This document shows positions 1 to 64,000 of a stretch of 64,000 bases of DNA, one piece after another. Source of the stretch: Lentzea guizhouensis (GTDB lineage: Bacteria; Actinomycetota; Actinomycetes; Mycobacteriales; Pseudonocardiaceae); the NCBI RefSeq assembly GCF_001701025.1, contig NZ_CP016793.1, forward strand, positions 682,001 through 746,000, written 5' to 3'. The notes below the pieces were generated by a model. That model was not told the DNA's origin, did no database searches, and was given only the letters and a program-made list of their open reading frames with translations. A program made the position numbers and the translations under genes. Numbering within the stretch: position 1 is the stretch's first letter; every line of letters begins with the position of its first letter.

Positions 1-332
1 TCGGCCTGGGCTACCTGCTCGGGCCACCCCAGTGGTACAGCGGCGGCACCTTCTCTGTCGTGCGGAGCCTGGGTGTGCCGATCTCCGTGTGGGGCGTGGC
101 GTTCCTCATCGTCGGCCTACTGCTTCTGGCACGCAAACACACCGCGGGCCACGCGATGGGGGTGCTCGTCTTCGTGTTCTGGGGCCTCGGGCTGGCAGCG
201 TCGCTGAAGTCCGGTCAGTTGTCGGGCTGGGGCTCACCAATCCACAACCTTCTGCTGGCGGCCCCGCTGCACGCCCTGGGGCTCTGGCGACGCGCGCAGT
301 CCCGAGTGGACGCGAGAACGGACCACGAATGA
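1..332 (+). CDS. Small membrane protein (5' end outside window)
   Basis: The reading frame is open from the left edge, so the start is not visible; the internal GTG at position 60 is unlikely to be the true start because coding continues upstream. The visible 110 residues contain at least two hydrophobic segments (one of about 20 residues rich in V, I and L, then a second after a short Lys/His-containing loop) and a polar, Arg/Asp-rich tail. It precedes other small membrane proteins and the lysis genes in the same direction and overlaps the next gene by ATGA, so it belongs to the late operon. No specific family is recognised. Confidence 0.7.
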   Translation, partial: GLGYLLGPPQWYSGGTFSVVRSLGVPISVWGVAFLIVGLLLLARKHTAGHAMGVLVFVFWGLGLAASLKSGQLSGWGSPIHNLLLAAPLHALGLWRRAQSRVDARTDHE

Positions 333-742
333 TCCGGCTGCTTCTCGCGCCGGCCACACACCGCGACGCGATCGTCTACCTGGCGCAAGCCTCGGCGACC
401 GGGCCGCCGTGGCTCGCCATCGCGCTGGCCGCCATTGCCACCCTCAGCGCCATCGGCGTCGCGCTGGCCCCAGCGCTCGTCGAGCGGGTCAAGCGCGGTC
501 ACACCTCGGCCGCGTCCACCGCCACACCACCAGCGCCTGCCGTCGAGGGCTCGGTCGACCTGGTGCGCGAAGCCCTCGCCGACGCCCGGCGGGAACGGGA
601 CGAAGCGCAGCAGGAGGCCAAGGACCTTTCACGAGAGCTGACCAACGCGCACCGCGAGATCGCGGAACGCGACGTCGTCATCGCCCGGCGAGACGCACAG
701 ATCGAGGCGCTGATCAACCGGCTCGGAGGTGGCTCGGCATGA
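329..742 (+). CDS. Membrane-anchored coiled-coil protein of the late operon
   Basis: Encodes 137 residues. The ATG overlaps the previous stop as ATGA, which decides the start over longer possibilities. Residues about 26-52 form one hydrophobic segment, followed by an Ala/Thr/Pro-rich linker and a highly charged C-terminal helix (about residues 70-130, many Arg/Glu/Asp in heptad-like spacing) that looks like a coiled coil. It sits between two other membrane proteins, upstream of the endolysin and holin. A spanin-like or lysis-accessory role is possible but there is no sequence proof; the function is unknown. Confidence 0.7.
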   Translation: MIRLLLAPATHRDAIVYLAQASATGPPWLAIALAAIATLSAIGVALAPALVERVKRGHTSAASTATPPAPAVEGSVDLVREALADARRERDEAQQEAKDLSRELTNAHREIAERDVVIARRDAQIEALINRLGGGSA

Positions 743-1551
743 CGCGGCACCAGGAAGACGACGACCCGATCGACATCCTCAAGGGCGCCGTCCAGGAAGA
801 GACCGCTGCTGCCGCAGAGCAGGCCGCCGAAGCGACCGTCGCGCGGTCCAACCGGCGCTGGCTGCCGGTCATCATGGGCGGGGTCTTGGTGGTCTCGCTG
901 CTGATCTCCGCCGCGGTGGCCCTCGCCGTGGTCGACCTGTACTCGAAGCAGACGCAGGTGGCCGCGGCGGTGTCGGAGATCCGGCAGCTCGCCGAAGACG
1001 CCAAGACTGCCGGCGACGTCGCGAACGCCCAGCTGGAGCGCCGCGGCCAGCAGCCGGTGCCGATCCCGCAACCGGGCGAAGCACAGGACTCCGATGTGCT
1101 CGTCGCGGCGGCCACCGCGCGGGTTCTGGCGTCGCTGCCCGATAGCCGGCCGACGGCGGACCAGGTCGTTGCGGCGGTCGCGGCCTATGTGGCAGCGAAC
1201 ATGTCGCTGTTCGGGCCGTCGCCACAGCAGATCAGGACCGAGGTCGCCGCATATTTCCAGGCGAATCCGCCGCCGTCTGGACCACCCGGAGTGGATGGCC
1301 AGCCAGGACGCGACGGCGAGAAGGGCGACAAGGGCGAGAAGGGCGATCCGCCTACCGCCGCAGAGATCGAGGCCGTGTGGGTCGCCTACCTGCGCGACAA
1401 CCCGGACGCCCTGTGTCCCCGCGGCGGTTCGTTCGCGCAGCTGCGCGTCCAGCTCGCTGACGGTGGCACGGCCGACACGTGGCAGTGCGTCGTCGCTGTG
1501 ACGCCGCCCAGCTCATCGACCACACGAACCCCTGTGGTCCCAACGTTTTGA
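739..1551 (+). CDS. Membrane protein with collagen-like Gly-X-Y segment
   Basis: A 270-residue protein whose ATG overlaps the previous stop (ATGA). It has an acidic N-terminus, one membrane segment (about residues 40-65), a coiled-coil-like stretch, two short helical repeats rich in Ala/Val, then eight Gly-X-Y triplets near residues 182-204 (GPPG..., GEKGDKGEKGD). Collagen-like repeats are common in phage tail fibre and tail-tip proteins, where they trimerise. Here the N-terminal membrane anchor is unusual for a fibre. It precedes the endolysin. A surface or lysis-associated trimer is an inference. Confidence 0.72.
   Translation: MTRHQEDDDPIDILKGAVQEETAAAAEQAAEATVARSNRRWLPVIMGGVLVVSLLISAAVALAVVDLYSKQTQVAAAVSEIRQLAEDAKTAGDVANAQLERRGQQPVPIPQPGEAQDSDVLVAAATARVLASLPDSRPTADQVVAAVAAYVAANMSLFGPSPQQIRTEVAAYFQANPPPSGPPGVDGQPGRDGEKGDKGEKGDPPTAAEIEAVWVAYLRDNPDALCPRGGSFAQLRVQLADGGTADTWQCVVAVTPPSSSTTRTPVVPTF
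1279..1350 (+). repeat. Collagen-like Gly-X-Y coding repeat
   Basis: The DNA encodes consecutive Gly-X-Y triplets, ending in the near-repeat GEKGDKGEKGD. The short length suggests a trimerisation motif rather than a long fibre. Confidence 0.75.
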
Positions 1552-1563
1552 GGAGGTGGATCC

Positions 1564-2751
1564 ATGGGCGTGTACGGGCTCGACATCAGCAACTACCAGT
1601 CGCGGCTCACGGACTACGGCGGGATCGTCCGCGACGGCTTCGAGTTCGTGTTCATCCTCGCGTCGGACGGCGAGTGGCGGCAGCCCTTCTTCCGGCAGCA
1701 GCTGGACGGCTGCCGGACTCGAGGTCTGCTGGTGGCGGCATACCACTACCAGCGGGAGCACGTATCTGCGGCACGGCAAGTCGAGATCATCGCGTCTCAG
1801 GTACCGAAGGACGTCCCGGTCGTTATCGACGTCGAGCACCACTCCGGGCGCGGCAAGGCCGGCGTCGACCTGTGCCGGGCGATCGTCGACGGCTTGCGCG
1901 CCCGCGGCTACCTGGTGCCGCTGGTGTACATCCCGCGCTGGTACTGGTCGGCCCCAGCCGACGCCCCGAAGGGCGGACTCGGCTACGCCGACCTCTCCGG
2001 CCTGCCGCCGCTCTGGGTGTCCTGGTACCCGGACTACCTGACCAGGACCAAGGAACGAGGTAAGGACGCGCTGCCCGCGTCCGTGTGGACCGGCTACGGC
2101 GGCCTGTGGGTCGCGGTGGCGCAGTACACCTCGTCTGGCCGGGTCTCCGGCTACGACGGCGCTGTTGATCAGAACTACTACCGCGGCAGCGTGCAGGAGC
2201 TCGCTGCCCTGATGGGTGGAGGTGTCGACGTGGCACTCACGCAAGGCGAGTACTGGGAGATCGAGAACCGGGCGTACGCCGCGGTCCGGAACCTGTTCTT
2301 CGACATGGCAGCAGGCAACAGCGCGGCGGCCGCGTCGTTCCAGCAGATGGTGTCCGGCGCGGTCGAGCCGCACTTCGCCGGCGTGCTGGCAGCGGTGGCC
2401 GGGATCGCACAGAACGCGGACATCACGCCGGAGGAGCTGCGGGAGGCAACCCTCGCAGCCGCGCTGGAGGCCGCGGGCAAGCAGGCGTCGCTGGTGTCCG
2501 ACACCCTGCGCGGCGACCTCGCGGCCATGACCGAGGAGGCGCTGCGGCGAGTCCAGGACGCCGACAACCTCGACGAGGCCAAGAAGACCGTCGACGAGCT
2601 GCTCAGCCGGATCAGCACGCTCACCGGCGCGCCGCCGTCCGTGGCGGACGTGAACGAGGACGGCCTGCGCGGTGGTGCCGCCGCACCGGACGGTGTGGGC
2701 GGCCCGACCGCAGACGACGCTGTGGGCGACGACACCGAGGAGAAGTTCTGA
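1564..2751 (+). CDS. Endolysin, GH25-like muramidase with C-terminal helical extension
   Basis: Encodes 395 residues with a strong ribosome site (GAGGAGGTGG) just upstream. Residues 1-220 form a GH25 (Chalaropsis-type lysozyme) barrel: it opens with YGLDISNYQ (Asp7) and has VVIDVE with Asp89 and Glu91 in the catalytic strand, plus the usual terminal D-x-N pattern (AVDQNYY). GH25 enzymes cut the MurNAc-GlcNAc bond of peptidoglycan. The last 170 residues are helical and Ala/Glu-rich without recognisable wall-binding repeats; they may mediate binding or oligomerisation. There is no signal peptide, consistent with release through the holin encoded directly downstream (TGATG overlap). Confidence 0.9.
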   Translation: MGVYGLDISNYQSRLTDYGGIVRDGFEFVFILASDGEWRQPFFRQQLDGCRTRGLLVAAYHYQREHVSAARQVEIIASQVPKDVPVVIDVEHHSGRGKAGVDLCRAIVDGLRARGYLVPLVYIPRWYWSAPADAPKGGLGYADLSGLPPLWVSWYPDYLTRTKERGKDALPASVWTGYGGLWVAVAQYTSSGRVSGYDGAVDQNYYRGSVQELAALMGGGVDVALTQGEYWEIENRAYAAVRNLFFDMAAGNSAAAASFQQMVSGAVEPHFAGVLAAVAGIAQNADITPEELREATLAAALEAAGKQASLVSDTLRGDLAAMTEEALRRVQDADNLDEAKKTVDELLSRISTLTGAPPSVADVNEDGLRGGAAAPDGVGGPTADDAVGDDTEEKF

Positions 2752-3125
2752 TGGAGATGGGAAACCTGCTGGGCACCGCTCAGCTGCTGTCGATGCTGCT
2801 GGGCTTCGTGTTCCCGGTCCTCAACGGACTGCTGACGAAGCCGGCCGCGGCGAAGGTCCGGGTGTTCGGGCAGCTCGTCCTCTCGGCTGCGGCGGGATTC
2901 GCCGCCGAGTGGCTGGACGCCGCGAACACCGGCACGGCCTACAACGCGGTGCAGGCCGCGACCGGCTGGCTGCTGACCCTGCTGACCGCCCTCGCGGTCG
3001 AGGCGAAGATCTGGGCGCCGCTCGGCGTGTCCACCTGGGCCACCACCCACGGCGTCGGGGCCGGCCTGCGTCCGGCGTCACGTGCCGCTGACGGCTCGCA
3101 CACGATCACGTCGTTGCCGAAGTAA
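2751..3125 (+). CDS. Holin-like membrane protein
   Basis: A 124-residue protein starting inside the endolysin stop (TGATG). It has two to three hydrophobic segments (about residues 8-27, 41-58, 65-85) and a polar C-terminus. Size, membrane content and position directly after the endolysin fit a phage holin, which forms membrane lesions that let the endolysin reach the wall. Holin sequences are poorly conserved, so the call rests mainly on context. Confidence 0.72.
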   Translation: MEMGNLLGTAQLLSMLLGFVFPVLNGLLTKPAAAKVRVFGQLVLSAAAGFAAEWLDAANTGTAYNAVQAATGWLLTLLTALAVEAKIWAPLGVSTWATTHGVGAGLRPASRAADGSHTITSLPK

Positions 3126-3159
3126 CCAACCCAGAACCTGCCGTGGCGTCGGCAGAACA

Positions 3160-3203
3160 GCGTGATCCCGTGCCGGTCCCCGACTCCCGGCACGGGATCA
3201 CGC
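3160..3203 (+). terminator. Strong hairpin terminator after the lysis genes
   Basis: A perfect 17-bp stem (3160-3176 with 3187-3203) encloses a 10-nt loop, with no U-tract, as is common in actinobacteria. It would end the late/lysis transcript and separates it from the glycosyltransferase gene. Confidence 0.75.
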
Positions 3204-3230
3204 ATCACTCTAGAGAATCCGGGACCTCAC

Positions 3231-3839
3231 ATGGACATCGGCGTTGTCATCCCCACCCACCCGGCCCGCGTCGACAACGGCATGGTCGCCCGCGCCACCG
3301 CGTCGGTGATGACTCAGACCCTTCGGCCGGCCGAGCTGCACATCCCGATCGACCTTCATCGCGAGGGCGCCTGGGGAACGAGAGACCGCGGCCTGCAAGC
3401 CGTTCGCGCACCGTGGGTTGCGTTCCTCGACAGCGACGACGAGTTCATGCCGCACCACCTGGAGACGCTCGCCCGCGCGGCCGAGGAAACCGGCGCGGAC
3501 TACGTGTACTCGTACTACCAGGTCCGCAACGCCTACGGGCACGACATCGACTGCGACCCGTTGGGGCACTTCGGGAAGGTGTTCGACCCGGCTGACCCTA
3601 TTCAGACGACGATCACGACGCTCGTGCGCACCGAGCTCGCGCAGAAGGTCGGGTTCCACGAGCCGTCTGCGGGAGAAATGATCCACGGGCAGCGTGGCGG
3701 CGAGGACTGGTTCTTCACCCTCGACTGCGTGCGACTTGGCGCCAAGATTGTTCATGTGCCGCAACGGACTTGGTGGTGGTCCCATCATGGCTTTAACACA
3801 AGCGGGCTGCCGACCCAAGGGGACGCACGGCAGCCGTAG
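3231..3839 (+). CDS. Family 2 (GT-A fold) glycosyltransferase
   Basis: A 202-residue protein. The ATG at 3231 begins MDIGVVIPTHPAR, the standard first strand of GT2 enzymes; an upstream extension would run through the terminator hairpin and is rejected. The nucleotide-sugar-binding motif is at residues 67-70 (DSDD), and a later ED-W motif (RGGEDWFFTLD) matches the catalytic-acid region. There is no membrane segment, so it acts in the cytoplasm. A phage-encoded glycosyltransferase could modify phage DNA, virion protein, or host surface sugar to exclude other phages; the acceptor cannot be read from sequence. It is the first gene of the cargo region, just after the terminator. Confidence 0.82.
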   Translation: MDIGVVIPTHPARVDNGMVARATASVMTQTLRPAELHIPIDLHREGAWGTRDRGLQAVRAPWVAFLDSDDEFMPHHLETLARAAEETGADYVYSYYQVRNAYGHDIDCDPLGHFGKVFDPADPIQTTITTLVRTELAQKVGFHEPSAGEMIHGQRGGEDWFFTLDCVRLGAKIVHVPQRTWWWSHHGFNTSGLPTQGDARQP

Positions 3840-3856
3840 GTGAGATAAAATGGGTT

Positions 3857-4360
3857 ATGCCAAGGCTTCGGGGTGCGCCGCCCATGGTCCGGTTCGAGAC
3901 CTATGTCGACAAACGCGGCACCGTTCCGAGCAAGTCGAAGCTCGGGCGTTGCTGGCTATGGAAGGGGAACGTAGACCAGTACGGCTACGGACGCTTCAAG
4001 GTCGGGCAGACAACCAACCAAGCACACCGCTGGCTGCTGGGTCATCTACGCGGCGCACCCTTGACCTGGAACAGCGAGATGCGGGAGACCGCGAACCACC
4101 GATGCGGGAACAGGCTGTGCGTAAGACCTGAGCACCTCTACGTCGGAACGCAGAAGGCCAACGTCGAAGACGCCATCAAGGACAGCACGCATGTGAGCCT
4201 CCAGCGGCGCTTGGAGACTCATTGCGTGAACCGTCACGAGTTCACCGAAAAGAACACCTACATCACCAAGAGCGGCACGCGTACGTTCCGCAGATGCCAG
4301 GCCCTTGCGCAGCAGCGGTATCGCGAACGCCTGCGCCGGGAACGGATCGCCACGCACTGA
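3857..4360 (+). CDS. HNH endonuclease (homing-type, zinc-loop family)
   Basis: A 167-residue protein with the layout of small phage HNH nucleases: an N-terminal region with W-x-W-x-G (GRCWLWKGNVDQYGYGRF), the HNH core NHRCGNRLCVRPEHLYVGT followed by KANVEDAIKD, and a C-terminal CxxxHEF...NTYI...RRC motif typical of these proteins. It would nick or cut double-stranded DNA. The first ATG is used; the Met at 3884 is an alternative, and neither has a good ribosome site. It is free-standing, with no split gene nearby, so it is more likely a free-standing homing-type nuclease than an intron product. Confidence 0.82.
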   Translation: MPRLRGAPPMVRFETYVDKRGTVPSKSKLGRCWLWKGNVDQYGYGRFKVGQTTNQAHRWLLGHLRGAPLTWNSEMRETANHRCGNRLCVRPEHLYVGTQKANVEDAIKDSTHVSLQRRLETHCVNRHEFTEKNTYITKSGTRTFRRCQALAQQRYRERLRRERIATH

Positions 4361-4400
4361 CCTCGAGGTCGGCCGATCAGGGTGACGCGCGGGCGCGTGG

Positions 4401-4673
4401 CTAGGCCTGCTCTACGCGCGTCCACATCGGGCCGTCGAACTCCTCCGGCGTGAGGTGCGAGCGCTTCCAGCGCGGCGCGGGCGCGGCGGCCTCCCCGCCT
4501 TCCTCGGCGTTGACCGGCATCTGCCACCACACCTGGTCGGGCCACACCAGCCACTGGCCGCCGAGCACGACCTTTCCCGGTTCGGGCTCGGCGGCCTGGC
4601 GGTAGACCGTGGCCTGTCGCACGTCGAGCGTCTTCGGCAGGGTCTCGACCGGCGCCCACGAAACATCCGCCAC
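4401..4673 (-). CDS. Small Trp-rich protein, paralogue of the gene at 7963-8181
   Basis: A 90-residue protein with a GTG start 10 nt after the stop of the upstream gene. It contains the pattern W-x-x-V-x-x-LP..LD...A.VYRQ...VVLGGQWLVWPDQVWWQ, and ends RW-R...L...W-RV. The same pattern is present in the 72-residue product of 7963-8181. The function is unknown. It is the last gene of a three-gene minus-strand operon (5243 to 4401) whose promoter region carries two palindromes. Confidence 0.7.
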   Translation of the reverse strand: MADVSWAPVETLPKTLDVRQATVYRQAAEPEPGKVVLGGQWLVWPDQVWWQMPVNAEEGGEAAAPAPRWKRSHLTPEEFDGPMWTRVEQA

Positions 4674-4683
4674 GGATCGAATC

Positions 4684-4908
4684 CTACGTCGGTGGCGCCG
4701 GCTTCCTCGGGGTGCGGTTGCCCTTGCCGGGCGCCTTGGCGACAGCGTCACGAACGAGGTTCGCGAGGTAGCGGTTGCGGCCGGCGCGGCCGGGTTCGCG
4801 GTCGTAGACGGGCACACCAAGTCGGATCATGCGGTTGGACACCACGGTGTCTTTGATACCGCAGAACTTCGCGACCTCCGGTGTGGTCCACACCTCGGGG
4901 TCGGTCAC
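4684..4908 (-). CDS. Small putative helix-turn-helix protein
   Basis: A 74-residue protein with a GTG start overlapping the upstream stop (GTGA), which fixes the start well inside a longer open frame. The region DPEVWTTPEVAKFCGIKDTV, followed by SNRMIRLGVPVYD, reads like an HTH with a wing (MerR/excisionase style: helix, recognition helix, then the nucleotide-binding Arg/Tyr), followed by a basic tail ending in RKPAPPT. A regulator or small DNA-binding accessory is inferred. It is co-transcribed with its two neighbours. Confidence 0.65.
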   Translation of the reverse strand: MTDPEVWTTPEVAKFCGIKDTVVSNRMIRLGVPVYDREPGRAGRNRYLANLVRDAVAKAPGKGNRTPRKPAPPT

Positions 4909-5243
4909 CGGGCGTACCGGATCGGACCGGAGCTGGCAGACGACCAGCCGCTGAACTCCATCGCCTTGGCGCGCGTGACCATCGCCTCGATCTCCGGCCA
5001 GACCTGCTGCCACAGGGCTTGCGCCCGCTCGGTGCGCTGTCGCAGGACCTCTTCCCCGTCGCCCGGCTGCACCGCGGGGTAGGTGGCGTTGGCGAGGCGG
5101 TAGCTGGCTTCGTTCATGGCCGCAAGTGCTTGGCCGTCTCCCGTTGCGAGGGAGTGGTCGAACTCGGCTGCGGTCATGTCGGCCACGATGCGGGCGTCGG
5201 CTCTGATCGTGGCGACTGGGTTGGCGTGTGCGGCGTCGGTCAT
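4905..5243 (-). CDS. Hypothetical helical protein, first gene of a three-gene operon
   Basis: A 112-residue protein, mostly helical, acidic in the first half with a Tyr/Trp-containing C-terminal part. The ATG at 5243 is chosen because an upstream extension would read through the palindromic operator region. No family is recognised. It is divergent from the gene at 5384 and shares a 140-bp control region with it. Confidence 0.65.
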   Translation of the reverse strand: MTDAAHANPVATIRADARIVADMTAAEFDHSLATGDGQALAAMNEASYRLANATYPAVQPGDGEEVLRQRTERAQALWQQVWPEIEAMVTRAKAMEFSGWSSASSGPIRYAR

Positions 5244-5253
5244 GCAGTCATCA

Positions 5254-5350
5254 TGCTCGACGGTCGAGCAAGCGACAAGGCTTCGACTCAAGGTTGCGCC
5301 GTTCGAGTGGCGCTCCTCCCTGAGGCTTGTATAACGCTCGACCGTCGAGC
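5254..5350. promoter_or_regulatory. Divergent promoter region with two matching palindromes
   Basis: Two near-identical palindromes occur between the divergent starts at 5243 (minus) and 5384 (plus). TGCTCGACGGTCGAGCA at 5254-5270 has 8-bp arms around one base, and GCTCGACCGTCGAGC at 5336-5350 has 7-bp arms. A TATAAC -10-like element (5330-5335) abuts the second site on the + strand. The arrangement is that of a dimeric repressor controlling both directions. The regulator is unknown; the HTH product of 4684-4908 is a candidate. Confidence 0.65.
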
Positions 5351-5383
5351 ATGATGGTCTTACCACGAGCCCCGGAGGACACC

Positions 5384-5662
5384 ATGAACTCGACCGCCGC
5401 CCTCATCGCCGCCACTTACCTCGACCTCGCCAAGGACGTCATGCAGCTCCCCGTCGCTCTGCTCGACCTGCGCGAGCAGCTCGACCTCCCCCGCGAGGTC
5501 GTCGACGCGACGATCCTGGAGATGACCAAGACCGGGTTCGTGCACCTGCTGCCCAGCTCGGACCGCAGCCGCAACGACTCCGAGGTCATGGAGGCCGCGA
5601 TCCCGGTCGGCGGCGAGCGCAAGGACTTCCTGGTCTTCGAGGGCGAGTTTTTCGGCGAGTGA
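5384..5662 (+). CDS. Hypothetical small protein, winged-helix-like
   Basis: A 92-residue protein with ribosome site GGAGGACACC directly before the ATG. The first 60 residues (ALIAATYLDLAKDV, then LREQLDLPREVVDATILEM) look like a small winged helix with two helices and a turn, and the tail is acidic with Phe/Glu. It might be a regulator acting on the palindromes upstream of it. The gene is followed immediately by a hairpin terminator, making it a one-gene unit. Confidence 0.65.
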   Translation: MNSTAALIAATYLDLAKDVMQLPVALLDLREQLDLPREVVDATILEMTKTGFVHLLPSSDRSRNDSEVMEAAIPVGGERKDFLVFEGEFFGE

Positions 5663-5669
5663 CCGCCGC

Positions 5670-5692
5670 GGCGGCCCCCACGAGGGGCCGCC
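5670..5692 (+). terminator. Hairpin terminator after 5384-5662
   Basis: The 9-bp stem GGCGGCCCC/GGGGCCGCC (5670-5678 with 5684-5692) has a 5-nt loop. A further 17-nt palindrome (arms CGTCGTGG, 5699-5715) follows and could be an operator or part of the same structure. Confidence 0.65.
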
Positions 5693-5813
5693 CTCCGTCG
5701 TCGTGGGCCACGACGGCCAACACACCCGACAGCAGGGCCCCACACCACACGACGAACCCTTTCATCTCCGATCGATGCAACCGCCAGCTGAACCCCGACC
5801 GGAAGGCCGACCG

Positions 5814-6218
5814 ATGCCCACGCGCCAGGTACTCATCGTCACCCATGGCTACCTCCACACCCGACCCGCCGACACCCCACCCGCCGACGTCGAACTCGAC
5901 CTGCAGCGCCTGCTGAAGGACCCCGCGCGCGTCCTGCCGCAGGAACTGCGCGACCTCACTGGCCAGGACGACCTGGTCCGCCGCTTCGTCTACGCCACCG
6001 CCGGCGCGCCCACCCTCACCGCCACGACCGCCCAGTTGGTGCTGGAGCTGACCGCACTGGTGCCGCAGGTGGTGGTGCACGTGGGCTGCGCCGGTGGCAA
6101 GCACCGGGCGGTCGCGATCGGCGAAGGCCTCGGCCTGGCGTTGGAGCAGCTGGGCATCACGACCGAGGTGCAGCACCTGCACAAGGACCTGCCCCGCGTG
6201 GTCCGCGCCCACGCGTAG
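5814..6218 (+). CDS. RapZ C-terminal-domain-like protein
   Basis: A 134-residue protein. The second half matches the C-terminal domain of RapZ (RNase adapter/GlmZ-binding protein): it contains HVGCAGGKHRAVAIGEGLG (the conserved G-C-x-GG-x-HR-S/A-V block) followed by VQHLHKDLPR, the usual end of that domain. The N-terminal kinase-like P-loop domain of full RapZ is absent, so this is a stand-alone C-domain. In RapZ this domain binds RNA and metabolites. A role in phage control of host small RNA or metabolism is an inference. The gene is flanked by terminators on both sides and is therefore an independent cargo gene. Confidence 0.78.
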   Translation: MPTRQVLIVTHGYLHTRPADTPPADVELDLQRLLKDPARVLPQELRDLTGQDDLVRRFVYATAGAPTLTATTAQLVLELTALVPQVVVHVGCAGGKHRAVAIGEGLGLALEQLGITTEVQHLHKDLPRVVRAHA

Positions 6219-6234
6219 CTCAAGCCCCCAGAAC

Positions 6235-6268
6235 GGCACTGGCTCCGGGCCACGCCAGAGCCAGTGCC
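6235..6268 (+). terminator. Hairpin terminator after the RapZ-C-like gene
   Basis: A perfect 11-bp stem GGCACTGGCTC/GAGCCAGTGCC (6235-6245 with 6258-6268) encloses a 12-nt loop and lies 17 nt after the stop. Confidence 0.7.
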
Positions 6269-6300
6269 ACGGGAACGACCAACCACCACCGGAGGACAAG

Positions 6301-6501
6301 ATGACCGACGCGCACACCTTCGAGGACGAGGAGCCGTTCTTCGAGGACGAGCACGAGCTCCGCGCCAACCTCGTGGCCACCTACGACGAGGAAGAGGCTG
6401 AGGAGATCCTCCCCGAGCTGCTCAAGGCCCTTCCGGGTCGACTGTCCGACCACTCCGCGCAGGACGTCGTCGACCTGGCCTACAAGATCCAGACCCGCTG
6501 A
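6301..6501 (+). CDS. Small acidic hypothetical protein
   Basis: A 66-residue protein with ribosome site GGAGGACAAG immediately before the ATG. It is strongly acidic in the first 40 residues (runs of Glu/Asp) and ends in a short helix (VVDLAYKIQTR). Small acidic phage proteins often act as DNA mimics or inhibitors of host proteins; here this is only a possibility. It is a single-gene unit between two terminators. Confidence 0.65.
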   Translation: MTDAHTFEDEEPFFEDEHELRANLVATYDEEEAEEILPELLKALPGRLSDHSAQDVVDLAYKIQTR

Positions 6502-6514
6502 CGTCTCCGCCACT

Positions 6515-6547
6515 GCGGTCCCCGAACCAGCCCGGTTCGGGGACCGC
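6515..6547 (+). terminator. Hairpin terminator
   Basis: A 14-bp perfect stem (6515-6528 with 6534-6547) and 5-nt loop lie 13 nt after the stop at 6501. A TACGAT -10-like sequence at 6571-6576 may start the next unit. Confidence 0.72.
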
Positions 6548-6613
6548 CTGCGGTCCGGCCGGCCCGCGCTTACGATTCCCGCATCCCCCAGCACCGCCGT
6601 CTTGGAGGCCGAG

Positions 6614-7000
6614 GTGGACATCGGGAACGACGCCAGCAGCAGCATGGTCGCCGCCCAGGTCCCCATCATCGGCACCATGCGGTACGAACGCCCCGGACAG
6701 CGCCTGCGCGAGATCCCACCAGATCGGTGCGTCCGCCCGTACAAGCCGCACGACCTGCGCGGCAACCGACTAGGCCGGATGCTGATCACCTGGAACGTGT
6801 GCCACCAGCTCCGCGGCTACGTCTGTCTGGCCTGCGACCGCGAAACCCCGCAGTACGCCAGCTGGTGCGTCGGCCCTGCGCCGATCCCTCTGCTGCCCGG
6901 CGAGCCTGCAGCCCTCGGTGTCCAGCCCCCGCCACCAGCGTGCGGGCACCCCGTGCTCGACGCCCACCCGCACGAGCCCGCCGACGCGGAGACCCGCTGA
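6614..7000 (+). CDS. Hypothetical protein with CxxC motif
   Basis: A 128-residue protein. GTG at 6614 is preferred over TTG at 6602 because GGAGG lies 5 nt upstream of the GTG. The middle part has VCLACDRE and flanking Cys/His residues (NVCHQ, WCVG, CGHPV) that could bind zinc; the C-terminus is Pro-rich. No family is recognised. Its stop overlaps the next start (TGATG), so the two genes form a pair. Confidence 0.6.
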   Translation: MDIGNDASSSMVAAQVPIIGTMRYERPGQRLREIPPDRCVRPYKPHDLRGNRLGRMLITWNVCHQLRGYVCLACDRETPQYASWCVGPAPIPLLPGEPAALGVQPPPPACGHPVLDAHPHEPADAETR

Positions 7001-7233
7001 TGCCGGTCGTGGTCCGGCTGGACAGCGACGATCTCGACGCCCTCGCTGCCTGGCTGCGCGACCAACTCGACGACACCCGGCTCGGCCGCGGTCACGCCGC
7101 GATCCTCGACGTGCTCGCCCCGCACCTGCACGCCACCTCGTCGGCCGGCCAGCTCACCCGTCGCGTCCTGCTGGCGCTCGGCTCGGTCTACGCCGACCAG
7201 CCCGGCTACCGCGACGACTGGCGACCGCAGTAA
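7000..7233 (+). CDS. DUF6221-like small protein
   Basis: A 77-residue protein starting in the stop of the previous gene. It begins with a helix rich in Leu/Asp (DLDALAAWLRDQLDD) and ends ALGSVYADQPGYRDDWRPQ. That start and ending closely recall DUF6221 proteins of actinobacteria and their phages (LA..YADHPGYREEWRP, from memory), although the middle section is shorter than usual. The function of the family is unknown. Confidence 0.65.
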   Translation: MPVVVRLDSDDLDALAAWLRDQLDDTRLGRGHAAILDVLAPHLHATSSAGQLTRRVLLALGSVYADQPGYRDDWRPQ

Positions 7234-7289
7234 CGCCCGTCCACGACGATGCGACAGGGCCGGTAGCCATCGACCAAGCGGAGCCGCCC

Positions 7290-7901
7290 GTGCCACACAG
7301 ATCGTTCCTCGCCGCCTGCGTCCTGCTGGGCGTCACCGCGTGCGGAGCCCAAGGCCAGCAAGCCACACCCACCTCGTCCAGCGCGGTCACCACCACGACG
7401 ACGACCGCGCCGACAACCACCACCACGGCGGCCACCGCCACGTTCAACGCGTCCGCCAACGACGTGCTGACCGCGCTGAACCTGCAGCTGCCGATGCTTC
7501 AGGACGGCGCCGAACCACTGCCAGACGGCATGCGCAACGGCGTCTTCGGCGGCCGGACCACCCCGACCATCGAGGTCTACGTCCTCCCCGAGAGCAACAA
7601 GCTCAGCAAGGTCCGCGCCGTCACCGTTCACGTGACCGGGTCCGGAGGATCGTTCCAAACCCCGGCTCGCCTGCTCGGCGGCGTCGGGACCTCGCTGCAC
7701 CAGCTGGAATCGGACACGCTCGAAGCGTTCCGCCGTGACGCGCTGCCCAAGCTGTCGGCGATCACCCAGACGCGGACCACCATCCCGGTCCGGCCCTACT
7801 ACGACCTCACGGTCGTCTCGCGCGACTCGTCGTCGCTCGCGTTCGTGTTCACGCCGGTCGGTGTGCCGCCACTGTCCTCGTACGACTCGCTGGGCAAGTA
7901 G
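7290..7901 (+). CDS. Secreted lipoprotein of unknown function
   Basis: A 203-residue protein with GTG start and an N-terminal lipoprotein signal (about 8 polar residues, a hydrophobic core, then LLGVTAC). The Cys would be lipidated and anchor the protein outside the membrane. It is followed by a low-complexity Thr/Ser linker (about 20 residues) and a 150-residue globular domain without recognised family. The domain resembles in style the second lipoprotein at 8207-8668. A prophage-encoded surface lipoprotein suggests superinfection exclusion or lysogenic conversion; this is inference. A bidirectional terminator follows. Confidence 0.78.
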   Translation: MPHRSFLAACVLLGVTACGAQGQQATPTSSSAVTTTTTTAPTTTTTAATATFNASANDVLTALNLQLPMLQDGAEPLPDGMRNGVFGGRTTPTIEVYVLPESNKLSKVRAVTVHVTGSGGSFQTPARLLGGVGTSLHQLESDTLEAFRRDALPKLSAITQTRTTIPVRPYYDLTVVSRDSSSLAFVFTPVGVPPLSSYDSLGK

Positions 7902-7916
7902 AACCGCCGGCGCTAC

Positions 7917-7949
7917 AGCGGCCCCGGACCGATGTGGTCCGGGGCCGCT
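7917..7949. terminator. Bidirectional hairpin terminator between convergent genes
   Basis: A 14-bp perfect stem (7917-7930 with 7936-7949) and 5-nt loop GATGT lie between convergent genes ending at 7901 (+) and 7963 (minus), so it can serve both. Confidence 0.78.
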
Positions 7950-7962
7950 TGCTGTCCCGCTG

Positions 7963-8181
7963 CTACACGCGCTCCCATCCCGGGGGCACCAGGTCGGCCA
8001 GCGTCATGGCGCTGCGCTGCCACCGGCCATCGTCTCGCTGCTGCCAGACCTCGTCGCCGAACACCAGGTGCCTGCCGCCGAGCTGCAGCACGTTCTCCTG
8101 CTCGACTTGGCGCCACACGACGGCCTTCGTCTCGTCGAGCTCGCCGGGCAGCGCGTCCACCAGCTCCCACTTGTTCGTCAC
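7963..8181 (-). CDS. Small Trp-rich protein, paralogue of the gene at 4401-4673
   Basis: A 72-residue protein: W-x-LVDALPGELD....VVWRQ...VLQLGGRHLVFGDEVWQQ...RW-R, ending PPGWERV. Order and spacing match the 90-residue product of 4401-4673 over the whole length, though the shared identity is modest. The function is unknown. It forms a minus-strand unit with or after the lipoprotein gene upstream (gap of 25 nt). Confidence 0.68.
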   Translation of the reverse strand: MTNKWELVDALPGELDETKAVVWRQVEQENVLQLGGRHLVFGDEVWQQRDDGRWQRSAMTLADLVPPGWERV

Positions 8182-8206
8182 GGCGCGAATCTTGCCAGCA
8201 GCGCAG

Positions 8207-8668
8207 CTACTGGATCGCGGCTAGCGCGCTTTCGTACTCCTTGGCCTGGTCCGGCGTCAGCTTGCTCGAGACCCGCACCAGCACGCCGCCCCGGACGTAG
8301 TCGTACTCGGAGATCATGCCGCCCAGGTTCTTCGAAATCTCCTGGATCTGCTTCATGCGCGCGGTCGCGCCAGCCTCGTCCGGGAAGACCTCGACGCCAC
8401 CGCCGTGCTCAACCTGGGTCTTGTCGTCCGGCAGTCCCTCGGCTGGCACGCGCGAGTCCGCGAACGCGACCTTCGACGTGTACATGTTGGGCCGGCCGAG
8501 GAGCTTGTTCGGGTCGTCCTCCGCGGTGTACGCCTTGGTGAGCGAGACGGTTGGGATCCGCTCGGTGAGCTTCTGCGTGACCTGCTCGGCAGTGAGCGTG
8601 CTGGTCGAGCTGCTGGAGCAGCCGGCGAGAGCGAGTATGGCTGCGGCAGCGAGCACGATGGGCTTCAC
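8207..8668 (-). CDS. Secreted lipoprotein
   Basis: A 153-residue protein with a clear lipobox: MKPIVLAAAAILALAGC, then a Ser/Thr linker. The Cys at position 17 is the predicted lipidation site. The mature part is about 130 residues, mixed alpha/beta by eye, rich in Lys/Glu, with no recognised family. It has a GGAGACC ribosome site. Two secreted lipoproteins on either side of a shared terminator in a prophage suggest exported functions that act on the lysogen surface. Confidence 0.78.
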   Translation of the reverse strand: MKPIVLAAAAILALAGCSSSSTSTLTAEQVTQKLTERIPTVSLTKAYTAEDDPNKLLGRPNMYTSKVAFADSRVPAEGLPDDKTQVEHGGGVEVFPDEAGATARMKQIQEISKNLGGMISEYDYVRGGVLVRVSSKLTPDQAKEYESALAAIQ

Positions 8669-8713
8669 GTGGTCTCCTACTGTGGTCGGCGGTGCACCCC
8701 AAGTAGTCGTTGA

Positions 8714-8744
8714 CCTGCCCCTGACCGTTACCGGCAGGGGCAGG
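8714..8744 (-). terminator. Hairpin terminator of the transfer-like operon
   Basis: A 10-bp stem CCTGCCCCTG/CAGGGGCAGG (8714-8723 with 8735-8744) has an 11-nt loop and lies 24 nt downstream of the FtsK-like gene on the minus strand. Confidence 0.7.
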
Positions 8745-8767
8745 CCCGTGAAGCGTCGCAGGCGCTG

Positions 8768-10855
8768 CTAGGCGACGCCCGCCGCCGTGCCGACCAGCTC
8801 GCCGTCGACTACGTCAACATGTTCGCTGAGTCCCCACAGCCCGTGCCCCATGTCCTTGACCAGCGGCGGCGTCTTCGCGCACATCCGCTTGACCGCCATC
8901 GACACTGCAGGCTTGGAGAGGTCGAGCTTGTCCGCGATGACGCCGAGCCGCACAGCCTGCTGGCCCAGGCTCCGGCGAGCCACCAGGAACGCCAGGATCC
9001 GCTCGTTGGTCTTCGGCGGCACCTGCACCCCGGAGTCCGCGAGGTTCGCGGCGATCGTCTCGCGGGCTTCTGCCTCGTCGTCCTCGTCGACGTCGAGCAG
9101 CTCGCGCCAGTTGTCGAACAGGTTGCCCTGCTCGTCGGCCATCGCCGCGTGGTCGGCGGCCGGGATCGGGGCCGGGTCGCCGGTCGTGGCCCACACGTAC
9201 GGGTCCTCCTGCCACGCGGCCCGCATCGGCGAGACCCGGCCGCCAGCGCTCGCCCGGTAGCCGAGGCCTGCGGTGCTGGAGCCGTCGGGGAAGACCGCGG
9301 GCAAGCTGGCGGGGTCGATGGGCAGCTGCATCGGCACGCCCATCTGCGCGGACAGCGAGTCGGAGGTACGGAAGATGACGATGTTGGTCGAGGACAGCAT
9401 CGAGCGGACGGCGAGGTCGCCGCCGAGCTCGCTGAGCGACGGGATCTGCACGAAGATGATCACGGCGACGCCGTGCTTGCGGCCCTTCTTGCCGATCGCG
9501 GCGATGATCCGCCGGCACTCGGGGTCGGCGAGCACGTCGGGCGCCTCGTCGATCACGCAGTACACCGCGGGGTCCTCGGGTGTCGGCGTGAAGTACCCCC
9601 GCCCGCGACGGGTGCGGCCGTGCTCGTCGACCCACGTCTCCTTCGAGCGACGGCGCTTCCGCGCGTTCATGATCCGTTCGGCGCCCTGCAGCATCCGCCG
9701 GATCCTGGGTAGCGTGCCGGCGAAGCAGTGCGCGCCGAGCTGCCAGTCCCGGACGGACTCGCCGCCTTCCGGGTCGGCGAGAAGGAGCAGCGCGCGTCCG
9801 CTGTGGCGGATCTCCGCGCACAGGTTCATGAGCAGGCCGGACTTGCCTGCGCCGGTGGTGCCGGCGACCATGCCGTGGTTGACGCCGGAGCCTGGTGTCC
9901 AGAGCCGCCACAGCGCCGAGGTGCGGTCAGCGTGGACACCGATCTCGAACTCGCCGGTCGTGTCGTTGAGCGTCGGGCCCTCGAACGTGCGCGGCTTCAT
10001 CAGCGGGTTGTCGGTGAGCACGAGCAGCCGTGCGACGTCCTCCATGCCGTCAAGGGGCGGCTCGACGACGACCTGGGACGCTGGCACCCGGTAGACCTTC
10101 GCGATGCGGCGCGCGGCGGCCACTGCGGACTCGCTGTTCTGGGCGTCGGTGAGCGGCAGCTGGATGAGCGCCTCCCAGCCGCGGCCGGTGGGCATGCCCT
10201 CGTCGTCCCGCAGGTCGTCGACGCCGACCAACATCGAGCCGGGCAGCGCACCGCCCTCGCACGCGATGTTCGTCATCCAGGCCTCGACGCGCTGGTCGAG
10301 GATCCGGTTGGGCAGCTCCTCCTCGACGGTCTCTACCGCGTGCTGGGTGTCGCGGATGTGCCGGTGGATCACCCACCATGCCTCGAGGCCGAGTGCCGCG
10401 GTGAGCAGCAGACCGGGCATCGGGGTCGTGAACGGGCTGATGGCGGAGGCGGTCACGGTCCAGGTCGTCGCCGCTGCCCAGACGATCCACGAGACCACCA
10501 GCGAGCGCAGCATCCACTCCTCGAACGCGCGCCATGCCCAGTACTGGTTCCAGCCGAGGACCACGCCGGCGATCACGCTGAGCACGAGCGCGGTCTTCCA
10601 GCCGTCCTCGGCGAAGCTGAGGCCTGCGGAGGCGGCGAACATGCCGCTGGCGGCGATGATGGGCCAGAGTCGGGATCGGTGCCGGTAGCCGGTGCGGATG
10701 CCAGCCCGCGCACCGCGTACAGCGTTGCGGCCCACCCATGCCGCTGCGCGCCGCTTGCGGCTCCACCCGGCGCGCTTCATCTCCTTGCGGAGCTGGGAGT
10801 AGTTGGGCCGCACGTAGTGGGTCGCGGCAGTCGGTGGCACGCGATCCGGGTTCAC
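8768..10855 (-). CDS. FtsK/SpoIIIE-type membrane DNA translocase (TraB-like)
   Basis: A 695-residue protein. A basic N-terminus is followed by four membrane segments (about residues 65-155), a linker domain, a RecA-like motor with Walker A AGTTGAGKSG (about residue 330) and Walker B VYCVIDEA (about 430), and a C-terminal winged-helix (about 615-665, LGVIADKLDLSKPAVSMAVK). This is the layout of the single-protein double-stranded-DNA pumps of actinomycete conjugative plasmids and ICEs (TraB/TraSA) as well as of FtsK. The closing wHTH would recognise specific DNA repeats. Because it is followed by small membrane proteins and a DUF2637-like protein on the same strand, a conjugation-type role is more likely than chromosome segregation. 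Phage genome packaging is unlikely because packaging motors lack membrane segments. Confidence 0.85.
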   Translation of the reverse strand: MNPDRVPPTAATHYVRPNYSQLRKEMKRAGWSRKRRAAAWVGRNAVRGARAGIRTGYRHRSRLWPIIAASGMFAASAGLSFAEDGWKTALVLSVIAGVVLGWNQYWAWRAFEEWMLRSLVVSWIVWAAATTWTVTASAISPFTTPMPGLLLTAALGLEAWWVIHRHIRDTQHAVETVEEELPNRILDQRVEAWMTNIACEGGALPGSMLVGVDDLRDDEGMPTGRGWEALIQLPLTDAQNSESAVAAARRIAKVYRVPASQVVVEPPLDGMEDVARLLVLTDNPLMKPRTFEGPTLNDTTGEFEIGVHADRTSALWRLWTPGSGVNHGMVAGTTGAGKSGLLMNLCAEIRHSGRALLLLADPEGGESVRDWQLGAHCFAGTLPRIRRMLQGAERIMNARKRRRSKETWVDEHGRTRRGRGYFTPTPEDPAVYCVIDEAPDVLADPECRRIIAAIGKKGRKHGVAVIIFVQIPSLSELGGDLAVRSMLSSTNIVIFRTSDSLSAQMGVPMQLPIDPASLPAVFPDGSSTAGLGYRASAGGRVSPMRAAWQEDPYVWATTGDPAPIPAADHAAMADEQGNLFDNWRELLDVDEDDEAEARETIAANLADSGVQVPPKTNERILAFLVARRSLGQQAVRLGVIADKLDLSKPAVSMAVKRMCAKTPPLVKDMGHGLWGLSEHVDVVDGELVGTAAGVA

Positions 10856-10888
10856 AGCGGTCCTTTCTGAACGGGTTCGTGCTGGTGA

Positions 10889-11110
10889 TCAGGCGCGAGT
10901 CAGGTAGCGCCGGTGATTGCTGTCGATCTGCTCCATCGCCGCGTGCACCCGCTGCAGCTGCATGTGCACGTGTTCGGTGTCGTCCGGCTTGGTCAGCAGG
11001 AGGTCGTTGAGCTGCGCAGCGGTCGTCGCGAGGGCCGTCTTGAGGTCGCTCTCGATGACGTCGAGGGCAGCGTTGACGCGCTCGTCGGTGCTGAGGCGGT
11101 GTCGCAACAT
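10889..11110 (-). CDS. Small helical hypothetical protein
   Basis: A 73-residue protein starting at ATG 11110 (GGAG 6 nt upstream). It is entirely helical by composition, with Leu/Ala heptads and several His residues near the C-terminus (EHVHMQLQRVHAAMEQID). It lies between the FtsK-like gene and a hairpin. No family is recognised; it may be an accessory of the transfer-like module. Confidence 0.65.
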   Translation of the reverse strand: MLRHRLSTDERVNAALDVIESDLKTALATTAAQLNDLLLTKPDDTEHVHMQLQRVHAAMEQIDSNHRRYLTRA

Positions 11111-11140
11111 GGTCGGCTCCGTCCTAGGTGCTGAGGTGTC

Positions 11141-11181
11141 CTGGCAGCCCACCGACCTGAAGAAGGCCGATGGGCTGCCAG
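11141..11181 (-). terminator. Hairpin after the 11195-12181 gene
   Basis: An 11-bp perfect stem CTGGCAGCCCA/TGGGCTGCCAG (11141-11151 with 11171-11181) has a 19-nt loop. It may attenuate transcription between upstream membrane genes and the FtsK-like gene. Confidence 0.6.
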
Positions 11182-11194
11182 CACGCTCAGTGCC

Positions 11195-12181
11195 TCAGGC
11201 TGCGTAGAAGTTGTTCTGCGCGGAGGCGTTCAGCTTGTTGAGGCACTCCTCCGCCGCAGCCTTCCGCCCCTCGGCCGCGGCGATTCGATCGCGCGCGAGC
11301 CGCATCCGGTCGGGGTTCGTGTCCACGAGCTTGCGGGTGGCGGCGACGGTCTCCGTGTCGATCTGGGCGCTGACCAGCGAGGCCGCCATGGTCTCCACAC
11401 GCGCCACGTCCTCCTGCGCGCGCTTGATGTCGCCCTGGGCGTCCTCCAACTCAGCGGTGGCCTCGCGAATCACCGCCTCGATCTCGGTCTTGTACTGCTC
11501 CTTGGTGAGCACCTCGCCGCCGGTGCGGGTGTCGATCATGTCCGGGTTCTCCTTGCTGTTCTGGTGTTGGTGTGAGTTGCCTTGTTCAGCACTGTCATCA
11601 GCTTGGGCTTCAAGCTCCTTCGCTTCACGCTCCTTTGCTTCCCGCACGATCTCGCTGTGAGCAATCCTCAGGTGCTCCGGGCACGGGTTTTTCTTGCAGA
11701 AGACCGGAATGAGATGCCCGGCCGGGCACTCCTCGTAATCAACCTCCTCCGCGCACATTCCGGCTTCCCAGAGGTTGTTGAAATCGGCTGCGGTGCGCGC
11801 GAGATGCACCTCGCAGAAGGCCGCCTGGTTTGGCCACATCTGCGCTTCTTCCTCAACGTGGCGCTCGGCGGTACCCATCCGCAGGGTCTCGCCGCGATGC
11901 TTTCCACGTGCCCAGTTCTCGCGCCAGCCGTCTCTGAAAGCGATCCACACCGCTTCCCACGACGTGACGGTGACAGCCGCTTTGGCACCCGCCTTTGCCG
12001 CAGCACGCGCAAGGCCCGGCGCCTGGCCGCTGTCGAGCGCTTCGGTGACAAGCTGTGACTTGTGCGCCTTGTACTCGGCTTTCTCCACACGGCGCTTCTG
12101 CCACGCGCTCCAAGCACGCGCCGGGGACTTCGTGACCGCGTACCAAAGCGCTATCACGAAGATGATCAGTAGCCATCCCAT
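11195..12181 (-). CDS. Membrane-anchored coiled-coil protein of the transfer-like module
   Basis: A 328-residue protein. Residues 1-17 form a membrane anchor, then a basic helical stretch follows. There is a central Cys-containing segment (CEVH, CAEEVDYEECPAGH, FCKKNPCPEH) that could bind zinc, then a Gln/His/Asn linker and a long Glu/Lys/Ala coiled coil (about residues 225-320). The family is unknown. It stands 12 nt downstream of the next membrane protein gene, so the two are co-transcribed. A spread-protein-like or scaffold role is inferred from context only. Confidence 0.7.
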   Translation of the reverse strand: MGWLLIIFVIALWYAVTKSPARAWSAWQKRRVEKAEYKAHKSQLVTEALDSGQAPGLARAAAKAGAKAAVTVTSWEAVWIAFRDGWRENWARGKHRGETLRMGTAERHVEEEAQMWPNQAAFCEVHLARTAADFNNLWEAGMCAEEVDYEECPAGHLIPVFCKKNPCPEHLRIAHSEIVREAKEREAKELEAQADDSAEQGNSHQHQNSKENPDMIDTRTGGEVLTKEQYKTEIEAVIREATAELEDAQGDIKRAQEDVARVETMAASLVSAQIDTETVAATRKLVDTNPDRMRLARDRIAAAEGRKAAAEECLNKLNASAQNNFYAA

Positions 12182-12193
12182 TGTTGCTCCCGA

Positions 12194-12700
12194 TTACAGG
12201 CCGAAACCGGCCATGATCAGCCAGGCGAAGAGTTGGACGACGCCACCGAGCACCCACGTCAGCACCATTCCCACTGTTCCGGGCACGACACCTGCGGTGA
12301 TCGAGAGAGCTCCGCCGCAGATCAAGGTGCGGCCGGTGATGCCATTACCCGAGTTCACGCCCAGCTTCGACAGGACTGTGGCGAGGGGGTTCTTACCGCT
12401 GAACTGTCCGAACACGTTGAGGATCACCACGAGCGCCAGAGCCACGGCGATCAGGATGATCAAGGCGACGCCGGTGTACTTCCCGACCGGCGTCGACAGC
12501 CTGACGAGCCACTCAACGAGGGAACGCAGCCAGCGTCCGATGGGCGTGGCCATGATGCCGGCGACTCCGGTGATGGTGAGGCCGAGTACGACCGTCCTCC
12601 ACATCTGGCCGCCGACCGTCCACATCAGCAGGGCCACGAGCAGGGCGATCGCGCCGACGGCTCCGGTGACGCCGCTCATCCAGGTCCACGTGCCGGTCAT
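12194..12700 (-). CDS. Integral membrane protein, four hydrophobic segments
   Basis: A 168-residue protein with ribosome site AAGGAAGGAGAG. Hydrophobic segments lie at about residues 11-28, 36-52, 75-96 and 140-165; the loop between the third and fourth contains a conserved-looking NG/GKNP region. The size and topology resemble the small Spd/TcpC-type membrane proteins of actinomycete conjugative elements, but no sequence motif proves it. It is encoded between the DUF2637-like and coiled-coil membrane genes. Confidence 0.68.
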   Translation of the reverse strand: MTGTWTWMSGVTGAVGAIALLVALLMWTVGGQMWRTVVLGLTITGVAGIMATPIGRWLRSLVEWLVRLSTPVGKYTGVALIILIAVALALVVILNVFGQFSGKNPLATVLSKLGVNSGNGITGRTLICGGALSITAGVVPGTVGMVLTWVLGGVVQLFAWLIMAGFGL

Positions 12701-12829
12701 GTTGTCGCTCTCCTTCCTTGACTACGTTCCGTGTTGGTCGTTACCCTGCGGTCTCGTGCGCGCGGGCGCGCTCGCGCGCGGTGTGCCCTCCCCCGCCCCG
12801 TCCGCCGGGCGTGAAATTCACCGTGAACA
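12701..12829. other. Intergenic stretch with repeats
   Basis: 129 nt without a gene. It contains a GC-only inverted stretch near 12756-12782 and the palindrome GTGAA-A-TTCAC near 12810, downstream of the 12830 stop. A promoter for the membrane genes could lie here; none is clear. Confidence 0.35.
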
Positions 12830-13063
12830 TCACCGCGAGTCACGGGGTCCCGCCTCGATACCGAGCGCGATGTCCCGCAGCTTGGCTGCCAGCTCGCGCC
12901 ACGCCTGCTTCTGCTGTTGCTCCGGCAGGTCCCTCACCGCGGCCCGCGCTCGGTCCCACTCGACGGCCGCTTGTGCCGCGGGCGTGGTGGCGGACGCGTA
13001 TCGGCCAGCCCAGTGCTGGGCGGTCCTGTCCGGCTTTGCGGAACCTGTCCGTTCCGTTTTCAT
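12830..13063 (-). CDS. Small charged hypothetical protein
   Basis: A 77-residue protein starting in an ATGA overlap with the DUF2637-like gene. It is Arg/Ala/Gln-rich and helical, with a central WDRARAAVRDLPEQQQKQAW helix. No family is recognised. Translational coupling suggests it works with the upstream membrane protein. Confidence 0.65.
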   Translation of the reverse strand: MKTERTGSAKPDRTAQHWAGRYASATTPAAQAAVEWDRARAAVRDLPEQQQKQAWRELAAKLRDIALGIEAGPRDSR

Positions 13064-14511
13064 CGCTCGTCCTGCTTCTTCCGGAGCTTGGCGAGCACCT
13101 TGCGCGCATGCTGCTCCGACGCCCCCGTCGCCTGCGCTGCTTCCGGCCCGGTGATCTCGTCTGCGCGAGCACCCGCAGCCAACCGCTTCTCGAAGTACGC
13201 GGTCACCAACGCAGTGAAGTCCTGGCGAGCGTGGCGCGCGCTCCGCCGCACATGGCGAGCGCTCCTCGACGAGCGGGGAGCGCTCGCCTCCGGGTGAGCG
13301 GCGCTCACCGAAGAGCGCTCCTCGTCGCGGACGTCGGACGCGCTCTCCAAATGCCGCTCATCCGCACCGCTCACAGCACCTGAACTGGCCTGATGCACTT
13401 CGGTGAGCGCTTCAGGAGCGGCTTTTTCGTCCGTTGCAGGAGCGTCGGATGCGCCCTTGAGCCACTGCTCAACATCGAGCATGAGGCAGTCGATCCCCGC
13501 CGTGATCGTGGCGTCCGCGAGCGTTCCCTGAGCGCTCTCGCTCACCGCCGCTCCCGTGATGGAGCGCTCCTCGGCGCGCTTCTGGAGCGCCTCCGAGTGC
13601 CGTGGTGAGCGCGCGGGAGGAGCGCTCACCACGGCAGCTGACGGCGGGCTGACGACGCGCCCGAACACCAGTCGGAACAGCCACTGGTTGCGCGCCGGCG
13701 TGACCGCGCCCGCTCTCGGGGTGCCAGGAGCGGCGCCCATCACCTGAGCCCAGGTGATGCGCCATGCCGTCGATGCCGTCATGGCCCCGTCGGCTGCAGC
13801 CCACAGGTCGACGGCCCGGCGCCAGAGGAATGGGTGGAAAAGACGCCGGAGGAGTGCGGCGCGGATCTGGTCGGCGGTGCGCCCGGATTTCGCGACTTTC
13901 TGCAGGGTGACGTAGCGGTGCCAGATGTACGGGCCGACGAGAGAGGCGGATCCGAGAACGATGCCGACGGAAAGCTCATGGAGACGGACGACGCCGTGGT
14001 AGCCGTTCATGATTGCCGCAGCGGTGGACCAGTACCACATCTTGCGGATGTCAGCCGCCGCAGAAAGACCCTTACCGGTCAGGTAGTCGGCGTTGATCGC
14101 GAATGTCCATGTGGCGCCAGTGACGATCATCGAAAGCAGCACCGGCATGAAAAGAAGCACCGTCGGCCAGTTCAGGTCGCCGTAGAACATGAGCTGCCCG
14201 ACAAATTCGACGACCAAGCAGACGCCAGCCATAACCACGGCGGCGAGCAGCGGTCGATCGTCGGCGATTCGGTTGCGGAATGCGCGCCAGCGTGCTCGAA
14301 CAGCGGCACGGGCGGCAGCGGCCTTCGACTCCTTGGCGGCGTCGGCGCGGGCGACCTTCTCTTCCTCGTAGGCGTCATGCGCCTTGGCGAGCTCGATGTC
14401 CTTGAGCTGGAGCTCGCGCTTGTCGAGTTCGGCCTGCTTACGCAGCCGGAGCTTTTCCGCGCGCCGACGTGCCCACCAGCTCGGTGCGCGTCGGCCTGCT
14501 CGGTTGCTCAC
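13060..14511 (-). CDS. DUF2637-like membrane protein with C-terminal winged helix
   Basis: A 483-residue protein with GTG start. A basic coiled coil (residues 5-75) precedes four membrane segments (about residues 88-190, including VMAGVCLVVEFVGQL, then TVLLFMPVLLSMIVTGATWT and YWSTAAAIMNGYHG). A polar, Ser/Ala/Glu-rich region of 200 residues follows, and finally a helix-turn-helix-like end (EITGPEAAQATGASEQHARK). This layout is that of DUF2637/SpdB2-type proteins found on Streptomyces plasmids and actinomycete ICEs, where they help plasmid spread. The assignment comes from memory of the family layout and is not certain. It is the first gene of the transfer-like operon. Confidence 0.72.
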   Translation of the reverse strand: MSNRAGRRAPSWWARRRAEKLRLRKQAELDKRELQLKDIELAKAHDAYEEEKVARADAAKESKAAAARAAVRARWRAFRNRIADDRPLLAAVVMAGVCLVVEFVGQLMFYGDLNWPTVLLFMPVLLSMIVTGATWTFAINADYLTGKGLSAAADIRKMWYWSTAAAIMNGYHGVVRLHELSVGIVLGSASLVGPYIWHRYVTLQKVAKSGRTADQIRAALLRRLFHPFLWRRAVDLWAAADGAMTASTAWRITWAQVMGAAPGTPRAGAVTPARNQWLFRLVFGRVVSPPSAAVVSAPPARSPRHSEALQKRAEERSITGAAVSESAQGTLADATITAGIDCLMLDVEQWLKGASDAPATDEKAAPEALTEVHQASSGAVSGADERHLESASDVRDEERSSVSAAHPEASAPRSSRSARHVRRSARHARQDFTALVTAYFEKRLAAGARADEITGPEAAQATGASEQHARKVLAKLRKKQDER

Positions 14512-14551
14512 TGCTCGGTCCTTCCTGCTCGGCCTCGTTCGGGGCCATCGG

Positions 14552-14605
14552 TGTACACGTTGTCATAGTTTCTATGACAACTCAAGTGCGGTTATGATCG
14601 CGCCG
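14552..14605. promoter_or_regulatory. Divergent promoter with 10-bp perfect palindrome
   Basis: The palindrome GTTGTCATAG-TTT-CTATGACAAC (14559-14581) lies between divergent starts at 14511 and 14605. On the minus strand TTGTCA (14580-14575) and TGTACA (14557-14552) are 17 bp apart and could be the promoter of the transfer-like operon, with the palindrome covering it. On the + strand TATGAT (14593-14598) sits 7 nt before the GTG, which predicts a leaderless mRNA. Confidence 0.65.
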
Positions 14606-14871
14606 TGAAACTGCGTGAATGGGCCGAGCAGCAGGGCGTCAGCTGGCGCACGGCCCACCGCCGTTTCCACAGGGGCGAGATCCCCGGCGCCTTCCAGACA
14701 TCCAGCGGCCGGATCTACGTGGAGGTCGACGCCGACGACTGCGACGGCTCGTGCGTATCTGACCTGCACCTGAAGTGCCTCATCGAGAAGATGACCAGCG
14801 CCGACGTCGATCAGCTCGCCCAGCGTTTCGCCGAGGCCGGGTACGTGATCGAGCGCCGCCCGCAAGACTGA
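14605..14871 (+). CDS. MerR/IS607-type HTH regulator of the transfer-like operon
   Basis: An 88-residue protein. The start MKLREWAEQQGVSWRTAHRR, then FHRGEIPGAF and SSGRIYVE, is the DNA-binding head found at the N-terminus of IS607-family serine recombinases and MerR-like regulators. The catalytic recombinase domain is missing; a short Cys-containing helical tail (SCVSDLHLKC) replaces it. It is divergent from the DUF2637-like gene and next to a perfect palindrome, so it is the likely repressor or activator of the block at 8.8-14.5 kb. Its 3' end overlaps the convergent kinase gene by 61 nt. Confidence 0.75.
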   Translation: MKLREWAEQQGVSWRTAHRRFHRGEIPGAFQTSSGRIYVEVDADDCDGSCVSDLHLKCLIEKMTSADVDQLAQRFAEAGYVIERRPQD

Positions 14872-15365
14872 CCGTCCGCGCACAGCAGCAGGTCCGCGGT
14901 CGCGTTCGGCGCCGGGACCGGGAGCGGCAGCCGCTTGCCCGCGAGGTGCCGGCTGTGCATCGCCCGGATCAGGTCCGCGCCCAGGCGCTCGTCTCCGGCA
15001 CGCAGCGCGTCGCGGGCGATGCAGTCCTCGAGCGGCACCTGGGTGAAGTCCTCCACCGTGAAGTCGGCCCCGCACCGCCAGGCGATCGCGGCGAGGGTCT
15101 CCAGGTTGCGCAGCGACAGGTTGGTGTCGTCGACGAGCACGTCCACGCCCGCGAGGAGGAGCTGCTCGATCGCGGCGTGCTGGGCGATCGTCACCTGGTC
15201 CTCGCAGACGCGGTCGCCGTGGCGTGGCCGGCCGTGCAACATGCGCCGGTAGTCGTCCCGACCGCAGCGCACCATGGTGCCGACCGCGGCCTCGTCGAGG
15301 AGCTGATGCGCGCGGGTGGACTTGCCCGAACCGGGAAGTCCGCGCATCGCGATCAACCTGGTCAC
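14811..15365 (-). CDS. Polynucleotide kinase-like P-loop kinase
   Basis: A 184-residue protein. The N-terminus MTRLIAMRGLPGSGKSTRAH is a Walker A of the T4-Pnk/zeta-toxin-type kinase group; DDYR and VLVDDTNLS follow the pattern of the Pnkp kinase domain (Asp in strand 3, DTN motif). It would transfer phosphate to a 5'-OH of nucleic acid. The phosphatase half of T4 Pnk is missing. The start overlaps the WhiB stop (ATGA). The last 20 residues run antisense into the HTH gene and may be poorly conserved. Roles in tRNA or DNA end repair are inferred. Confidence 0.82.
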   Translation of the reverse strand: MTRLIAMRGLPGSGKSTRAHQLLDEAAVGTMVRCGRDDYRRMLHGRPRHGDRVCEDQVTIAQHAAIEQLLLAGVDVLVDDTNLSLRNLETLAAIAWRCGADFTVEDFTQVPLEDCIARDALRAGDERLGADLIRAMHSRHLAGKRLPLPVPAPNATADLLLCADGQSCGRRSITYPASAKRWAS

Positions 15366-15679
15366 GCCGCACCCTCGACAACGGCGATCGGCAGTGGGTC
15401 AGCACTGCTCTGCTCACGCTGGATCCGGCGGTTGTTCCGCCGCTTCAGATTGCGTCGCTCGTCCTCGGTCATGCCGCCCCAGACGCCGGCGTCCTGGCCG
15501 CTCTCCAGCGCCCACGCGAGGCACTCGGAGGTGACGGGGCAGCGGCGGCAGACGGCCTTCGCCTCGGCGATCTGGAGCAGGGCGGGGCCGCTGTTCCCGG
15601 TGGCGAAGAAGAGTTCGGGGTCCTCGTACTTGCAGTAGCCCTTGGCGCGCCAGTCACGGTCGGTCGGTTGGTTGAACAT
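15362..15679 (-). CDS. WhiB-family iron-sulfur regulator
   Basis: A 105-residue protein with the four cluster cysteines C16, C44, C47 and C53 (C-x27-C-x2-C-x5-C) and the GVWGG turn (residues 65-69) followed by a basic tail (ERRNLKRRNNRR). WhiB proteins bind a [4Fe-4S] cluster and the region 4 of the main sigma factor. Phage WhiB proteins, such as that of mycobacteriophage TM4, can block host WhiB function and septation. The gene is in the distal early operon, upstream of the kinase gene (ATGA overlap), with GAGGAGC as ribosome site. Confidence 0.93.
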   Translation of the reverse strand: MFNQPTDRDWRAKGYCKYEDPELFFATGNSGPALLQIAEAKAVCRRCPVTSECLAWALESGQDAGVWGGMTEDERRNLKRRNNRRIQREQSSADPLPIAVVEGAA

Positions 15680-15754
15680 GTGGAAGCTCCTCAGCTGGTG
15701 GTCGAGCCGGAGAGGTCGATCAGGAGTTGATGTCGCGGCGGAAGTCGGCGGGGA

Positions 15755-16111
15755 TCAGGTCGACGCGGTCGGCGAGTTCAGTCGGTTGGCCAGGTCGTGC
15801 AGGCGGCGGTGTAACTGCTCGGCCTCCTGCACAGCCTCGGCGAGCTCGGATGGGCGGAGGGCGGGTCGCACCGGGTAGGGCGTCAGGGTGCGACCGGAGA
15901 GCAGCCAGCCGGGATCGCACAGCAGGACGTCCGCGCACAACGCGGCGATCGCCACTGGCGCGTGCTGTCGGCCAGCTTCGAAGTTCGCGACCGACGACCG
16001 CGTCATGCTGAGCCGGTCTGCGAGTTCGGTCTGGGTCCAGCCAGCTGCCTCCCGTGCTTCTTTGAGTCGGGCTCCGAAGGCCGCAAGATACGAGGCTTCG
16101 TTGCTCGTCAC
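15755..16111 (-). CDS. XRE-family HTH regulator
   Basis: A 118-residue protein, GTG start in GTGA overlap with the preceding gene. The HTH is classical (FGARLKEAREAAGWTQTELA, then DRLSMTRSSVANFEAGRQHA). The C-terminal half is helical and may mediate dimerisation. A regulator of the distal early genes, possibly of WhiB/kinase downstream, is inferred. Confidence 0.85.
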   Translation of the reverse strand: MTSNEASYLAAFGARLKEAREAAGWTQTELADRLSMTRSSVANFEAGRQHAPVAIAALCADVLLCDPGWLLSGRTLTPYPVRPALRPSELAEAVQEAEQLHRRLHDLANRLNSPTAST

Positions 16112-16317
16112 GTCGTCTCCGGCAGGCTGTCGTACATCCGGTTGCCGCCGTCGCACCACGGGTGCTTCTGACCGGGCTGGGTCTTCGGCTTGTTCCGGTG
16201 CGGCGCGCGCAGCCCGGTCAGCTTGTTCACGACGACGATGTTCGGACGCTGGCAGTGGTTGCAGGTGACCGAGCCCGGTGTCGCCGCACGCACAGCGTCC
16301 CAGTTGATCGTCTTCAA
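16108..16317 (-). CDS. Small putative zinc-binding protein
   Basis: A 69-residue basic protein with CNHC near residue 19 and a later HPWCDGG; a Cys2/His/Cys site could bind zinc. Start ATGA-coupled to the previous gene, and its stop to the XRE gene (GTGA). No known family. Confidence 0.65.
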   Translation of the reverse strand: MKTINWDAVRAATPGSVTCNHCQRPNIVVVNKLTGLRAPHRNKPKTQPGQKHPWCDGGNRMYDSLPETT

Positions 16318-16730
16318 CGGCGCTCCTTCCTAGCGCGAAGCTCGGTCAGGTCATCCCGCAGGTAAGCGATCCCGCCGACCAGAGCCGCGATCAGGTCGTA
16401 TGCGTCCGCGACCGACAGGTGTGTCATGTCCCAGCTCGCGCGGTCCACGATGAACAGGCCCGGCACGCCGTCGGTATGTCCCGCGCGGACTCGGATGTTC
16501 GCCCGGTCTCGGGCAACGTCCCACTCGCCGTACACGAGGTTGCTGACCGGCTCGCACCAGGAGCGGTCCGGCTTGCGGCCTGCGGGGTCTGCGTTGACGC
16601 GATGTGCAAGGTCCTCGACGGCTTGGCGCAACTCGCCGACTTCCCGCTGCACGGAATTCTGATTAGCCAGTGTTTGGGTCTTCCCTCCAAGGGCATCGGC
16701 GATCTTCGCGGTGGGGAAGTTCTCATCCAC
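16314..16730 (-). CDS. Hypothetical early protein
   Basis: A 138-residue protein with GTG start overlapping the previous gene by 8 nt. The first 45 residues are helical with a heptad pattern (VQREVGELRQAVEDLAHRV), the middle part is beta-rich with Trp residues (SWCEPVSNLVYGEWDVARDR), and the C-terminal is helical and basic. No family recognised. Confidence 0.65.
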   Translation of the reverse strand: MDENFPTAKIADALGGKTQTLANQNSVQREVGELRQAVEDLAHRVNADPAGRKPDRSWCEPVSNLVYGEWDVARDRANIRVRAGHTDGVPGLFIVDRASWDMTHLSVADAYDLIAALVGGIAYLRDDLTELRARKERR

Positions 16731-17115
16731 GGTCGCGCTCCTGTTCTGCGAGCGCGGAAGGCAGGGACTGCTGGGTCTCCAGCGCCACTTCCAACCGGTC
16801 GATCTGCGACTGCACCACCGCCAGCACAGCGTCAGCAGCTGCGTTCAGGGACACCATCACGTCGTCGCCATGGCCGCCGTTGTGCGACAAGTCGAGCAGT
16901 GCCCGTGCGATGCGCTGTCGCAACGGCAGCTCGTCGGTCGGCTCGCCCAGGACGGGCGTGACCCGCGTGCGGGTGCGCGGCCAGAAGCCCTTGATGTACT
17001 CGCCAACCGGCTCGTCGACGAACTCGCTGCACCCGTTCTCGCCGACCACGAGGCGCTTGGTGAGCAGGTACGTGCCGGGCGCCAGCCGCGGCAGGTCGGT
17101 GTTCGGCTCCGTCAC
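16723..17115 (-). CDS. Hypothetical early protein
   Basis: A 130-residue protein with GTG start in GTGA overlap (position 17115); the longer upstream open frame is antisense read-through of the ASCH gene. Starts with a beta-rich part (PGTYLLTKRLVVGENG) and ends in a helical region (AADAVLAVVQSQIDRLEVAL). No family recognised. Confidence 0.65.
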   Translation of the reverse strand: MTEPNTDLPRLAPGTYLLTKRLVVGENGCSEFVDEPVGEYIKGFWPRTRTRVTPVLGEPTDELPLRQRIARALLDLSHNGGHGDDVMVSLNAAADAVLAVVQSQIDRLEVALETQQSLPSALAEQERDRG

Positions 17116-17735
17116 GACGTGATCCCTTTCGCGGTGTCGTTGAGGCGCCCCAGCACGATGCCGAGGTGCAGCGTGTCCATCACGTCCTGTGCTGCCGCCG
17201 GGTCCCGGACCGCGAGCAGCTTGAGCAGCCCCTCGATCGCGTGGATTTCCTTGTTCTGCAGGGCGTGGTGGATGGTGTCGATGATCTCGGCGGCCGTGAA
17301 CTGCTGGCCCTCCAACGTGAAGTCCAGCTCCCACAACTGCAGCTGGCCCTTGGCCGCCAGCGGCTTGTCCAGCACGCGGGGGGACTCGAGTCGCCAGTGG
17401 GCCTGGCCGGGGATCGCCCATGGTCCGCAGCCGCAGCTGATGTCGGGCCGGTGCAGCGAGACGTCACAGATGCCGACCAGGTCGACGACCGCGAGCACGT
17501 AGCCGCTGGAGGTGAGCGGCCACGCGTCCTTCATCGTGTGCGGCAAGGTGTGCCCGAGCGCGCGGGCGGTGTCGCGCACGAATCGGACGGCGTCTTCGCG
17601 GTCGTCGTCCCAGCGGATGCCGGCGTGGATGCCGAGCTCACCGCAGTGCGATGTCGTCCAGGTGCGGTTCTCGATCGTCTTGTAGCCTGCGGCGATGGCC
17701 CAGGCCCAGGGCTGCCGAACCGTCAACATCCTCAT
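17112..17735 (-). CDS. ASCH-domain protein with C-terminal extension
   Basis: A 207-residue protein. The first 120 residues match the ASCH (PUA-like) fold: MLTVRQPWAWAIAAGYKTIE, then NRTWTT, a conserved G-x-L-x-I-H-A-G loop (GELGIHAG) and the strand SGYVLAVVDLVGICDV. ASCH domains bind RNA or modified nucleotides and some are RNases or N4-acetylcytidine hydrolases. The last 60 residues are helical. ATGA overlap with the preceding gene fixes the start (17735). In phages this fold is frequent in early operons; the substrate here is unknown. Confidence 0.82.
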   Translation of the reverse strand: MRMLTVRQPWAWAIAAGYKTIENRTWTTSHCGELGIHAGIRWDDDREDAVRFVRDTARALGHTLPHTMKDAWPLTSSGYVLAVVDLVGICDVSLHRPDISCGCGPWAIPGQAHWRLESPRVLDKPLAAKGQLQLWELDFTLEGQQFTAAEIIDTIHHALQNKEIHAIEGLLKLLAVRDPAAAQDVMDTLHLGIVLGRLNDTAKGITS

Positions 17736-18256
17736 CGGAGTGTCACCACCGTCTCGGTTTTGCAGTACTCGCAGTAGTCCTTGTCGTGCCGCAATCCGGC
17801 GGCGTGTTGGGCGCGTGCCTGCCCCCGCCAAGCGGCCTTGAGTTGCCGGCGCAGCTCCGCCACGAGGTCGTCTCGCTGTTCCAAGAACGTTTCAACCTCA
17901 CGAACCCGCTCAACCAGTTCACGCGCGTCGCTGCCCGCCCGACGGCCGGCTTCCCATGCGGTCTGCCACAGCTCGTGCAGCCGCCCAATCGGGTCGAGCC
18001 AGCCCTGCGCGGTGATGTCGATGCCGTCGTGCAGCCACTCCTTCGGCGGTTCCGGGCACGACCCGACGCCGACATGCACGAGCACCCATCCGCGTTCGGC
18101 GAGCTGCTCGACGAACTCCCCGCGCGCCAACGCTTCAGCCACGGCGAGGCCGATCGTCTCCGAGACCGCGTCCGCAGCTCTCTCCGGGCGAGCCTCGACC
18201 TGGCCGCGCAGTTCGTCCTCACGCTGCTGCTCGGCGATCTCCTCAGGCGCGCTCAC
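17732..18256 (-). CDS. Hypothetical protein with C-terminal CxYC motif
   Basis: A 174-residue protein, GTG start (GTGA overlap). It contains an acidic helical first third, a central Trp/Pro-rich part (GSCPEPPKEWLHDGIDITAQ), a long Arg/Glu helix (VERVREVETFLEQRDDLVAE), and ends with CEYCKTETVVTLR. The function is unknown. Confidence 0.65.
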   Translation of the reverse strand: MSAPEEIAEQQREDELRGQVEARPERAADAVSETIGLAVAEALARGEFVEQLAERGWVLVHVGVGSCPEPPKEWLHDGIDITAQGWLDPIGRLHELWQTAWEAGRRAGSDARELVERVREVETFLEQRDDLVAELRRQLKAAWRGQARAQHAAGLRHDKDYCEYCKTETVVTLR

Positions 18257-18492
18257 CGGGTCACCTTGATGGTCTCGTAGTAGGCGACGATCTCGTCGTC
18301 GGTGATGCGGAACCGGATCGCGTCGTCGGCTGGCTCCTGCGTCTCGCCCAGCCGGCCCGTCGCGCGCATCTCCGCGACGAGCGCGGACACGGCCTTGTAG
18401 ACCTCGACCCAGCAGGCACCCCACGCCGGATCCACGGGCACAACCTGCTCGACGAAGTGAACGGTGCGCTCCTGGCGGTGGATCGTGCTCAC
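18253..18492 (-). CDS. Small hypothetical early protein
   Basis: A 79-residue protein with GTG start (GTGA overlap); acidic, with VEVYKAVSALVAEMRATGR helix and a C-terminal strand (IRFRITDDEIVAYYETIKV). No family recognised; part of the coupled run. Confidence 0.65.
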   Translation of the reverse strand: MSTIHRQERTVHFVEQVVPVDPAWGACWVEVYKAVSALVAEMRATGRLGETQEPADDAIRFRITDDEIVAYYETIKVTR

Positions 18493-19088
18493 GACGCGAG
18501 TCCCTTCTGGTTTACGGGGAGCAGCTCCGTCGCGTCGTCGGGCAGCGCGGCCAGCACGGTGTTGGTCACGACGCGGATCACTTCCAGCGGGACGCTTCCC
18601 GCCAGTTCCTCCAGCACACCGAGCCGCGGCGACCACCAGACACGCGGACGACGCCGTAGCAACCGGTCCTGTCGCTCGGCTGCCGCGCGATGCCACTCAG
18701 CTGACGAAACCCCAGTCGCGCGTTCGAATCGCAGGGCGACCATGGAGCTGATCGGCTTGAGGTCCTGTGCGATCTGGTTGATGTGTTTGACCGACAGACC
18801 TGTGCGGCGTGCCAGCTCGGCCTGGGTGATCTCCAGCTTGGCGAGCGTGTCGCGCAGCAAGGTGGCAGGGTCAGTCGCCGACAGTTGGGGCGGTTCCCCG
18901 CCGAGCAGCGCGTCTGCGGACGTTCCGAACAGGTTCGCGAGTGCCTTGAGTTCCAGCGCCCCGACCTCGCGCTTACCGTGCTCGATGTCGGAGACTGCGG
19001 TACGCGGGATGCCGGTGCTGTCGGCGACCGCCTGCTGGCTGAGGCCGCTCGCGGCGCGGGCGACGCGGAGATTCTCGGCGAGGCTCAC
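18489..19088 (-). CDS. Double helix-turn-helix regulator (XRE)
   Basis: A 199-residue protein with two HTH units. The first is a standard XRE domain at residues 1-60 (LRVARAASGLSQQAVADSTG, then IPRTAVSDIEHGKREVGAL). The second, at about 75-130 (LAKLEITQAELARRTGLSVK, then HINQIAQDLKPISSMVALRF), resembles HigA-type antitoxin HTHs. The rest is helical. GTG start (GTGA overlap). A prophage regulator with two DNA-binding units could loop or bridge operators; HigA-like antitoxin is possible, but no toxin partner is recognised. Confidence 0.8.
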   Translation of the reverse strand: MSLAENLRVARAASGLSQQAVADSTGIPRTAVSDIEHGKREVGALELKALANLFGTSADALLGGEPPQLSATDPATLLRDTLAKLEITQAELARRTGLSVKHINQIAQDLKPISSMVALRFERATGVSSAEWHRAAAERQDRLLRRRPRVWWSPRLGVLEELAGSVPLEVIRVVTNTVLAALPDDATELLPVNQKGLAS

Positions 19089-19840
19089 GACGCACCACCC
19101 CCGCGCCGCACCTCGATGTTGCCCTGGAGAGGCGTGTGCAGGTTGCACAGCTCCGTGTCGCCGCGGCTCGACTCCCCGCACACCGCGCAAGGCGACTTGA
19201 CGCCGTAGGCCTTGGCCATCGCGGGCAGCATCGGGCAGTCCTCAGCGAGTACGAGCACTTCGACGTAGCCCTCGTACGCGCCGGCCCACGGGCCCGCGCT
19301 GATCGTGCATTCCCTGCACGCCACCGTGTCCGCGTCGGCGTAGCAGCCCTGTGGCTTCTCGTCGTGGTCGCACGAGTCCTCGGTGCACAGCGTGTCGAGC
19401 AGCACGACCGGCCGATGCCGGGTCGCGATGGTCAACGCCTGGATGAAGCGGCCGCTGTCGGGGCCGTGTTCCTCGATGTCCTTCAGCAGGAATCGGCAGA
19501 TGTCCAGGTACAGGAACGGTCGTGGGTGCAGCCGGACGAGCGCATCGTGCTCTGCGGCGGATGCCGGGTTGAGCGCGACGAGTTCGCGTTGCGTGGTGCT
19601 GGTAGCGAGCGCGACGGACCAGGCGCAGTGCGCGCACGCGCCGAGCCGGTCGATCCGCTCGTTGCCGCGTTCGAAGAGACCCCAGTCGTGGGCGATCTGC
19701 ACTGCGGCGCCGCACTCGGCCGGCACGTAGCTGAGCCACGCCAGCACCATCTCCGGAGGTATGGGCGCCACCGCGTGAAGGGAGCCGCCTTCCAGAGTGA
19801 CGCCGATCCGGAAGGTCTTCGCAGGTTCGGAGTTGGACAC
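19085..19840 (-). CDS. Cys-rich hypothetical protein with several putative zinc sites
   Basis: A 251-residue protein, GTG start with ribosome site CGGAGGACACC. Cys pairs appear as CAHC, C-x4-C, CREC, CAVC and a single C-x-L-H, typical of tandem zinc ribbons. The N-terminal 60 residues are beta-like. No family recognised. The 16-nt leader in front of this gene also precedes two other genes. Confidence 0.65.
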   Translation of the reverse strand: MSNSEPAKTFRIGVTLEGGSLHAVAPIPPEMVLAWLSYVPAECGAAVQIAHDWGLFERGNERIDRLGACAHCAWSVALATSTTQRELVALNPASAAEHDALVRLHPRPFLYLDICRFLLKDIEEHGPDSGRFIQALTIATRHRPVVLLDTLCTEDSCDHDEKPQGCYADADTVACRECTISAGPWAGAYEGYVEVLVLAEDCPMLPAMAKAYGVKSPCAVCGESSRGDTELCNLHTPLQGNIEVRRGGGAS

Positions 19841-19856
19841 GGTGTCCTCCGTGGAC
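19841..19856 (-). promoter_or_regulatory. Conserved 16-nt leader/ribosome site, copy 1
   Basis: The sequence GTCCACGGAGGACACC (minus strand) lies directly in front of the GTG at 19840. Identical copies precede the starts at 20463 and 27519. Confidence 0.7.
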
Positions 19857-19871
19857 AGTCGGTTGAATGGT

Positions 19872-19898
19872 GCCGCCGCGTGCGGTGGCCGCGGCGGC
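19872..19898 (-). terminator. Hairpin downstream of 19908-20144
   Basis: A 9-bp stem GCCGCCGCG/CGCGGCGGC (19872-19880 with 19890-19898) has a 9-nt loop. It lies between two operon genes, so it may only attenuate. Confidence 0.5.
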
Positions 19899-19907
19899 GC
19901 CAGCAGG

Positions 19908-20144
19908 TCAGAACGGGGGTGTGTCGGCGAAGGTGGCGGAGATCAGGCCGGCGTCGACATCGCTCTCGTACTCGTGCTCCGCGACGATCGCCTCGAAGCA
20001 CTGCTCGCAGTCGCAGTTCTCCGGATGCCGGGCACAGGCGCGGCATCCGCTGTCGTTGCAGGAAAAGCAGTCAGGCTCCTCCTTCGCCGAACCCAGGTCG
20101 TCGTCCCAGTAGAAGTCGAAGTCCTCGTCGACCTGGTCGCTCAT
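19908..20144 (-). CDS. Small acidic Cys-rich protein
   Basis: A 78-residue protein starting at ATG 20144. It is strongly acidic and rich in Cys (CFSC, CRAC, CDCEQC), suggesting a compact zinc-binding fold similar to DnaJ-type zinc fingers (CxxC repeats). Function unknown. Confidence 0.65.
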   Translation of the reverse strand: MSDQVDEDFDFYWDDDLGSAKEEPDCFSCNDSGCRACARHPENCDCEQCFEAIVAEHEYESDVDAGLISATFADTPPF

Positions 20145-20190
20145 GCGTCCGTCCGCCCGACGACGTCGGCGAGCGTGTAGCCGTTGACGG

Positions 20191-20463
20191 TCAGGGTCGG
20201 AGCGACCCGCTTGCCAGCGCGAGCGCGTCGTCAAGGCTGTGCCGGAACCGCGCCACGAAGTCGTCACCGCGGCCGGTCGACACGAATTCGTAGCCGCGGT
20301 TGCCGTCGGCGTCGTAGCAGGAGCTGTACCGCTGCACTGCCCACCTGCCGGGCGAGCGTTCCGCGACAGTGAGGCTGAAGTTGTGCTCCTGCGGGTGGCC
20401 TTGTGGCAGGCACGACACGGTGTACTCCGTGACGCGCACTGCCGGTTCGGGGCTAGCCGTCAT
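20191..20463 (-). CDS. Hypothetical early protein
   Basis: A 90-residue protein with ribosome site GGAGGACACCACC and start ATG at 20463. Beta-rich (RVTEYTVSCLPQGHPQEHNF, then SLTVAERSPGRWAVQR) with a short helical C-terminus. No family recognised. Confidence 0.62.
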   Translation of the reverse strand: MTASPEPAVRVTEYTVSCLPQGHPQEHNFSLTVAERSPGRWAVQRYSSCYDADGNRGYEFVSTGRGDDFVARFRHSLDDALALASGSLRP

Positions 20464-20466
20464 GGT

Positions 20467-20482
20467 GGTGTCCTCCGTGGAC
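20467..20482 (-). promoter_or_regulatory. Conserved 16-nt leader/ribosome site, copy 2
   Basis: Identical to 19841-19856, here 3 nt before the ATG at 20463. Confidence 0.7.
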
Positions 20483-20495
20483 TGGTGCGGGATCG

Positions 20496-22628
20496 TCATG
20501 CGACGGACTCGGTGCGGTGCAGGGCTTCGCGCAGCCGGTGGCCGATCCACTCGCCGACAGCCGGCGTGACGGCGTTGCCGAAGCCGTCGACCTGGTCCCG
20601 GGCGGAGCCCCATACCTGGAACGTGCCTTCGTAGCCATAGCCGGGGAAGCTGACGTCGAACCCACATCCGCGGCCGATCTCGTGCGGGCCGAGCATCTTG
20701 AAGAAGCAGTCCAACAAGCTGATGTCGGCGAGCATTGCGCGCCACTCGGCGCCCAGCACCGCAGTGGTGTCGCGGGAGGTGAGGGTGCCGAACGGGTCGC
20801 TCAGCGGGTGCGGTGCGGTTGCGTTGGCCTCAGAGCCGTTCTGCTTGTACCAGACCGAGAAGAGGAGCGACTGGTGCGCGCCGGAGCCGACCACGGTGCC
20901 CAGCGGGTCGCTCACGGGGTGAGACCGGTACTGCGCCTCGTCGATCGAGCCGTTGTTCTTGATGACGCCGGCGGCGGTCAGCAGGCCCGGGATCTGGTCG
21001 GAGGTGACGGCGGGCATCGGCTCGCCGTGCACTGTGGGGATGGTGTTCTTCCGGAACGGCACGACTCCGCTGGAGAGCATGCCGATGCCGCCGGATCCGG
21101 CGCCTCCGACAACCGTCTCCATCGGCTCGCCGAGGTTGCGGCTGGTCGCGTGTGTCCGGTTCGGCATCACTCGCGCCGAGAGCAGGCCCATCGTCTCTGA
21201 CCCGCCCTGAGTGGCCAGCGGTTCCCCGACTCCGCGAGGCGCTCCCTGGAAGTTGTCGACCGCGGCGTACACGACGGCCTTCTCGTGCGTGCTGGTGACG
21301 GTGTCCATTGGCCTGAGGAAGTGCTGGCCGTCGCCGTTGTGCCGGTGGCCGACGGTCACCATGCCCGTGAGCGCGACTGGCGGCGTCACGAGGCCGGTCG
21401 TGTTCGTCGCCGGCTGCGCCCACAACGGCTGCGACAGGTCGCGGCTGCGGCAGTCCGAGCCCGGCCTCTCGTAGGTGTTTCCAGCCGCCGCCATGACCGC
21501 GCCAGTCGACAGCACGGAGGTTTCCTGCTGGCTCGTCTGGGTGGACATGGGCTGCCACGGGTGCCGCTCGGTACCGTGCACCGCCTTGGCAGGCATCAGC
21601 ACCGCAGGGAAGTCCCCGAACCGCTGGAGGCAGCGCTCGGCGCGGGCCATCGTGGCGGGCGCCATCTGCGACCAGGTGACCTCACCGGTCTTCTTGTCCA
21701 CGAACCTCTTGATCTCGCGGTCGCCGATGCGGGTGCCGAGGTCGGTGAGGTCCAGGGAGTTGATCGAGGGGGCCATCGGCGGAATGACTTCGCGGCGGCA
21801 GCTGGGGCAGGTGTAGTTGTACTGCTTGCCGTACCTCACGCTTCCGGTCGGCGGGATGCCCGTTTTCCAGGTCCACACGGCTTCGACGATCGTGTGGCAC
21901 CGGTCGCACCACGAGTGCGGCCGGTGGTCGAGGTCCGGTGGGGGCATCTCTTTGAGCCACATCGCGCAGAACCACCGGTCGCGGCTCTGGGAGACGCCGA
22001 AGAACTGGGTGTTGAGGTACATGACCTTGTGCCGGTAGCCGAGCAGGTCGAACTGCTTGAGCCACCACTTGTAGGTGGTCCCGTCACCGATCTTCTTTCC
22101 GGGCAGGGCTGGTCCCCACGAGACGATCTCGGTGGTGCACTCGACCAGGATCATGCGGGGTCGGTGCTGGGCTGCGTAGTGCAGCACGCACGAGGCGGTC
22201 GCACGGTCCCGTTCGGACCGGGTGACGCGCTCGTTGTACTCGGGGTCGTCGAGGTCGAACAGCGACAGGCCCTCGGCGTAGGCCTTCTTCGTGTTGGCCT
22301 GGGAATGGTTGGTGCAGGACACGCCGGCAACGAGGAGGTCGGCGGCAGGGAGCTGTCGGACGTCGTGGTAGTCCGAGGACTCCTTGTCGACGAGGTTCGC
22401 GATCCAGTGCTCGGCGTACGGGTGGTTCGCTTCGTGGACCTGGACTTTGTACTCGTTGTGGTTGGCGGCCATGATCGTGGTGAATCCGGCGCGACGGATT
22501 CCCTCGGTGAGGCCGCCGAAGCCGCTGAACAGGTCGACGGCGACGAGCTCGTCGTGGCGGAAGCGGCGGCGGCGCACGGCGGGGCGATGGGTGGCGACGC
22601 GCTGCAGGCGCTGTGCGGCACGGCTCAT
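20496..22628 (-). CDS. DNA cytosine-5 methyltransferase with internal repeats
   Basis: A 710-residue protein (an unusually long C5-MTase). Motif I is VDLFSGFGGLTEGI (about residues 31-44). The catalytic Cys is in an atypical motif IV (AGVSCTNHSQ instead of PPCQ) and motif VI is VECTTE instead of ENV. Motif VIII is QSRDRWF and motif X GFGNAVTPAVGEWIG. Between them lies a Cys4 zinc-binding-like segment (CDRC...CPSC) and a region of five to six loose repeats of about 40 residues, each ending P-(M/L)-x-T-(V/L)-(T/V) and G-L-L. Start ATG overlaps the adenine methylase stop (ATGA). It probably protects phage DNA from host restriction. No restriction enzyme partner is visible. Confidence 0.88.
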   Translation of the reverse strand: MSRAAQRLQRVATHRPAVRRRRFRHDELVAVDLFSGFGGLTEGIRRAGFTTIMAANHNEYKVQVHEANHPYAEHWIANLVDKESSDYHDVRQLPAADLLVAGVSCTNHSQANTKKAYAEGLSLFDLDDPEYNERVTRSERDRATASCVLHYAAQHRPRMILVECTTEIVSWGPALPGKKIGDGTTYKWWLKQFDLLGYRHKVMYLNTQFFGVSQSRDRWFCAMWLKEMPPPDLDHRPHSWCDRCHTIVEAVWTWKTGIPPTGSVRYGKQYNYTCPSCRREVIPPMAPSINSLDLTDLGTRIGDREIKRFVDKKTGEVTWSQMAPATMARAERCLQRFGDFPAVLMPAKAVHGTERHPWQPMSTQTSQQETSVLSTGAVMAAAGNTYERPGSDCRSRDLSQPLWAQPATNTTGLVTPPVALTGMVTVGHRHNGDGQHFLRPMDTVTSTHEKAVVYAAVDNFQGAPRGVGEPLATQGGSETMGLLSARVMPNRTHATSRNLGEPMETVVGGAGSGGIGMLSSGVVPFRKNTIPTVHGEPMPAVTSDQIPGLLTAAGVIKNNGSIDEAQYRSHPVSDPLGTVVGSGAHQSLLFSVWYKQNGSEANATAPHPLSDPFGTLTSRDTTAVLGAEWRAMLADISLLDCFFKMLGPHEIGRGCGFDVSFPGYGYEGTFQVWGSARDQVDGFGNAVTPAVGEWIGHRLREALHRTESVA

Positions 22629-23458
22629 GCGTGGATCTCCTCGGTGCTGCAGAACAAGGTGGGCTGGGGAAGCCGGTTGGCCCACAGGACTTCCGTGCGC
22701 TCGCCGCGGGTGCCGCCCTGGCCGGTGGTGGCCTCGAATGTGGTGCGGTGCCAGCCGGCGTACAGCTCGTCGTAGAGCGGGGACGGGTAGCCGGACAGCA
22801 CGACCGCTGCCGCGCAGTTGTTGAGCGCGGTGGCGAGCTCGCGGTGTTCGTCGTCGGTGCGCATCTCGTGGCGGTAGTTGTTGCCCCACACGCGGGCGCT
22901 GCCGAGGTACGGAGGGTCGACGTACAGCAGGACCTCGGGTGAGCGGCCGTAGCGCTCGATCAGGTCGAGCGCGGGACGGCACTCCAGGCTGACGTGCGCG
23001 AGGCGTTCGGCTGCGGCGGCCATGCGGTCGACGTAGCCGCGGAGGTACTTCGGCATCGAGGTGGACGAACCGCTGGGGGCGACGTAGTGGCGCCAGCCGG
23101 TGTTGCGGAGGATGCCGGCGCGGCCCTGTGTCAGGTAGGTCCAGACGCGGCGGGCGCGCTCGATGTCGTCGAGCTCGGCGGGGCGGTCGCGGGCGGCGGC
23201 GTGCTCGGCACGGGAGTGCGGCGTCAACGCGCACGCGCGGGCCAGCGCGGTCGGCTGCTCGCGCAGGACCTTCCAGAAGTGGACGATGTCGCCGTCGAGG
23301 TCGTTGACGGTCTCCATCACCGAGGGCTGCTTCGCCAGCAGCACCGCGAGGGAACCGGCGTACGGCTCGACGTAGTGCGTGTGCTCGGGGAACGTCGCGG
23401 CGATATCCCCGGCGAGCCGGGACTTCCCTCCGAAGTACGCGAACGGGGGTGCGCTCAC
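22625..23458 (-). CDS. DNA adenine methylase, Dam-like (D12 class)
   Basis: A 277-residue protein. FAYFGGKSRLA (residues 6-16) is the SAM-binding FxGxK motif, YVEPYAGSLAVLL is motif I region and YVDPPYLGS the catalytic DPPY. It methylates adenine N6 in DNA. GTG start overlaps the previous stop (GTGA). With the C5-MTase immediately downstream (ATGA overlap) it forms a two-enzyme modification pair without a nuclease, typical for phage defence against restriction. Confidence 0.92.
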   Translation of the reverse strand: MSAPPFAYFGGKSRLAGDIAATFPEHTHYVEPYAGSLAVLLAKQPSVMETVNDLDGDIVHFWKVLREQPTALARACALTPHSRAEHAAARDRPAELDDIERARRVWTYLTQGRAGILRNTGWRHYVAPSGSSTSMPKYLRGYVDRMAAAAERLAHVSLECRPALDLIERYGRSPEVLLYVDPPYLGSARVWGNNYRHEMRTDDEHRELATALNNCAAAVVLSGYPSPLYDELYAGWHRTTFEATTGQGGTRGERTEVLWANRLPQPTLFCSTEEIHA

Positions 23459-23664
23459 CGGTCTCCCTCAGGTCGCTCGCCGCGCGGAGTGCCCGCGCGG
23501 CGGCGCAGCTCGTACACCAGGCCCTTGGCCTCGTCCTCGAACCGCTCGATGTCCTTGTCGGACCAGGCAGGGTCGAAGACGTTGGACTCCGCTTCCTCCA
23601 GCGCCTGCCAGAGCAGGCGTGCAGCGACAGCGCAAGCCTCGCGTCGGGCGTCTCGGCGGTTCAT
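23455..23664 (-). CDS. Small basic/helical hypothetical protein
   Basis: A 69-residue protein, ATGA-coupled to the previous gene; helical with an acidic middle and basic ends. No family recognised. Confidence 0.62.
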   Translation of the reverse strand: MNRRDARREACAVAARLLWQALEEAESNVFDPAWSDKDIERFEDEAKGLVYELRRRAGTPRGERPEGDR

Positions 23665-23984
23665 GACCGTGGCCTTCCGTTGCGGAGGGTCGAGGCCTCG
23701 GCGAGCAGCTGGCCGGCGATGTGGCCGAACCAGCTGCCCTTGGTTCTCTTGCCGGAGCGGAGGAAGGCGTCAGCGGTCGCGTTGAGCTCCTTGCCCTTGC
23801 GTTCGGCGTACGCGGCCTTGATAAACGGCGCGGCGGCATAGAGCGCGTGCTCTGCGCTGCGCAAGAAGAAGCGCTTCTCCGTCACCAGCAGGTCGTCCCA
23901 CTTGTCGACGTCCCCGCTGTCGAGGAACTGGATCGCGCGGGCGGCAGCCTCGACGGCTTCGCGCGGAATCTGGATGTCAGCCAC
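23661..23984 (-). CDS. Hypothetical early protein
   Basis: A 107-residue, largely helical protein with GTG start overlapping the upstream stop by 8 nt. It contains a central Arg/Phe/Leu helix (KRFFLRSAEHALYAAAPFIK). No family recognised. Confidence 0.62.
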   Translation of the reverse strand: MADIQIPREAVEAAARAIQFLDSGDVDKWDDLLVTEKRFFLRSAEHALYAAAPFIKAAYAERKGKELNATADAFLRSGKRTKGSWFGHIAGQLLAEASTLRNGRPRS

Positions 23985-24243
23985 GGTCGTTCTCCCTCCT
24001 ACGCAACTCGGCGGCTTCGTCGAGGTCGATGCCGAGGTGCTCGCAGTGGGCGAGCACTCGCATCGCGGCGGCGTGCAAGCTCAGGCGGGGCGACTCGCCG
24101 GATTCGGCGCACGGGAGGCAGAGGGTGGCGCAGAAGACGCCCACGATCGTGTCGAGCGTCGCGGGCTGAAGCTGTTCGCTGGTGCCACACGCGTCACAGC
24201 GGTTGGCCTGCGGGCAGCGGCTGGTGTCATCGAGGTCAGCCAC
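23977..24243 (-). CDS. Small putative zinc-binding protein
   Basis: An 88-residue protein with CDAC near residue 17, then C-x3-C-LPC, which could form a treble-clef or ribbon, followed by a helical tail with His residues. GTG start, 8-nt overlap with the upstream stop. Function unknown. Confidence 0.62.
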   Translation of the reverse strand: MADLDDTSRCPQANRCDACGTSEQLQPATLDTIVGVFCATLCLPCAESGESPRLSLHAAAMRVLAHCEHLGIDLDEAAELRRRENDRG

Positions 24244-24565
24244 GGGCGATCACCTCGGCGCGTGCGATGTCGCAGCGGTCGCCGCACGGGCCGCCGGTGT
24301 GGCCGCCGCAGTGGTGGCACTCGTGGGCGCCCTCGACCTCCATCGGGACCATGACGCACATGCAGTCCTCGTTGTGGACGTGCGGTGGCGTGGGGTAGGC
24401 GGTGAAGTTCACCCACAGTTGGTCCTGCGTGACGCGGTGCCAGCCGACCGATCCCTGCTGGCTGATGAAGACCTTCGGCTTCCCCTCGTAGTCCTTGCCC
24501 TCGCCGAGGACCTCGAAGATGGTGCCGTCGGAGTCGCGGGTGATGAGCGGAGTGAAGAAGCTCAT
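24236..24565 (-). CDS. Hypothetical protein with C-terminal Cys/His cluster
   Basis: A 109-residue protein starting at ATG 24565 (ATGA). The first 60 residues are beta-rich (a small barrel-like pattern, DGTIFEVLGEGKDYEG, then KPKVFISQ) and the C-terminal has HNEDCMCV...HECHHCGGH...CGDRC, a dense metal-binding motif. Unknown family. Confidence 0.64.
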   Translation of the reverse strand: MSFFTPLITRDSDGTIFEVLGEGKDYEGKPKVFISQQGSVGWHRVTQDQLWVNFTAYPTPPHVHNEDCMCVMVPMEVEGAHECHHCGGHTGGPCGDRCDIARAEVIARG

Positions 24566-25101
24566 GCGCGCACCGCCTCGATGGCGGCCAGCACGGCGGC
24601 GGTCTGGTCTGCGGGGACGTGGATGGCGCGGGCGAGGGTGCCCTGTGCGGGGCCGAGGATGTTCCAGGCCGTCAGCACGTCCAGGCAATCCTCGGCGCGC
24701 TTGAAGCCGAGGCGGAGCTTGCGCTGGACGAACGAGGTGCCGGAGTGGCGTTCGGTGAGGACGAGCCGGGCGACGTTGGCGACGTCGGCGCCGAGGTCGC
24801 CCGGCGCCTTGTCGACGCTCCAGCCCTTGCCGACGCGAACCAGGTGGTCGACGGCGTCGAAGGTGAGCGCGCCTTTGGCGATGAGCCAGCCGAGGACTTC
24901 CTCGACGGAGGGTGTGGCCCAGTGATGCTTGCGGGTGTTGCAGTTGGTCTCGCGGCAGTTGCACTCGGACTGGTGGTAGCCCTCATTGTGGGAGGCCTCG
25001 ATCAGGTCGCCGAGCGGGACCAGGCGGTCGTAGGCGTCGTCGGGGAGGCCGACGAGGTCCGGGTTGTCGGGGTGCCCCTTGCGGAGCGGAACGTAGCTCA
25101 C
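24562..25101 (-). CDS. FtsK-gamma-like winged-helix DNA-binding protein
   Basis: A 179-residue protein with GTG start. The C-terminal part (about residues 100-165: LTERHSGTSFVQRKLRLGFK, then RAEDCLDVLTAWNILGPAQG) matches the gamma domain of FtsK, whose consensus is SLLQRRLRIGYNRA..LLD.LE..GIVGP. That domain reads oriented chromosomal sequences (KOPS). There is no ATPase or membrane domain here. The N-terminal part has a Cys/His motif (SECNCRETNCNTRKHHW) that could bind zinc. It may recruit or regulate FtsK (host or the element's own translocase), bind phage DNA, or act as a decoy; these are inferences. Confidence 0.78.
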   Translation of the reverse strand: MSYVPLRKGHPDNPDLVGLPDDAYDRLVPLGDLIEASHNEGYHQSECNCRETNCNTRKHHWATPSVEEVLGWLIAKGALTFDAVDHLVRVGKGWSVDKAPGDLGADVANVARLVLTERHSGTSFVQRKLRLGFKRAEDCLDVLTAWNILGPAQGTLARAIHVPADQTAAVLAAIEAVRA

Positions 25102-25385
25102 GGGATCACGACGCCTTCGGGGATGGTGGTGGGCTTGAAGCCCGAGGGCCACGGGAGGTTGTTGATCGCTTCGCCGGAGCGGATGCACCAGTCCTGGGCG
25201 CTGCTCCACGCCTCGGGGGTGTCGGGCTTGACGTTGAACGCGGTGTCGTTCTCGTCGCAGCTGGCTTCGGTGAACAGCCAACGGGACTGGTCCGTGACCG
25301 TCGGCGCGGTTTCGTCGGGTGAGTCGTTGGCGGCGAGCACCACCGCGACGACGATGATCAATGCGAGCCAGGCTCGGACGTTCAC
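25098..25385 (-). CDS. Small secreted or membrane-anchored protein
   Basis: A 95-residue protein, GTG start. A 17-residue hydrophobic N-terminus (VNVRAWLALIIVVAVVLA) is followed by a polar domain with two Cys that could form a disulfide outside the membrane. No family recognised. Confidence 0.65.
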   Translation of the reverse strand: MNVRAWLALIIVVAVVLAANDSPDETAPTVTDQSRWLFTEASCDENDTAFNVKPDTPEAWSSAQDWCIRSGEAINNLPWPSGFKPTTIPEGVVIP

Positions 25386-26053
25386 GCGATCACCTCGGCG
25401 GGCTCACGCACGTGCTGCGGCGCGCGGTGCGGTGCGAGTTTGAAGCTGGGAAGTTCCTTGGTACCGCCGTCCTTGGTCGGCACGGTGATGAACCAGGGCC
25501 CGGCGAATAGCCCGTATGCGGCCCAGTCGCATCCGCGCTTGGCGTGCTGGCGGCCGTCGGTTCCGGTGGCTGCCTTGGCCAGTGCGCCGCAGGATCGGCC
25601 GATGCACTCCTGGCCGACGAGGTACGGGTCGGCACCGATCGCGATGAAGTCGGCGGCGCAGGCGATATCGGAGCATTTCGGACAGATGAACGCCCACTGC
25701 TTGGTGTCGTCGCCGAACCGGCGGCGTGCCTCGTCGCAGAGTTCCTGCTGAGTCAGGTGGTTCTCGGACTTCGTCGTGATCGTGACCAGAGATTCGGTCG
25801 GTGCGTTGTAGATCCACAATGCGGGTCGGGCGTCGACGTCGTTCGTCTGCCGCAGCAGGTTCTTGTCGCGGAGTTCGCGGACCAGCTTGTAGGTCGTGTT
25901 GTAGGACCAGGACCTCTTGGCGTTAAAGGCGTCCATGACGCTGAACGGCTTCGTCTGCTCCCTGATCCAGGCGGTGATCTGGTCGATCTGTATCAAGGTG
26001 GACCTGGTGGGATTCTTCCCGAAGCGGGGGTGCTCCATGGTCGTGTCCGTCAC
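25382..26053 (-). CDS. VVA0879-like protein with N-terminal winged helix
   Basis: A 223-residue protein, GTG start. The N-terminal 85 residues form a winged helix (QIDQITAWIREQTKPFSVMD, then AFNAKRSWSYNTTYKLVRE). The C-terminal half matches the VVA0879 family as I recall it: WAFICPKCSDIACAADFIAI, then GADPYLVGQECIGRSCG and GCDWAAYGLFAGPW. The family function is unknown; the Cys residues suggest zinc binding. Confidence 0.74.
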   Translation of the reverse strand: MTDTTMEHPRFGKNPTRSTLIQIDQITAWIREQTKPFSVMDAFNAKRSWSYNTTYKLVRELRDKNLLRQTNDVDARPALWIYNAPTESLVTITTKSENHLTQQELCDEARRRFGDDTKQWAFICPKCSDIACAADFIAIGADPYLVGQECIGRSCGALAKAATGTDGRQHAKRGCDWAAYGLFAGPWFITVPTKDGGTKELPSFKLAPHRAPQHVREPAEVIA

Positions 26054-26460
26054 GCGGTCTCCTTGGTGGTGAAGGTGATGCGGGGCAGGTGGTCCTGGAT
26101 CTCGATGTCGTCGAGGCCAAGGCAGGCTCCGTAGTCGGTGTCGACCGGTTCGCCGTGGTCGATGGCGTAGCGGACGAGGGCCGTGAGCTGGCAGACGATG
26201 ACGTGGTCGTCGGGCTCTCCGTCGCGGCGGTCGTCCTGGGTCGCGACGACGGTGTGCGGGGCGCGGACGAGCAGGCGGCCAGCGTGGCGTGCGCCGGGCT
26301 TGGGGAGGATCTGGGTGCCGACCGCGGGCAGCGGCGGGCAGGCGCAGGCGCCGGGGCAGCCCTTGCAGCTGGAGCAGTGGGAGACGGTGCCTTCTCCGCA
26401 GCCGGGCCCTTGGCCGGCAGCGAGGAGGTCCATGCACTCCAACGGGTCCGGGGCGGTCAT
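26050..26460 (-). CDS. Cys-rich hypothetical protein
   Basis: A 136-residue protein starting at ATG 26460 (ATGA). Contains C-x-E-G-T-VSHCSSCKGCPGACAC, a ferredoxin-like or zinc knuckle arrangement, then a polar C-terminal half. No family recognised. Confidence 0.64.
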   Translation of the reverse strand: MTAPDPLECMDLLAAGQGPGCGEGTVSHCSSCKGCPGACACPPLPAVGTQILPKPGARHAGRLLVRAPHTVVATQDDRRDGEPDDHVIVCQLTALVRYAIDHGEPVDTDYGACLGLDDIEIQDHLPRITFTTKETA

Positions 26461-26882
26461 GACTGCTCGCCGTTCTCGGCGGCGGCCAGCTCCCGCAGGA
26501 TGTCGACGCTGAACTCGGCCTCCGCCCACCGGTCGGCGCCCTTCTTGGTGAAGCCGAGAATCCTGCCCAGTTCGGGCACCACCTCCCACACGCGGACCTC
26601 GGTGCCGTTGAGCGTCTTGCCGACCACCTCGACCTTTGCGCCGCGAGGGCAGTCCTTGCTTCGTCCCCAGTGGAACGCTGTCAGGACCGGGTCGGTCAGG
26701 GTGTCGTGCCACAGCAGAAGGGCGGATGCATTGATCGGCTCGCAGCGGAGCGCGCTGCTTGAGATCTGGAGCAGGTAGCCAGGCGCGCTGCGGCTGACGT
26801 TGACGCCCGGGAGGTCCGGGTGGGCGTTGAGGTGCTCGGCGAGAGCGGCGAACAGGGCGGCGAGGTCGGTTGCGGCGGTCAT
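26457..26882 (-). CDS. Hypothetical early protein
   Basis: A 141-residue protein of mixed alpha/beta composition, ATG start, with a Trp/His-containing middle (LLWHDTLTDPVLTAFHWGRS). Unknown function. Confidence 0.62.
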   Translation of the reverse strand: MTAATDLAALFAALAEHLNAHPDLPGVNVSRSAPGYLLQISSSALRCEPINASALLLWHDTLTDPVLTAFHWGRSKDCPRGAKVEVVGKTLNGTEVRVWEVVPELGRILGFTKKGADRWAEAEFSVDILRELAAAENGEQS

Positions 26883-26936
26883 CGGGTTTCTCCGGTGGTG
26901 TCGATGGGCGAGTCGCGGCGCTCAATGCGAAGGCGG

Positions 26937-27131
26937 CTAGTCGAGGTCGTCGAAGATCTGTTTGATTCGCTTGCTGGCGCGGGTCAGCGCTCGGGCGACG
27001 AGGCCGGCGAGGATGACGCCGCCGAGGACGATCGCCACGGAGACAACGGCGGCGCGGAGCCCGTAGTTCTGGGCGAGCACTCCGATGAGGAGGACCGCGG
27101 CGAGGACGACGGCAGTGAGCCTGCGGGTCAT
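26937..27131 (-). CDS. Small two-segment membrane protein
   Basis: A 64-residue protein: two hydrophobic segments (residues 5-22 and 27-48) and a basic/acidic C-terminus (RASKRIKQIFDDLD). ATGA-coupled to the next upstream tiny gene. Possible superinfection immunity or membrane-tuning peptide. Confidence 0.64.
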   Translation of the reverse strand: MTRRLTAVVLAAVLLIGVLAQNYGLRAAVVSVAIVLGGVILAGLVARALTRASKRIKQIFDDLD

Positions 27132-27241
27132 GCCGGCACCACCCCGGCGATCGCGGCCCAGAGCAGGATCGCGATCTGCAGCGTGACGAGGACCGTTTCC
27201 ACGGCATCGACGAGCGGCGCGGGCTCGGGCCGGTGGTTCAC
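27128..27241 (-). CDS. Tiny 37-residue membrane peptide
   Basis: GTG at 27241 lies two bases after the stop of the gene starting at 27519, and its stop overlaps the ATG of the gene starting at 27131 (ATGA). The peptide has one hydrophobic helix (about 20 residues, VETVLVTLQIAILLWAAIAG) after a short Pro-rich polar start. Coupling to neighbours on both sides is the main support. Confidence 0.6.
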   Translation of the reverse strand: MNHRPEPAPLVDAVETVLVTLQIAILLWAAIAGVVPA

Positions 27242-27243
27242 GG

Positions 27244-27519
27244 TCAGCTCGCCGTCGCGATGGACACGCGGCCGGTCTGCTTGTTTACGGTGATGCGACC
27301 CGCGCGGAGCAGCTCGTGCAGGGCGATCGCCTGGCCGAGCGGCACCGACGCACCCTGTTTCCCGGTGGCGAAGCCGCCCTCGACGCCGATGTTCCGGTTC
27401 CAGGCAACGGCTCCGGCGCGCACGGCGTTCTCGGCGGTGATGCGCGCCCTTTCCTGCTGGTTCGACATGATCGGGTCCGGGTGCCGGTAGAAGTCGGCAC
27501 GCGCGATGGTGCTCGTCAT
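27244..27519 (-). CDS. Hypothetical early protein
   Basis: A 91-residue protein with ribosome site GGAGGACACC upstream (leader copy 3). Helical first half rich in Ala/Asn/Arg, beta-like end (GRITVNKQTGRVSIATAS). Possibly a nucleic-acid-binding fold; unknown family. Confidence 0.64.
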   Translation of the reverse strand: MTSTIARADFYRHPDPIMSNQQERARITAENAVRAGAVAWNRNIGVEGGFATGKQGASVPLGQAIALHELLRAGRITVNKQTGRVSIATAS

Positions 27520-27522
27520 GCT

Positions 27523-27538
27523 GGTGTCCTCCGTGGAC
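27523..27538 (-). promoter_or_regulatory. Conserved 16-nt leader/ribosome site, copy 3
   Basis: Identical to 19841-19856 and 20467-20482, 3 nt before the ATG at 27519. Confidence 0.7.
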
Positions 27539-27556
27539 GGTTGTTGGAGGACGCCG

Positions 27557-27584
27557 CCCGGCCCTGGGGAAGCCGAAGGCCGGG
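27557..27584 (-). terminator. Weak hairpin after 27590-28030
   Basis: A 7-bp stem CCCGGCC/GGCCGGG (27557-27563 with 27578-27584) has a 14-nt loop. It lies just downstream of the stop at 27590 on the minus strand. Confidence 0.4.
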
Positions 27585-27589
27585 TGGGG

Positions 27590-28030
27590 TCAGCCCGCGA
27601 GCTGCAGTTCCGGCGAGTTGAGGACCTCGTCGATGAACTCGGGCATCGGGGCGCGCTCGGCGAAGTACCGCTCGGCGAGCAGCCCGGCCGACACCGTGTC
27701 GATCGGGCCGCTGGCGGGCGTGGCCGAGCCGAGCCGGTCGAGGAGCTGGTCGTCGTCGGCCACGGTCGGCTTCCCGGCCGAGGCGACGGTGACGGGCACC
27801 GTCTTGGTCTCCAGGTTCCGGCCGAGGACGCAGCCGTAGACCTCGCTGTGGATCAGCGCGTACTGGGTGACGCAGCCCTTGCGGCGGACGTAGAGCTTGC
27901 AGCCGTGGGCGCACTCGCGCATGCCCTGCACCTCGGACCAGGTGGAGGTCGGGCGCACGTAGACGGTGACGTGGTGGGCGATGTCGGCGGCCTCGCGGCC
28001 GATGATCCGGATGCGCTTCGCGGTGTTCAT
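27590..28030 (-). CDS. Hypothetical early protein with Cys motif
   Basis: A 146-residue protein, ATG at 28030 with CAGGAGAGA upstream. Contains C-A-H-GCKLYVRRKGC, then an extended beta-like part and an acidic C-terminal helix. No family recognised. Confidence 0.62.
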   Translation of the reverse strand: MNTAKRIRIIGREAADIAHHVTVYVRPTSTWSEVQGMRECAHGCKLYVRRKGCVTQYALIHSEVYGCVLGRNLETKTVPVTVASAGKPTVADDDQLLDRLGSATPASGPIDTVSAGLLAERYFAERAPMPEFIDEVLNSPELQLAG

Positions 28031-28043
28031 CGATCTCTCCTGA

Positions 28044-28439
28044 TCAGTCGGCGTAGGTGGGCAGGACGTCGTCGAGCCGGGCGGCGCGGACGACGGCGTA
28101 GGGGTCGAGGCGGTAGGCGGCCTCGTCCCAGACCTGGCCGTACGTCTCGTCGCTGGGGTCGTGGGGGCGGTGCTGCATCGCGTCGCCGTCCGAGATGAAC
28201 TCGACCGCGTAGCCGCGCTCGGCCCAGGCCTCGACCAGGACGGGGGCGAACAACGAGGTCGCGGCCTCGTCCAGAGCAGCGCGGTGGTCGTGGACGAAGT
28301 CGGCGGGGAGCTGCTGGTAGCAGCGCCACTCGTCGGCCGCGTTGCGCCAGGCGTAGGCGGTGTTGTCGACCGCCACAAGCCGCCCGTCTCGTTCAGAATC
28401 GCGAGACGCGAGACGGTGTGGACACAACAAAGGCGTCAC
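28044..28439 (-). CDS. Hypothetical early protein
   Basis: A 131-residue protein, GTG at 28439 with GGAGGA four bases upstream. It has a helical middle with Trp/Tyr (AYAWRNAADEWRCYQQLPAD) and an Asp/Arg-rich end. The first codons contain the 14-bp operator-like sequence GCGAGACGCGAGAC (28401-28414). A later GTG (28375) is possible but lacks a ribosome site. Confidence 0.62.
   Translation of the reverse strand: MTPLLCPHRLASRDSERDGRLVAVDNTAYAWRNAADEWRCYQQLPADFVHDHRAALDEAATSLFAPVLVEAWAERGYAVEFISDGDAMQHRPHDPSDETYGQVWDEAAYRLDPYAVVRAARLDDVLPTYAD
28401..28414 (+). promoter_or_regulatory. Operator-like site, copy A
   Basis: GCGAGACGCGAGAC matches the copies in the switch region (37206-37219 and, inverted, 37509-37522). 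Similarity with the 37206 copy extends to 28432, in a different reading frame, so the DNA and not the protein seems conserved. It would place the early operon gene at 28439 under the same regulator. Confidence 0.6.
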
Positions 28440-28476
28440 GTCGTCCTCCGAGAGTCGACCGAGGCAGCGGGGGCGG

Positions 28477-28551
28477 GTTTCTGTGGTACGAAAACTAGCA
28501 TCCGTCCGCGACGGGTGCAAGGGTTTTCGTGACACGAAAACGCGGTATTCT
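28477..28551. promoter_or_regulatory. Divergent control region with TTTTCGTG palindromes
   Basis: A perfect palindrome GTTTTCGTG-A-CACGAAAAC (28523-28541) has a degenerate second copy at 28477-28495 (arms GTTTCTGTG and TACGAAAAC). The region separates the starts at 28439 (minus) and 28584 (plus). TATTCT at 28546-28551 is a -10-like sequence for the + gene, with the palindrome over the expected -35. Confidence 0.66.
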
Positions 28552-28583
28552 GTTCGCGCCCCCGACGCACGCGAAGGAGCACC

Positions 28584-28832
28584 ATGGCCCGGCCACCGAG
28601 CGAAGACCCCTTGAAGTCGCGCTCGTTCCGCCTTGAAGAGTCCACGTGGGATGCCCTCGGCCCCGACCCCCGCAGAGTGCTGCAGGAGCTCGCGCGCGCG
28701 TATGTGCGCCTTAAGCCAGGCGCCAAGACCATGAAGGTGCCGGAGAAGCCGGGGGTCGTAGACATCACGCCACCGGCCGAATCTTCAGCGGATCCAGGAT
28801 CTTCGCGCCGATCGACACGCCGGTCGGGATAG
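28584..28832 (+). CDS. Ribbon-helix-helix-like small regulator
   Basis: An 82-residue basic protein, the only early-region gene here on the + strand. The first 45 residues read as a short strand (LKSRSFRLEE) followed by two helices (TWDALG, PRRVLQELARAYVRL), which is the ribbon-helix-helix pattern of small dimeric repressors. It sits directly beside two palindromes and is probably autoregulated. The 3' end overlaps the convergent gene by 68 nt. The fold is inferred by eye. Confidence 0.66.
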   Translation: MARPPSEDPLKSRSFRLEESTWDALGPDPRRVLQELARAYVRLKPGAKTMKVPEKPGVVDITPPAESSADPGSSRRSTRRSG

Positions 28833-29346
28833 CTCCGGTTGCCAGGTGGCGTCGGGTTTCCTCGTCGGGGACGGTGATCGCGAAGTTGCGGCACCACACC
28901 ATGTACCAGCGCTGGGCGGGCTGGCCAGCGTTGGTTTCGCCCTGGCCAGGTGTCCGTACCCAGCCGCCGCACTCACAGCCCGGATCGAAGCAAACTTCGC
29001 CCGCCGGTCCGTGCGCGCGGGAGGGTGTGCGCCGGTAGCGCTTCATCTGGCCGGCGACCATCGGGCACGCGCGGCGTGAGTACGCCGCGCACTCCGGATG
29101 GACCGGTGGTTCCGTCGTGGTGAGGTCCTCAAGGGAACGCTCCGACACGAAGAACACCAGCGGTTGCGGCGCGATCTGCTGGCCGTCGATCTGGCAGCGG
29201 CTCTCGACGAAGCACAGGCTGGCGCGCGTGTTGTGCATGTTGCCGAAGTCGAAGGTGCCGTCCCCGAGCTGCACCGACACCCACGGCACCACCAGGCCGC
29301 CCTGACGCGGGCGGCCCTCCAGTCGGGCAGGCACCGGCACCGTCAC
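28765..29346 (-). CDS. Cys-rich hypothetical early protein
   Basis: A 193-residue protein, GTG start in a GTGA overlap (29346), preferred over the ATG at 29364. Contains CDPGCECGGW-like Cys cluster (residues about 115-125), several Trp residues, and an elongated beta-rich N-terminus. No family recognised. Confidence 0.62.
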   Translation of the reverse strand: MTVPVPARLEGRPRQGGLVVPWVSVQLGDGTFDFGNMHNTRASLCFVESRCQIDGQQIAPQPLVFFVSERSLEDLTTTEPPVHPECAAYSRRACPMVAGQMKRYRRTPSRAHGPAGEVCFDPGCECGGWVRTPGQGETNAGQPAQRWYMVWCRNFAITVPDEETRRHLATGAIPTGVSIGAKILDPLKIRPVA

Positions 29347-29633
29347 GCTCGGCACCTCTCGCATACCGTCTCGTCATCGACGGTGCGCATGAGGACGTCG
29401 CCCTCCTCGTACTGGTGCTCGCACGTCGGACAGACGCCGGTCCTGGGCGCACGCCACCGCCGGACGACCTCGATCTCAGCCATGTCGCCGACGTCGAGCT
29501 GGAGCCCCCGGCAGTGCGCGCACTCCTCGGGCCACAGGTCGCTCTTCTCGCAGCGCTCACGGCGCACGGTCGTGGTCACGTCAGGTCTCCGTTCGCCGCA
29601 GCGAGCGATCGCGAGCTCCTTCGGCGTCGTCAT
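29343..29633 (-). CDS. Small zinc-ribbon-like protein
   Basis: A 96-residue protein, ATGA-coupled to the upstream Gp37/Gp68-like gene. CAHC (residues 38-41), CPTC and CERC form two CxxC pairs plus one, as in a zinc ribbon. Unknown function. A later GTG start (29579, GGAGA upstream) is possible. Confidence 0.62.
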   Translation of the reverse strand: MTTPKELAIARCGERRPDVTTTVRRERCEKSDLWPEECAHCRGLQLDVGDMAEIEVVRRWRAPRTGVCPTCEHQYEEGDVLMRTVDDETVCERCRA

Positions 29634-30757
29634 GCGACACCTGCCGGGAACTGGTTGTGCTGCACGCCGTCGAGCTCACGGCCAGCTGCCTTCTTGCCCA
29701 CCTTCGCCATGAGCCACGTGCGTGGGTCACCGGGCTGGTGGTCGTCGCCGACGATGTAGCCGTCACGTTCGAGCTGGATCACCGTCCGACGCTCAACGAC
29801 CTCCAGGTGCACCGCCTCCGTGCGGGCGTCGTCAGCGATCGAGCCGGGGCCGTCGTCCTCGCAGTAGAGCGGGCCGACAGGAGCCCACTCGCCGTGCTGC
29901 TTGAAGAAGAACGGCACCCCAGCCTGCTGGCACTGGGTACGCGGCGAGCGGGCCCAGTCCGGGTGCATCGGCCGAGCGCCGGGCCCTGACTCGCCACCGA
30001 CGATGACCCAGTCGAGCCGCTTCGCCTTCTGAACCCAGAGGCCGGTGGTGCCGTGCCGACCATTCACCACGTCGAGGCGGGTTCCGCCGCCGTCCGTCCA
30101 CGGCAGGCGGGTCAAGTCGATGGCACCCAAGAGCGGCTCAGCGGAGATGAAGCGAACCGCGGCCGGGGTCATGAGCAGATGCGGGATGCGTACGTTCGCC
30201 CACCGCTGGGTCTCTGTGCTCGTGCCCAGCCATACGTTCGGCAGAGGCCGCAGTTCGTCGTCGACGGTCTTCGGCTCGTCCAGCCACGCCTGCACGCGGT
30301 CAACGTCGGCGTAGGGCATCTTCGCGTCGACGTTCTCGATCACCCAGCGCAGCGCCTCGTTGAGGAGCGCCTGCCAACGCGGCTGGTCGTTGAGCAGCAG
30401 CTTCGCCCGCTCGGGGCGCTTGGTGAGGATCTGAAAGGTGTGCCGGGGTGTCAGGGCCATGACGATCCACTGGCGGGCGACCAGTTCCGCGGGCACCTCC
30501 TTGAGGAAGAGGTCGCTGAGCGAGTTGACGAAGATCTTCTTCGGTGCCCGGATCTTCAGCGGCATAGCCAGCTTCTCCGGCCGGAACACGAGCCCAGTGG
30601 TCGCGCCGAGGCCGTCGTGGTTGAACTTCTGTCCTCCCATGCGCAGCGGAGGCTGACGGGGGATGTAGCAGTTCAGGCAGCCCTCGGACTTGCGCCTGCA
30701 GCCCCAGACGATGTTCTGGGTGAGGTCGGTCCATTCGATGTTGGTTCCGCTAGCCAC
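29630..30757 (-). CDS. Phage Gp37/Gp68 (DUF5131) family protein
   Basis: A 375-residue protein, GTG start overlapping the upstream stop by 8 nt. The hallmark is TNIEWTDLTQNIVWGC followed by C-x3-SEGC-x2-CY, three clustered cysteines reminiscent of radical-SAM proteins. Later blocks FVNSLSDLF, FQILTKRPE, NVWLGTSTET and VIVGGESGPGARPM are conserved in the family. It is common in phages and its reaction is unknown; a SAM-radical or nucleic-acid modification role is proposed by motif only. Confidence 0.88.
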   Translation of the reverse strand: MASGTNIEWTDLTQNIVWGCRRKSEGCLNCYIPRQPPLRMGGQKFNHDGLGATTGLVFRPEKLAMPLKIRAPKKIFVNSLSDLFLKEVPAELVARQWIVMALTPRHTFQILTKRPERAKLLLNDQPRWQALLNEALRWVIENVDAKMPYADVDRVQAWLDEPKTVDDELRPLPNVWLGTSTETQRWANVRIPHLLMTPAAVRFISAEPLLGAIDLTRLPWTDGGGTRLDVVNGRHGTTGLWVQKAKRLDWVIVGGESGPGARPMHPDWARSPRTQCQQAGVPFFFKQHGEWAPVGPLYCEDDGPGSIADDARTEAVHLEVVERRTVIQLERDGYIVGDDHQPGDPRTWLMAKVGKKAAGRELDGVQHNQFPAGVA

Positions 30758-31544
30758 GGTCGACCTCCGTACGGAACGGCAGCACGAGCAGGTGGTCAGC
30801 GTCCGAGCAGTCCCAGCAGGCGTTGTGGTCGGTGAACGCCTTGTGGATCGCCTGCTGCACGGTGTTGTCGAGCGCGGCGAACAGCTCCCGTGACGGCTGA
30901 GTCCAGTCGACCCCGCCTACCTGGCCGAGGCGGGCCGCGATGGACTGCGCGACGTCCAGCGGGACGCCAGGCGCGGCGACCTTGAGCAAAGTGGGCTCGT
31001 GGGTGACGGACCAGCGGCCTGGGCGCAAGCTCCACCGACCGTCGTGAAGGCCGTGGTCCTGGGTGATGATCAAGCCAGGGGTCCTGGTCGGCACGTACGG
31101 GGTCGCGATCGTGTTCGCGATGCCGCTCCCGGACACGGTGATGTTGACCGTGGCCAGGCCGCCTGGCAGCGGCGGCTGGTCGACGGGGTTTCCCCCAACG
31201 CGGGTCATCGCGTGGTTGTTCTGGATCTGCTGGCTCCAGAACCAGTTGAACTCGCCGGCGGTGTCGCCGTCTTCCTGCGCCTGGTGCACCCACGCGGCCA
31301 GGTGGTCGGCCTCCTGCGGGTCTCGGCGGCGCAGCGCCTCAAGAAAGACGATCGCGGGGAACTTGCTGATGTAGTGCGCGATGGCGACGTGGTTGAGCTT
31401 GTCGGTCTTCGGGTCGTGGATCCGGTCGAGCAGCCGTGCGGCTTCGACCAGCGCGTGCCGGATGTAGTCCTCGGCGGTCTTGATCTCCATGGCGGGCTCA
31501 GCGGCGCTGTGCGCCTCGTCGACCGTGGAGGGCGTGGTGGTCAT
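30750..31544 (-). CDS. Hypothetical early protein
   Basis: A 264-residue protein starting at ATG 31544. The first 100 residues are helical (Ala/Arg/His-rich, YIRHALVEAARLLDRIH), the rest contains a beta-rich core with a SGSGIANTI stretch, and the end carries CWDCSDADHLLVLPF. No family recognised. A terminator lies just upstream. Confidence 0.64.
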   Translation of the reverse strand: MTTTPSTVDEAHSAAEPAMEIKTAEDYIRHALVEAARLLDRIHDPKTDKLNHVAIAHYISKFPAIVFLEALRRRDPQEADHLAAWVHQAQEDGDTAGEFNWFWSQQIQNNHAMTRVGGNPVDQPPLPGGLATVNITVSGSGIANTIATPYVPTRTPGLIITQDHGLHDGRWSLRPGRWSVTHEPTLLKVAAPGVPLDVAQSIAARLGQVGGVDWTQPSRELFAALDNTVQQAIHKAFTDHNACWDCSDADHLLVLPFRTEVDRG

Positions 31545-31561
31545 CAGGTTGGTCCTTTCGT

Positions 31562-31593
31562 GCCGTCCTGGCGGCGTTGGTCGCCAGGACGGC
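31562..31593 (-). terminator. Hairpin terminator
   Basis: A 12-bp perfect stem GCCGTCCTGGCG/CGCCAGGACGGC (31562-31573 with 31582-31593) has an 8-nt loop, just downstream of the stop at 31613 on the minus strand. Confidence 0.72.
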
Positions 31594-31612
31594 GGTCTTG
31601 GTGGGCTCCGGG

Positions 31613-31939
31613 TTACTTCTTGTCGCCAAGCCCCATCTTTCGAAGGCGTTCCCTGCGGCCGAGGTGCGGTTTGCACCGCAGGCACGGCCTGGGGTTGTCG
31701 GCGTCTCGGTCGATCCAGCCCTTCTTGCACCTGGGGTCCATGCATGCGCCGTCGTCTGCTGTCGTAGCTGGCAGGGGGAGCAGTGCCTCCTGCTTGGTGC
31801 TGTTGCATGCGGGCTCGACCGGCAGGTCATCGGCCTGCTCTGGCTCGGTCGGTTCACCGAAGCGGTCTGGCATGGCGATCGGCTCCACGAGGCGAAGGTG
31901 GCGTCGGCGGCGAGGTGCGGTGCGGCGGTCAGGAAGCAC
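31613..31939 (-). CDS. Small protein with C-terminal zinc-finger-like motif
   Basis: A 108-residue protein, GTG start (11-nt overlap with the upstream gene); ATG at 31873 with GGAG upstream is an alternative. The C-terminal 40 residues read C-M-DPRCKKGW...CLRCKPH, a CxxxC...CxxC zinc finger, with a basic tail. Terminator directly after the gene. Confidence 0.64.
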   Translation of the reverse strand: MLPDRRTAPRRRRHLRLVEPIAMPDRFGEPTEPEQADDLPVEPACNSTKQEALLPLPATTADDGACMDPRCKKGWIDRDADNPRPCLRCKPHLGRRERLRKMGLGDKK

Positions 31940-33125
31940 TGGGGATCACCTCGGTGCTGATCTCTGGATGAGCGGCTTGCAGGGAGGCCAGCAGCTGGTT
32001 CCGCCGCTGCTGTTCCTGCTCGGGGGTGAGCAGTTCGCGCCCCTCCGACTGGGCGCGCAACTGCGCCGAGGTGGTGGCCGCAGGACGCCTTCGGCGGAAC
32101 CCCTCGACGGCGACTGCGCGTGCCTGCTCGGTTGCTGGCGGCGGCACGGCCCGTGGGTCACGTGGGCTGGCCTCGTTGATGACCGCCCTCGGTCGTTGCG
32201 GCGTGCTCGTGCCCGGCGGGGTTGGTGCTGGTGAGGGAATCGGCAGCTCGTCGGGCGCGATGGCGCGGGCAAGGTAGCTGGCCGCGTTGCGAGTGGCTTG
32301 CCGGAGCCGGCCTCGCAGGTGAACGTCGAGCTCGGCGAGAGTCTGGCCGTGCTCGATCACCGCCGCGTGGACGAGTACGGCCAGTTCGTTCGCCTTGGCA
32401 CGATTCGGTCGTTGCCCGTCAGGCCACGGCAGCGCGGCGATCAGCGCAAGTGCTTCGGCGAGGTCGTGTTCGCTGGGATTCGCGCGCTTGTGCTCGACCG
32501 CGGCTGGCTCGGCCAGCCGAGCCGCGGTCTCCTCTTCCGTCCTCCCTCCCTCCCTTACGGTCGGGAGGACGGAAGAGGGAAGGGGGTCGGTGCTGACCGA
32601 CCCTTCGGTGGTCAGCACCGACCCTTCGGTGGTGGTGACCGACCCTTCCACGGTCAGCACCGACCCTTCTTCAGCGGAAGGGGTGGCGGAAACCGACCCT
32701 TCCGCAGTGAAAGGACTGTTGACGGACGACCCTTCGGGCGTGGAAGGGTCGGTCGCAGCGGGCCCTTTGTTCGGCAGTTTGCAGGTGCGGCAGGGACACC
32801 CTTCTGGGGCCGGAAATTCCGGCATCCTGTACCGAGGCACACGTCCTCGGAACGCGTAAACGGGGCTGCCGTTCTTGTCCTCACCGAGAGGCACGCGGAC
32901 GTCGAGCTTGCGCTCCTTGGCCAAACGGCGCAGCACCTCTTGAACGCCGTTGATCTTCAGCTTCATGCGCCGGGCCAAGTCCGCCGTGGAGCAGTCGCAC
33001 TCGCGGGCATCAAGCCGCGGGTCTGCGCCGCAGTACTCGGCGATCACGACGAGCAGCAGCGTCTCGGCTGGCGTGAGATCAGCCGGCGCGTGGTCGAGGA
33101 CTTCCTCGACGAGCTGCCAGGTCAT
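31929..33125 (-). CDS. Replication-initiator-like wHTH protein with internal repeats
   Basis: A 398-residue protein. The first 90 residues form a winged helix (TPAETLLLVVIAEYCG, then STADLARRMKLKINGVQEVL) of the type used by plasmid and phage replication initiators. A low-complexity middle made of EGSV-T-T units follows, then an Ala/Glu/Arg-rich helical region and an unstructured Pro-rich end. It occupies the replication slot between the recombination genes (RecT/YqaJ) and Gp37/Gp68. No helicase, primase or polymerase is visible, so the element probably uses host machinery. The repeats in the middle also form iteron-like DNA (32599-32750). Confidence 0.72.
   Translation of the reverse strand: MTWQLVEEVLDHAPADLTPAETLLLVVIAEYCGADPRLDARECDCSTADLARRMKLKINGVQEVLRRLAKERKLDVRVPLGEDKNGSPVYAFRGRVPRYRMPEFPAPEGCPCRTCKLPNKGPAATDPSTPEGSSVNSPFTAEGSVSATPSAEEGSVLTVEGSVTTTEGSVLTTEGSVSTDPLPSSVLPTVREGGRTEEETAARLAEPAAVEHKRANPSEHDLAEALALIAALPWPDGQRPNRAKANELAVLVHAAVIEHGQTLAELDVHLRGRLRQATRNAASYLARAIAPDELPIPSPAPTPPGTSTPQRPRAVINEASPRDPRAVPPPATEQARAVAVEGFRRRRPAATTSAQLRAQSEGRELLTPEQEQQRRNQLLASLQAAHPEISTEVIPSAS
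32599..32750 (-). repeat. Iteron-like direct repeats, candidate replication origin
   Basis: GACCCTTC occurs at 32599, 32620, 32641, 32662, 32695 and 32728, spaced 21, 21, 21, 33 and 33 nt. An inverted copy GAAGGGTC lies at 32743. The spacing is close to whole helical turns (two or three), so the copies face one side of the DNA. They lie inside the replication-initiator-like gene. Confidence 0.68.
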
Positions 33126-33159
33126 GTAGTGGCCTCCAGGTGCTTGAGGGGAGGCGCGG

Positions 33160-33438
33160 TCAAGCCGCGGCGGTATTGGTGGTGCTGTGGTTCGGCGCCA
33201 GGCCGAGCCGCTCGCGAATGCGAACCGTGGTTGCCGTCGTCATGCAGGTGTGAACAGCAACCTGGAGGTCGGTCCACTTCTTGTCGTGAATGAGGTGGTA
33301 GACGAGGTCCTCGCGGTCCTTGGTGGGCAACGACTCCGCAGGCTCGCGGCCTTCGACGCACGCTTCCCAGATCCACTGCGAAGCGCGAGGACGTCCCAAT
33401 GCCAGCGCCGATGGCAGCGATCGCCGTCTACCGGTCAT
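33160..33438 (-). CDS. Small basic DNA-binding-like protein
   Basis: A 92-residue basic protein starting ATGA-coupled to the HNH gene. A helix-turn-helix-like part (WTDLQVAVHTCMTTATTVRI) follows a Pro/Arg-rich start. Probably a DNA-binding accessory of replication or recombination; unproven. Confidence 0.64.
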   Translation of the reverse strand: MTGRRRSLPSALALGRPRASQWIWEACVEGREPAESLPTKDREDLVYHLIHDKKWTDLQVAVHTCMTTATTVRIRERLGLAPNHSTTNTAAA

Positions 33439-33965
33439 GCCGCGTCACCAACCTGATCGAGCCGCACTCCGCCGCTGCGGTCGAGGAACACCCGCGCGTG
33501 CCCGTAATTCGCCGTGTGGATGAGCGTGGACACCGTCGCCGGATCGTTGGGCCACGGCACGATCCAGCCGTTGTCCTTGGCGTCGTCCGGATGCTGGTGA
33601 ATCCAGCCGTGGCAGCCGTCGAGGTTGCCGTGCCCGCACGCCCACAGGCCGTTCTCGGCGACCCACAGGCCGCCCTGGCTCGCGTGGCGACGGTGGCTGA
33701 ACTCCCGCCCCCTTCGCTGGCACCACGGGGACTGCACCTCACACCAGCCATCGAGCCGACCACGGGCGAGCGGCCGCGCGATCTCCCGGCCGATCAACAG
33801 ATCCGGGTCAAGCTCATCGACTGCGGCGAGGTCCACGGCCACGTGGGACGCTGGCCGTGGACGCTGCGCCTTCAGCGGGGTGCGTCGAACGAGGGGCCCG
33901 CCCGGCTGGAGCGGGGCGCGCCGCTCCAGCCAGGTTCGCCGCTCCAGCGGGCCGCCGCGGTTCAT
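33435..33965 (-). CDS. HNH endonuclease-like protein
   Basis: A 176-residue protein, ATG at 33965 (ATGA). After a basic Arg/Leu-rich segment of about 60 residues, the C-terminal domain contains C-x4-WCQ, EFSHRRHASQGGL, ENGLWACGHGNLDGCHGW and IHQHPDDA, the HNH pattern common in actinophage nucleases encoded near RecT. It would act on DNA during recombination or replication. Confidence 0.8.
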   Translation of the reverse strand: MNRGGPLERRTWLERRAPLQPGGPLVRRTPLKAQRPRPASHVAVDLAAVDELDPDLLIGREIARPLARGRLDGWCEVQSPWCQRRGREFSHRRHASQGGLWVAENGLWACGHGNLDGCHGWIHQHPDDAKDNGWIVPWPNDPATVSTLIHTANYGHARVFLDRSGGVRLDQVGDAA

Positions 33966-34387
33966 GACGGCCAACTCGGCGGGTCCAGGTCCAGCTTCGC
34001 GAACCGGCTTACCCCGGCGGCCAGCACATCGAGGTCGGCCTGGACGCCGCCGGCCTCGTCCGCAATCGCCGCGATGTCGATGAGCTGGCTGGTGTGCCGC
34101 TCCAACTCGGCGACGATGTCGTTGATCCCCGCAACGATCGTCATCAGCTCGGCGCGGTGAGCAGCCACCCGCACGAACATCTGACGCTCGCGGACCTCGG
34201 CCGCGTCGACGGCGCGTTCCTCCGGGGTACGCCGCCGAACGACGGGACACGTCGGGCACTGTGGGCAGCACGGGACGCAGAGGGTGCCCTCGCAGCAGGA
34301 CTCCGCTCGGTGCGCGCCGCAGCACCAGGTGATCACACGCTCGCCGACGCCATTCGCTCCGGCGTTGAGGGCGATGACGCCGATCAC
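33962..34387 (-). CDS. Cys-rich hypothetical protein
   Basis: A 141-residue protein, GTG start (GTGA). The N-terminal has a dense Cys segment: WCCGAHRAESCCEGTLCVPC, then CPQCPTC. This suggests a two-zinc ribbon; the rest is a coiled-coil-like helix (VAAHRAELMTIVAGINDIVA). Directly downstream of RecT, it may be a recombination accessory. Confidence 0.66.
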   Translation of the reverse strand: MIGVIALNAGANGVGERVITWCCGAHRAESCCEGTLCVPCCPQCPTCPVVRRRTPEERAVDAAEVRERQMFVRVAAHRAELMTIVAGINDIVAELERHTSQLIDIAAIADEAGGVQADLDVLAAGVSRFAKLDLDPPSWPS

Positions 34388-35553
34388 GACGTCGCTCCGC
34401 TGGCGGAACCCGTGCTGTTGTCGCGCAGCCAGCGGGCCTCCTGCTGGCAGTAGTAGCAGCTCGGCTCGTCGGTGCTGTGCGTTTCGTAGTGCTGTCGCCC
34501 GGCCACGTCCCCCTGGCAGTCCCCGCACTCGGGGTCCCACGCCATCGCCTTGCCGTGGCCGTCCATGTGTGGGCTGTACTTCTTGAGCATCGGGTTCTCG
34601 TTGACGATCTCGCCCTCGACGGTGTCCCCGCCGGTCGCGACCTGCCCTTCGGCGCCCTCCAGGACGACCGAGTCAGCCTCGGGGCGCTCGGCGTGGTGGA
34701 TGGCGTCGAGGTTCGGGGCCAAGTCGACCCGGACGCTGCCGTCTGCGGCGATCGCGGCCGCGAGTTCCGGGGTCTTGGGCATCCACTTGGACAGCTTTAG
34801 GAAGGCCGTCTTGACCGACATCGTGTCGAACTCGTCAACCCAAGGGCCGACGATGACCTTCTTCTTCAGAGCCTTGTCGTACTTGCGGGCCATCGCGTAC
34901 TTGTCGCGGTGGTCCTCCGCTTCCTCCTTGGACAGGCTCCAGAAGGTGTAGCCGCCGTTCGTGTAGCGGACGATGGCGTAGTAGTCGGTTGCCTCACCGC
35001 GTCGTCCTCGCGCCGGCTTGTGCTCCAGCCTCTCGTTGAGTCCGTACTCGACGTCGTAGTGGTCGTTCTCGTACACGACGCGCCCGACGACGCTCGCGAT
35101 CTGCCCGGATCGCTGCGCGAGCTCGCGATAGCCCTGGTATCCCATGATCAGCTGGGCGTTCCAGGAGTTCCCCCAGACGTCAGCTCCCTTCTCGTCCTGG
35201 CCAACCACGACTCGCTTCTTGAACGGCAGCAGCCAGCAGTGCCCGAGGCTGGGCACGTTGGGCCGGAGACCGAGCTGGGCGCAGGTCATCAGGGCACCGA
35301 TCACGGTGAGGTGGTCGCACTGGTCGAGGTCCTTCGTCGTTCGCACCGCAGTGAGCGCGTCGCGGATCAGCTGCGTCGCCTCGGCTCCCTTCGGCATGGC
35401 CGCAGCGAACTGGCCCTCCATCGAGCGGATGAACTGCGTGAGCGTCTGCGGCTGCTGCTGCACCTCGCCCGGCTCGCGCACCGCGACGTCGGTGCTGGTC
35501 GTCTTGATCTGCTGCGCGCGCTCGTTCAGTCGCGCGCCAACGTTCTTTCCCAT
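34384..35553 (-). CDS. recT: RecT single-strand annealing protein
   Basis: A 389-residue protein. It contains TLTQFIRSMEGQFAAAMP, then LTVIGALMTCAQLGLRPNVP, NAQLIMGYQGYRELAQRSGQ and SVKTAFLKLSKWMPK, all RecT/Redbeta family blocks. RecT anneals complementary strands after the YqaJ exonuclease (encoded just upstream, 12 nt) resects ends. About 80 residues at the C-terminus are extra: they carry CxxC and a second CxxC pair (CGDC, CYYC) like a zinc finger, unusual for RecT. Confidence 0.95.
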   Translation of the reverse strand: MGKNVGARLNERAQQIKTTSTDVAVREPGEVQQQPQTLTQFIRSMEGQFAAAMPKGAEATQLIRDALTAVRTTKDLDQCDHLTVIGALMTCAQLGLRPNVPSLGHCWLLPFKKRVVVGQDEKGADVWGNSWNAQLIMGYQGYRELAQRSGQIASVVGRVVYENDHYDVEYGLNERLEHKPARGRRGEATDYYAIVRYTNGGYTFWSLSKEEAEDHRDKYAMARKYDKALKKKVIVGPWVDEFDTMSVKTAFLKLSKWMPKTPELAAAIAADGSVRVDLAPNLDAIHHAERPEADSVVLEGAEGQVATGGDTVEGEIVNENPMLKKYSPHMDGHGKAMAWDPECGDCQGDVAGRQHYETHSTDEPSCYYCQQEARWLRDNSTGSASGATS

Positions 35554-35565
35554 GTGGACGGTCCC

Positions 35566-36630
35566 CTAGACGTTGAACTGCAGCACTCGGCTGCGGTAGG
35601 CGGCGTAGATGTCCGGCTGCTCGACGGCGAGCCGGTCGACGTCGGTGGTCTCGACGGTGGTGGTGATGCGGTACTTGGCCGCGAGTTCGGGCTGTTCCTT
35701 CGCGAACTCGGCGTACTTGAACTTGCGCGTGGGCTTCCAGGTGGCGAGCACCTTGTCGCCGCAGCGCAGTTCCTCGGCCTCGCCGAGGCGTCGCCGCACG
35801 CGGTTCTTCAGCGTGTTGTGGTCGCGCTTGGCGTCCTTCTCGCCTTGGTCGAGCTTCTGCCGCGCGCGCCCCAGCTCGGCGAACTCCTCGGCGTCCACCT
35901 CGACGACCGCGCCAGGGGAGGAGACCCGGTACCGCTTGCTGATGTACGCGGTGAACGCGTCGCTGCCGTCGGCCGGTGGCTCGACGTCGCCCTCGACGTA
36001 GGTGGTCCACCAGTGCCGAGAGATGTCGACGAGGTCGGCGACGATGTCGTCGTCTCGGGCGACGTACCGGTAGACGTTGCGCTGTCCGGCGACGAGGCAG
36101 GCGACCCACCAGCCAGGGAGGCCGGTGACCGCCATGCCCCAGTGGGCCTGCAGCTCGGCGTGGTCGGCGACGAGCGGCTCGTCAGCGGTACCCCACTCGT
36201 GGGCCTGCCACGGTCCACACGTCTTGCCCTCGTAGCCCTCCAGCCCGCTGCTGGTGACGACCAGCCCGTCGGGGTTCGCGAGCATCCACGGATACCGCGT
36301 TGAGCGGAACATGCCAGCGAGCCGGACGTCGACGTGGTGCACGCGGGCGAACCGGTCGCGGACGACGGGCTCCAGCAGGACACCCATCTCGGCTTCTTCG
36401 GACAGGTAGCCGTCGACGAGCGGGACGCGGCCGGTCTTGTCCTCCCACAGCTCGATCGGCGCTTCCCACCTGCTCATCCCGACGAGCGCGGACACGTCCG
36501 AGCCGCCGATGCCGGTGCGGCGCATCGCGAGCCACAGTTGCTTCTCCGCGCCGTGCGGCAGGATCTGGACCGCGTCGGCCGGGTCGATGCCGTCGACTGC
36601 GGTCCCCGCAGGATGCAAAGTTTGCGTCAC
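35566..36630 (-). CDS. YqaJ-type recombination exonuclease
   Basis: A 354-residue protein, GTG start (GTGA overlap). The PD-(D/E)XK core reads GIGGSDVSALVGMSRW, NPDGLV and GYEGKTC, giving the G-I-G-x-S/D, catalytic Asp and E-x-K. It degrades the 5' strand of double-stranded DNA and partners with RecT, as in lambda Exo-Beta. C-terminal 130 residues are helical. Confidence 0.93.
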   Translation of the reverse strand: MTQTLHPAGTAVDGIDPADAVQILPHGAEKQLWLAMRRTGIGGSDVSALVGMSRWEAPIELWEDKTGRVPLVDGYLSEEAEMGVLLEPVVRDRFARVHHVDVRLAGMFRSTRYPWMLANPDGLVVTSSGLEGYEGKTCGPWQAHEWGTADEPLVADHAELQAHWGMAVTGLPGWWVACLVAGQRNVYRYVARDDDIVADLVDISRHWWTTYVEGDVEPPADGSDAFTAYISKRYRVSSPGAVVEVDAEEFAELGRARQKLDQGEKDAKRDHNTLKNRVRRRLGEAEELRCGDKVLATWKPTRKFKYAEFAKEQPELAAKYRITTTVETTDVDRLAVEQPDIYAAYRSRVLQFNV

Positions 36631-36803
36631 GACGCGACCGCGCGGTTCTGGCTGCCGTCGTGCGGGGTGTGCACGCGCAGGCCGGCTTTGAACGGGTACA
36701 CCTTGATGAAACAGCCGACGTGAGTGGTGTCGGGGCTGGGCCGGTGGCGACCAGGCGTGGGCGTAGGGTCACTTTCCGGTGTGGGATTCTGGTTGTCGTG
36801 CAC
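36627..36803 (-). CDS. Small 58-residue protein upstream of yqaJ
   Basis: GTG at 36803 with AGGAGG upstream; its stop overlaps the exonuclease start (GTGA). The first 28 residues are Pro/Thr-rich and probably disordered; the second half (CFIKVYPFKAGLRVHTPHDG) is a possible beta hairpin. Translation coupling suggests it works with or regulates expression of the exonuclease. No family recognised. Confidence 0.6.
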   Translation of the reverse strand: MHDNQNPTPESDPTPTPGRHRPSPDTTHVGCFIKVYPFKAGLRVHTPHDGSQNRAVAS

Positions 36804-36907
36804 GGGAGATCTCTCCTCCTGTGTCAGGGCCGTCCCATCGCTCCGGGTTGCAGCCGGGGTGGTGCGGGCGGCCCGTCGTTGAACAGCGCCGGGCTACAGC
36901 GCTTGGG

Positions 36908-37165
36908 TCATGCGGCGGCGTCCGCCTTCTCTGCGCGCACGGCGGCCGACTGCTTCATGAGGTCCGCGATGAACGCGTCGATCTCGGCCACGGGGATGCG
37001 CCACTCCTTGCCCCACTTGACGGCAGCGATCTCGCCGTCGCTGATGAGGCGGATGACGGTGTAGTAGTTGAGCTGCAGGGCTTCGGCGGCCTGGTCGACC
37101 GTGTAGAACTTCAGCTCGACCTCACCGGTCGATGCCGCGTCCTTGCGGCGCTTGGAAACGCTCAT
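36908..37165 (-). CDS. xis: Excisionase-like small HTH protein
   Basis: An 85-residue protein with the excisionase/HTH-17 core: ELKFYTVDQAAEALQLNYYT, then VIRLISDGEIAAVKWGKEWR and IPVAEIDAFI. The winged-helix with W-G-K-E-W-R-I is typical. It directs integrase toward excision or acts as a transcription regulator. It overlaps the XRE gene (ATGA), the first gene of the early transcript. Confidence 0.8.
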   Translation of the reverse strand: MSVSKRRKDAASTGEVELKFYTVDQAAEALQLNYYTVIRLISDGEIAAVKWGKEWRIPVAEIDAFIADLMKQSAAVRAEKADAAA

Positions 37166-37455
37166 GCGGCAGGCACCTCCACCGTCTCGTCACTCGCGTC
37201 TTTCGGCGAGACGCGAGACACGATGGGCGCAACAAAGAGCTGGCCTTCCTGCAGGGAAAGCTCCTTCTCGATCACCCGGGCGACATCGGCACGACACCGC
37301 ACCTGCCGACCCGAGCGGAGTCGGCCGATCATCGCGCGACTGGCGTTGACCTTGATCGCCAGCGAGCGAACCGACTCACCGCGGCGCCGCATGTACTTCG
37401 CGAGCGCCTCCGATGCGATGAGTTCAAGACCGTCACTGGCGGCGATCTGCGGCAC
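37162..37455 (-). CDS. XRE-type HTH regulator (Cro-like position)
   Basis: A 97-residue protein with GTG start after AAGGAGACCACCCC. The HTH (GESVRSLAIKVNASRAMIGR) is clear. It is the first gene of the minus-strand early operon, divergent from the repressor-like gene at 37719, i.e. the position of Cro. An operator-like site (37206-37219) lies inside its 3' end. Confidence 0.82.
   Translation of the reverse strand: MPQIAASDGLELIASEALAKYMRRRGESVRSLAIKVNASRAMIGRLRSGRQVRCRADVARVIEKELSLQEGQLFVAPIVSRVSPKDASDETVEVPAA
37206..37219 (+). promoter_or_regulatory. Operator-like site, copy B
   Basis: GCGAGACGCGAGAC, identical to copy A at 28401-28414. The following 18 bp also agree at 12 positions with copy A, ending in CAACAAAG in both. 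Confidence 0.6.
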
Positions 37456-37508
37456 GGGGTGGTCTCCTTTCCTTCGATGCGGGACTGCGCAACCGAGACT
37501 AGATAGCG

Positions 37509-37544
37509 GTCTCGCGTCTCGCAACAGTTAACGAGACACGAGAT
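37509..37544. promoter_or_regulatory. Operator-like pair, copies C and D, in the switch region
   Basis: Copy C (37509-37522, GTCTCGCGTCTCGC, reverse complement of copy A) and copy D (37531-37544, ACGAGACACGAGAT) face each other and form an inverted repeat of 12-bp arms with one mismatch and a 10-nt spacer. They lie between the Cro-like and the repressor-like genes, where an immunity repressor should bind. Confidence 0.72.
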
Positions 37545-37625
37545 GGTTACGACGATCATCAGCCAGCCCTGGACCGTTCGGTCCACCTGCACGGATTCAA
37601 GGCATAGCCGTGGTCCCAAATTGTC

Positions 37626-37639
37626 GCGAGATGCGAGAC
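37626..37639 (+). promoter_or_regulatory. Operator-like site, copy E
   Basis: GCGAGATGCGAGAC, one mismatch to copy A, about 80 bp upstream of the repressor-like start (37719). Confidence 0.65.
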
Positions 37640-37718
37640 ACTGACAGCGGCCGTCTCACATGTGCAGGCAACGGGGGCCTCACACGAACGGCGGATACGA
37701 GCAGGAGGATGGGCGGCA

Positions 37719-38093
37719 GTGAGCGCACTCAGCGAGTACGTCTCAAGTCTCAGCGTCGACAAGGGCATGTCGCTGCGCCAACTGGCTGACCTCGTCGGCA
37801 TCAGCGTCGAAGCCGCCCGCCGTCTAACAAAAGGGCATGGTGGCACTTCGGACGCGACCCTTGAGCGCGTCGCTGCGAGATTGCCCGGTGCCGACCTGAT
37901 GAAGCTACGCAAGCTCGCCGGCCTGTCGATCGAACGCCCGTTCGAAGTTCCAAGAGAGTTTGATCAGCTGACCCCAGGGGAGCGACGCGTCGTCATCGCT
38001 GTAGGCCGACAGATCTTGGCTTCGTCAGGTCGGCTCGATCCACCGGCGGATCAGGAGAACACCGACGATTCGCAGGGTGTGACGCACGTCTGA
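37719..38093 (+). CDS. Repressor-like HTH regulator
   Basis: A 124-residue protein with GTG at 37719 and AGGAGG ten nt upstream; the longer open frame before it has no ribosome site. HTH: GMSLRQLADLVGISVEAARR, then LTKGHGGTSDATLERVAARL. The C-terminal is polar. As the first + gene of the switch region, divergent from the Cro-like gene and near four operator-like copies, it is the best candidate for the lysogeny repressor or its partner. Confidence 0.78.
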   Translation: MSALSEYVSSLSVDKGMSLRQLADLVGISVEAARRLTKGHGGTSDATLERVAARLPGADLMKLRKLAGLSIERPFEVPREFDQLTPGERRVVIAVGRQILASSGRLDPPADQENTDDSQGVTHV

Positions 38094-38317
38094 ACGCACT
38101 CAGCACGATCGAGTGATGATCGGACACGTGCACCAACTGGCGGCCACCAAGCGCAACCTTTGGACACTAACGGCCCACACATACGCAAAATTGCGTAACC
38201 CAGTTGGCCTAGCGATCAGTGACGAAGTTTTTTGGATTTACCCCGAATGTGTGGTTACTCGGCAGTAGAGTCTGCGAGGACGGGCTATTCCATGCCACCG
38301 AAGACGAAGGTGTCTTC
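38094..38317. other. Noncoding stretch with inverted repeats before the IrrE-like gene
   Basis: About 220 nt with lower GC. A perfect TACGCAA-AA-TTGCGTA palindrome lies at 38182-38197, flanked by CCAACTGG (about 38132) and its complement CCAGTTGG (about 38200). The open frame from GTG 38219 into the next gene has poor third-position GC and is not taken as coding. A promoter for the IrrE-like gene and int is expected here. Confidence 0.5.
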
Positions 38318-38731
38318 ATGGCCGCCGACACCACCACGACCTACCACTCGCTCCTGCACCGACTTCTGGGGACCGTGCCCGCGGTGATCTTCCGAAGAGG
38401 TTCCACTCCAAACGGCGAAGTGGGTATCGTCCAGCACACCAACAACATCGTCACGATCAGCCGCACCGCATCCGCACCGGAGTTCGCGAGCGCACTCATG
38501 CGGGCGACCGTGAGCCTTCACCGCGGCGCCGCCCACGCCTCGGATCCAGTGCGCGAAGCGACCACCATCCGCGAAACCGCCGCCCGGCTTGCGGTGCACC
38601 CAGTGCTCCCGCTCCTCGATGCCGGCGTCGAACCCGAGACGCTCGCCCGCGCCCTCGGCGTCGACCTCGAGACCGTGCTGTTGGGGATCCGACTTGCCAT
38701 CGCGGACCGCGACGACCAGATCTGGGGATGA
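38318..38731 (+). CDS. ImmA/IrrE-like protein lacking the catalytic motif
   Basis: A 137-residue protein, ATG at 38318 (GAAGG upstream). The order of strands and helices (VPAVIFRRG, NNIVTISRTASAPEFA, ALMRATVSLHRGA, then TIRETAARLAVHPVLPLLD and LARALGVDLETVLLGIRLAI) follows ImmA/IrrE metallopeptidases, but the HExxH helix reads A-LMRATVSLHRG and has no zinc ligands. If the relation is right it is a pseudo-protease paired with the repressor, a common phage immunity arrangement. The similarity is weak and drawn by eye. Confidence 0.55.
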   Translation: MAADTTTTYHSLLHRLLGTVPAVIFRRGSTPNGEVGIVQHTNNIVTISRTASAPEFASALMRATVSLHRGAAHASDPVREATTIRETAARLAVHPVLPLLDAGVEPETLARALGVDLETVLLGIRLAIADRDDQIWG

Positions 38732-38737
38732 GCCAGC

Positions 38738-39958
38738 ATGGGAAGAAGACCGAGGCCGATCGGCACCTGGGGAAAGATCACGATCACGCTAATCGGCCCC
38801 AAGAAGTGGCAGGCATACGCCAGGTACCGGGACGTCGACGGCCGGCTGAAACCAATGCAGCGGATCGGCACCTCGAAGTCCGACGCCGAGGACAACCTCA
38901 AGAAGGCTCTGGCCGAGATCGTCAGCACCTTCGGCTCCGCCACGCTTGACCGCCACAGCCGGCTCAAGAAGGTTGCCGAGGCGTGGCTGCAGGAACTGCG
39001 TGAGGATTCGGCCGCTGGCGACGTCGCCTCAGGGACTCTGCGCAACTACTCAAGCTGGACGAACAACTGGGTTATCCCAAGGCTCGGAAACCTCGTGTTC
39101 GGAAATGGCGAGGTATCGGTGGGCGCCTGCGAGGGATTCATCAAGGCAGTTCGCCGAGAGAAGAGCCTTGACAGTGCGCAGGCGTGCCGAACCGTTCTTT
39201 CGATGATCTGCACGTTCGCGATCAAGCACAAGCTGATCGAGCACAACCCTGTGCGATCCGCGAAGCAGATGAAGAAGACGTTGGACGATCACAAGGAAAT
39301 CCTGGCGATGAACGCCGCTCAGCGGACGGACATGCTTAACGCCTTGCGGGAGTTCGGCGAGAAGAAGCAGTTCGATTCGATGAACCGTTCACTCGGCGAG
39401 CGCGGAAAGGTCTGGCTCGATCTTCCCGACCTTGCGGAAGCAATGTTGGTGACCGGGGTTCGCATCGGCGAGATCATGTGCGTTCATGGTGACGAGGTGT
39501 TCCCCGCCGAGAAGAAGGTGCTGATCGCTCATCACATCGATCGCGTCAGCGGCAAAGGGCTCGTGCGGCAGCCCGGCCGCAAGGGGGGTCTGCCGCCGAT
39601 CGTGAAGTTCATCCCGGACTGGTCGATACCGATGTGGCGCCGACGGAAACTGGCGTCGGGTGGTGGCGTGGTCTTCGCGTCCTGGGCCGGCGGCCTGCTC
39701 GACCCGAGCACGCTTCACCATCGCCTGCGTGAGGCGCTCGACGCGTGCGGTTACGAGTGGGTCACGTCTCACGTGTGGCGGAAGACCTACGCGCTGATCT
39801 TGAAGGAGGCGGGCTTCACCGACGAGCAGATCGCCGAGGAGCTCGGGAACACCGTGCGGGTGGCGCGGCAGCACTACATCCCGCGGGCGCTTGGGTCTCA
39901 GGCTGCGGCGGCGGCCCTGCAGGCGGCGTTCGAGCCATCAGCCGAAAGTGCAGACTAA
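38738..39958 (+). CDS. int: Tyrosine-family integrase
   Basis: A 406-residue protein. N-terminal arm-binding-like part (residues 1-60), core-binding helical domain (about 60-190), catalytic domain with R242 (TGVRIGEI), H345-x-x-R348 (SHVWRKT) and nucleophile Y380 (RQHYIP). It ends 67 nt from a tRNA-Asn 3' end. It recombines attP with the tRNA gene. The length and motifs are those of actinophage integrases. Confidence 0.96.
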   Translation: MGRRPRPIGTWGKITITLIGPKKWQAYARYRDVDGRLKPMQRIGTSKSDAEDNLKKALAEIVSTFGSATLDRHSRLKKVAEAWLQELREDSAAGDVASGTLRNYSSWTNNWVIPRLGNLVFGNGEVSVGACEGFIKAVRREKSLDSAQACRTVLSMICTFAIKHKLIEHNPVRSAKQMKKTLDDHKEILAMNAAQRTDMLNALREFGEKKQFDSMNRSLGERGKVWLDLPDLAEAMLVTGVRIGEIMCVHGDEVFPAEKKVLIAHHIDRVSGKGLVRQPGRKGGLPPIVKFIPDWSIPMWRRRKLASGGGVVFASWAGGLLDPSTLHHRLREALDACGYEWVTSHVWRKTYALILKEAGFTDEQIAEELGNTVRVARQHYIPRALGSQAAAAALQAAFEPSAESAD

Positions 39959-39993
39959 GTGCAGACCGGCGGCTGCGAGGGGCCGAGAAGCAG

Positions 39994-40023
39994 GAAGCCC
40001 CAGGCCATCTGACCTGGGGCTTC
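39994..40023. terminator. Hairpin between int and the tRNA
   Basis: An 11-bp perfect stem GAAGCCCCAGG/CCTGGGGCTTC (39994-40004 with 40013-40023) has an 8-nt loop. It lies between convergent int (+) and tRNA (minus), so it can terminate both. Confidence 0.75.
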
Positions 40024-40025
40024 GG

Positions 40026-40070
40026 CTCCCCCAACTGGACTCGAACCAGTAACCCTGCGATTAACAGTCG
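40026..40070. other. Likely attachment site (attB/attP junction)
   Basis: The tRNA-Asn 3' half is the probable integration site, because int ends 67 nt away and the tRNA remains intact. The second copy of the core should lie at the other end of the element, left of the window. The exact core cannot be defined here. Confidence 0.65.
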
Positions 40071-40098
40071 CATGCTCTGCCAATTGAGCTATGGGGGA
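40026..40098 (-). tRNA. tRNA-Asn (anticodon GUU)
   Basis: All arms pair: 7-bp acceptor TCCCCCA/TGGGGGA with discriminator G, D arm GCTC/GAGC, anticodon arm TGCGA/TCGCA with loop CTGTTAA (anticodon GUU), T arm ACTGG/CCAGT with loop TTCGAGT. CCA is not encoded. The 3' end faces the integrase. Confidence 0.97.
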
Positions 40099-40235
40099 AT
40101 GTTCTGTTGTGTCTGTCAGGCTTGGTTCCTCCTGACAGTGGGTAACTCTACATGAGGCTCAAAACGGGTTCTGCACGCACCCCCCGTTTAGCCCAGACAG
40201 AGCACTTGACCAGGCACGATGCGGAGGGAACGCGG

Positions 40236-40484
40236 ATGATGAAGGCCATCTTGCTCGGAGCGGCCGTCGGCTACGTGCTCGGCGCGAAGGCCGGGCGGGA
40301 GCGCTACGACCAGATCGTGCGCGTCTGGCACCGGCTCACCGAAAGCCCGACCGTGCGCAAAGCCGCAGGTACGGCCAAGGAGAAGGCGTTCGAAGCCGCT
40401 CACATCGCCAAGGAGAAGTCGACCGAGGCCGCCCACTTCGCCAAGGAGAAGTCCCCCTGGCGCAACGGGCAGCCGGTCACCTGA
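40236..40484 (+). CDS. YtxH-like small protein with repeats
   Basis: An 82-residue protein, first Met at 40236 (CGGAGGG upstream). It begins MMKAILLGAAVGYVLGAKAG, a hydrophobic Gly-rich membrane helix, then RERYDQIVR and three copies of an AxAKEKS-like repeat (AAHIAKEKSTEAAHFAKEKS). This layout is that of YtxH-type or general stress-like membrane proteins of actinobacteria. First gene of the host chromosome. Confidence 0.75.
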   Translation: MMKAILLGAAVGYVLGAKAGRERYDQIVRVWHRLTESPTVRKAAGTAKEKAFEAAHIAKEKSTEAAHFAKEKSPWRNGQPVT

Positions 40485-40492
40485 GACGGTCG

Positions 40493-41233
40493 TCACACCT
40501 GCGCGACCACGAAGATCCGCCTGAACGGGAACCAGGTCGTGCCGTCGGCTCGCTCGGGGTACGCCTCGCGCAGCCGCGGCGCGAGCTCGGCGACGTAGGC
40601 GTCCCAGTCCGCTGAGGACAGAGCAGCCCGCACCGGCCGCAACGCCGTGCCGGACACCCACTCCAGCACCGGATCGGGCCCGGACAGCCGCTGCACGTAC
40701 GTGGTCTCCCACACGTCCACAGAGGAACAGCCGGCCAGCAGCTCCGCGTACTCCACCGGGTGGAGCACCGGCTTCTCCGCCCGGAACACGTGCGCCAGCC
40801 GCTCCCCCGCCACCTCGCGGATCAGCCGGTGCGAGGGGTCGCCGTAGTTGCCGGGCACCTGGAACGCGAGCCACGCTCCGCCAGGCAGCCGTGACACCCA
40901 CCTTCGCACGATCGAGGGGTGTTCCGGCACCCACTGCAGCACCGCGTTGGACACCACGACATCGGTGTCGGCCGGCGGTTCCCACGTCGTGACGTCGCCC
41001 ACCCGCGCGTCCACCCCTGCCTCGCGCGCGGCCTCGACCATCTCCGCCGACGAGTCGAACGCCTCGATCGCCGCGCCGGGCCACCGCTCGCGCAGCGACA
41101 CGGTCAGGTTGCCGGGTCCGCACCCGACGTCGACCACGCGGCGCGGAGAGTCCGCTCGCACGCGTGCCAGGAGCTCGTAGAACGGCCGCGCCCGGTGATC
41201 GGCGAAGGCCAGGTACTGCGCCGGATCCCACAT
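40493..41233 (-). CDS. tam: Trans-aconitate 2-methyltransferase-like
   Basis: A 246-residue protein starting MWDPAQYLAFADHRARPFYE, the signature start of Tam. SAM motif VVDVGCGPGN and NAVLQWVPEH (motif II region) are present. The family methylates trans-aconitate with S-adenosylmethionine, relieving inhibition of aconitase. It is single-gene, convergent with the YtxH-like gene. Confidence 0.88.
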   Translation of the reverse strand: MWDPAQYLAFADHRARPFYELLARVRADSPRRVVDVGCGPGNLTVSLRERWPGAAIEAFDSSAEMVEAAREAGVDARVGDVTTWEPPADTDVVVSNAVLQWVPEHPSIVRRWVSRLPGGAWLAFQVPGNYGDPSHRLIREVAGERLAHVFRAEKPVLHPVEYAELLAGCSSVDVWETTYVQRLSGPDPVLEWVSGTALRPVRAALSSADWDAYVAELAPRLREAYPERADGTTWFPFRRIFVVAQV

Positions 41234-41273
41234 ACGACTAACAGTACACGCGTACTGCTAGCGCGCCAGTGAG

Positions 41274-41768
41274 TCAGCGCGGCAGCTTCTCCAGGAACGA
41301 CGTCACGGCAGCACGCACCGCCGCCTCGTCCACCCCGGCATCCCCGCGCGCCTGCCACACCGAGCCGTCCCGCCCCGGCACCTTCCGCTGCACGATCCAC
41401 ACGCCGGGCGGATCGACGCGCTCCCGGTGCCGGATCGCCCCCTCCACCCGCTGCGAGATCGCCCGCATCACCCGGCCGGGCTCCTCCAACGCGAACCGTT
41501 GCGGCGCAAGGTCCTCCAGCAGCACCACGGACTCGACGACGCCCGCCTCGCGCGCCTCGACGACCCGCAGGGCGCCCTCCCACTTCACCTTGCTGACCAG
41601 GTGCCACCCGATCCGCCGCGGTCCCGGCACCCACAGTCCCAGTGACGTCACCACGAGGTGCCCGCCGCCACCGACGGAAGCCCACGCCACCACGGTCTCG
41701 TCCGGCTCCAGCGACCCGGTGAACCCGTCCGGCGCACCCGAGCCGAACAGCCTGTTCCACAGCCCCAT
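41274..41768 (-). CDS. Conserved hypothetical protein next to dnaG
   Basis: A 164-residue protein, ATG directly after the dnaG stop. Beta-rich first half (GHLVVTSLGLWVPGPRRIGW), then a helical region with basic and acidic residues; ends FLEKLPR. A protein with this layout is commonly seen downstream of dnaG in actinobacteria, but its function is unknown to me. Operon partner of dnaG. Confidence 0.72.
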   Translation of the reverse strand: MGLWNRLFGSGAPDGFTGSLEPDETVVAWASVGGGGHLVVTSLGLWVPGPRRIGWHLVSKVKWEGALRVVEAREAGVVESVVLLEDLAPQRFALEEPGRVMRAISQRVEGAIRHRERVDPPGVWIVQRKVPGRDGSVWQARGDAGVDEAAVRAAVTSFLEKLPR

Positions 41769-43655
41769 CTACAGCACCCCGGCACTCTGCTGCAGCAGCG
41801 CCTTGCGGTACTCCTCCAGCGCCACCAGGTCGCCCCACAGCGCCCGGTACTCGTCCGCGTCCTTGATCGGCGACAGGCGCCGCAGCCGCGACTTCACGTC
41901 CTCGATCTGCTTGCCCACCTGCACCTCCTGCAGGCGCGCGATCACCATCGACACGTAGCGGAACTCGTCGTCCTGCTTGACCGCCAAAGGTTCCACGGCC
42001 AGCTCGGTCAGCACCGAGCGCACCGAGGCGTGCGAGCAGTTCTGCGAGATCGCGTCCAGGTACGCGGTGCCGCCGAGGCCGCACGACGCTCCGCCAGCGG
42101 CCCGGATCGCCCGGTGCAAAGCCACGTAGGCCGGGTCGGTGAACGCCTCGTCGGGCAGCGAGTCGTACAGCGGGCCCGCATACTCGGGCAGGCGCAGTGC
42201 GACCTTCAGCACCTCGCGTTCGGGCACCAGGCGCGGGTCGCGCGGGTTCGGGCGGGCCGGGCCGTCGACGTCCACGGACAGCGCCATCTGGTTCGGGTCC
42301 GCGCGCGGTGCGGCCACGGGAGCCTTGCCGCCGGCCACCTGGCGCACGCGGCGCACGACCATCGCCTCGTCGTCCCAGCCCACCCACCAGGCCAGGCGGG
42401 TGGCGTAGCCGTCGCGCTTGGCGCGGTCCTTGATCTGCGCGACGAACGGCACCATCTTCTTCAGCGCCTCCACGCGGCCGTCGACCGAGTCGAGGTCGTA
42501 GGAGCGCAGCTGGGCCTTGATGGCGAACTCGATCAACGGCGTGCGGCGGGCCACCAGGTCGCGCACGGCCACGTCGCCCTTGGCCTGCCGCAGCTCGCAC
42601 GGGTCCATGCCGTCGGGTGCGACCGCGATGTAGGTCTGCGCGGAGAACTGCTGCTCGCCCTCGAACGCCTTCAGCGCCGCCTTCTGGCCCGCCTCGTCGC
42701 CGTCGAAGGTGAAGATCACCTCGCCGTTCACGTCGTCGTCGATCAGCAGCCTGCGCAGCACGTTCATGTGGTCGGTGCCGAACGCCGTGCCGCACGAGGC
42801 GACCGCGGTCGGCACTCCGGCCAGGTGCATGGCCATCACGTCGGTGTAGCCCTCGACGATCACGGCCTGCTTGCGCTTGGCGATCTCCCGCTTGGCCTGA
42901 TCGAGGCCGAACAGCACCTGCGACTTCTTGTAGATCATCGACTCGCTGGTGTTCAGGTACTTCGCCTGGATCGGGTCGTCGTCGAAGATCCGCCGGGCGC
43001 CGAAGCCGACGACCTCGCCGCCGATGTCCTTGATCGGCCACAGCAACCGCCGATGGAACCGGTCGATCGGGCCCTGGCGACCCTCCTTGACCAGCTGCGA
43101 CTTGATCAGCTCCGCGAGCTCGAACCCGCGGCCGAGCAGGTACTTCGTGAGCTTGTCCCAGCCTCCGGGGGCGAACCCGCAGCCGAACTGGCGTGCCGCG
43201 GCCTCGTCGAACCCGCGTTCGGCGAGGAACTCGCGCGCGGGCTGGGCGTCCGGTGTCGCGAGCTGCTCGGCGTAGTACTCGGCGGCCGCCTTGTGCGCCT
43301 CGATGAGCCTGCTGCGCGTGCCGCGGTCGCGCTGGATCGTGTTGCCGCCGCCCTCGTAGGTGAGCTGGATGCCCGCCCGGTCGGCCAGCCGCTCGACGGC
43401 CTCCACGAACGACAGGTGCTCGACCTTCATCACGAAGGCGATCACGTCGCCGCCCTCGCCGCAGCCGAAGCAGTGGAACGTGCCGTGCGACGGGCGCACG
43501 TTGAACGACGGCGTCTTCTCGTCGTGGAAGGGGCACAGGCCCTTCAACGCTCCCCCACCGGCCCGCTTGAGCGAGACCTGGTCACCGACGACCTCGTCGA
43601 TGCGGCTGCGTTCACGCACCAATGCGATGTCGCTTTCCCTGATGCGTCCTGCCAC
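41769..43655 (-). CDS. dnaG: DNA primase
   Basis: A 628-residue protein, GTG start. Zinc-binding CPFHDEKTPSF...CFGCG (residues about 41-65), the primase core with TOPRIM EGYTDVMAM and DGDEAG, and a C-terminal helicase-binding part. It synthesises RNA primers for lagging strand synthesis. Length and motifs are standard. Its 3' neighbour starts with no gap. Confidence 0.98.
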   Translation of the reverse strand: MAGRIRESDIALVRERSRIDEVVGDQVSLKRAGGGALKGLCPFHDEKTPSFNVRPSHGTFHCFGCGEGGDVIAFVMKVEHLSFVEAVERLADRAGIQLTYEGGGNTIQRDRGTRSRLIEAHKAAAEYYAEQLATPDAQPAREFLAERGFDEAAARQFGCGFAPGGWDKLTKYLLGRGFELAELIKSQLVKEGRQGPIDRFHRRLLWPIKDIGGEVVGFGARRIFDDDPIQAKYLNTSESMIYKKSQVLFGLDQAKREIAKRKQAVIVEGYTDVMAMHLAGVPTAVASCGTAFGTDHMNVLRRLLIDDDVNGEVIFTFDGDEAGQKAALKAFEGEQQFSAQTYIAVAPDGMDPCELRQAKGDVAVRDLVARRTPLIEFAIKAQLRSYDLDSVDGRVEALKKMVPFVAQIKDRAKRDGYATRLAWWVGWDDEAMVVRRVRQVAGGKAPVAAPRADPNQMALSVDVDGPARPNPRDPRLVPEREVLKVALRLPEYAGPLYDSLPDEAFTDPAYVALHRAIRAAGGASCGLGGTAYLDAISQNCSHASVRSVLTELAVEPLAVKQDDEFRYVSMVIARLQEVQVGKQIEDVKSRLRRLSPIKDADEYRALWGDLVALEEYRKALLQQSAGVL

Positions 43656-43704
43656 ACCCCGAGTCTACGGCTTGCCGAAATCCGGGAGTGGCAGACTGCG
43701 TCTC

Positions 43705-44580
43705 GTGACCACGGCCGACGTCTTCGGACTGCACCGCGCGCACCTGATCGGTGTCGCCTACCGGCTGACCGGCAGCGTCGCGGACGCCGAGGACGCCGTG
43801 CAGGAGGCGTGGCCGCGGTTCGCGAAGGCCACCGGGATCGAGGACGCGCGCGGCTGGCTCACGACCGTGGTGAGCCGCATCTGCCTGGACCGGCTGCGCT
43901 CCGCCGCCGTGCGCCGGGAGACCTACGTGGGCTCGTGGCTGCCGGAACCGCTGCTCACGACCGGTGAGGACGACGACCCGCTGGCCGCGGTCGTGCGGGC
44001 GGACGGCGTGCGCATGGCCGCGCTCGTGGTGCTCGACCGGCTCACCCCCGACCAGCGCGTGGCGTTCGTGCTGCACGACGCGTTCTCCATGCCGTTCGGC
44101 GAGATCGCCGATGTGCTCGGTGTCTCAGAAGCCGCCGCACGCCAGCACGCCTCCCGTGCGCGCAAGGCCGTGGCCGGTGCCGAACCCCCTCCCCGCGCGG
44201 CGCTCGCCGAGCAGCAGGAGGTGCTGGAGAAGTTCCTCCGGGCCATGTCGAGCGGTGACGTCGAGGCCGTGCTGGGGCTGCTGCACCCGGAGGCGGTGAT
44301 GGTCGGCGACGGTGGTGGCAAGGCGCGCACGGCGGTCCACACGGTCACGGGCGCGGAGAAGATCGCCCGCTTCTTCTTCGGCCTCATGCGCAAGTACGGC
44401 TTCGACGAGACCGGCATGCCGGTGCTCCGCCCGACGCTCGTCAACGGCGACCTGGGCGTGGTCATGGCCAGGACGGGCGAGGCGGCCCAGCGCGTGATCA
44501 CCATGGCCGTGCACGACGGCAAGGTGCACGCCGTGTACGACTTCGCGAACCCGGACAAGCTCGGGCACGTCGCCTTCTAG
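43705..44580 (+). CDS. ECF41-group sigma factor with SnoaL-like C-terminal
   Basis: A 291-residue protein, GTG start. Sigma-2 region (RLTGSVADAEDAVQEAW), sigma-4 region (FGEIADVLGVSEAAARQHAS), the linker motif WLPEP (YVGSWLPEPL) and a C-terminal SnoaL-like domain ending with NPDKL. WLPEP and NPDKL are hallmarks of the ECF41 group, whose extension controls activity in place of an anti-sigma factor. ECF41 genes usually sit next to a carboxymuconolactone decarboxylase/oxidoreductase/epimerase gene, which fits the AhpD/CMD-like gene at 46168. Confidence 0.93.
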   Translation: MTTADVFGLHRAHLIGVAYRLTGSVADAEDAVQEAWPRFAKATGIEDARGWLTTVVSRICLDRLRSAAVRRETYVGSWLPEPLLTTGEDDDPLAAVVRADGVRMAALVVLDRLTPDQRVAFVLHDAFSMPFGEIADVLGVSEAAARQHASRARKAVAGAEPPPRAALAEQQEVLEKFLRAMSSGDVEAVLGLLHPEAVMVGDGGGKARTAVHTVTGAEKIARFFFGLMRKYGFDETGMPVLRPTLVNGDLGVVMARTGEAAQRVITMAVHDGKVHAVYDFANPDKLGHVAF

Positions 44581-44693
44581 CCGGGTTTTGGTCTAGACCG
44601 TAACTGGTCCCGGGATCGTTTCGTCGCTTACGTTCGGACGAGTTGGCCAGCCCAAGCCCCCTGCCGCGGGTTGCAACCACCGGAGTCCGAGAC

Positions 44694-45329
44694 ATGCCCG
44701 AACAAGACAACGTCCCCACCCGACGGGCGTTCCTGGCGACCGCGACCAGTGCGGCCGCCGTGGTCGCGCTGACGGCCGCCGGCACCACCACGGCTCGCAG
44801 CGCCCCACTCCCCCTGACCCCGACCTGCGTCGATGACGACGACACCCCGTCGAACATCGAGGGTCCCTACTTCAAGCGCAACTCCCCGCAGCGCACGAAC
44901 CTGCGCACGCCCGGCGTGACCGGGATCGTGCTGAGCCTCACCGGGTTCGTCTACACGATGAAGTGCGCGCCGATCCAGAACGCCCTGCTGGACTTCTGGC
45001 AGGCCGACGACCGCGGCGTGTACGACAACACGACGTTCAAGATGCGCGGGCACCAGTTCTCGGCCGCCACCGGCGCCTACACGCTGGAGACGATCATCCC
45101 GAAGGACTACCCGGGACGCACCCCGCACATCCACGTGAAGGTGCAGGCGCGCAACGGCCCCATCCTCACCACGCAGCTGTTCTTCCCGGACAACCTGCGG
45201 GCGTACGGGATGAACGTGGCCTACCTGAACCGGCGCGACGCCTACCTCGACCGCGAGTGCACGGTCGCGCTCGGGCCGCTCGTCGGCAACCGCTACACCG
45301 CCAAGTTCGACTTCGTCATCGAGAGCTAG
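44694..45329 (+). CDS. Secreted intradiol ring-cleavage dioxygenase-like protein
   Basis: A 211-residue protein, ATG at 44694 (GGAG 8 nt upstream). The N-terminus RRAFLATATSAAAVVAL looks like a Tat signal. The mature part has CVDDDDTPSNIEGPYFKRNS, GVYDN and TPHIHVKV; the two His and Tyr of the HIH block and YDN are Fe(III) ligands in intradiol enzymes. These cleave catechols between the hydroxyls. Substrate unknown; export would be unusual for catabolic enzymes and suggests action on extracellular aromatics. Confidence 0.85.
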   Translation: MPEQDNVPTRRAFLATATSAAAVVALTAAGTTTARSAPLPLTPTCVDDDDTPSNIEGPYFKRNSPQRTNLRTPGVTGIVLSLTGFVYTMKCAPIQNALLDFWQADDRGVYDNTTFKMRGHQFSAATGAYTLETIIPKDYPGRTPHIHVKVQARNGPILTTQLFFPDNLRAYGMNVAYLNRRDAYLDRECTVALGPLVGNRYTAKFDFVIES

Positions 45330-45349
45330 TCATGTGGCCGCACCCGTAG

Positions 45350-46162
45350 CTACCACCGCAGTCGCAGCAGCTTCCCGACGTCGCGCAGCTTCGGGATCGC
45401 GCTGACGAGTCTCATCTGGATCCTGCCGGACCTGGGCAACGCGTCCAGGTGCGGCAGGTCCACGCTGCGCCAGGCGTCCACTGTGGTCAGTCCGGGGTGC
45501 AGCGCCTCGACCTCGCGCGGATCGTCGACGCCCCAGTGCAGCGTCGCTCCGGCGTTGCGCACGGCCGGAACGAGCTTCTGCATCTTGATGCCCCACGACC
45601 CGTAGACGTCGAACAGCAGCTCGCCGCTCTCGAACCGGGAGGTGATGCGCCTGATCAACGAATGCCCCTCGGCCTGCGTGAGGTACATCGACAGCCCCTC
45701 GAACACGGCCACGACCGGCCGCGCGGGCGACACCGCGTCGAGCCACTCGTCGTCGGTGACCGACGACGCGACGAGCCGGTACTCGCCGTCCGGCACCGGC
45801 AGGAGCTTGTGCCGCAACGCCACCACGTCCGGCAGGTCGACGTCGACCCATCGCACGGTGTCCGGGCGTTGCAGCCGGTGCACGCGCGTGTCGAGACCGC
45901 ACGCGAGGTGCAGCACGGTGCACGACGGCGTGCGGCGGATGAAGTCCGCGGTCCAGTCGTCGAGCACCTTCGCCCTGATCGCGACGCCGACCGCGGTCGT
46001 GGTGGTCATGCCGGTCCTGGCGAAGTCGTAGTCGATCCGGTCGACCGCGCGGCGGGCCTCCACGTCGTGCAGCACCGAACCCGCTCGCCCGCTGTCCAGC
46101 GCCCTGCCGTACAGCGTGGCGAGCATGGTCTCCTGCGCTCCGGTGAGCGTGATCTTCTCCAC
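45350..46162 (-). CDS. SAM-dependent methyltransferase (LCM/PPM-like)
   Basis: A 270-residue protein, GTG start 6 nt after the preceding gene's stop. Motifs VLHLACGLDTRVHRL, VRWVDVDLPDVVALR and VVAVFEGLSMYLT are characteristic of leucine carboxyl methyltransferase-like (PPM/TIGR00027) enzymes. The substrate is not predictable. It shares the operon of the AhpD/CMD-like gene and thus probably the ECF41 promoter. Confidence 0.83.
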   Translation of the reverse strand: MEKITLTGAQETMLATLYGRALDSGRAGSVLHDVEARRAVDRIDYDFARTGMTTTTAVGVAIRAKVLDDWTADFIRRTPSCTVLHLACGLDTRVHRLQRPDTVRWVDVDLPDVVALRHKLLPVPDGEYRLVASSVTDDEWLDAVSPARPVVAVFEGLSMYLTQAEGHSLIRRITSRFESGELLFDVYGSWGIKMQKLVPAVRNAGATLHWGVDDPREVEALHPGLTTVDAWRSVDLPHLDALPRSGRIQMRLVSAIPKLRDVGKLLRLRW

Positions 46163-46167
46163 GAGAC

Positions 46168-46725
46168 CTAGTTTGCCGGTACGCGGCAAGCGTCGCCGCT
46201 GGTGAACCCCTGGTCCTTGATGTCGAACGCGCTGTTGAACCGGGCCCGCTGGTTCTCCAGCGCGATCTGGTAGGTCAGCGCGACGAGCTCCTTGCGTCCC
46301 AGCAGGTCCTCCAGCTCGGTGACCTGCGCGTCGGTGACCGTGACCGGCGTGGCGGTCATCGCGTCGGCGTAGGCGAGCGCCCTGCGTTCGAGGTCGGTGT
46401 AGAGCTCCGAGGTGGCGTAGGAGTCGATGTGCTTGAGCCGTTCGATGTCGAGGCCGTCGTGCTTCATCAGCATCGCGCCGAAGTCCACGCACCACGAGCA
46501 GCCCAGGCCGACCGCGACCCGGTAGACGCAGAGCTCGAACAACGGCTGGTGGGCGGCCTTCTTGACGGCGAGCTCGTGCCGCCCGCTCGCCATCATCAGC
46601 TTCGGGTGGTGCGCCATGACCGTGAACGGCTCCGGCACCGCGCCGAACCGGCGGCGGGCGAACCAGTACACGGCCTTGAGCAGCGGGCCGGCGTCCTTCT
46701 TCGTGATCCCGTTGATCCTCGTCAT
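46168..46725 (-). CDS. AhpD/carboxymuconolactone decarboxylase-family protein
   Basis: A 185-residue protein, ATG at 46725. FELCVYRVAVGLGCSWCVDF contains the E-x-x-C-x-x-C pattern of AhpD-like peroxidases. A helical, basic N-terminus with a PEPFTVMAHHPKL block precedes it. These CMD proteins are the usual partner of ECF41 sigma factors. An ECF41-type promoter lies directly upstream (46734-46760). Likely role in reductive detoxification under sigma control. Confidence 0.85.
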   Translation of the reverse strand: MTRINGITKKDAGPLLKAVYWFARRRFGAVPEPFTVMAHHPKLMMASGRHELAVKKAAHQPLFELCVYRVAVGLGCSWCVDFGAMLMKHDGLDIERLKHIDSYATSELYTDLERRALAYADAMTATPVTVTDAQVTELEDLLGRKELVALTYQIALENQRARFNSAFDIKDQGFTSGDACRVPAN

Positions 46726-46733
46726 GACCAGTG

Positions 46734-46760
46734 GACGGGGCAGCCCGCCGGAACGTGACA
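46734..46760 (-). promoter_or_regulatory. ECF41-type promoter
   Basis: On the minus strand TGTCACG (46760-46754) is followed by exactly 16 bp and CGTC (46737-46734). The published ECF41 promoter is TGTCACA-N16-CGTC. The start would fall close to the ATG at 46725, giving a nearly leaderless transcript. Confidence 0.82.
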
Positions 46761-46807
46761 CCTTTGGGTGACTGGGTAGCCGACCTGGCAGCTCATAGGG
46801 TCCTCGC

Positions 46808-46987
46808 ATGAGCAACGACTTCGTGTTGGACATCGACCACGAGTCGGCCGGATTGCTGGCGGGAACGCTGCTGGCGGGCGACTCGTGTGCGGTGCCGGTG
46901 CGTCACCAGAACGTGCGCCTGCTGCTGTGCGCGCTGCCAGGAGAGGACGGCATGCGGCTCTTCCTGCGGCGCAACACCCCGAACTAG
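46808..46987 (+). CDS. Small 59-residue protein, partner candidate of the DUF5753-like gene
   Basis: ATG at 46808, stop at 46987, overlapping the convergent stop of the DUF5753-like gene by 4 nt. It is mixed hydrophobic/charged with two Cys and a terminal Arg-rich strand (MRLFLRRNTPN). No family recognised; DUF397-like partners would be expected but the signature is not evident. Reality of the gene is uncertain. Confidence 0.45.
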   Translation: MSNDFVLDIDHESAGLLAGTLLAGDSCAVPVRHQNVRLLLCALPGEDGMRLFLRRNTPN

Positions 46988-47502
46988 CGGTCGTAGACGG
47001 CCACGTACTCCATCAGCACGTCGCGCGACCGTTCGTTGTCGAAGGCGACGTCGTGCAGCCGGATGAAGGCGCGCACGCACCGTTCGACGGTCTCGGTGTC
47101 GCTGACCACGACCCAGTTCGCCAGGTAGACGAGCGGTGGTTCGTAGGCGTACTGGATGAGCGCCACGTCGGCTCCGACCGCCGCCGCCCCGCCCGCGCTC
47201 TCCGGCACGATCCGGATGGACGGTGCGTGGAACAGCAGGTGCAGGACCTGGTCCTCCATCACCCGGTCGCCGCCGACGACGGTGCGCAGCGCGTACTCGT
47301 GGATGAAGAACACGCAGTGCGGCAACACGCCGTCGCACAGCAGCTCCGGCGTCGGCGCGAGCCCGAGCGCCGCCGCCAGTGCCTTCGAGTAGCACTCGGT
47401 GCGCAGCAGGACCGGGATGGTGACGCCGCTGAAGCAGGTGATCCGCGTGGCGCCCGCCGCGGCGAGCACGACGTACTGCTCGCCGGCTCCGTGCTGGGTC
47501 AT
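46984..47502 (-). CDS. DUF5753-like protein without HTH
   Basis: A 172-residue protein. TIPVLLRTECYSKALAAALG, FFIHEYALRTVVGGDRVMED, QVLHLL and VVVSDTETVERCVRAFIRLH follow DUF5753 (the C-terminal domain of Scr1-type regulators: I-P-x-L-L-x-T-E-x-Y...Y-L, E-x-x-L-R). Normally it follows an XRE domain in one protein and pairs with DUF397; here no HTH is encoded. It may be a truncated or specialised regulator. Confidence 0.74.
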   Translation of the reverse strand: MTQHGAGEQYVVLAAAGATRITCFSGVTIPVLLRTECYSKALAAALGLAPTPELLCDGVLPHCVFFIHEYALRTVVGGDRVMEDQVLHLLFHAPSIRIVPESAGGAAAVGADVALIQYAYEPPLVYLANWVVVSDTETVERCVRAFIRLHDVAFDNERSRDVLMEYVAVYDR

Positions 47503-47587
47503 GCGTGAACGGTAAGGGCAAGATCATGATCTCGCCGGGCGAAACGCTCGCTCTACAGGGCGAATGGTGCCCCGACGGGGCGATCTG

Positions 47588-48595
47588 TCACGGCTGGGTG
47601 ACCTGCGCGAGGAAGTACACGGCGCCCGAGCGGGCGTTGCGGACGGCGAGCAGGAACGGCCGGTCGACGTTCACCACGACCGGGTCGGCCGGGATCTCGA
47701 TCGACACCGTGCGGAACGTGATCGCCGTGGCCGCGGCGCCTTCGAGGCCTTCCTCGTCCAGGCGCAGCACGGCCTCGTGCACGACGTCGTCGACGAACAT
47801 CCGCTCGTCCGGGGAGAGGCCGGAGAAGTCGGCGTCGCGGGTGAACATCCGCTCGACGCCGAGCTCCCGCAGCGTTGCCTTGAGGTTGAACCGCGCCCGA
47901 ACGTCCACTTTGGGCACCGTGAGCTCGAGCCGGACGTGGGTGCCGCCGGTGAGCACGGCCGGGTCGAGCGGCTGGTCCAGCGACTCGTCCGGCAGCAGGA
48001 TGACCGTCTCGACGCCGGAGTCGGCGGGCAGCGCGATCGTCTGCCAGCCCTCGTGGCGGGCGTAGCGGAACTTCTCGGTCACCTTCATGGTCGGCACGTC
48101 CACGTCGCCGCCGGGGGCGTGGAACGGGCGTCGTTCCGTGTCGTGGGCGGGGAACGCGTTCAGCCAGCCGACCTTGAGGTACAGCGCGTTGACGATGATC
48201 GCGACGGCGTCGGCGGGCGGGGGTGAGTCGAGCAGCTCGGGGATCAGGCCGCGGGTCGTCTCGGCGACGTCGGTGTTCACCAGCTTGCGCACGGTCTGCG
48301 GGTCGGAGAAAGCCGTGCGGCGCACCGAGTCCGCGAGCGAGAAGTCCGGGTTGACCCGCAGGTCGTCGTCGGCCCACAACGTGTTCGCGACGGCCAGTTC
48401 GGGCACGTCGAGCGAGTCGGCGGCGTCGAAGTCCCGCAGCAGCGCGTCGAGCTCGGTGCGGGTCTGGCCGCGGGAGGCCTCCCGGGCCAGGGCGAGGGCG
48501 CTGGCCACGGAGAACGGCGACCAGCACGCGTTCTCGGACGGATCAGGGACGGCGACGCGGTGCAGGGTCAGGGCGAAGTCGGCCTGATCGGTCAC
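47588..48595 (-). CDS. Serpin-family protein (intracellular)
   Basis: A 335-residue protein, GTG start with GGAGG upstream. It follows the serpin fold: N-terminal FALTLHRV and NACWSPFSVASALALAREAS, then IIVNALYLKVGWLNAF, and a hinge EEGLEGAAATAITFRT with the reactive loop, ending with RPFLLAV and FLAQV. No signal peptide. Serpins trap serine or cysteine proteases after loop cleavage. Bacterial serpins are uncommon; this one is cytoplasmic by sequence. Confidence 0.9.
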   Translation of the reverse strand: MTDQADFALTLHRVAVPDPSENACWSPFSVASALALAREASRGQTRTELDALLRDFDAADSLDVPELAVANTLWADDDLRVNPDFSLADSVRRTAFSDPQTVRKLVNTDVAETTRGLIPELLDSPPPADAVAIIVNALYLKVGWLNAFPAHDTERRPFHAPGGDVDVPTMKVTEKFRYARHEGWQTIALPADSGVETVILLPDESLDQPLDPAVLTGGTHVRLELTVPKVDVRARFNLKATLRELGVERMFTRDADFSGLSPDERMFVDDVVHEAVLRLDEEGLEGAAATAITFRTVSIEIPADPVVVNVDRPFLLAVRNARSGAVYFLAQVTQP

Positions 48596-48648
48596 GAATC
48601 CTCCAAGGAAGTGTTGCCCGTGGTTACCCGTCTCCCACCTCCTCGAAG

Positions 48649-49887
48649 CTACGCCGATGCGCGGTGCCGGGCCACGGCCTGCGCGTCGGTCAGCAGCGCG
48701 ACCTGGTCGACGACGACGCGAAGCCGTGCGGGGTAGGAGGAAGCGGCCGCGAACACCGGCCGGAACGCCGGGTCGAGCAGCGTCGGGTTCTCCACGAGAC
48801 GGGTGACGAGGTCGGCGATCAGGTCGCGCTGCTTCGCCTGCATGGCGAGGCGGGCCGGGTCGCTCATGACGTAGCGCACGGCCATCGCCTTGAGCAGCGC
48901 CACCTCGGCGGCGACCTGCCTGGGGACCTCCAGCGCGGCGTTGTACCTCGTCAGCGGGCCGTCGCCGTGCACGGCGCGGGTGGCGGTGACGGCGGCGCTC
49001 GCGAACCGGCCGACCAGCTCGCTGGTGAGGTTCTTCAACGCCACCTGCGCGCCGAGCGAGCCGTCGTACTCGTGCTCGGTGAAGTAGGCGATCACCGGCA
49101 GCTCGATGAGCTGCTGCGCGGTGGCCTCCAGGGTCGCGACGGACTCGTCGGAGAACGTCTTCGCCGCCAGGGAGGCGATCGCGGTGCGTTCGTCGGGGTG
49201 GGCCAGTGCGGCGAGGCTGATGCGGTGGGCCAGCACGCCGTCCTCGACGTCGTGCACGGAGTACGCCACGTCGTCGGACCAGTCCATGACCTGCGCCTCG
49301 ATGCACTGTGCCCGTTCCGGCGCGCCTTCGCGCATCCACTCGAACACTTCGAGGTCGTCGTCGTACACGCCGAACTTCACCGTGCCGGGCGTGCGCGGCC
49401 ACGGGTACTTCGTCGACGCGTCGAGCACCGCGCGCGTGAGGTTGAGGCCGTGCTGCGACTTGGGTTCGAGGCGGGCGAGGATGCGGAACGTCTGCGCGTT
49501 GCCCTCGAAGCCACCGCACGGGCCCGCGAGCTCGTTGAGCGCCCTCTCGCCGTTGTGCCCGAACGGCGGATGGCCGATGTCGTGCGCGAGACCGGCCGTG
49601 TCGACGATGTCCGGGTCGCAGCCGAGCTCCTCGCCGATGCCGCGGCCGATCTGGGCGACCTCCAGCGAGTGCGTCAGGCGGGTCCGCGGCACACCGGTGA
49701 CCTCGGAGCCCTCGCCGGGGCCGACGACCTGGGTCTTGCCGGCGAGCCTGCGCAACGCGGCGGAGTGCAGGACCCTGGCGCGGTCGCGGGAGAACGGCGT
49801 GCGCGTGTCCGTGCGGGCACCCGGCAACGCGGCGCTCTTGGGTCCTTCGTGGAGCAGGCGCTCCGCGTCGTGGCCGGTGTATCCCAT
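48649..49887 (-). CDS. dgt: Deoxyguanosinetriphosphate triphosphohydrolase-like protein
   Basis: A 412-residue protein. HD domain motifs: RTRLTHSLEVAQIGRGIGEE and AHDIGHPPFGHNGE (H-HD), then DWSDDVAYSVHDVEDG. It hydrolyses dNTPs to nucleoside and triphosphate. Adjacent to the YdcF-like gene with a 1-nt overlap (TGATG). Confidence 0.95.
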   Translation of the reverse strand: MGYTGHDAERLLHEGPKSAALPGARTDTRTPFSRDRARVLHSAALRRLAGKTQVVGPGEGSEVTGVPRTRLTHSLEVAQIGRGIGEELGCDPDIVDTAGLAHDIGHPPFGHNGERALNELAGPCGGFEGNAQTFRILARLEPKSQHGLNLTRAVLDASTKYPWPRTPGTVKFGVYDDDLEVFEWMREGAPERAQCIEAQVMDWSDDVAYSVHDVEDGVLAHRISLAALAHPDERTAIASLAAKTFSDESVATLEATAQQLIELPVIAYFTEHEYDGSLGAQVALKNLTSELVGRFASAAVTATRAVHGDGPLTRYNAALEVPRQVAAEVALLKAMAVRYVMSDPARLAMQAKQRDLIADLVTRLVENPTLLDPAFRPVFAAASSYPARLRVVVDQVALLTDAQAVARHRASA

Positions 49888-50561
49888 CAGCCGATTTTAG
49901 GTAGTTTCAGCTCGTCGAACACGCCGGCGTGCGCCTTCATCAACCGGTAGTACAGCAACGCTCCGGTCTCGCGCTTGATGAAGAACCACTGGGTCTCGCG
50001 GGTCTGCACGTTCGGGCCGACGCGGGTGGGCGACGTCCAGGCGCGCAGACCGGCGTCCTCGGCCATGGTGCGGGCGCGCAGCGAGTGCCACGGGTCGCTG
50101 ACGATCACGGCGGTCTTCAGGTCGCGCTCCTGGGCGACCGAGGCGACGGCGCGCAGCGAGCCGAGCGTGTCCGCGCCCTCGCCGACCTGCAGCACCCTGT
50201 CCTCCGGGACACCGCGCTCGACCAGCCACAGCTTGCCGACCTGGCCCTCGGTGAAGTTGTCGCCGGGCTGGCGGCCGCCGGTCGTGGCGATGTAGCCGAC
50301 GACGCCCTCCCGGTAGAGGCCGAGCGCGTGCTCCAGCCGGGCCGCGAGCACGTCGGAGGGCACGCCGTTGTACTGCGCGGCGCCCAGGACGATCGCCATG
50401 TCGGCCTTGGTCCAGTCGTCGACGCGCGCGACCTGCCACACGCGGAACGCCGTGCCGCCCACGACCAGCAGGCCGATGACCAGCGCGCCGAAGACGAGGC
50501 GCACCACGATCCGGCGAATCCTGGCGAGAGGTCTCAGGGAGGTCGTCCGCACACCCAGCAT
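49887..50561 (-). CDS. YdcF-like DUF218 membrane protein
   Basis: A 224-residue protein with one N-terminal membrane segment (about residues 20-40) and a DUF218 domain: MAIVLGAAQYNGVPSDVLAA, YIATTGGRQPGDNFTEG, VSDPWHSLRARTMAEDAG. DUF218/SanA/YdcF proteins are envelope-associated and bind SAM or act in peptidoglycan synthesis. Upstream of dgt, in one operon. Confidence 0.85.
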   Translation of the reverse strand: MLGVRTTSLRPLARIRRIVVRLVFGALVIGLLVVGGTAFRVWQVARVDDWTKADMAIVLGAAQYNGVPSDVLAARLEHALGLYREGVVGYIATTGGRQPGDNFTEGQVGKLWLVERGVPEDRVLQVGEGADTLGSLRAVASVAQERDLKTAVIVSDPWHSLRARTMAEDAGLRAWTSPTRVGPNVQTRETQWFFIKRETGALLYYRLMKAHAGVFDELKLPKIG

Positions 50562-50612
50562 GGTCGCAGACCCGGCGCGTCTCGCGTTGACGCCCCTGCG
50601 AGGATCATCGTC

Positions 50613-51344
50613 ATGCCTGCTGAGCAGCCCACGATCCTCGCCACGTCCGGAGGCTGGCGCTCCGGCCGCCGGACCAACCTCGAGTTCAACAAGCTGATCC
50701 ACTTCGCGCTGGACCTGTCCGGGGTGCACGGGCGGCGGCCGCGGTTCCTGCACGTCGGCACCGCGGGCGGTGACCAGCGGGGGATGAACGCCAACGTGGC
50801 CGAGGCCGGCTGGGTCGCGGGCGTGGACGTGGCGGTGCTCAACCTGTTCACCATGCCGCCGACGGACGACCTGGAGTCGTTCGTGCTGTCCCAGGACGTC
50901 GTGTGGGTGGGCGGCGGGTCGGTGGCGAACCTGCTCGCGGTGTGGGAGGTGCACGGACTCGGGCCGATCTTCCGCAAGGCGTGGGAGGCCGGTGTCGTGC
51001 TCAGCGGGGTGTCGGCGGGTTCGATCTGCTGGCACCTGGGTGGCGCGACGGACTCGTTCGGCCCGGAGCTGCGCATCGTGACCAACGGCCTCGGACTGCT
51101 GCCGTACGGCAACGGCGTCCACTACGACTCCGAGGAGACGCGCCGCCCGAAGATCCACGAGGCGGTGGCGGCGGGCGTGCTGCCGACGACCTACTGCACC
51201 GACGACGGCGTCGGGCTGCTGTACCGCGGCACCGAGCTCGCCGAGGCCGTGACGGAACGTCGCGGCAGTGGTGCATACGTGGTGATCAGGGACGATTCTT
51301 CAGCAACCGCACAGGAGGAAAAGCTCGACACCCGCCAGCTGTGA
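50613..51344 (+). CDS. Peptidase E (family S51)
   Basis: A 243-residue protein. ATG at 50613. VVWVGGGSVANLLAVWEVHG is the first substrate pocket; LSGVSAGSICW holds the nucleophile Ser (G-x-S-A-G-S). S51 enzymes are cytoplasmic dipeptidases for Asp-X. Divergent from ydcF-dgt. Confidence 0.9.
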   Translation: MPAEQPTILATSGGWRSGRRTNLEFNKLIHFALDLSGVHGRRPRFLHVGTAGGDQRGMNANVAEAGWVAGVDVAVLNLFTMPPTDDLESFVLSQDVVWVGGGSVANLLAVWEVHGLGPIFRKAWEAGVVLSGVSAGSICWHLGGATDSFGPELRIVTNGLGLLPYGNGVHYDSEETRRPKIHEAVAAGVLPTTYCTDDGVGLLYRGTELAEAVTERRGSGAYVVIRDDSSATAQEEKLDTRQL

Positions 51345-51360
51345 GGCACACCTTGGAGGT

Positions 51361-52251
51361 GTGCGCTGGGTGCTGATCGTCCTGATCGCGGCGGCCGTCT
51401 ACGTGGTTCCGGACGCCTCGCCGTGCTTCGCCCACGGCAAACCGATATCCGATATATCAGTCTCGCGCGGGCCTGACGTACTGGATATAAGCCCTGATGC
51501 AGCTGCCGACGGCGATATATCGCATACCAGTCCCGAAAGGTCAGCTGCTGAGTCGTCGGCGATGTCCGATGTATCAGCCACCGATATATCGGCTGCGGTA
51601 GCTGCGGGTGGCGCGTCGGACGTCGGCGTCGCGTTGCTGGACCTGAAGACCGGTCAGCTCGTGGCGCAGCAGGGCGACCAGCAGTTCTACTCGGCGTCGT
51701 TGTCGAAGCTGATTCTCGCGACGGACGCGTTGCAGCAGACGTTGTCCGACGCGGACCGCCAACTGATATATCGCGCGCTGAGCCTCAGCGACGACAACGC
51801 GATGGACGTGCTCTGGACCAGGTTCGACGGCATGGGCGCCATCAGCAGGGTTGCCGCTGCAGCCGGGCTGACAGGTACTCACGCTCCTGACGACCCCTCA
51901 CAATGGGGAGAGGTTGTCATCACCGCGAACGACATGGTCAAGCTGTACGCGTACATCCTCGGCTCGCCGGTGCGCGACGCGGTCGTCCACGCTCTCTCCG
52001 CCGCTCCCGCCACCGCCGCCGACGGCTTCGACCAGGCGTTCGGCCTGCTCGGCGTCACCGGCGTCTACGCCAAGCAGGGCTGGATGTACTACCTGCCCAG
52101 CGACGTCCACCTGCACAGCGCCGGCGTCCTCGACGGCCGCTACGCCGTCGCCGTGCTCACCACCAGCCCGACCGGGTCGTGGACCACGGCGCGGGAGGCC
52201 ATCAACGCCGTCACCACCGCGTTGCTGGGCGAGCTCGGCGTCAACGGCTGA
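51361..52251 (+). CDS. Secreted beta-lactamase-fold serine hydrolase
   Basis: A 296-residue protein, GTG start. A signal peptide (residues 1-24) is followed by about 60 residues of low-complexity Ser/Asp/Ala with DIS repeats, then the beta-lactamase/DD-peptidase fold: SxxK as SASLSKL, S-D-N as LSDDN, and KQG in the third motif (YAKQGWM). It is probably exported and active on peptidoglycan or an ester/amide. The linker contains ATA codons and GATATATC repeats rarely seen in such a GC-rich genome. Confidence 0.85.
   Translation: MRWVLIVLIAAAVYVVPDASPCFAHGKPISDISVSRGPDVLDISPDAAADGDISHTSPERSAAESSAMSDVSATDISAAVAAGGASDVGVALLDLKTGQLVAQQGDQQFYSASLSKLILATDALQQTLSDADRQLIYRALSLSDDNAMDVLWTRFDGMGAISRVAAAAGLTGTHAPDDPSQWGEVVITANDMVKLYAYILGSPVRDAVVHALSAAPATAADGFDQAFGLLGVTGVYAKQGWMYYLPSDVHLHSAGVLDGRYAVAVLTTSPTGSWTTAREAINAVTTALLGELGVNG
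51444..51772 (+). repeat. AT-rich GATATATC repeats inside a coding region
   Basis: GATATATC occurs at 51451, 51514, 51583 and 51765, with GATATC at 51444 and GATATA at 51484. It encodes mainly D-I-S with the very rare ATA codon. The region has much lower GC than its surroundings. Confidence 0.75.
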
Positions 52252-53101
52252 CCCGCCCGCGCGTGCGTTCCTGCCACGGCCGGTCCCACGCCCCGGTGTA
52301 CTCGCGCACCATCAGGTACGCGATCACGACGAGCACGATCCCCCCGAACATCACCGCCGCGATCAGCACCCCGCTGACCCCCACGCCGAACCCGAACGTC
52401 GCCGCGGCGATCCCGCACGCCCCGGCGACGGCGAGGTACGAGCCGACGTTGCGCCGGCGCGCCGAGTAGACGTCCCGCACCCGCGTCAACAGCACCCCGA
52501 GCAGCACCGGCGTGACCGTCACGGCCAGCCCGGAGATCAGGTGGACCTCCTGGTACCGGGCGGCCGTGAACGCCACCGCCACCACCGCGACCGACAACGC
52601 GGACCCCGCCGTGACGAGCACGGTCCCCAGCACCCTGATCCGCTGCGTCGGCGCACCGCCACCCGTCCCCGGCACCAGCGGCCCGTCCGCCTCGACGACG
52701 ACGTTGTGCACCAGCTGGCTGGTCCGCGTGGTCAGCCACAGCGCGACCACCACCGGCGCCGCCAGCAGCAACACCACCCCCACGGCCACGTCCCCGGTCC
52801 CGGTCACCGGCGCCACGGTGAACACCGCCCAGTAGAACGGGTAGAACACCGCGAGCGAAGCCCCCTCCAGCACCACGAACGCCGCCCGCAACCGCGCCGC
52901 CGTGGCCGCCCCCGCCACCCGCGTCAGCACCACCCCCGGCCAGCGGGCACAGGCACACCAGCCCGCGCTCACCGCCGCCGCGACGAGCACCGAGGGGTTC
53001 CCCACCTCCGCCGTCACCGCGACCACGACGACCCACGCGACGAGCCCGACCCCCACCGCGGCCTGCACGATCCCAGGCCCCCGCAACCGTTCCCCCGTCA
53101 T
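52241..53101 (-). CDS. Polytopic membrane protein of unknown function
   Basis: A 286-residue protein with seven to eight hydrophobic segments (from residue 13 to 265), short polar loops and a Trp/Arg-rich tail. Convergent overlap of 11 nt with the serine hydrolase gene. No transporter signature is recognised. Confidence 0.75.
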   Translation of the reverse strand: MTGERLRGPGIVQAAVGVGLVAWVVVVAVTAEVGNPSVLVAAAVSAGWCACARWPGVVLTRVAGAATAARLRAAFVVLEGASLAVFYPFYWAVFTVAPVTGTGDVAVGVVLLLAAPVVVALWLTTRTSQLVHNVVVEADGPLVPGTGGGAPTQRIRVLGTVLVTAGSALSVAVVAVAFTAARYQEVHLISGLAVTVTPVLLGVLLTRVRDVYSARRRNVGSYLAVAGACGIAAATFGFGVGVSGVLIAAVMFGGIVLVVIAYLMVREYTGAWDRPWQERTRGRVSR

Positions 53102-53198
53102 ACCCGTCTACACGCGGGGCCCGCCGGTTTTGTTGCCCCGGCGAGGCCGGCCCGGCGGCGAACGGCCTGTCCGCGCCTCGGTCACGCCCCCTGGCACG

Positions 53199-53234
53199 CG
53201 CAAGCGGGCCGGGCTGGTGCCCGACCCGCTTGCG
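53199..53234 (-). terminator. Hairpin terminator of glyS
   Basis: A 10-bp stem CGCAAGCGGG/CCCGCTTGCG (53199-53208 with 53225-53234) contains a smaller inner stem and lies 15 nt after the glyS stop on the minus strand. Confidence 0.72.
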
Positions 53235-53249
53235 AAACCGCGTGCGAGC

Positions 53250-54635
<1,386 letters not shown>

Positions 54636-54729
54636 CTTCGGACTCCATCGGGGGAATGAGAATCGGGGGCCACAGCCTAGCCCGTCACGTTGCGCCCCGA
54701 ACGGGCGACCGGAGCCTTACCCTGCAGGA

Positions 54730-55407
54730 ATGGAAGACCGGCTGCGAGAGCTGTGGGACTTCGCCGACCTCGACGGCACCGAGGCGCGGTTCCGCGCGTT
54801 CCTCCCCACCGTCGCCACCGACGACGAGCGGGCGGAGGTGCTGACCCAGCTCGCCCGCGTCGAGGGCCTGCGGGAGAACTTCACCGCAGGTCACACCCTG
54901 GTGGACGAGGCGGAGGTGCTCGTCGCGCCCGACTCGACCGGCCGGGTGCGGGCGCTGCTCGAACGCGGCAGGCTGCACCGCTCGGCCGGCGACCCGCAGG
55001 CGGCGCAACCGCTGTTCGTGGCGGCGTTCATCCTCGCCAAGACCCGCGGTGACCTGTCGCTGGCCGTGGACGCCGCGCACATGGCGTCGCTGGTCGACGA
55101 CCCGGAGAAGTGGACCAAGCAGGGCCTGGAGATCGTCGTGGCGAACCCGGAGCTGGTGCGCTGGCTCGGCCCGCTGCACAACAACCTCGGCTGGTTCTAC
55201 TTCGAGAACGGCCGCTTCGACGAGGCGCTGGACGCGTTCGAGAAGACGCCGGAGGCCTACGCGGAGAGCGGCAAGGCCAAGACCCTGCACGCCCTGGGCC
55301 GCACCGCGGAGGCAGCGGCTGCCGCGCGCAGGGCGTTGGAGCTCCTCCCCCACGACTCGCACGACGAGTGGGTCGAGGAGATGGAAGCCATCGCCGCCCA
55401 GGCCTAG
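54730..55407 (+). CDS. Tetratricopeptide-repeat protein
   Basis: A 225-residue protein, ATG at 54730. Helical hairpins with the pattern W-x(2)-L-G-x(2)-Y..A...; clearest near LGPLHNNLGWFYFENGRFDE and AKTLHALGRTAEAAAAARRA. No signal peptide. Protein-protein adapter of unknown partner. Divergent from glyS. Confidence 0.8.
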   Translation: MEDRLRELWDFADLDGTEARFRAFLPTVATDDERAEVLTQLARVEGLRENFTAGHTLVDEAEVLVAPDSTGRVRALLERGRLHRSAGDPQAAQPLFVAAFILAKTRGDLSLAVDAAHMASLVDDPEKWTKQGLEIVVANPELVRWLGPLHNNLGWFYFENGRFDEALDAFEKTPEAYAESGKAKTLHALGRTAEAAAAARRALELLPHDSHDEWVEEMEAIAAQA

Positions 55408-55445
55408 GGAACGCGGGGCCAGGAATTCAGGGCCAAGAACCGGGA

Positions 55446-55823
55446 CTACGACCGGGGCGTGGCCGGACCGGCCGCCTCGCCGAGCCGCACCGTGAACGCG
55501 TCTTCGGCGAGCACGCTCGTGTGCTCCTCGACCTCGCCGCCGGTGCTGGTCAGCGTCGGCTCGTACATCGCGGGCTCGTCGGTCAGCGCCTCGGACAGCA
55601 GCGGGATGACGTGCTCACGGACCGGGAACGGCGACATCGCCCGCCGGTAGGCCACGACGGACTCGAACTCGACCGTCAGCACCCAGCGGTCGTCCTCGTC
55701 GGTGGACCGCGCCAGCGTGCCCTTGCGACACCCTGGTTGTTCCGTTAGAAGCTCTAACGCCCGCTTGACCCTCTCAGTGAACGTCTCTGGGTCGGACACG
55801 CGGAACCGGCACACGAGGAGCAC
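55446..55823 (-). CDS. Antibiotic-biosynthesis-monooxygenase-like protein
   Basis: A 125-residue protein, GTG start. The ABM fold is suggested by VLLVCRFRVSDPETFTERVK, ALELLTEQPGCRKGTLARST and WVLTVEFESVVAYRRAMSPF, ferredoxin-like with a central Trp strand. Function unknown. Confidence 0.75.
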   Translation of the reverse strand: MLLVCRFRVSDPETFTERVKRALELLTEQPGCRKGTLARSTDEDDRWVLTVEFESVVAYRRAMSPFPVREHVIPLLSEALTDEPAMYEPTLTSTGGEVEEHTSVLAEDAFTVRLGEAAGPATPRS

Positions 55824-55840
55824 GGTGCAAGGATGGCACG

Positions 55841-56119
55841 GTGAACTCCAAGCGCCCTCTCCTGCCCGGCGACGGCCCTCTCGCGCGTGTGCGCCCGGTG
55901 GTGGCGTTCCTCGTCGTGCTCGGCCTGTTCGTCACGGGCGTTCTCGTCGGCGGCACGACCGGCGCGGTGCTGCTGGGCGTGCTCATCATCGGCGCCGTAG
56001 CTCTGCTGGCCACCACCTGGAGGGTGCTTTCCCCAGCTCAGCGCACGTTGCGCGTGGTGGTCCTGCTGGTACTCGCGTTCATCGCACTAGAATTGGTTCT
56101 GAAAATCCCTACCAGGTGA
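55841..56119 (+). CDS. Small membrane protein
   Basis: A 92-residue protein, GTG start; three hydrophobic segments (residues 20-38, 40-58, 70-88). It lies 11 nt upstream of smtB and could be co-transcribed. Its last 30 nt contain a TAGAAT -10-like sequence (56088-56093) that may serve smtB. Confidence 0.68.
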   Translation: MNSKRPLLPGDGPLARVRPVVAFLVVLGLFVTGVLVGGTTGAVLLGVLIIGAVALLATTWRVLSPAQRTLRVVVLLVLAFIALELVLKIPTR

Positions 56120-56130
56120 GGTGTGCCGCC

Positions 56131-56481
56131 ATGACCGTCCAGCTGCACGGCGAGCACTCCCCCGAACGCGCGGCCCCAGCACCCCTGCCACCACGCTCCG
56201 CCCAGACCCTGGCCGCGGCCGGCGACCTGCTCCGCGCACTCGCCGCCCCCGTCCGCATCGCCATCGTGCTCCAGCTCCAGGAACACGACCGCTGCGTGCA
56301 CGAACTGGTCGAGGCGCTGGGCGTGGCACAGCCGCTCATCAGCCAGCACCTGCGCGTGCTCAAGTCGGCGGGCGTGGTGCACGGCGAACGACACGGCCGC
56401 GAGGTCGTCTACCGGCTCGTGGACGAACACCTGGCGCACATCGTGGTAGACGCTGTGACGCACGTCGAGGAGAAGTTGTGA
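56131..56481 (+). CDS. smtB: ArsR/SmtB-family metalloregulator
   Basis: A 116-residue protein. HTH: LVEALGVAQPLISQHLRVLK, then SAGVVHGERHGREVVYRLVD; N-terminal His/Cys residues (LHGEHSPERA, DRCVHELVE) and a C-terminal HLAHIVVDAVTHVEE metal site on helix alpha-5. It dissociates from DNA when zinc binds. GTGA overlap with zur matches the smtB-zur operon of mycobacteria. Confidence 0.92.
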   Translation: MTVQLHGEHSPERAAPAPLPPRSAQTLAAAGDLLRALAAPVRIAIVLQLQEHDRCVHELVEALGVAQPLISQHLRVLKSAGVVHGERHGREVVYRLVDEHLAHIVVDAVTHVEEKL

Positions 56482-56879
56482 CCGGACTCAGGTCCACCAA
56501 GCAGCGCACGGCCGTCTCGAACCTGCTCGACCAGCTCGACGACTTCCGCAGCGCCCAGGAACTGCACGAGGAGCTCCGCCGCCGCGGCGAGGGCATCGGC
56601 CTGACCACCGTCTACCGCACCCTGCAGTCCCTCGCGGACGCCGGCCAGGTCGACGTCCTGCGCACCGACACCGGCGAGGCCATCTACCGCCGCTGCTCCG
56701 CCCACCACCACCATCACCTCGTGTGCCGCCACTGCGGCCGCACGGTCGAGGTCGAGGGCCCTGCCGTGGAGAAGTGGGCGGACCGGGTGGCGGCGGAGAA
56801 CGGCTTCTCGGAGGTCTCGCACACCGTCGAGATCTTCGGCACGTGCGCGGAGTGCACGGCGAAGCTCAAGCACGCCTAA
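56478..56879 (+). CDS. zur: Zinc uptake regulator, Fur family
   Basis: A 133-residue protein, GTG start in GTGA overlap. HTH region (FRSAQELHEELRRRGEGIGL, then TTVYRTLQSLADAGQVDVLR) and metal-binding YRRCSAHHHHHLVCRHCGRT and CAECT (Cys4-type structural zinc). As zinc-loaded repressor it blocks zinc importers. The end overlaps the convergent unknown gene by 14 nt. Confidence 0.94.
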   Translation: MTGLRSTKQRTAVSNLLDQLDDFRSAQELHEELRRRGEGIGLTTVYRTLQSLADAGQVDVLRTDTGEAIYRRCSAHHHHHLVCRHCGRTVEVEGPAVEKWADRVAAENGFSEVSHTVEIFGTCAECTAKLKHA

Positions 56880-58545
56880 CGAAGTAAGCGACGCAGACGA
56901 CGAACAGCGCAACCGGATCCACGAGGTCGTCAAGGTCGAACATCAGGCACTCCGTGACGTCCTTCGCGAGTTCGACACCACCCCAGCGCTCGGCCAGCGC
57001 TATCGATGCTGTGCGCAGTTCTCCGTCGTCCCGTACAGCGGCGAGCAGCACATCGCGTGCGGATTCCACGAAGTCGAACAGCACATTGACCTTCTGCTCG
57101 CGCACGTCGTGCTCGAACCAGTCGATGAGCTGTCTGGCGAACACCTCGTCATCCGCGGCTACGCGGAGCAGCTTCGTTGCGAAGAACCCACGCCACTTCG
57201 CGAACTCGACGGAAGCATCCGGCCGCCCTTCTTCTGGGTGGAGGCGGTTGTACCGGTCGACCGCAGCTTGCCACTCACGACGGTGTTCCTCGCTGGAGAA
57301 GCTCCCGTCAGGCTGCGGCAAAGGAATGTCCTCCGCCATGAAAGCATGGACCCAAGCCGGATGGATGCCGGCGACCCTCAAGCTCTCGGCGAACTCCTCC
57401 ACAAGCTGCCGCGTGTCCGCAGGCGTGTGGTCTCCCGACTGTTCTCCGAAGACGCGGTCAATGCTTTCCAGCCACGCCGTGCTGACTGCATCGAGCTGAA
57501 CCGCTCCGTGATCGGTGTAGTCGACCCGCTCATGACCGAACTCAAAGGCAAGTGGCGTTAGATCGGTCGCAGGTGCGCTGTGCCAACGCCGGTCCTCGGG
57601 CGCGACAACCCCGAAAAACGCGGGGTACCTGAACAGGCGCTGCAGCACTTCCTCCACGGTGAGACCAGTGTCCGCAGCGGTCAACACCGCGTCCACGACA
57701 GGGGTCAACGGCGACGCCTCGTCGAGCCCCATCACCCATGCGCGTACGCGATCGCTGAGCTCGTCCAGCGGTTCGTCGTCAGTCGCCGCCAACCCGACGT
57801 ACATGGCTATCAGCAGGATGCCCGCGTCGCCCCGAACAAAGTGACCAAGACGGTCGAGCAGGAAGCACGCGTCTGCCAGCAATCCGACGCAGGTGTCGGA
57901 ATTGGCACCCGCCACGGTGAAGTCGGCGAGGAACTCTGCGGCCTGTGCACGCGTCTTCTCCGAGGGATCCGGCAGGGGCAGGTGTACATCTACACCTCGT
58001 GCGAATCGCGCGTTTGTGATGGCAGTCGACGGGTTGAGTGTGGAAGCCAACTTCCGGCGGTCGAGTCCCGCTCTTTCCAGACAGCCGTTCAACAGCAACA
58101 ACGCACGTGGGTCGTCGACCGGATATCCAGAACTGCTACTCACGTCGACCGCAGCAGAGACGAAACTTTGCAGGTCTTTCCAGTGCTTGCTCTTGCGCAG
58201 GACCCGCAGCCACGCGGTGCGCGCGTTTCCGAACTCAGTTCCATGGGCGAAGAGTTTCGGAAATGCTGCACCGAAGAACAGCAGGTCAAGGGGATCGAGC
58301 TGGTCGTACCAAGCCGGACCGTCTCCGTCCATCTGAGCTTTCGCGATAGCTGCATAGCCCCACGCGTACGCACCGGCCAAGCTCAACTTGCCCGGCTGGT
58401 TGTGGCGCATGAGCCGACTCAACGCAGCTTCCGCGGCTGCAGCACCAGGGAAGTGCTCCTGTTCCACCGTGTCCTGCTCCGATGCGGACGGTCGGTGCTT
58501 CGATCGACCAGCATCACTGCGCTTCTTGCGACTCGCTTTCCCCAC
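56866..58545 (-). CDS. Large protein of unknown function, divergent from the NTPase-Sel1 gene
   Basis: A 559-residue protein. GTG at 58545 is chosen because GGAGG precedes it and the protein then begins with a Lys/Arg-rich GKASRKKRSDAGRSKHR segment; an ATG further up (58587/58596) lacks a ribosome site. The rest is helical, with Leu/Ala-rich regions and no membrane segment or motif I recognise. It shares a 66-bp intergenic region with the NTPase-Sel1 gene and together they form an insertion between zur and the zinc permease genes. Confidence 0.75.
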   Translation of the reverse strand: MGKASRKKRSDAGRSKHRPSASEQDTVEQEHFPGAAAAEAALSRLMRHNQPGKLSLAGAYAWGYAAIAKAQMDGDGPAWYDQLDPLDLLFFGAAFPKLFAHGTEFGNARTAWLRVLRKSKHWKDLQSFVSAAVDVSSSSGYPVDDPRALLLLNGCLERAGLDRRKLASTLNPSTAITNARFARGVDVHLPLPDPSEKTRAQAAEFLADFTVAGANSDTCVGLLADACFLLDRLGHFVRGDAGILLIAMYVGLAATDDEPLDELSDRVRAWVMGLDEASPLTPVVDAVLTAADTGLTVEEVLQRLFRYPAFFGVVAPEDRRWHSAPATDLTPLAFEFGHERVDYTDHGAVQLDAVSTAWLESIDRVFGEQSGDHTPADTRQLVEEFAESLRVAGIHPAWVHAFMAEDIPLPQPDGSFSSEEHRREWQAAVDRYNRLHPEEGRPDASVEFAKWRGFFATKLLRVAADDEVFARQLIDWFEHDVREQKVNVLFDFVESARDVLLAAVRDDGELRTASIALAERWGGVELAKDVTECLMFDLDDLVDPVALFVVCVAYFVRRA

Positions 58546-58611
58546 GAACTGAGCCTCCCCCGACTCGACACCGGCTATCGTAGTCATTGGCACCAAACGA
58601 GAGGGTCAGCG

Positions 58612-60969
58612 TTGCAGGACGAGGAGGCTTCGACCAGCAACTCGATCGTCGGCGCAGTAACGCACAGCACCGTGGTGCAGGTGCGCGACGCGCACTCGGT
58701 TGTCGTCAACGCAGACACGATGCGATCCACCCATCTGTCGGACCCCACGCATTGGCCGCTGGCTAGGGAGTGGGATCCCATTGCGGCCGGAGTGCAGCGT
58801 GCTCGCTCAGGCGCGTTGGACACCGGAATCCCGCCGTATGTGGACCGAGACGTGGATGGCGAACTATGCGCCCTCGTCAAGGCAGCCGACACCGCCGGTG
58901 GGCTGGTGCTGCTCGTCGGCGACTCGGCTGCAGGTAAGAGCCGGGCCGCCTTCGAAGCAGTGCGTGCGGTCCTCTCGGAGCACCGGGTAGCCTGTCCGGC
59001 CGCTGCCGGAGATCTGCTGCCGATAATCGACATGATCTGCCGCGCGGACGGACGCTGGGTTCTCTGGCTGGACGACATGGATGCCTTCCTAGGCCCGGAC
59101 GCGCTCGACCAGAACGTCCTGGCTGTCTGCCGGCGTCTTCGAGTGCCTGTCGTGGCAACCATGCGCACCAGCCTGTTCAAGATCTTCCATCCCGCCTCGC
59201 ACAAATCCTCGCCGTCCGAGTCCGTGGTGCAGCAGCGGGCACGAATCGGTGCCCGTGTGCTCGAGATGGCTGACCTGGTCGAGCTGAAACGGATCTGGAC
59301 CGGACCGGAGCTCGACCGAGCACGCGCTCACAACGACGATCGGCTCACGGAAGCCATCACCAACAACGGGCTGTACGGCGTTGCCGAATACCTGGTGGCG
59401 GGTCCTTCGATCTGGTCGGAATGGCAGCGGTCGACTGGCGTGGTCGGCGAAGCCAGAGGCCCTGCCCTGGTCGCCGCGGCCGTGGACCTGGCCAGAACCG
59501 GCCTGCCAGGTCCATATCCGGAAGAGCTCATCGTCGATCTGCACGTGCACCACTTGTCTTCGCAGGGAGGTGCACTGCTCCGTCCAGAACCGCTTCCCGA
59601 GGCGTGGACCTGGGCCAGCAGAGTCCGATTCGGCGCGACGAGTCCCTTGCTCCCTGCCGGGGAGAACCTCTGGCACGTGTTCCCCTACCTCGTGGACGGC
59701 GTAGAACGGCTCATCCCCTGCCCACCGGTGCTCGACGTCGTCTGGCCTCGTGCCGTCGAGCACGCCGCGAACACGGATCTGATGAACATCGCCGTCCGAG
59801 CAGCGGAAGCGGAGACACCGGTGTCGTACGGTGTCGCAGAGGAGATCTGGCGGCCGATGAGTGCCGAGGACCACCCAGACGCTGTCTGGGCCACGCACAA
59901 CCTCGGCGTGCTCTGCGAAGCCAATGGTCGCGACGACGAGGCCAGGGAGTTCTTCGAGCGAGCTGCTGCGAGCGGCAACGGGTCCGCTGCTTTCAACATG
60001 GCCGTGATCTGCAAGCAGTCCGGAGACATGGAATCGGCGAGGAAGTGGAGTCTGCGGTCAACTGAAGCCGGGTACGCTCCCGCCTTCTTCCAGGTCGGGT
60101 TCGATCTGGAAGACCAAGGCAGACTGGATGAAGCAGCCGAGTGGTACCGCCGTGGTGCCGAACTGGGTGAACACCGCTCAGCCACCAATCTCGGCAAGAT
60201 CCTCAGTTCGACTGGTCGTGAAAACGAAGCGCTGCCGTGGTACCACCTGGCGGAACAGTCAGGTGACGAGATCGCCACCTACAACATCGGCCGTTCACAC
60301 CACGTCGCCGGCCGGTTGGACAGCGCAGAACATTGGTATCGCATTGCCTTCGACCGCGGCTTCGCCGTCGCGGCGGAAAACCTGGGGGTGCTCCGCTGGA
60401 CGCTTGGTGACCACGAGGGGGCTGCGGAGTGGTTTCGGCGTTCGGTAGAAGCAGGAAACCTCGACGCTGCAAGCAAGCTCGGCAAGCTCTTCGAGAAGAT
60501 CGGTGATGACGATCGGGCCGAGCACTGGTTCGCACACGCGGCTGATGCCGGACACATGCCGTCGTTGTACGCGCTCGCCGCGCTTTTCCACCGGCTGGAC
60601 AGGCACGAGGAATGCCTGGACCGGTTGCAGGTTGCAGCAGCGGACGGAGAGTTCCTGGCCACCGCCATGCTCGGCGACTTCCTCTACGAGCTCGGGCGAG
60701 TCGAGGAGGCCGTACCGCATCTGACCTCCACCGCGGAGTCAGGTCATGTCAACTCGGCCTACAACCTCGGAACCATCTACGCGAATGTCAACGACATCGA
60801 CGAATCCGCACGCTGGTATCGACATGCAGCGGAAAGCGGTGACGCTCAGGCCGCGATGAATCTGGCCGAGGTGCTGTTCCGCAGTGGCCGCCTGGCGTCA
60901 GCCGTCTGGTGGGTGGGCAAAGCTCGTGCTCTGCTGACCACTTCGACGGCCGCCGCTCAGGACTCGTAG
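58612..60969 (+). CDS. P-loop NTPase with Sel1/TPR-like repeats
   Basis: A 785-residue protein, TTG start (GAGGG upstream). After a short start it has a VTHSTVVQVRDAHSVVVNAD segment resembling the linker found between domains in actinobacterial STAND-like proteins. Then follows an NTPase domain with Walker A VGDSAAGKSRAAFEA and Walker B WVLWLDDMDAFLG, then a helical part (to about residue 415) and about ten Sel1-like repeats of 36 residues (about 420-775, pattern A..WYRRAAE.G...A..NLG.L). This architecture fits a ligand-sensing NTPase; a conflict/defence or signalling role is proposed, not shown. Confidence 0.82.
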   Translation: MQDEEASTSNSIVGAVTHSTVVQVRDAHSVVVNADTMRSTHLSDPTHWPLAREWDPIAAGVQRARSGALDTGIPPYVDRDVDGELCALVKAADTAGGLVLLVGDSAAGKSRAAFEAVRAVLSEHRVACPAAAGDLLPIIDMICRADGRWVLWLDDMDAFLGPDALDQNVLAVCRRLRVPVVATMRTSLFKIFHPASHKSSPSESVVQQRARIGARVLEMADLVELKRIWTGPELDRARAHNDDRLTEAITNNGLYGVAEYLVAGPSIWSEWQRSTGVVGEARGPALVAAAVDLARTGLPGPYPEELIVDLHVHHLSSQGGALLRPEPLPEAWTWASRVRFGATSPLLPAGENLWHVFPYLVDGVERLIPCPPVLDVVWPRAVEHAANTDLMNIAVRAAEAETPVSYGVAEEIWRPMSAEDHPDAVWATHNLGVLCEANGRDDEAREFFERAAASGNGSAAFNMAVICKQSGDMESARKWSLRSTEAGYAPAFFQVGFDLEDQGRLDEAAEWYRRGAELGEHRSATNLGKILSSTGRENEALPWYHLAEQSGDEIATYNIGRSHHVAGRLDSAEHWYRIAFDRGFAVAAENLGVLRWTLGDHEGAAEWFRRSVEAGNLDAASKLGKLFEKIGDDDRAEHWFAHAADAGHMPSLYALAALFHRLDRHEECLDRLQVAAADGEFLATAMLGDFLYELGRVEEAVPHLTSTAESGHVNSAYNLGTIYANVNDIDESARWYRHAAESGDAQAAMNLAEVLFRSGRLASAVWWVGKARALLTTSTAAAQDS

Positions 60970-61739
60970 GGCTCGGCCGGCTCGGCCACCGCGTCGAACG
61001 ACTCCACGGTGAAGCTCGGCACCCACGACGTCTGCTCCGACGCCGACTTCGGCACCACCTGACCGGTCACCTCGACCCACTGCTCATCCGGCAGCGACGG
61101 GACGTCCCCGAGCAGCTTCACCTTCAGCGGCCGGGCGTCGGCAGCGCAGCACGAGATCGCGATGCGGGCCACGTACGTCGAGCCCTCGGCGCGGGTGAGG
61201 AAGCCGGTCAGCTTCACCCGGCGGTTGTCCAGCGTGCCGGACTCGTCCCAGGCCGTGCGGGTGATGAACTCCGTCATCGACAGCGGGATGACGTCGCCGG
61301 TCGGGAGCTCGCCCAGCAGGTTGCGGGCGCGCTGGGTCTGGTTGGTGTCGGCGGCCGAGCCCACGACGTCGCCGCCGAGGGCCGGTGGCGAGATCAGGAA
61401 CACCGCGAGCACCGGCAGCAGCAACAGCCACGTCGAGCGCGACGAGTGCGAGTGCTCGTGCCCACCGTGTTCGGCGTGGTCGTCGTGCTCGTCGTGCTCG
61501 GCGGAGTCACCGGAACCGGCGGAGTCACCGGAACCGGCGGCGGTCTTCTCGACCGGCCGGCCGCGGCGGATGTCGCGGACGATGCCGAACAGCGCCAGGC
61601 CGATCATGATGACGCCGCCCGCGATCAGCAGCGGCAGCAGACCCGGCTTCACGTAGCGCAGGTACAGGCCCGAGAAGCTGATCTTCAGCAGCGCACCGCC
61701 GAGCAGCACCAGCAGGATGTTCTGGGTTTCCCGCCTCAC
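60957..61739 (-). CDS. TIGR03943-type membrane protein with His-rich loop
   Basis: A 260-residue protein, GTG start in GTGA overlap with the permease. Two membrane segments (about residues 10-45) are followed by a loop rich in His/Asp (EHDEHDDHAEHGGHEHSHSS), another membrane helix and an extracellular domain with CCAADARPLK. The partner of YraQ-like permeases in zinc-regulated loci (as in Bacillus YcgQ/YcgR). Likely metal-linked. Confidence 0.85.
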   Translation of the reverse strand: MRRETQNILLVLLGGALLKISFSGLYLRYVKPGLLPLLIAGGVIMIGLALFGIVRDIRRGRPVEKTAAGSGDSAGSGDSAEHDEHDDHAEHGGHEHSHSSRSTWLLLLPVLAVFLISPPALGGDVVGSAADTNQTQRARNLLGELPTGDVIPLSMTEFITRTAWDESGTLDNRRVKLTGFLTRAEGSTYVARIAISCCAADARPLKVKLLGDVPSLPDEQWVEVTGQVVPKSASEQTSWVPSFTVESFDAVAEPAEPYES

Positions 61740-62746
61740 AGCAGCACCACCCCGGTCAGAACCGCGCACAAGATCGCCACTACGAAGGTAGCCGGTGCGA
61801 ACCGGAAGGCGAAGGACTTTCCGAACGCACCCGCCTGCAGCGCGATCAGCTTCACGTCGACGGCGGGGCCGACGACCAGGAACACCAGGCGCGGCAGCAG
61901 CGGCAGCGCGGAGAACGCCACGGCCACGAAGGCGTCGGCCTCCGAGCACAGCGCCAGCACGACCGCGAGCACCGCCATCACCAGCACGCCCAGCACGATC
62001 TGGCCGCCGATGGTCTCCATCCAGGCCACCGGCACGAACGTCTTGAACGCCGCCGCGAACAGGCCGCCCAGCACGAGGAACCCGCCGGCGTCGACCAGGT
62101 CGTGCCGCGCGCTCTCGGCGAACACGGCCCACTTGTTCGCGCCGGGGTTGTCCTTCATGCGGGCCAGCGCGCGTTCCGCGATCCACTCGGCCTTGCCGAA
62201 GCGCACCCACAGCCAGCCCATGACCATCGCGGTCAGCAGCGAGCCCGCGAACCGCGCCACGACCATCATCGGCGCGTCGGTGAACGCCACCGCGGTCGAC
62301 ACCAGCACGATCGGGTTCACCGCGGGCGCCGCGAGCAGGAACGTCAGCGCCACCGCCGGTGCCACACCCTGCTGCATGAGCCGCCGCGCCACCGGTACCG
62401 ACGCGCACTCACAGCCCGGCAGCGCCACCCCGGCGACGCCCGCGACCGGCACCGCCAGCGACGTCTTCTTCGGCAGCAACCGGCGCAACGCCGATGCCGG
62501 CACGAACGCCGCGATCGCTCCGGAGATCAGCACGCCCAGCACGAGGAACGGCATGGCCTGCACGCAGATCGCCACGAAGACGGTCGAGGCCGTGCGCAGC
62601 TTCGGCACGTCGAGCAGGTCGACGAGCCGGGACTGGAAGAGCAGTGCGAGAACGAGGATCCCGCACAGCACCTCCAACGACGTGATCTTCAGCCGAGGCG
62701 GGCCCGAGCGCCGCTTCGACGAGCGGATCTCGCCGGTGATCGTCAT
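61736..62746 (-). CDS. YraQ/DUF318-family permease
   Basis: A 336-residue protein with eight to ten membrane segments and the family motif VALPGCECASVPVARRLMQQ, then GVAPAVALTFLLAAPAVNP. The two Cys and Pro-x-N-P blocks are typical. Paired with TIGR03943 proteins. Near zur and smtB, so a metal export or delivery function is likely. Confidence 0.88.
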   Translation of the reverse strand: MTITGEIRSSKRRSGPPRLKITSLEVLCGILVLALLFQSRLVDLLDVPKLRTASTVFVAICVQAMPFLVLGVLISGAIAAFVPASALRRLLPKKTSLAVPVAGVAGVALPGCECASVPVARRLMQQGVAPAVALTFLLAAPAVNPIVLVSTAVAFTDAPMMVVARFAGSLLTAMVMGWLWVRFGKAEWIAERALARMKDNPGANKWAVFAESARHDLVDAGGFLVLGGLFAAAFKTFVPVAWMETIGGQIVLGVLVMAVLAVVLALCSEADAFVAVAFSALPLLPRLVFLVVGPAVDVKLIALQAGAFGKSFAFRFAPATFVVAILCAVLTGVVLL

Positions 62747-63183
62747 TCCGCGTCCAGGTCCAGGAGCCGGCGGTAGGTGCGGGCCATGCCCTCGCGGATC
62801 TCCTCCGGCGACGGCGGCTCGGCGAACTCGGCCTCTTCTTCCTCGAGGTCGTCGTCGTCGAAGTCGACCGGCGTGCCGTTGACGGTGTCGTCACCGTCCT
62901 CCGCCTCTTCCTCCTCGGCGGCGGCCTCGCGCAGCTCCTCGATCGTCGCGGTCACGTCGGCCGCGCTCAGGGCCGGCAGCATCGGCGCGACGACCGCCAG
63001 CACGCCGCCCTCGGTGTCGTCCAGCGCCACGGCCTCGGCCAGCGCCACCGCGTGGTCGCGCTCGTACGGCCCGCAGATGAAGGAGTCCCACTCCTCCCCG
63101 CCCGACGGCTCGAACGTCACCGTCCACGGGAACTCGTTGATCTCGGAGTCCTCTTCCGGTTCGTAAATGATCACGCCACCCAT
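62743..63183 (-). CDS. Acidic conserved hypothetical protein
   Basis: A 146-residue protein with AGGACC upstream of the ATG. Residues 1-90 are beta-like with a Trp, then an Ala-rich helix; the last 55 residues are very acidic (runs of Glu/Asp). ATGA overlap with the permease. Function unknown. Confidence 0.72.
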   Translation of the reverse strand: MGGVIIYEPEEDSEINEFPWTVTFEPSGGEEWDSFICGPYERDHAVALAEAVALDDTEGGVLAVVAPMLPALSAADVTATIEELREAAAEEEEAEDGDDTVNGTPVDFDDDDLEEEEAEFAEPPSPEEIREGMARTYRRLLDLDAE

Positions 63184-63197
63184 GGAAGGGGTCCTTT

Positions 63198-63596
63198 CTA
63201 GGAGAAGCGGGAGAGGAGCTCGCCGCGCACCTGCGACGCGGTCGAGACGACGAGCATCAGCAACGTGCTCAGCGGTTCCGGCTTGAGCCCGTCCGCCGGG
63301 AACGCGTACCGCAGCATCACGTCCGTGCCGCGTTCGGAGGCGATCACACCGAGTGTGCCGAACAAGCCCTGACCTGCGCGTTCGGCCACCCACCCGGCCA
63401 CGTCGCCGGCCAGGTCCCACGCGACGACGCACGTCAGCGAGAGAACGGTCAGCCCTTCGGCCAGCTCCATGCCCTGCACCGCGCACGGCACGTCACCGTG
63501 GCGGAAGCTCAACGCGCCGTCGTCGTCGACCGCGACGTCGTGGAACAGCTCCAGCGCCTTGCGCGCCGACTCCAGGGCGTCACCTGTCGCGTTCAC
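63198..63596 (-). CDS. Hypothetical protein between uppS and the permease
   Basis: A 132-residue protein, GTG start (GTGA). Alternating beta strands ([25 protein letters not shown]) and helices, similar to type III chaperone-like/YbjN folds by eye. It is in the uppS operon; the M. tuberculosis gene Rv2360c holds this position, and the two may be orthologous. Confidence 0.72.
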
Positions 63597-64000
63597 GAGA
63601 CCTCCGCATCGGGCTTGTCGATCGCACCACCGAAGCGCCGGTCGCGCTCAGCGAACTTCTCGCAGGCGCGCCACAGGTCGCGGCGGTCGAAGTCGGGCCA
63701 GAGGATGTCCTGGAACACCAGCTCGGCGTACGCGGACTGCCACAGCATGAAGTTCGACGTGCGCTGCTCCCCGGACGGCCGGATGAACAGGTCCACGTCC
63801 GGCATCTCCGGCTGGTAGAGGTAGCGCGCGACGGTCTTCTCGTCGACCTTGTCCGGGTTGAGCTGCCCGGCGGCGGCCAGCCGCGCGATCTCGCGGGCGG
63901 CGTCACCGATCTCGGCGCGGCCGCCGTAGTTGATGCACATCGCGAGGTTGAGCCGGTCGTTGCCGCGGGTGCGCTCCTCCGCGACCTCCAGCTCCTTGAT
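63593..64000 (-). CDS. uppS: Undecaprenyl diphosphate synthase (5' end outside window)
   Basis: The last 135 residues are visible. [34 protein letters not shown] and [20 protein letters not shown] are the C-terminal motifs of cis-prenyltransferases (RxSGExRxSNFxLWQ). The enzyme makes the C55 lipid carrier for peptidoglycan. The open frame runs off the right edge. Confidence 0.96.

Follow-up and report, generated by a model that had tools for sequence, protein, structure and literature searches.

A putative conjugation-type DNA-transfer operon in an integrated siphophage of Lentzea guizhouensis and a DNA-level repeat array inside its first gene

Among the described systems closest to the locus studied here, pZL12 is both a phage and a conjugative plasmid. 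Transfer of pZL12 requires the major tra gene and two adjacent genes (PMC3583192), pSLE1 is a plasmid replicon with ParA/ParB (PMC4487206), and PhiNon1 of Nonomuraea gerenzanensis occurs as a circular form and as a prophage in the 3' end of a tRNA-Val gene (PMC5431353). AICEs are defined by tRNA integration, an integrase and an FtsK/SpoIIIE-type Tra protein, with replication via RepSA, RepAM or Prim-Pol, and a survey of these elements set aside fragments without one module as likely remnants, prophages or other islands (PMC3218068). As for cis-acting sites, TGACACC is the DC1 repeat of the clt of pWTY27 and is bound by TraA (PMC3583192), and a further source remarks that even for the AICE pSAM2 a clt motif had not been described (PMC9513070).

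The locus compared here with these systems lies in Lentzea guizhouensis, in a stretch of 64,000 nucleotides (the window; positions 682001-746000 of the single-contig, 10.0 Mb genome, NZ_CP016793.1) that covers part of a prophage of 87,181 bp integrated at tRNA-Asn (Table 1). The gene set of a temperate tailed phage looks complete: the large terminase subunit (terL, phrog_38, E 3e-64), the portal (E 4e-49), the major head protein (E 2e-19) and the tape measure protein (E 2e-73) lie left of the window, and lysis genes, integrase and att are present. A preliminary description of the block, made from its sequence, had placed it between phage lysis and early genes, which agrees with the endolysin on one side and RecT, YqaJ, two DNA methylases and DUF5131 on the other; it had also made the phage nature of the element depend on capsid and terminase genes to the left, and both were found, so that the element is not merely an ICE. 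Prim-Pol gave two matches in the genome and none in the prophage, and ParA-type proteins (PF13614) gave ten in the genome and none in the prophage, which is the integrated copy; a search of the genome for DUF3631 gave no match, and its control gave none anywhere either. The phage replication origin likely lies within an initiator gene, namely the 398-aa gene, which holds seven copies of the iteron AAGGGTCG and is without a match in Pfam at 0.001. The left part of the prophage contains a further gene for a tyrosine recombinase (L010:319-1320; window -39681..-38680), in addition to the integrase.

Table 1. Features of the transfer block and of the surrounding prophage, in window positions; negative positions lie left of the window.
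Feature	Position	Strand	Basis
Endolysin	1564..2751	+	E 1e-34
FtsK/TraB-like DNA translocase, 695 aa, C-terminal winged helix	8768..10855	-	profile, structure model
Small operon protein, 73 aa	10889..11110	-	
328-aa protein, one N-terminal hydrophobic segment	11195..12181	-	hydropathy, relative in prophage G391
168-aa membrane protein, five hydrophobic segments	12194..12700	-	hydropathy scan
Small protein, 77 aa	12830..13063	-	position matches 77-93-aa proteins of relatives
483-aa protein at DUF2637 position: membrane N-part, linker, C-terminal HTH	13060..14511	-	alignment
Array of six GAGCGCTC inside the 483-aa gene, candidate cis-acting site	13257..13627	.	repeat scan, shuffles
Candidate operator: perfect inverted repeat, 10-nt arms	14559..14581	.	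inverted-repeat match
Divergent 88-aa HTH protein, candidate regulator	14605..14871	+	excisionase/regulator-like, weak matches
398-aa gene with AAGGGTCG iterons at 32598-32751	31929..33125	-	repeat scan
Tyrosine integrase	38738..39958	+	adjoins att core
att core, 41 bp, in tRNA-Asn	40025..40065	.	exact repeat at window -47115..-47075

The block itself (8768-14605) is, as had been proposed, a single leftward operon accompanied by a perfect palindrome and a divergently oriented HTH gene: the ORF calls agree, with six minus-strand ORFs occupying 8768-14511 (GC3 0.79-0.93), and the palindrome arms (14559-14568 and 14572-14581) are 100% complementary. Longer imperfect inverted repeats of the CCGAGCAG type lie outside the palindrome at 14511-14534 and 14621-14636, at the starts of both divergent genes. 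The small membrane proteins claimed for the operon are likewise borne out by the hydropathy scan, in the form of the 168-aa protein, which is related to proteins of prophage G391 (E 3e-9) and of plasmid L132 (E 3e-4), and the 328-aa protein, related to a 284-aa protein of G391 (E 3e-15). No relatives of the 73-aa protein were detected.

The translocase has an intact Walker A motif (GTTGAGKS at residue 332). In its AlphaFold model (mean pLDDT 82.7) the motor core is preceded by helices at the N-terminus and followed by a winged helix at the C-terminus, and the model gives matches to the motor of FtsK (E 3e-13) and to TcpA (E 7e-12), a coupling protein of conjugation; in a structure search, most of the top BFVD matches were unnamed. 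A profile match over the full length (599 columns, E 1e-104) joins the protein to the translocases of linear plasmids, of one phage-plasmid and of other prophages. Although the best NCBIfam match is plasmid TraB (E 8.5e-14), the score against the curated TraB model NF041214 is far below its cut-off (51 bits versus 800), and we therefore call the protein TraB-like rather than TraB. A hydropathy scan at a threshold of 1.5 marks zero membrane segments, so that the membrane part is taken from the model and from homologues, the counterparts in G391 and plasmid L131 showing hydrophobic segments. By its model, the protein is thus an FtsK-like motor with a C-terminal winged helix and N-terminal membrane helices, the composition typical of the class; motor and winged helix stand as previously described, and the membrane location is carried by the model and the homologues. 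Scans of the genome and of viral contigs with the single translocase sequence gave no match, and Clostridia-type genome matches from an alignment scan, 24-30% identical over the motor only, were set aside.

The proposal that this is a known core of actinomycete conjugative elements is supported by the same operon on linear plasmids and at AICE-like loci. A protein search, in which 7991 candidates were scored, gave at least 54 matches at E<=1e-10, the window's own included; the nearest 13 relatives among the matches listed are 57-70% identical to the translocase, relatives of the 483-aa protein are 67-71% identical, and three translocase/483-aa pairs lie on equally long contigs. Among plasmids, 160 records match the translocase at E<=1e-3; the best among the 60 of them that were listed have a coverage of 52-74% and an identity of 30-34%. 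Six of the best-matching plasmids, all linear, were read over ~25 kb each around the operon, and all six share one order: first gene, ~90 aa, ~155-185 aa, ~290-430 aa, a small gene and the translocase, with extra small ORFs inserted in two. The first gene is annotated as DUF2637 in four of them, and no annotated phage genes occur in these ~25 kb. Within the same family, 13 of 390 genomes, including the window's own, match at E<=1e-40; nine of the 12 other chromosomal loci have the operon together with small HTH and regulator genes, by which they were judged by eye to be AICE-like, and the remaining three are without gene calls. At those nine loci (11-20 kb fetched each) a small phage marker set gave no match. 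The linear plasmids L132, L135 and L136 share GCTGTGAC/CTGTGACA repeats in the gap after the ~90-aa gene, a candidate for the clt of the plasmid form.

Set against the described systems, the prophage combines features of several. With the Streptomyces plasmid-phages pZL12/phiZL12, pSLE1 and pSAM1 it shares a size of ~85-93 kb, phage structural genes and a translocase operon that begins with the gene at the DUF2637 position, phage genes and transfer operon thus lying on the same element; those are, however, plasmid replicons with ParA/ParB, whereas the studied element is integrated, their operon lies at the terminase rather than at the lysis genes, and the pSLE1 translocase is only 24% identical to that of the prophage. 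PhiNon1 is alike in its integration at a tRNA 3' end, in its operon by the lysis genes and in its terminase, portal and capsid, but its translocase is 30.9% identical over 52%, the phage is 59 kb long with an opposite-strand ORF inside the operon, and its first gene has no significant array (13/200). AICEs of the pSAM2 kind also have tRNA integration, an integrase and an FtsK/SpoIIIE-type Tra, and an integrase with att inside a tRNA gene is what we find here, yet the studied element has the full virion gene set and no Prim-Pol match in the prophage. TraB of pSVH1 and TraA of pWTY27 resemble the translocase in the FtsK-like motor, the C-terminal winged helix and the repeated sites (PMC3583192); compared with their clt, the prophage array lies in another gene and, in relatives, tracks the HTH of that gene. 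Phages with a transfer operon are already known; the present element, in which an integrated prophage of 87 kb from a different phage lineage carries one, is a variant.

Neither is the combination as unusual as the preliminary description had supposed. The module was sought in other prophages and found with terminase or capsid genes in several contig types of IMG/VR, with two, 16 and six members. In the first of these, two contigs of 56-57 kb, the translocase is 43-44% identical to that of the prophage, and the two genes upstream of it lie in the same order, preceded by a DUF2637 gene. In one of the two, prophage G391, the PHROGs identify a large terminase subunit of another family (phrog_9, E 4e-43), a portal (1e-77), a head protein (phrog_29, 8e-48) and a tape measure protein (3e-18), and BLAST finds no match between its structural genes and those of the studied prophage. 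A second translocase type, named after G397, is present on 16 contigs, G397 and G422 among them; in 14 of these the order of the small genes ahead of the translocase is unchanged, the other two beginning in or just before the translocase, and a relative of terminase, portal or capsid was found in 8 of the 16 with a small marker set, the terminase of prophage L142 of this type being confirmed by PHROGs. The pSLE1 type comprises six contigs including pSLE1 itself, with a terminase in all five examined. In addition, the pSLE1-type translocase has matches at E<=1e-30 in 73 plasmids, 60 of which were listed. Of nine relatives fetched, eight (six recorded as circular, two as linear) carry a terminase or capsid gene next to the operon; the ninth, L186, has neither beside it. 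The same gene order in unrelated prophages and phage-plasmids, with pZL12 and PhiNon1 as precedents, means that such hybrids are not unique; in the open-licence literature we found no description of the module recurring across unrelated siphophage backbones. Nor was it simply inherited with the structural genes: of 34 records searched with the translocase profile, two of them translocase records and the other 32 drawn from 70 terminase relatives (many being fragments), five matched, namely the two known ones and the terminase relatives G397, G422 and G416, which carry a divergent translocase (27-30% identical to that of the prophage) upstream of the terminase.

The first gene of the operon requires a more cautious name than it had been given. 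Its 483-aa product resembles a DUF2637 protein in position and architecture, but a family match at the sequence level is lacking: no Pfam family, DUF2637 (PF10935) included, matches at E<=0.1, and profiles of two sets of counterparts at the DUF2637 position do not match it; membership in the family was thus not detected. Among the counterparts, DUF2637 is matched in G391 (E 5e-11), G416 (E 2e-5) and plasmid L132 (E 2e-18), G397 falls under the cut-off, and plasmid L131 and prophage L142 have no match.

Inside this gene lies the array of GAGCGCTC: six of the eight copies in the prophage fall within 371 bp, and of six places in the genome with close pairs of the motif, three are here. Synonymous shuffles that keep protein and codon usage fixed reach the array score in 0/300 cases, which here rules out a by-product of peptide repeats, an explanation that we accept for the linear plasmids. 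In the same kind of test the other five operon genes show no significant array, only the AAGGGTCG iteron gene lies at <=1/100 among 29 other prophage genes of at least 250 aa, and none of 47 control genes is at 0/100. The raw count of six is not exceptional, as commoner 8-mers reached maxima of 4-8 in 20 Markov-3 sequences; when clusters are scored for rarity, only the iterons stand above the array in the prophage, a short tandem of CGTGACTA being about level with it. Four copies of CGTGACTA lie within 38 bp at window -44055..-44018, and the prophage has no others.

Beyond the prophage, the shuffle test gave 0/300 for G397 and for G416, 11/300 for G391, 44/300 for G390 and 268/300 for G422 against a whole-contig background, and 0/300 for pSLE1 and 20-130/300 for the six linear plasmids against that of the ~25 kb locus. 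Against loci of 10-25 kb, six of nine phage-plasmids lie at <=1/300 (L178 at 4/300 in one frame, L184 at 43 and L185 at 21), compared with none of 14 G397-type loci (G397 itself at 2/300) and none of seven non-phage plasmids; at four AICE-like loci the first gene lies at 47-166/200 and one other gene at 1/200. The array is thus a feature of some phages and phage-plasmids rather than of the operon in general. A known clt motif was rejected as the cis-site of the prophage, since TGACACC, TGTGACA and GACCCGGA form no cluster there. A DNA-level repeat array inside the first operon gene was not found described in the open-licence literature.

Comparison of the phage-plasmids suggests which protein might read such an array. 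Four of them, with C-terminal HTHs 72-87% identical, carry CGGCTCA 10-12 times in the gene at the DUF2637 position and 1-3 times in the remaining 16-24 kb, whereas that gene has 0-1 copies in the remaining five. Across all nine, motif similarity tracks the identity of this HTH (Mantel r 0.89, 34/5000) and neither that of the translocase (-0.01, 2097/5000) nor that of its winged-helix end (0.13, 1282/5000). By rank correlation the association with the HTH is weak (0.30, p 0.07), and the N-part of this protein gives a higher value (0.59); common descent of the four genes therefore contributes to the sharing of the motif: they are indeed related, with N-parts 67-80% and linkers 52-75% identical. 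The pSLE1 translocase, on the other hand, is closer to those of the motif-less L178 (78%) and L179 (65%) than to those of the motif-bearing L180, L181 and L183 (49-52%). The CGGCTCA copies are found in either orientation and in every frame, and of 22 aligned sites six are present in all four genes and 11 in one gene only, the copy number staying at 10-12; this turnover at constant number suggests that the set of sites is maintained. By this comparison the likelier reader of the array in these relatives is the HTH of the membrane protein itself; the translocase is only second choice, because the motif does not follow it. The array might serve partition or autoregulation rather than transfer.

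Judging from sequence, the block is probably a conjugation-type DNA-transfer operon of a temperate siphophage, with a candidate self-encoded anchoring site in part of the elements that carry it. A phage genome and a plasmid-type DNA-pump operon lie on the same element, and two routes of spread are therefore possible, so that the element may travel by DNA transfer between cells in addition to virions. The divergent HTH regulator would leave the palindrome, allowing the operon to be made; the 483-aa protein, with its N-part in the membrane, would bind the array within its own gene through the C-terminal HTH and tether the circular excised form at cross-walls, or where hyphae touch, in a presumably mycelial host; the translocase ring and the small membrane proteins could then pump the double-stranded circle into the neighbour, and the element would spread without lysis. 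More tentatively, and with more doubt than confidence, many actinobacterial siphophages might be dual-mode, moving as virions and by plasmid-style transfer of a double-stranded circle, with a self-read centromere-like array rather than a clt as the cis-locus in part of them; a DNA-binding protein that reads its own coding sequence would mean that protein and site always travel together. If this is true, some prophages can leave the cell without killing it, and gene flow and host range in these bacteria would have to be reread; the self-encoded array represents a directly testable candidate cis-site.

The module adjoins the lysis genes in the studied prophage, G391 and PhiNon1, an arrangement that would also suit spread within the mycelium only, in which phage DNA is moved through cross-walls after infection or induction, raising the yield but not reaching other strains. 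We regard this as unlikely, as the same operon occurs on plasmids and at AICE-like loci with no phage gene seen nearby. Still less probable than such intramycelial spread is a role in the virion, packaging, superinfection exclusion or defence, which weak P-loop matches of the translocase to Mad8 (E 2.5e-9), HerA and a terminase PHROG (E 0.001) might suggest: the prophage has its own terminase, the operon is present on non-phage plasmids, and among 50,697 phage records the studied translocase matches only short FtsK-like stretches in 18 Bacillus phages and one Staphylococcus phage, although cultured Streptomyces phages share the terminase of the prophage. The G397-type and pSLE1-type translocases have no match at 1e-5 in these records. 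In the plasmid, phage and chromosomal records examined, relatives thus lie on plasmids, at AICE-like loci and in prophages and are not mainly phage genes with a virion role. It is equally improbable that the block is a passenger or a decaying plasmid or ICE remnant without function in the phage, as the missing Prim-Pol and ParA family matches in the prophage and the 483-aa protein without detectable DUF2637 signal might indicate, given the high GC3 of all six ORFs, the intact Walker A, the array kept at the DNA level and the close relatives of both proteins, three pairs of them on equally long contigs.

Some further observations concern the prophage and its relatives. In the head gene region a TROVE/Ro60-type RNA-binding protein is encoded (PF05731, E 6e-17; L009:3136-4779, window -16864..-15221), adjoined by four tRNA genes (ARAGORN: Met, Glu and two Ser; L009:4833-5263), of which those for Met and Glu alone pass the tRNA threshold of Rfam, and in prophage G391 a TROVE gene likewise lies next to the transfer operon. 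In the G416 record, four TGACACC copies are found just before the translocase gene (43710-43757) and TGACA repeats after it (45795-45907). In the G391 record, an early gene holds 25 of the 27 AACCGCGC copies of the contig, at 9964-10415.
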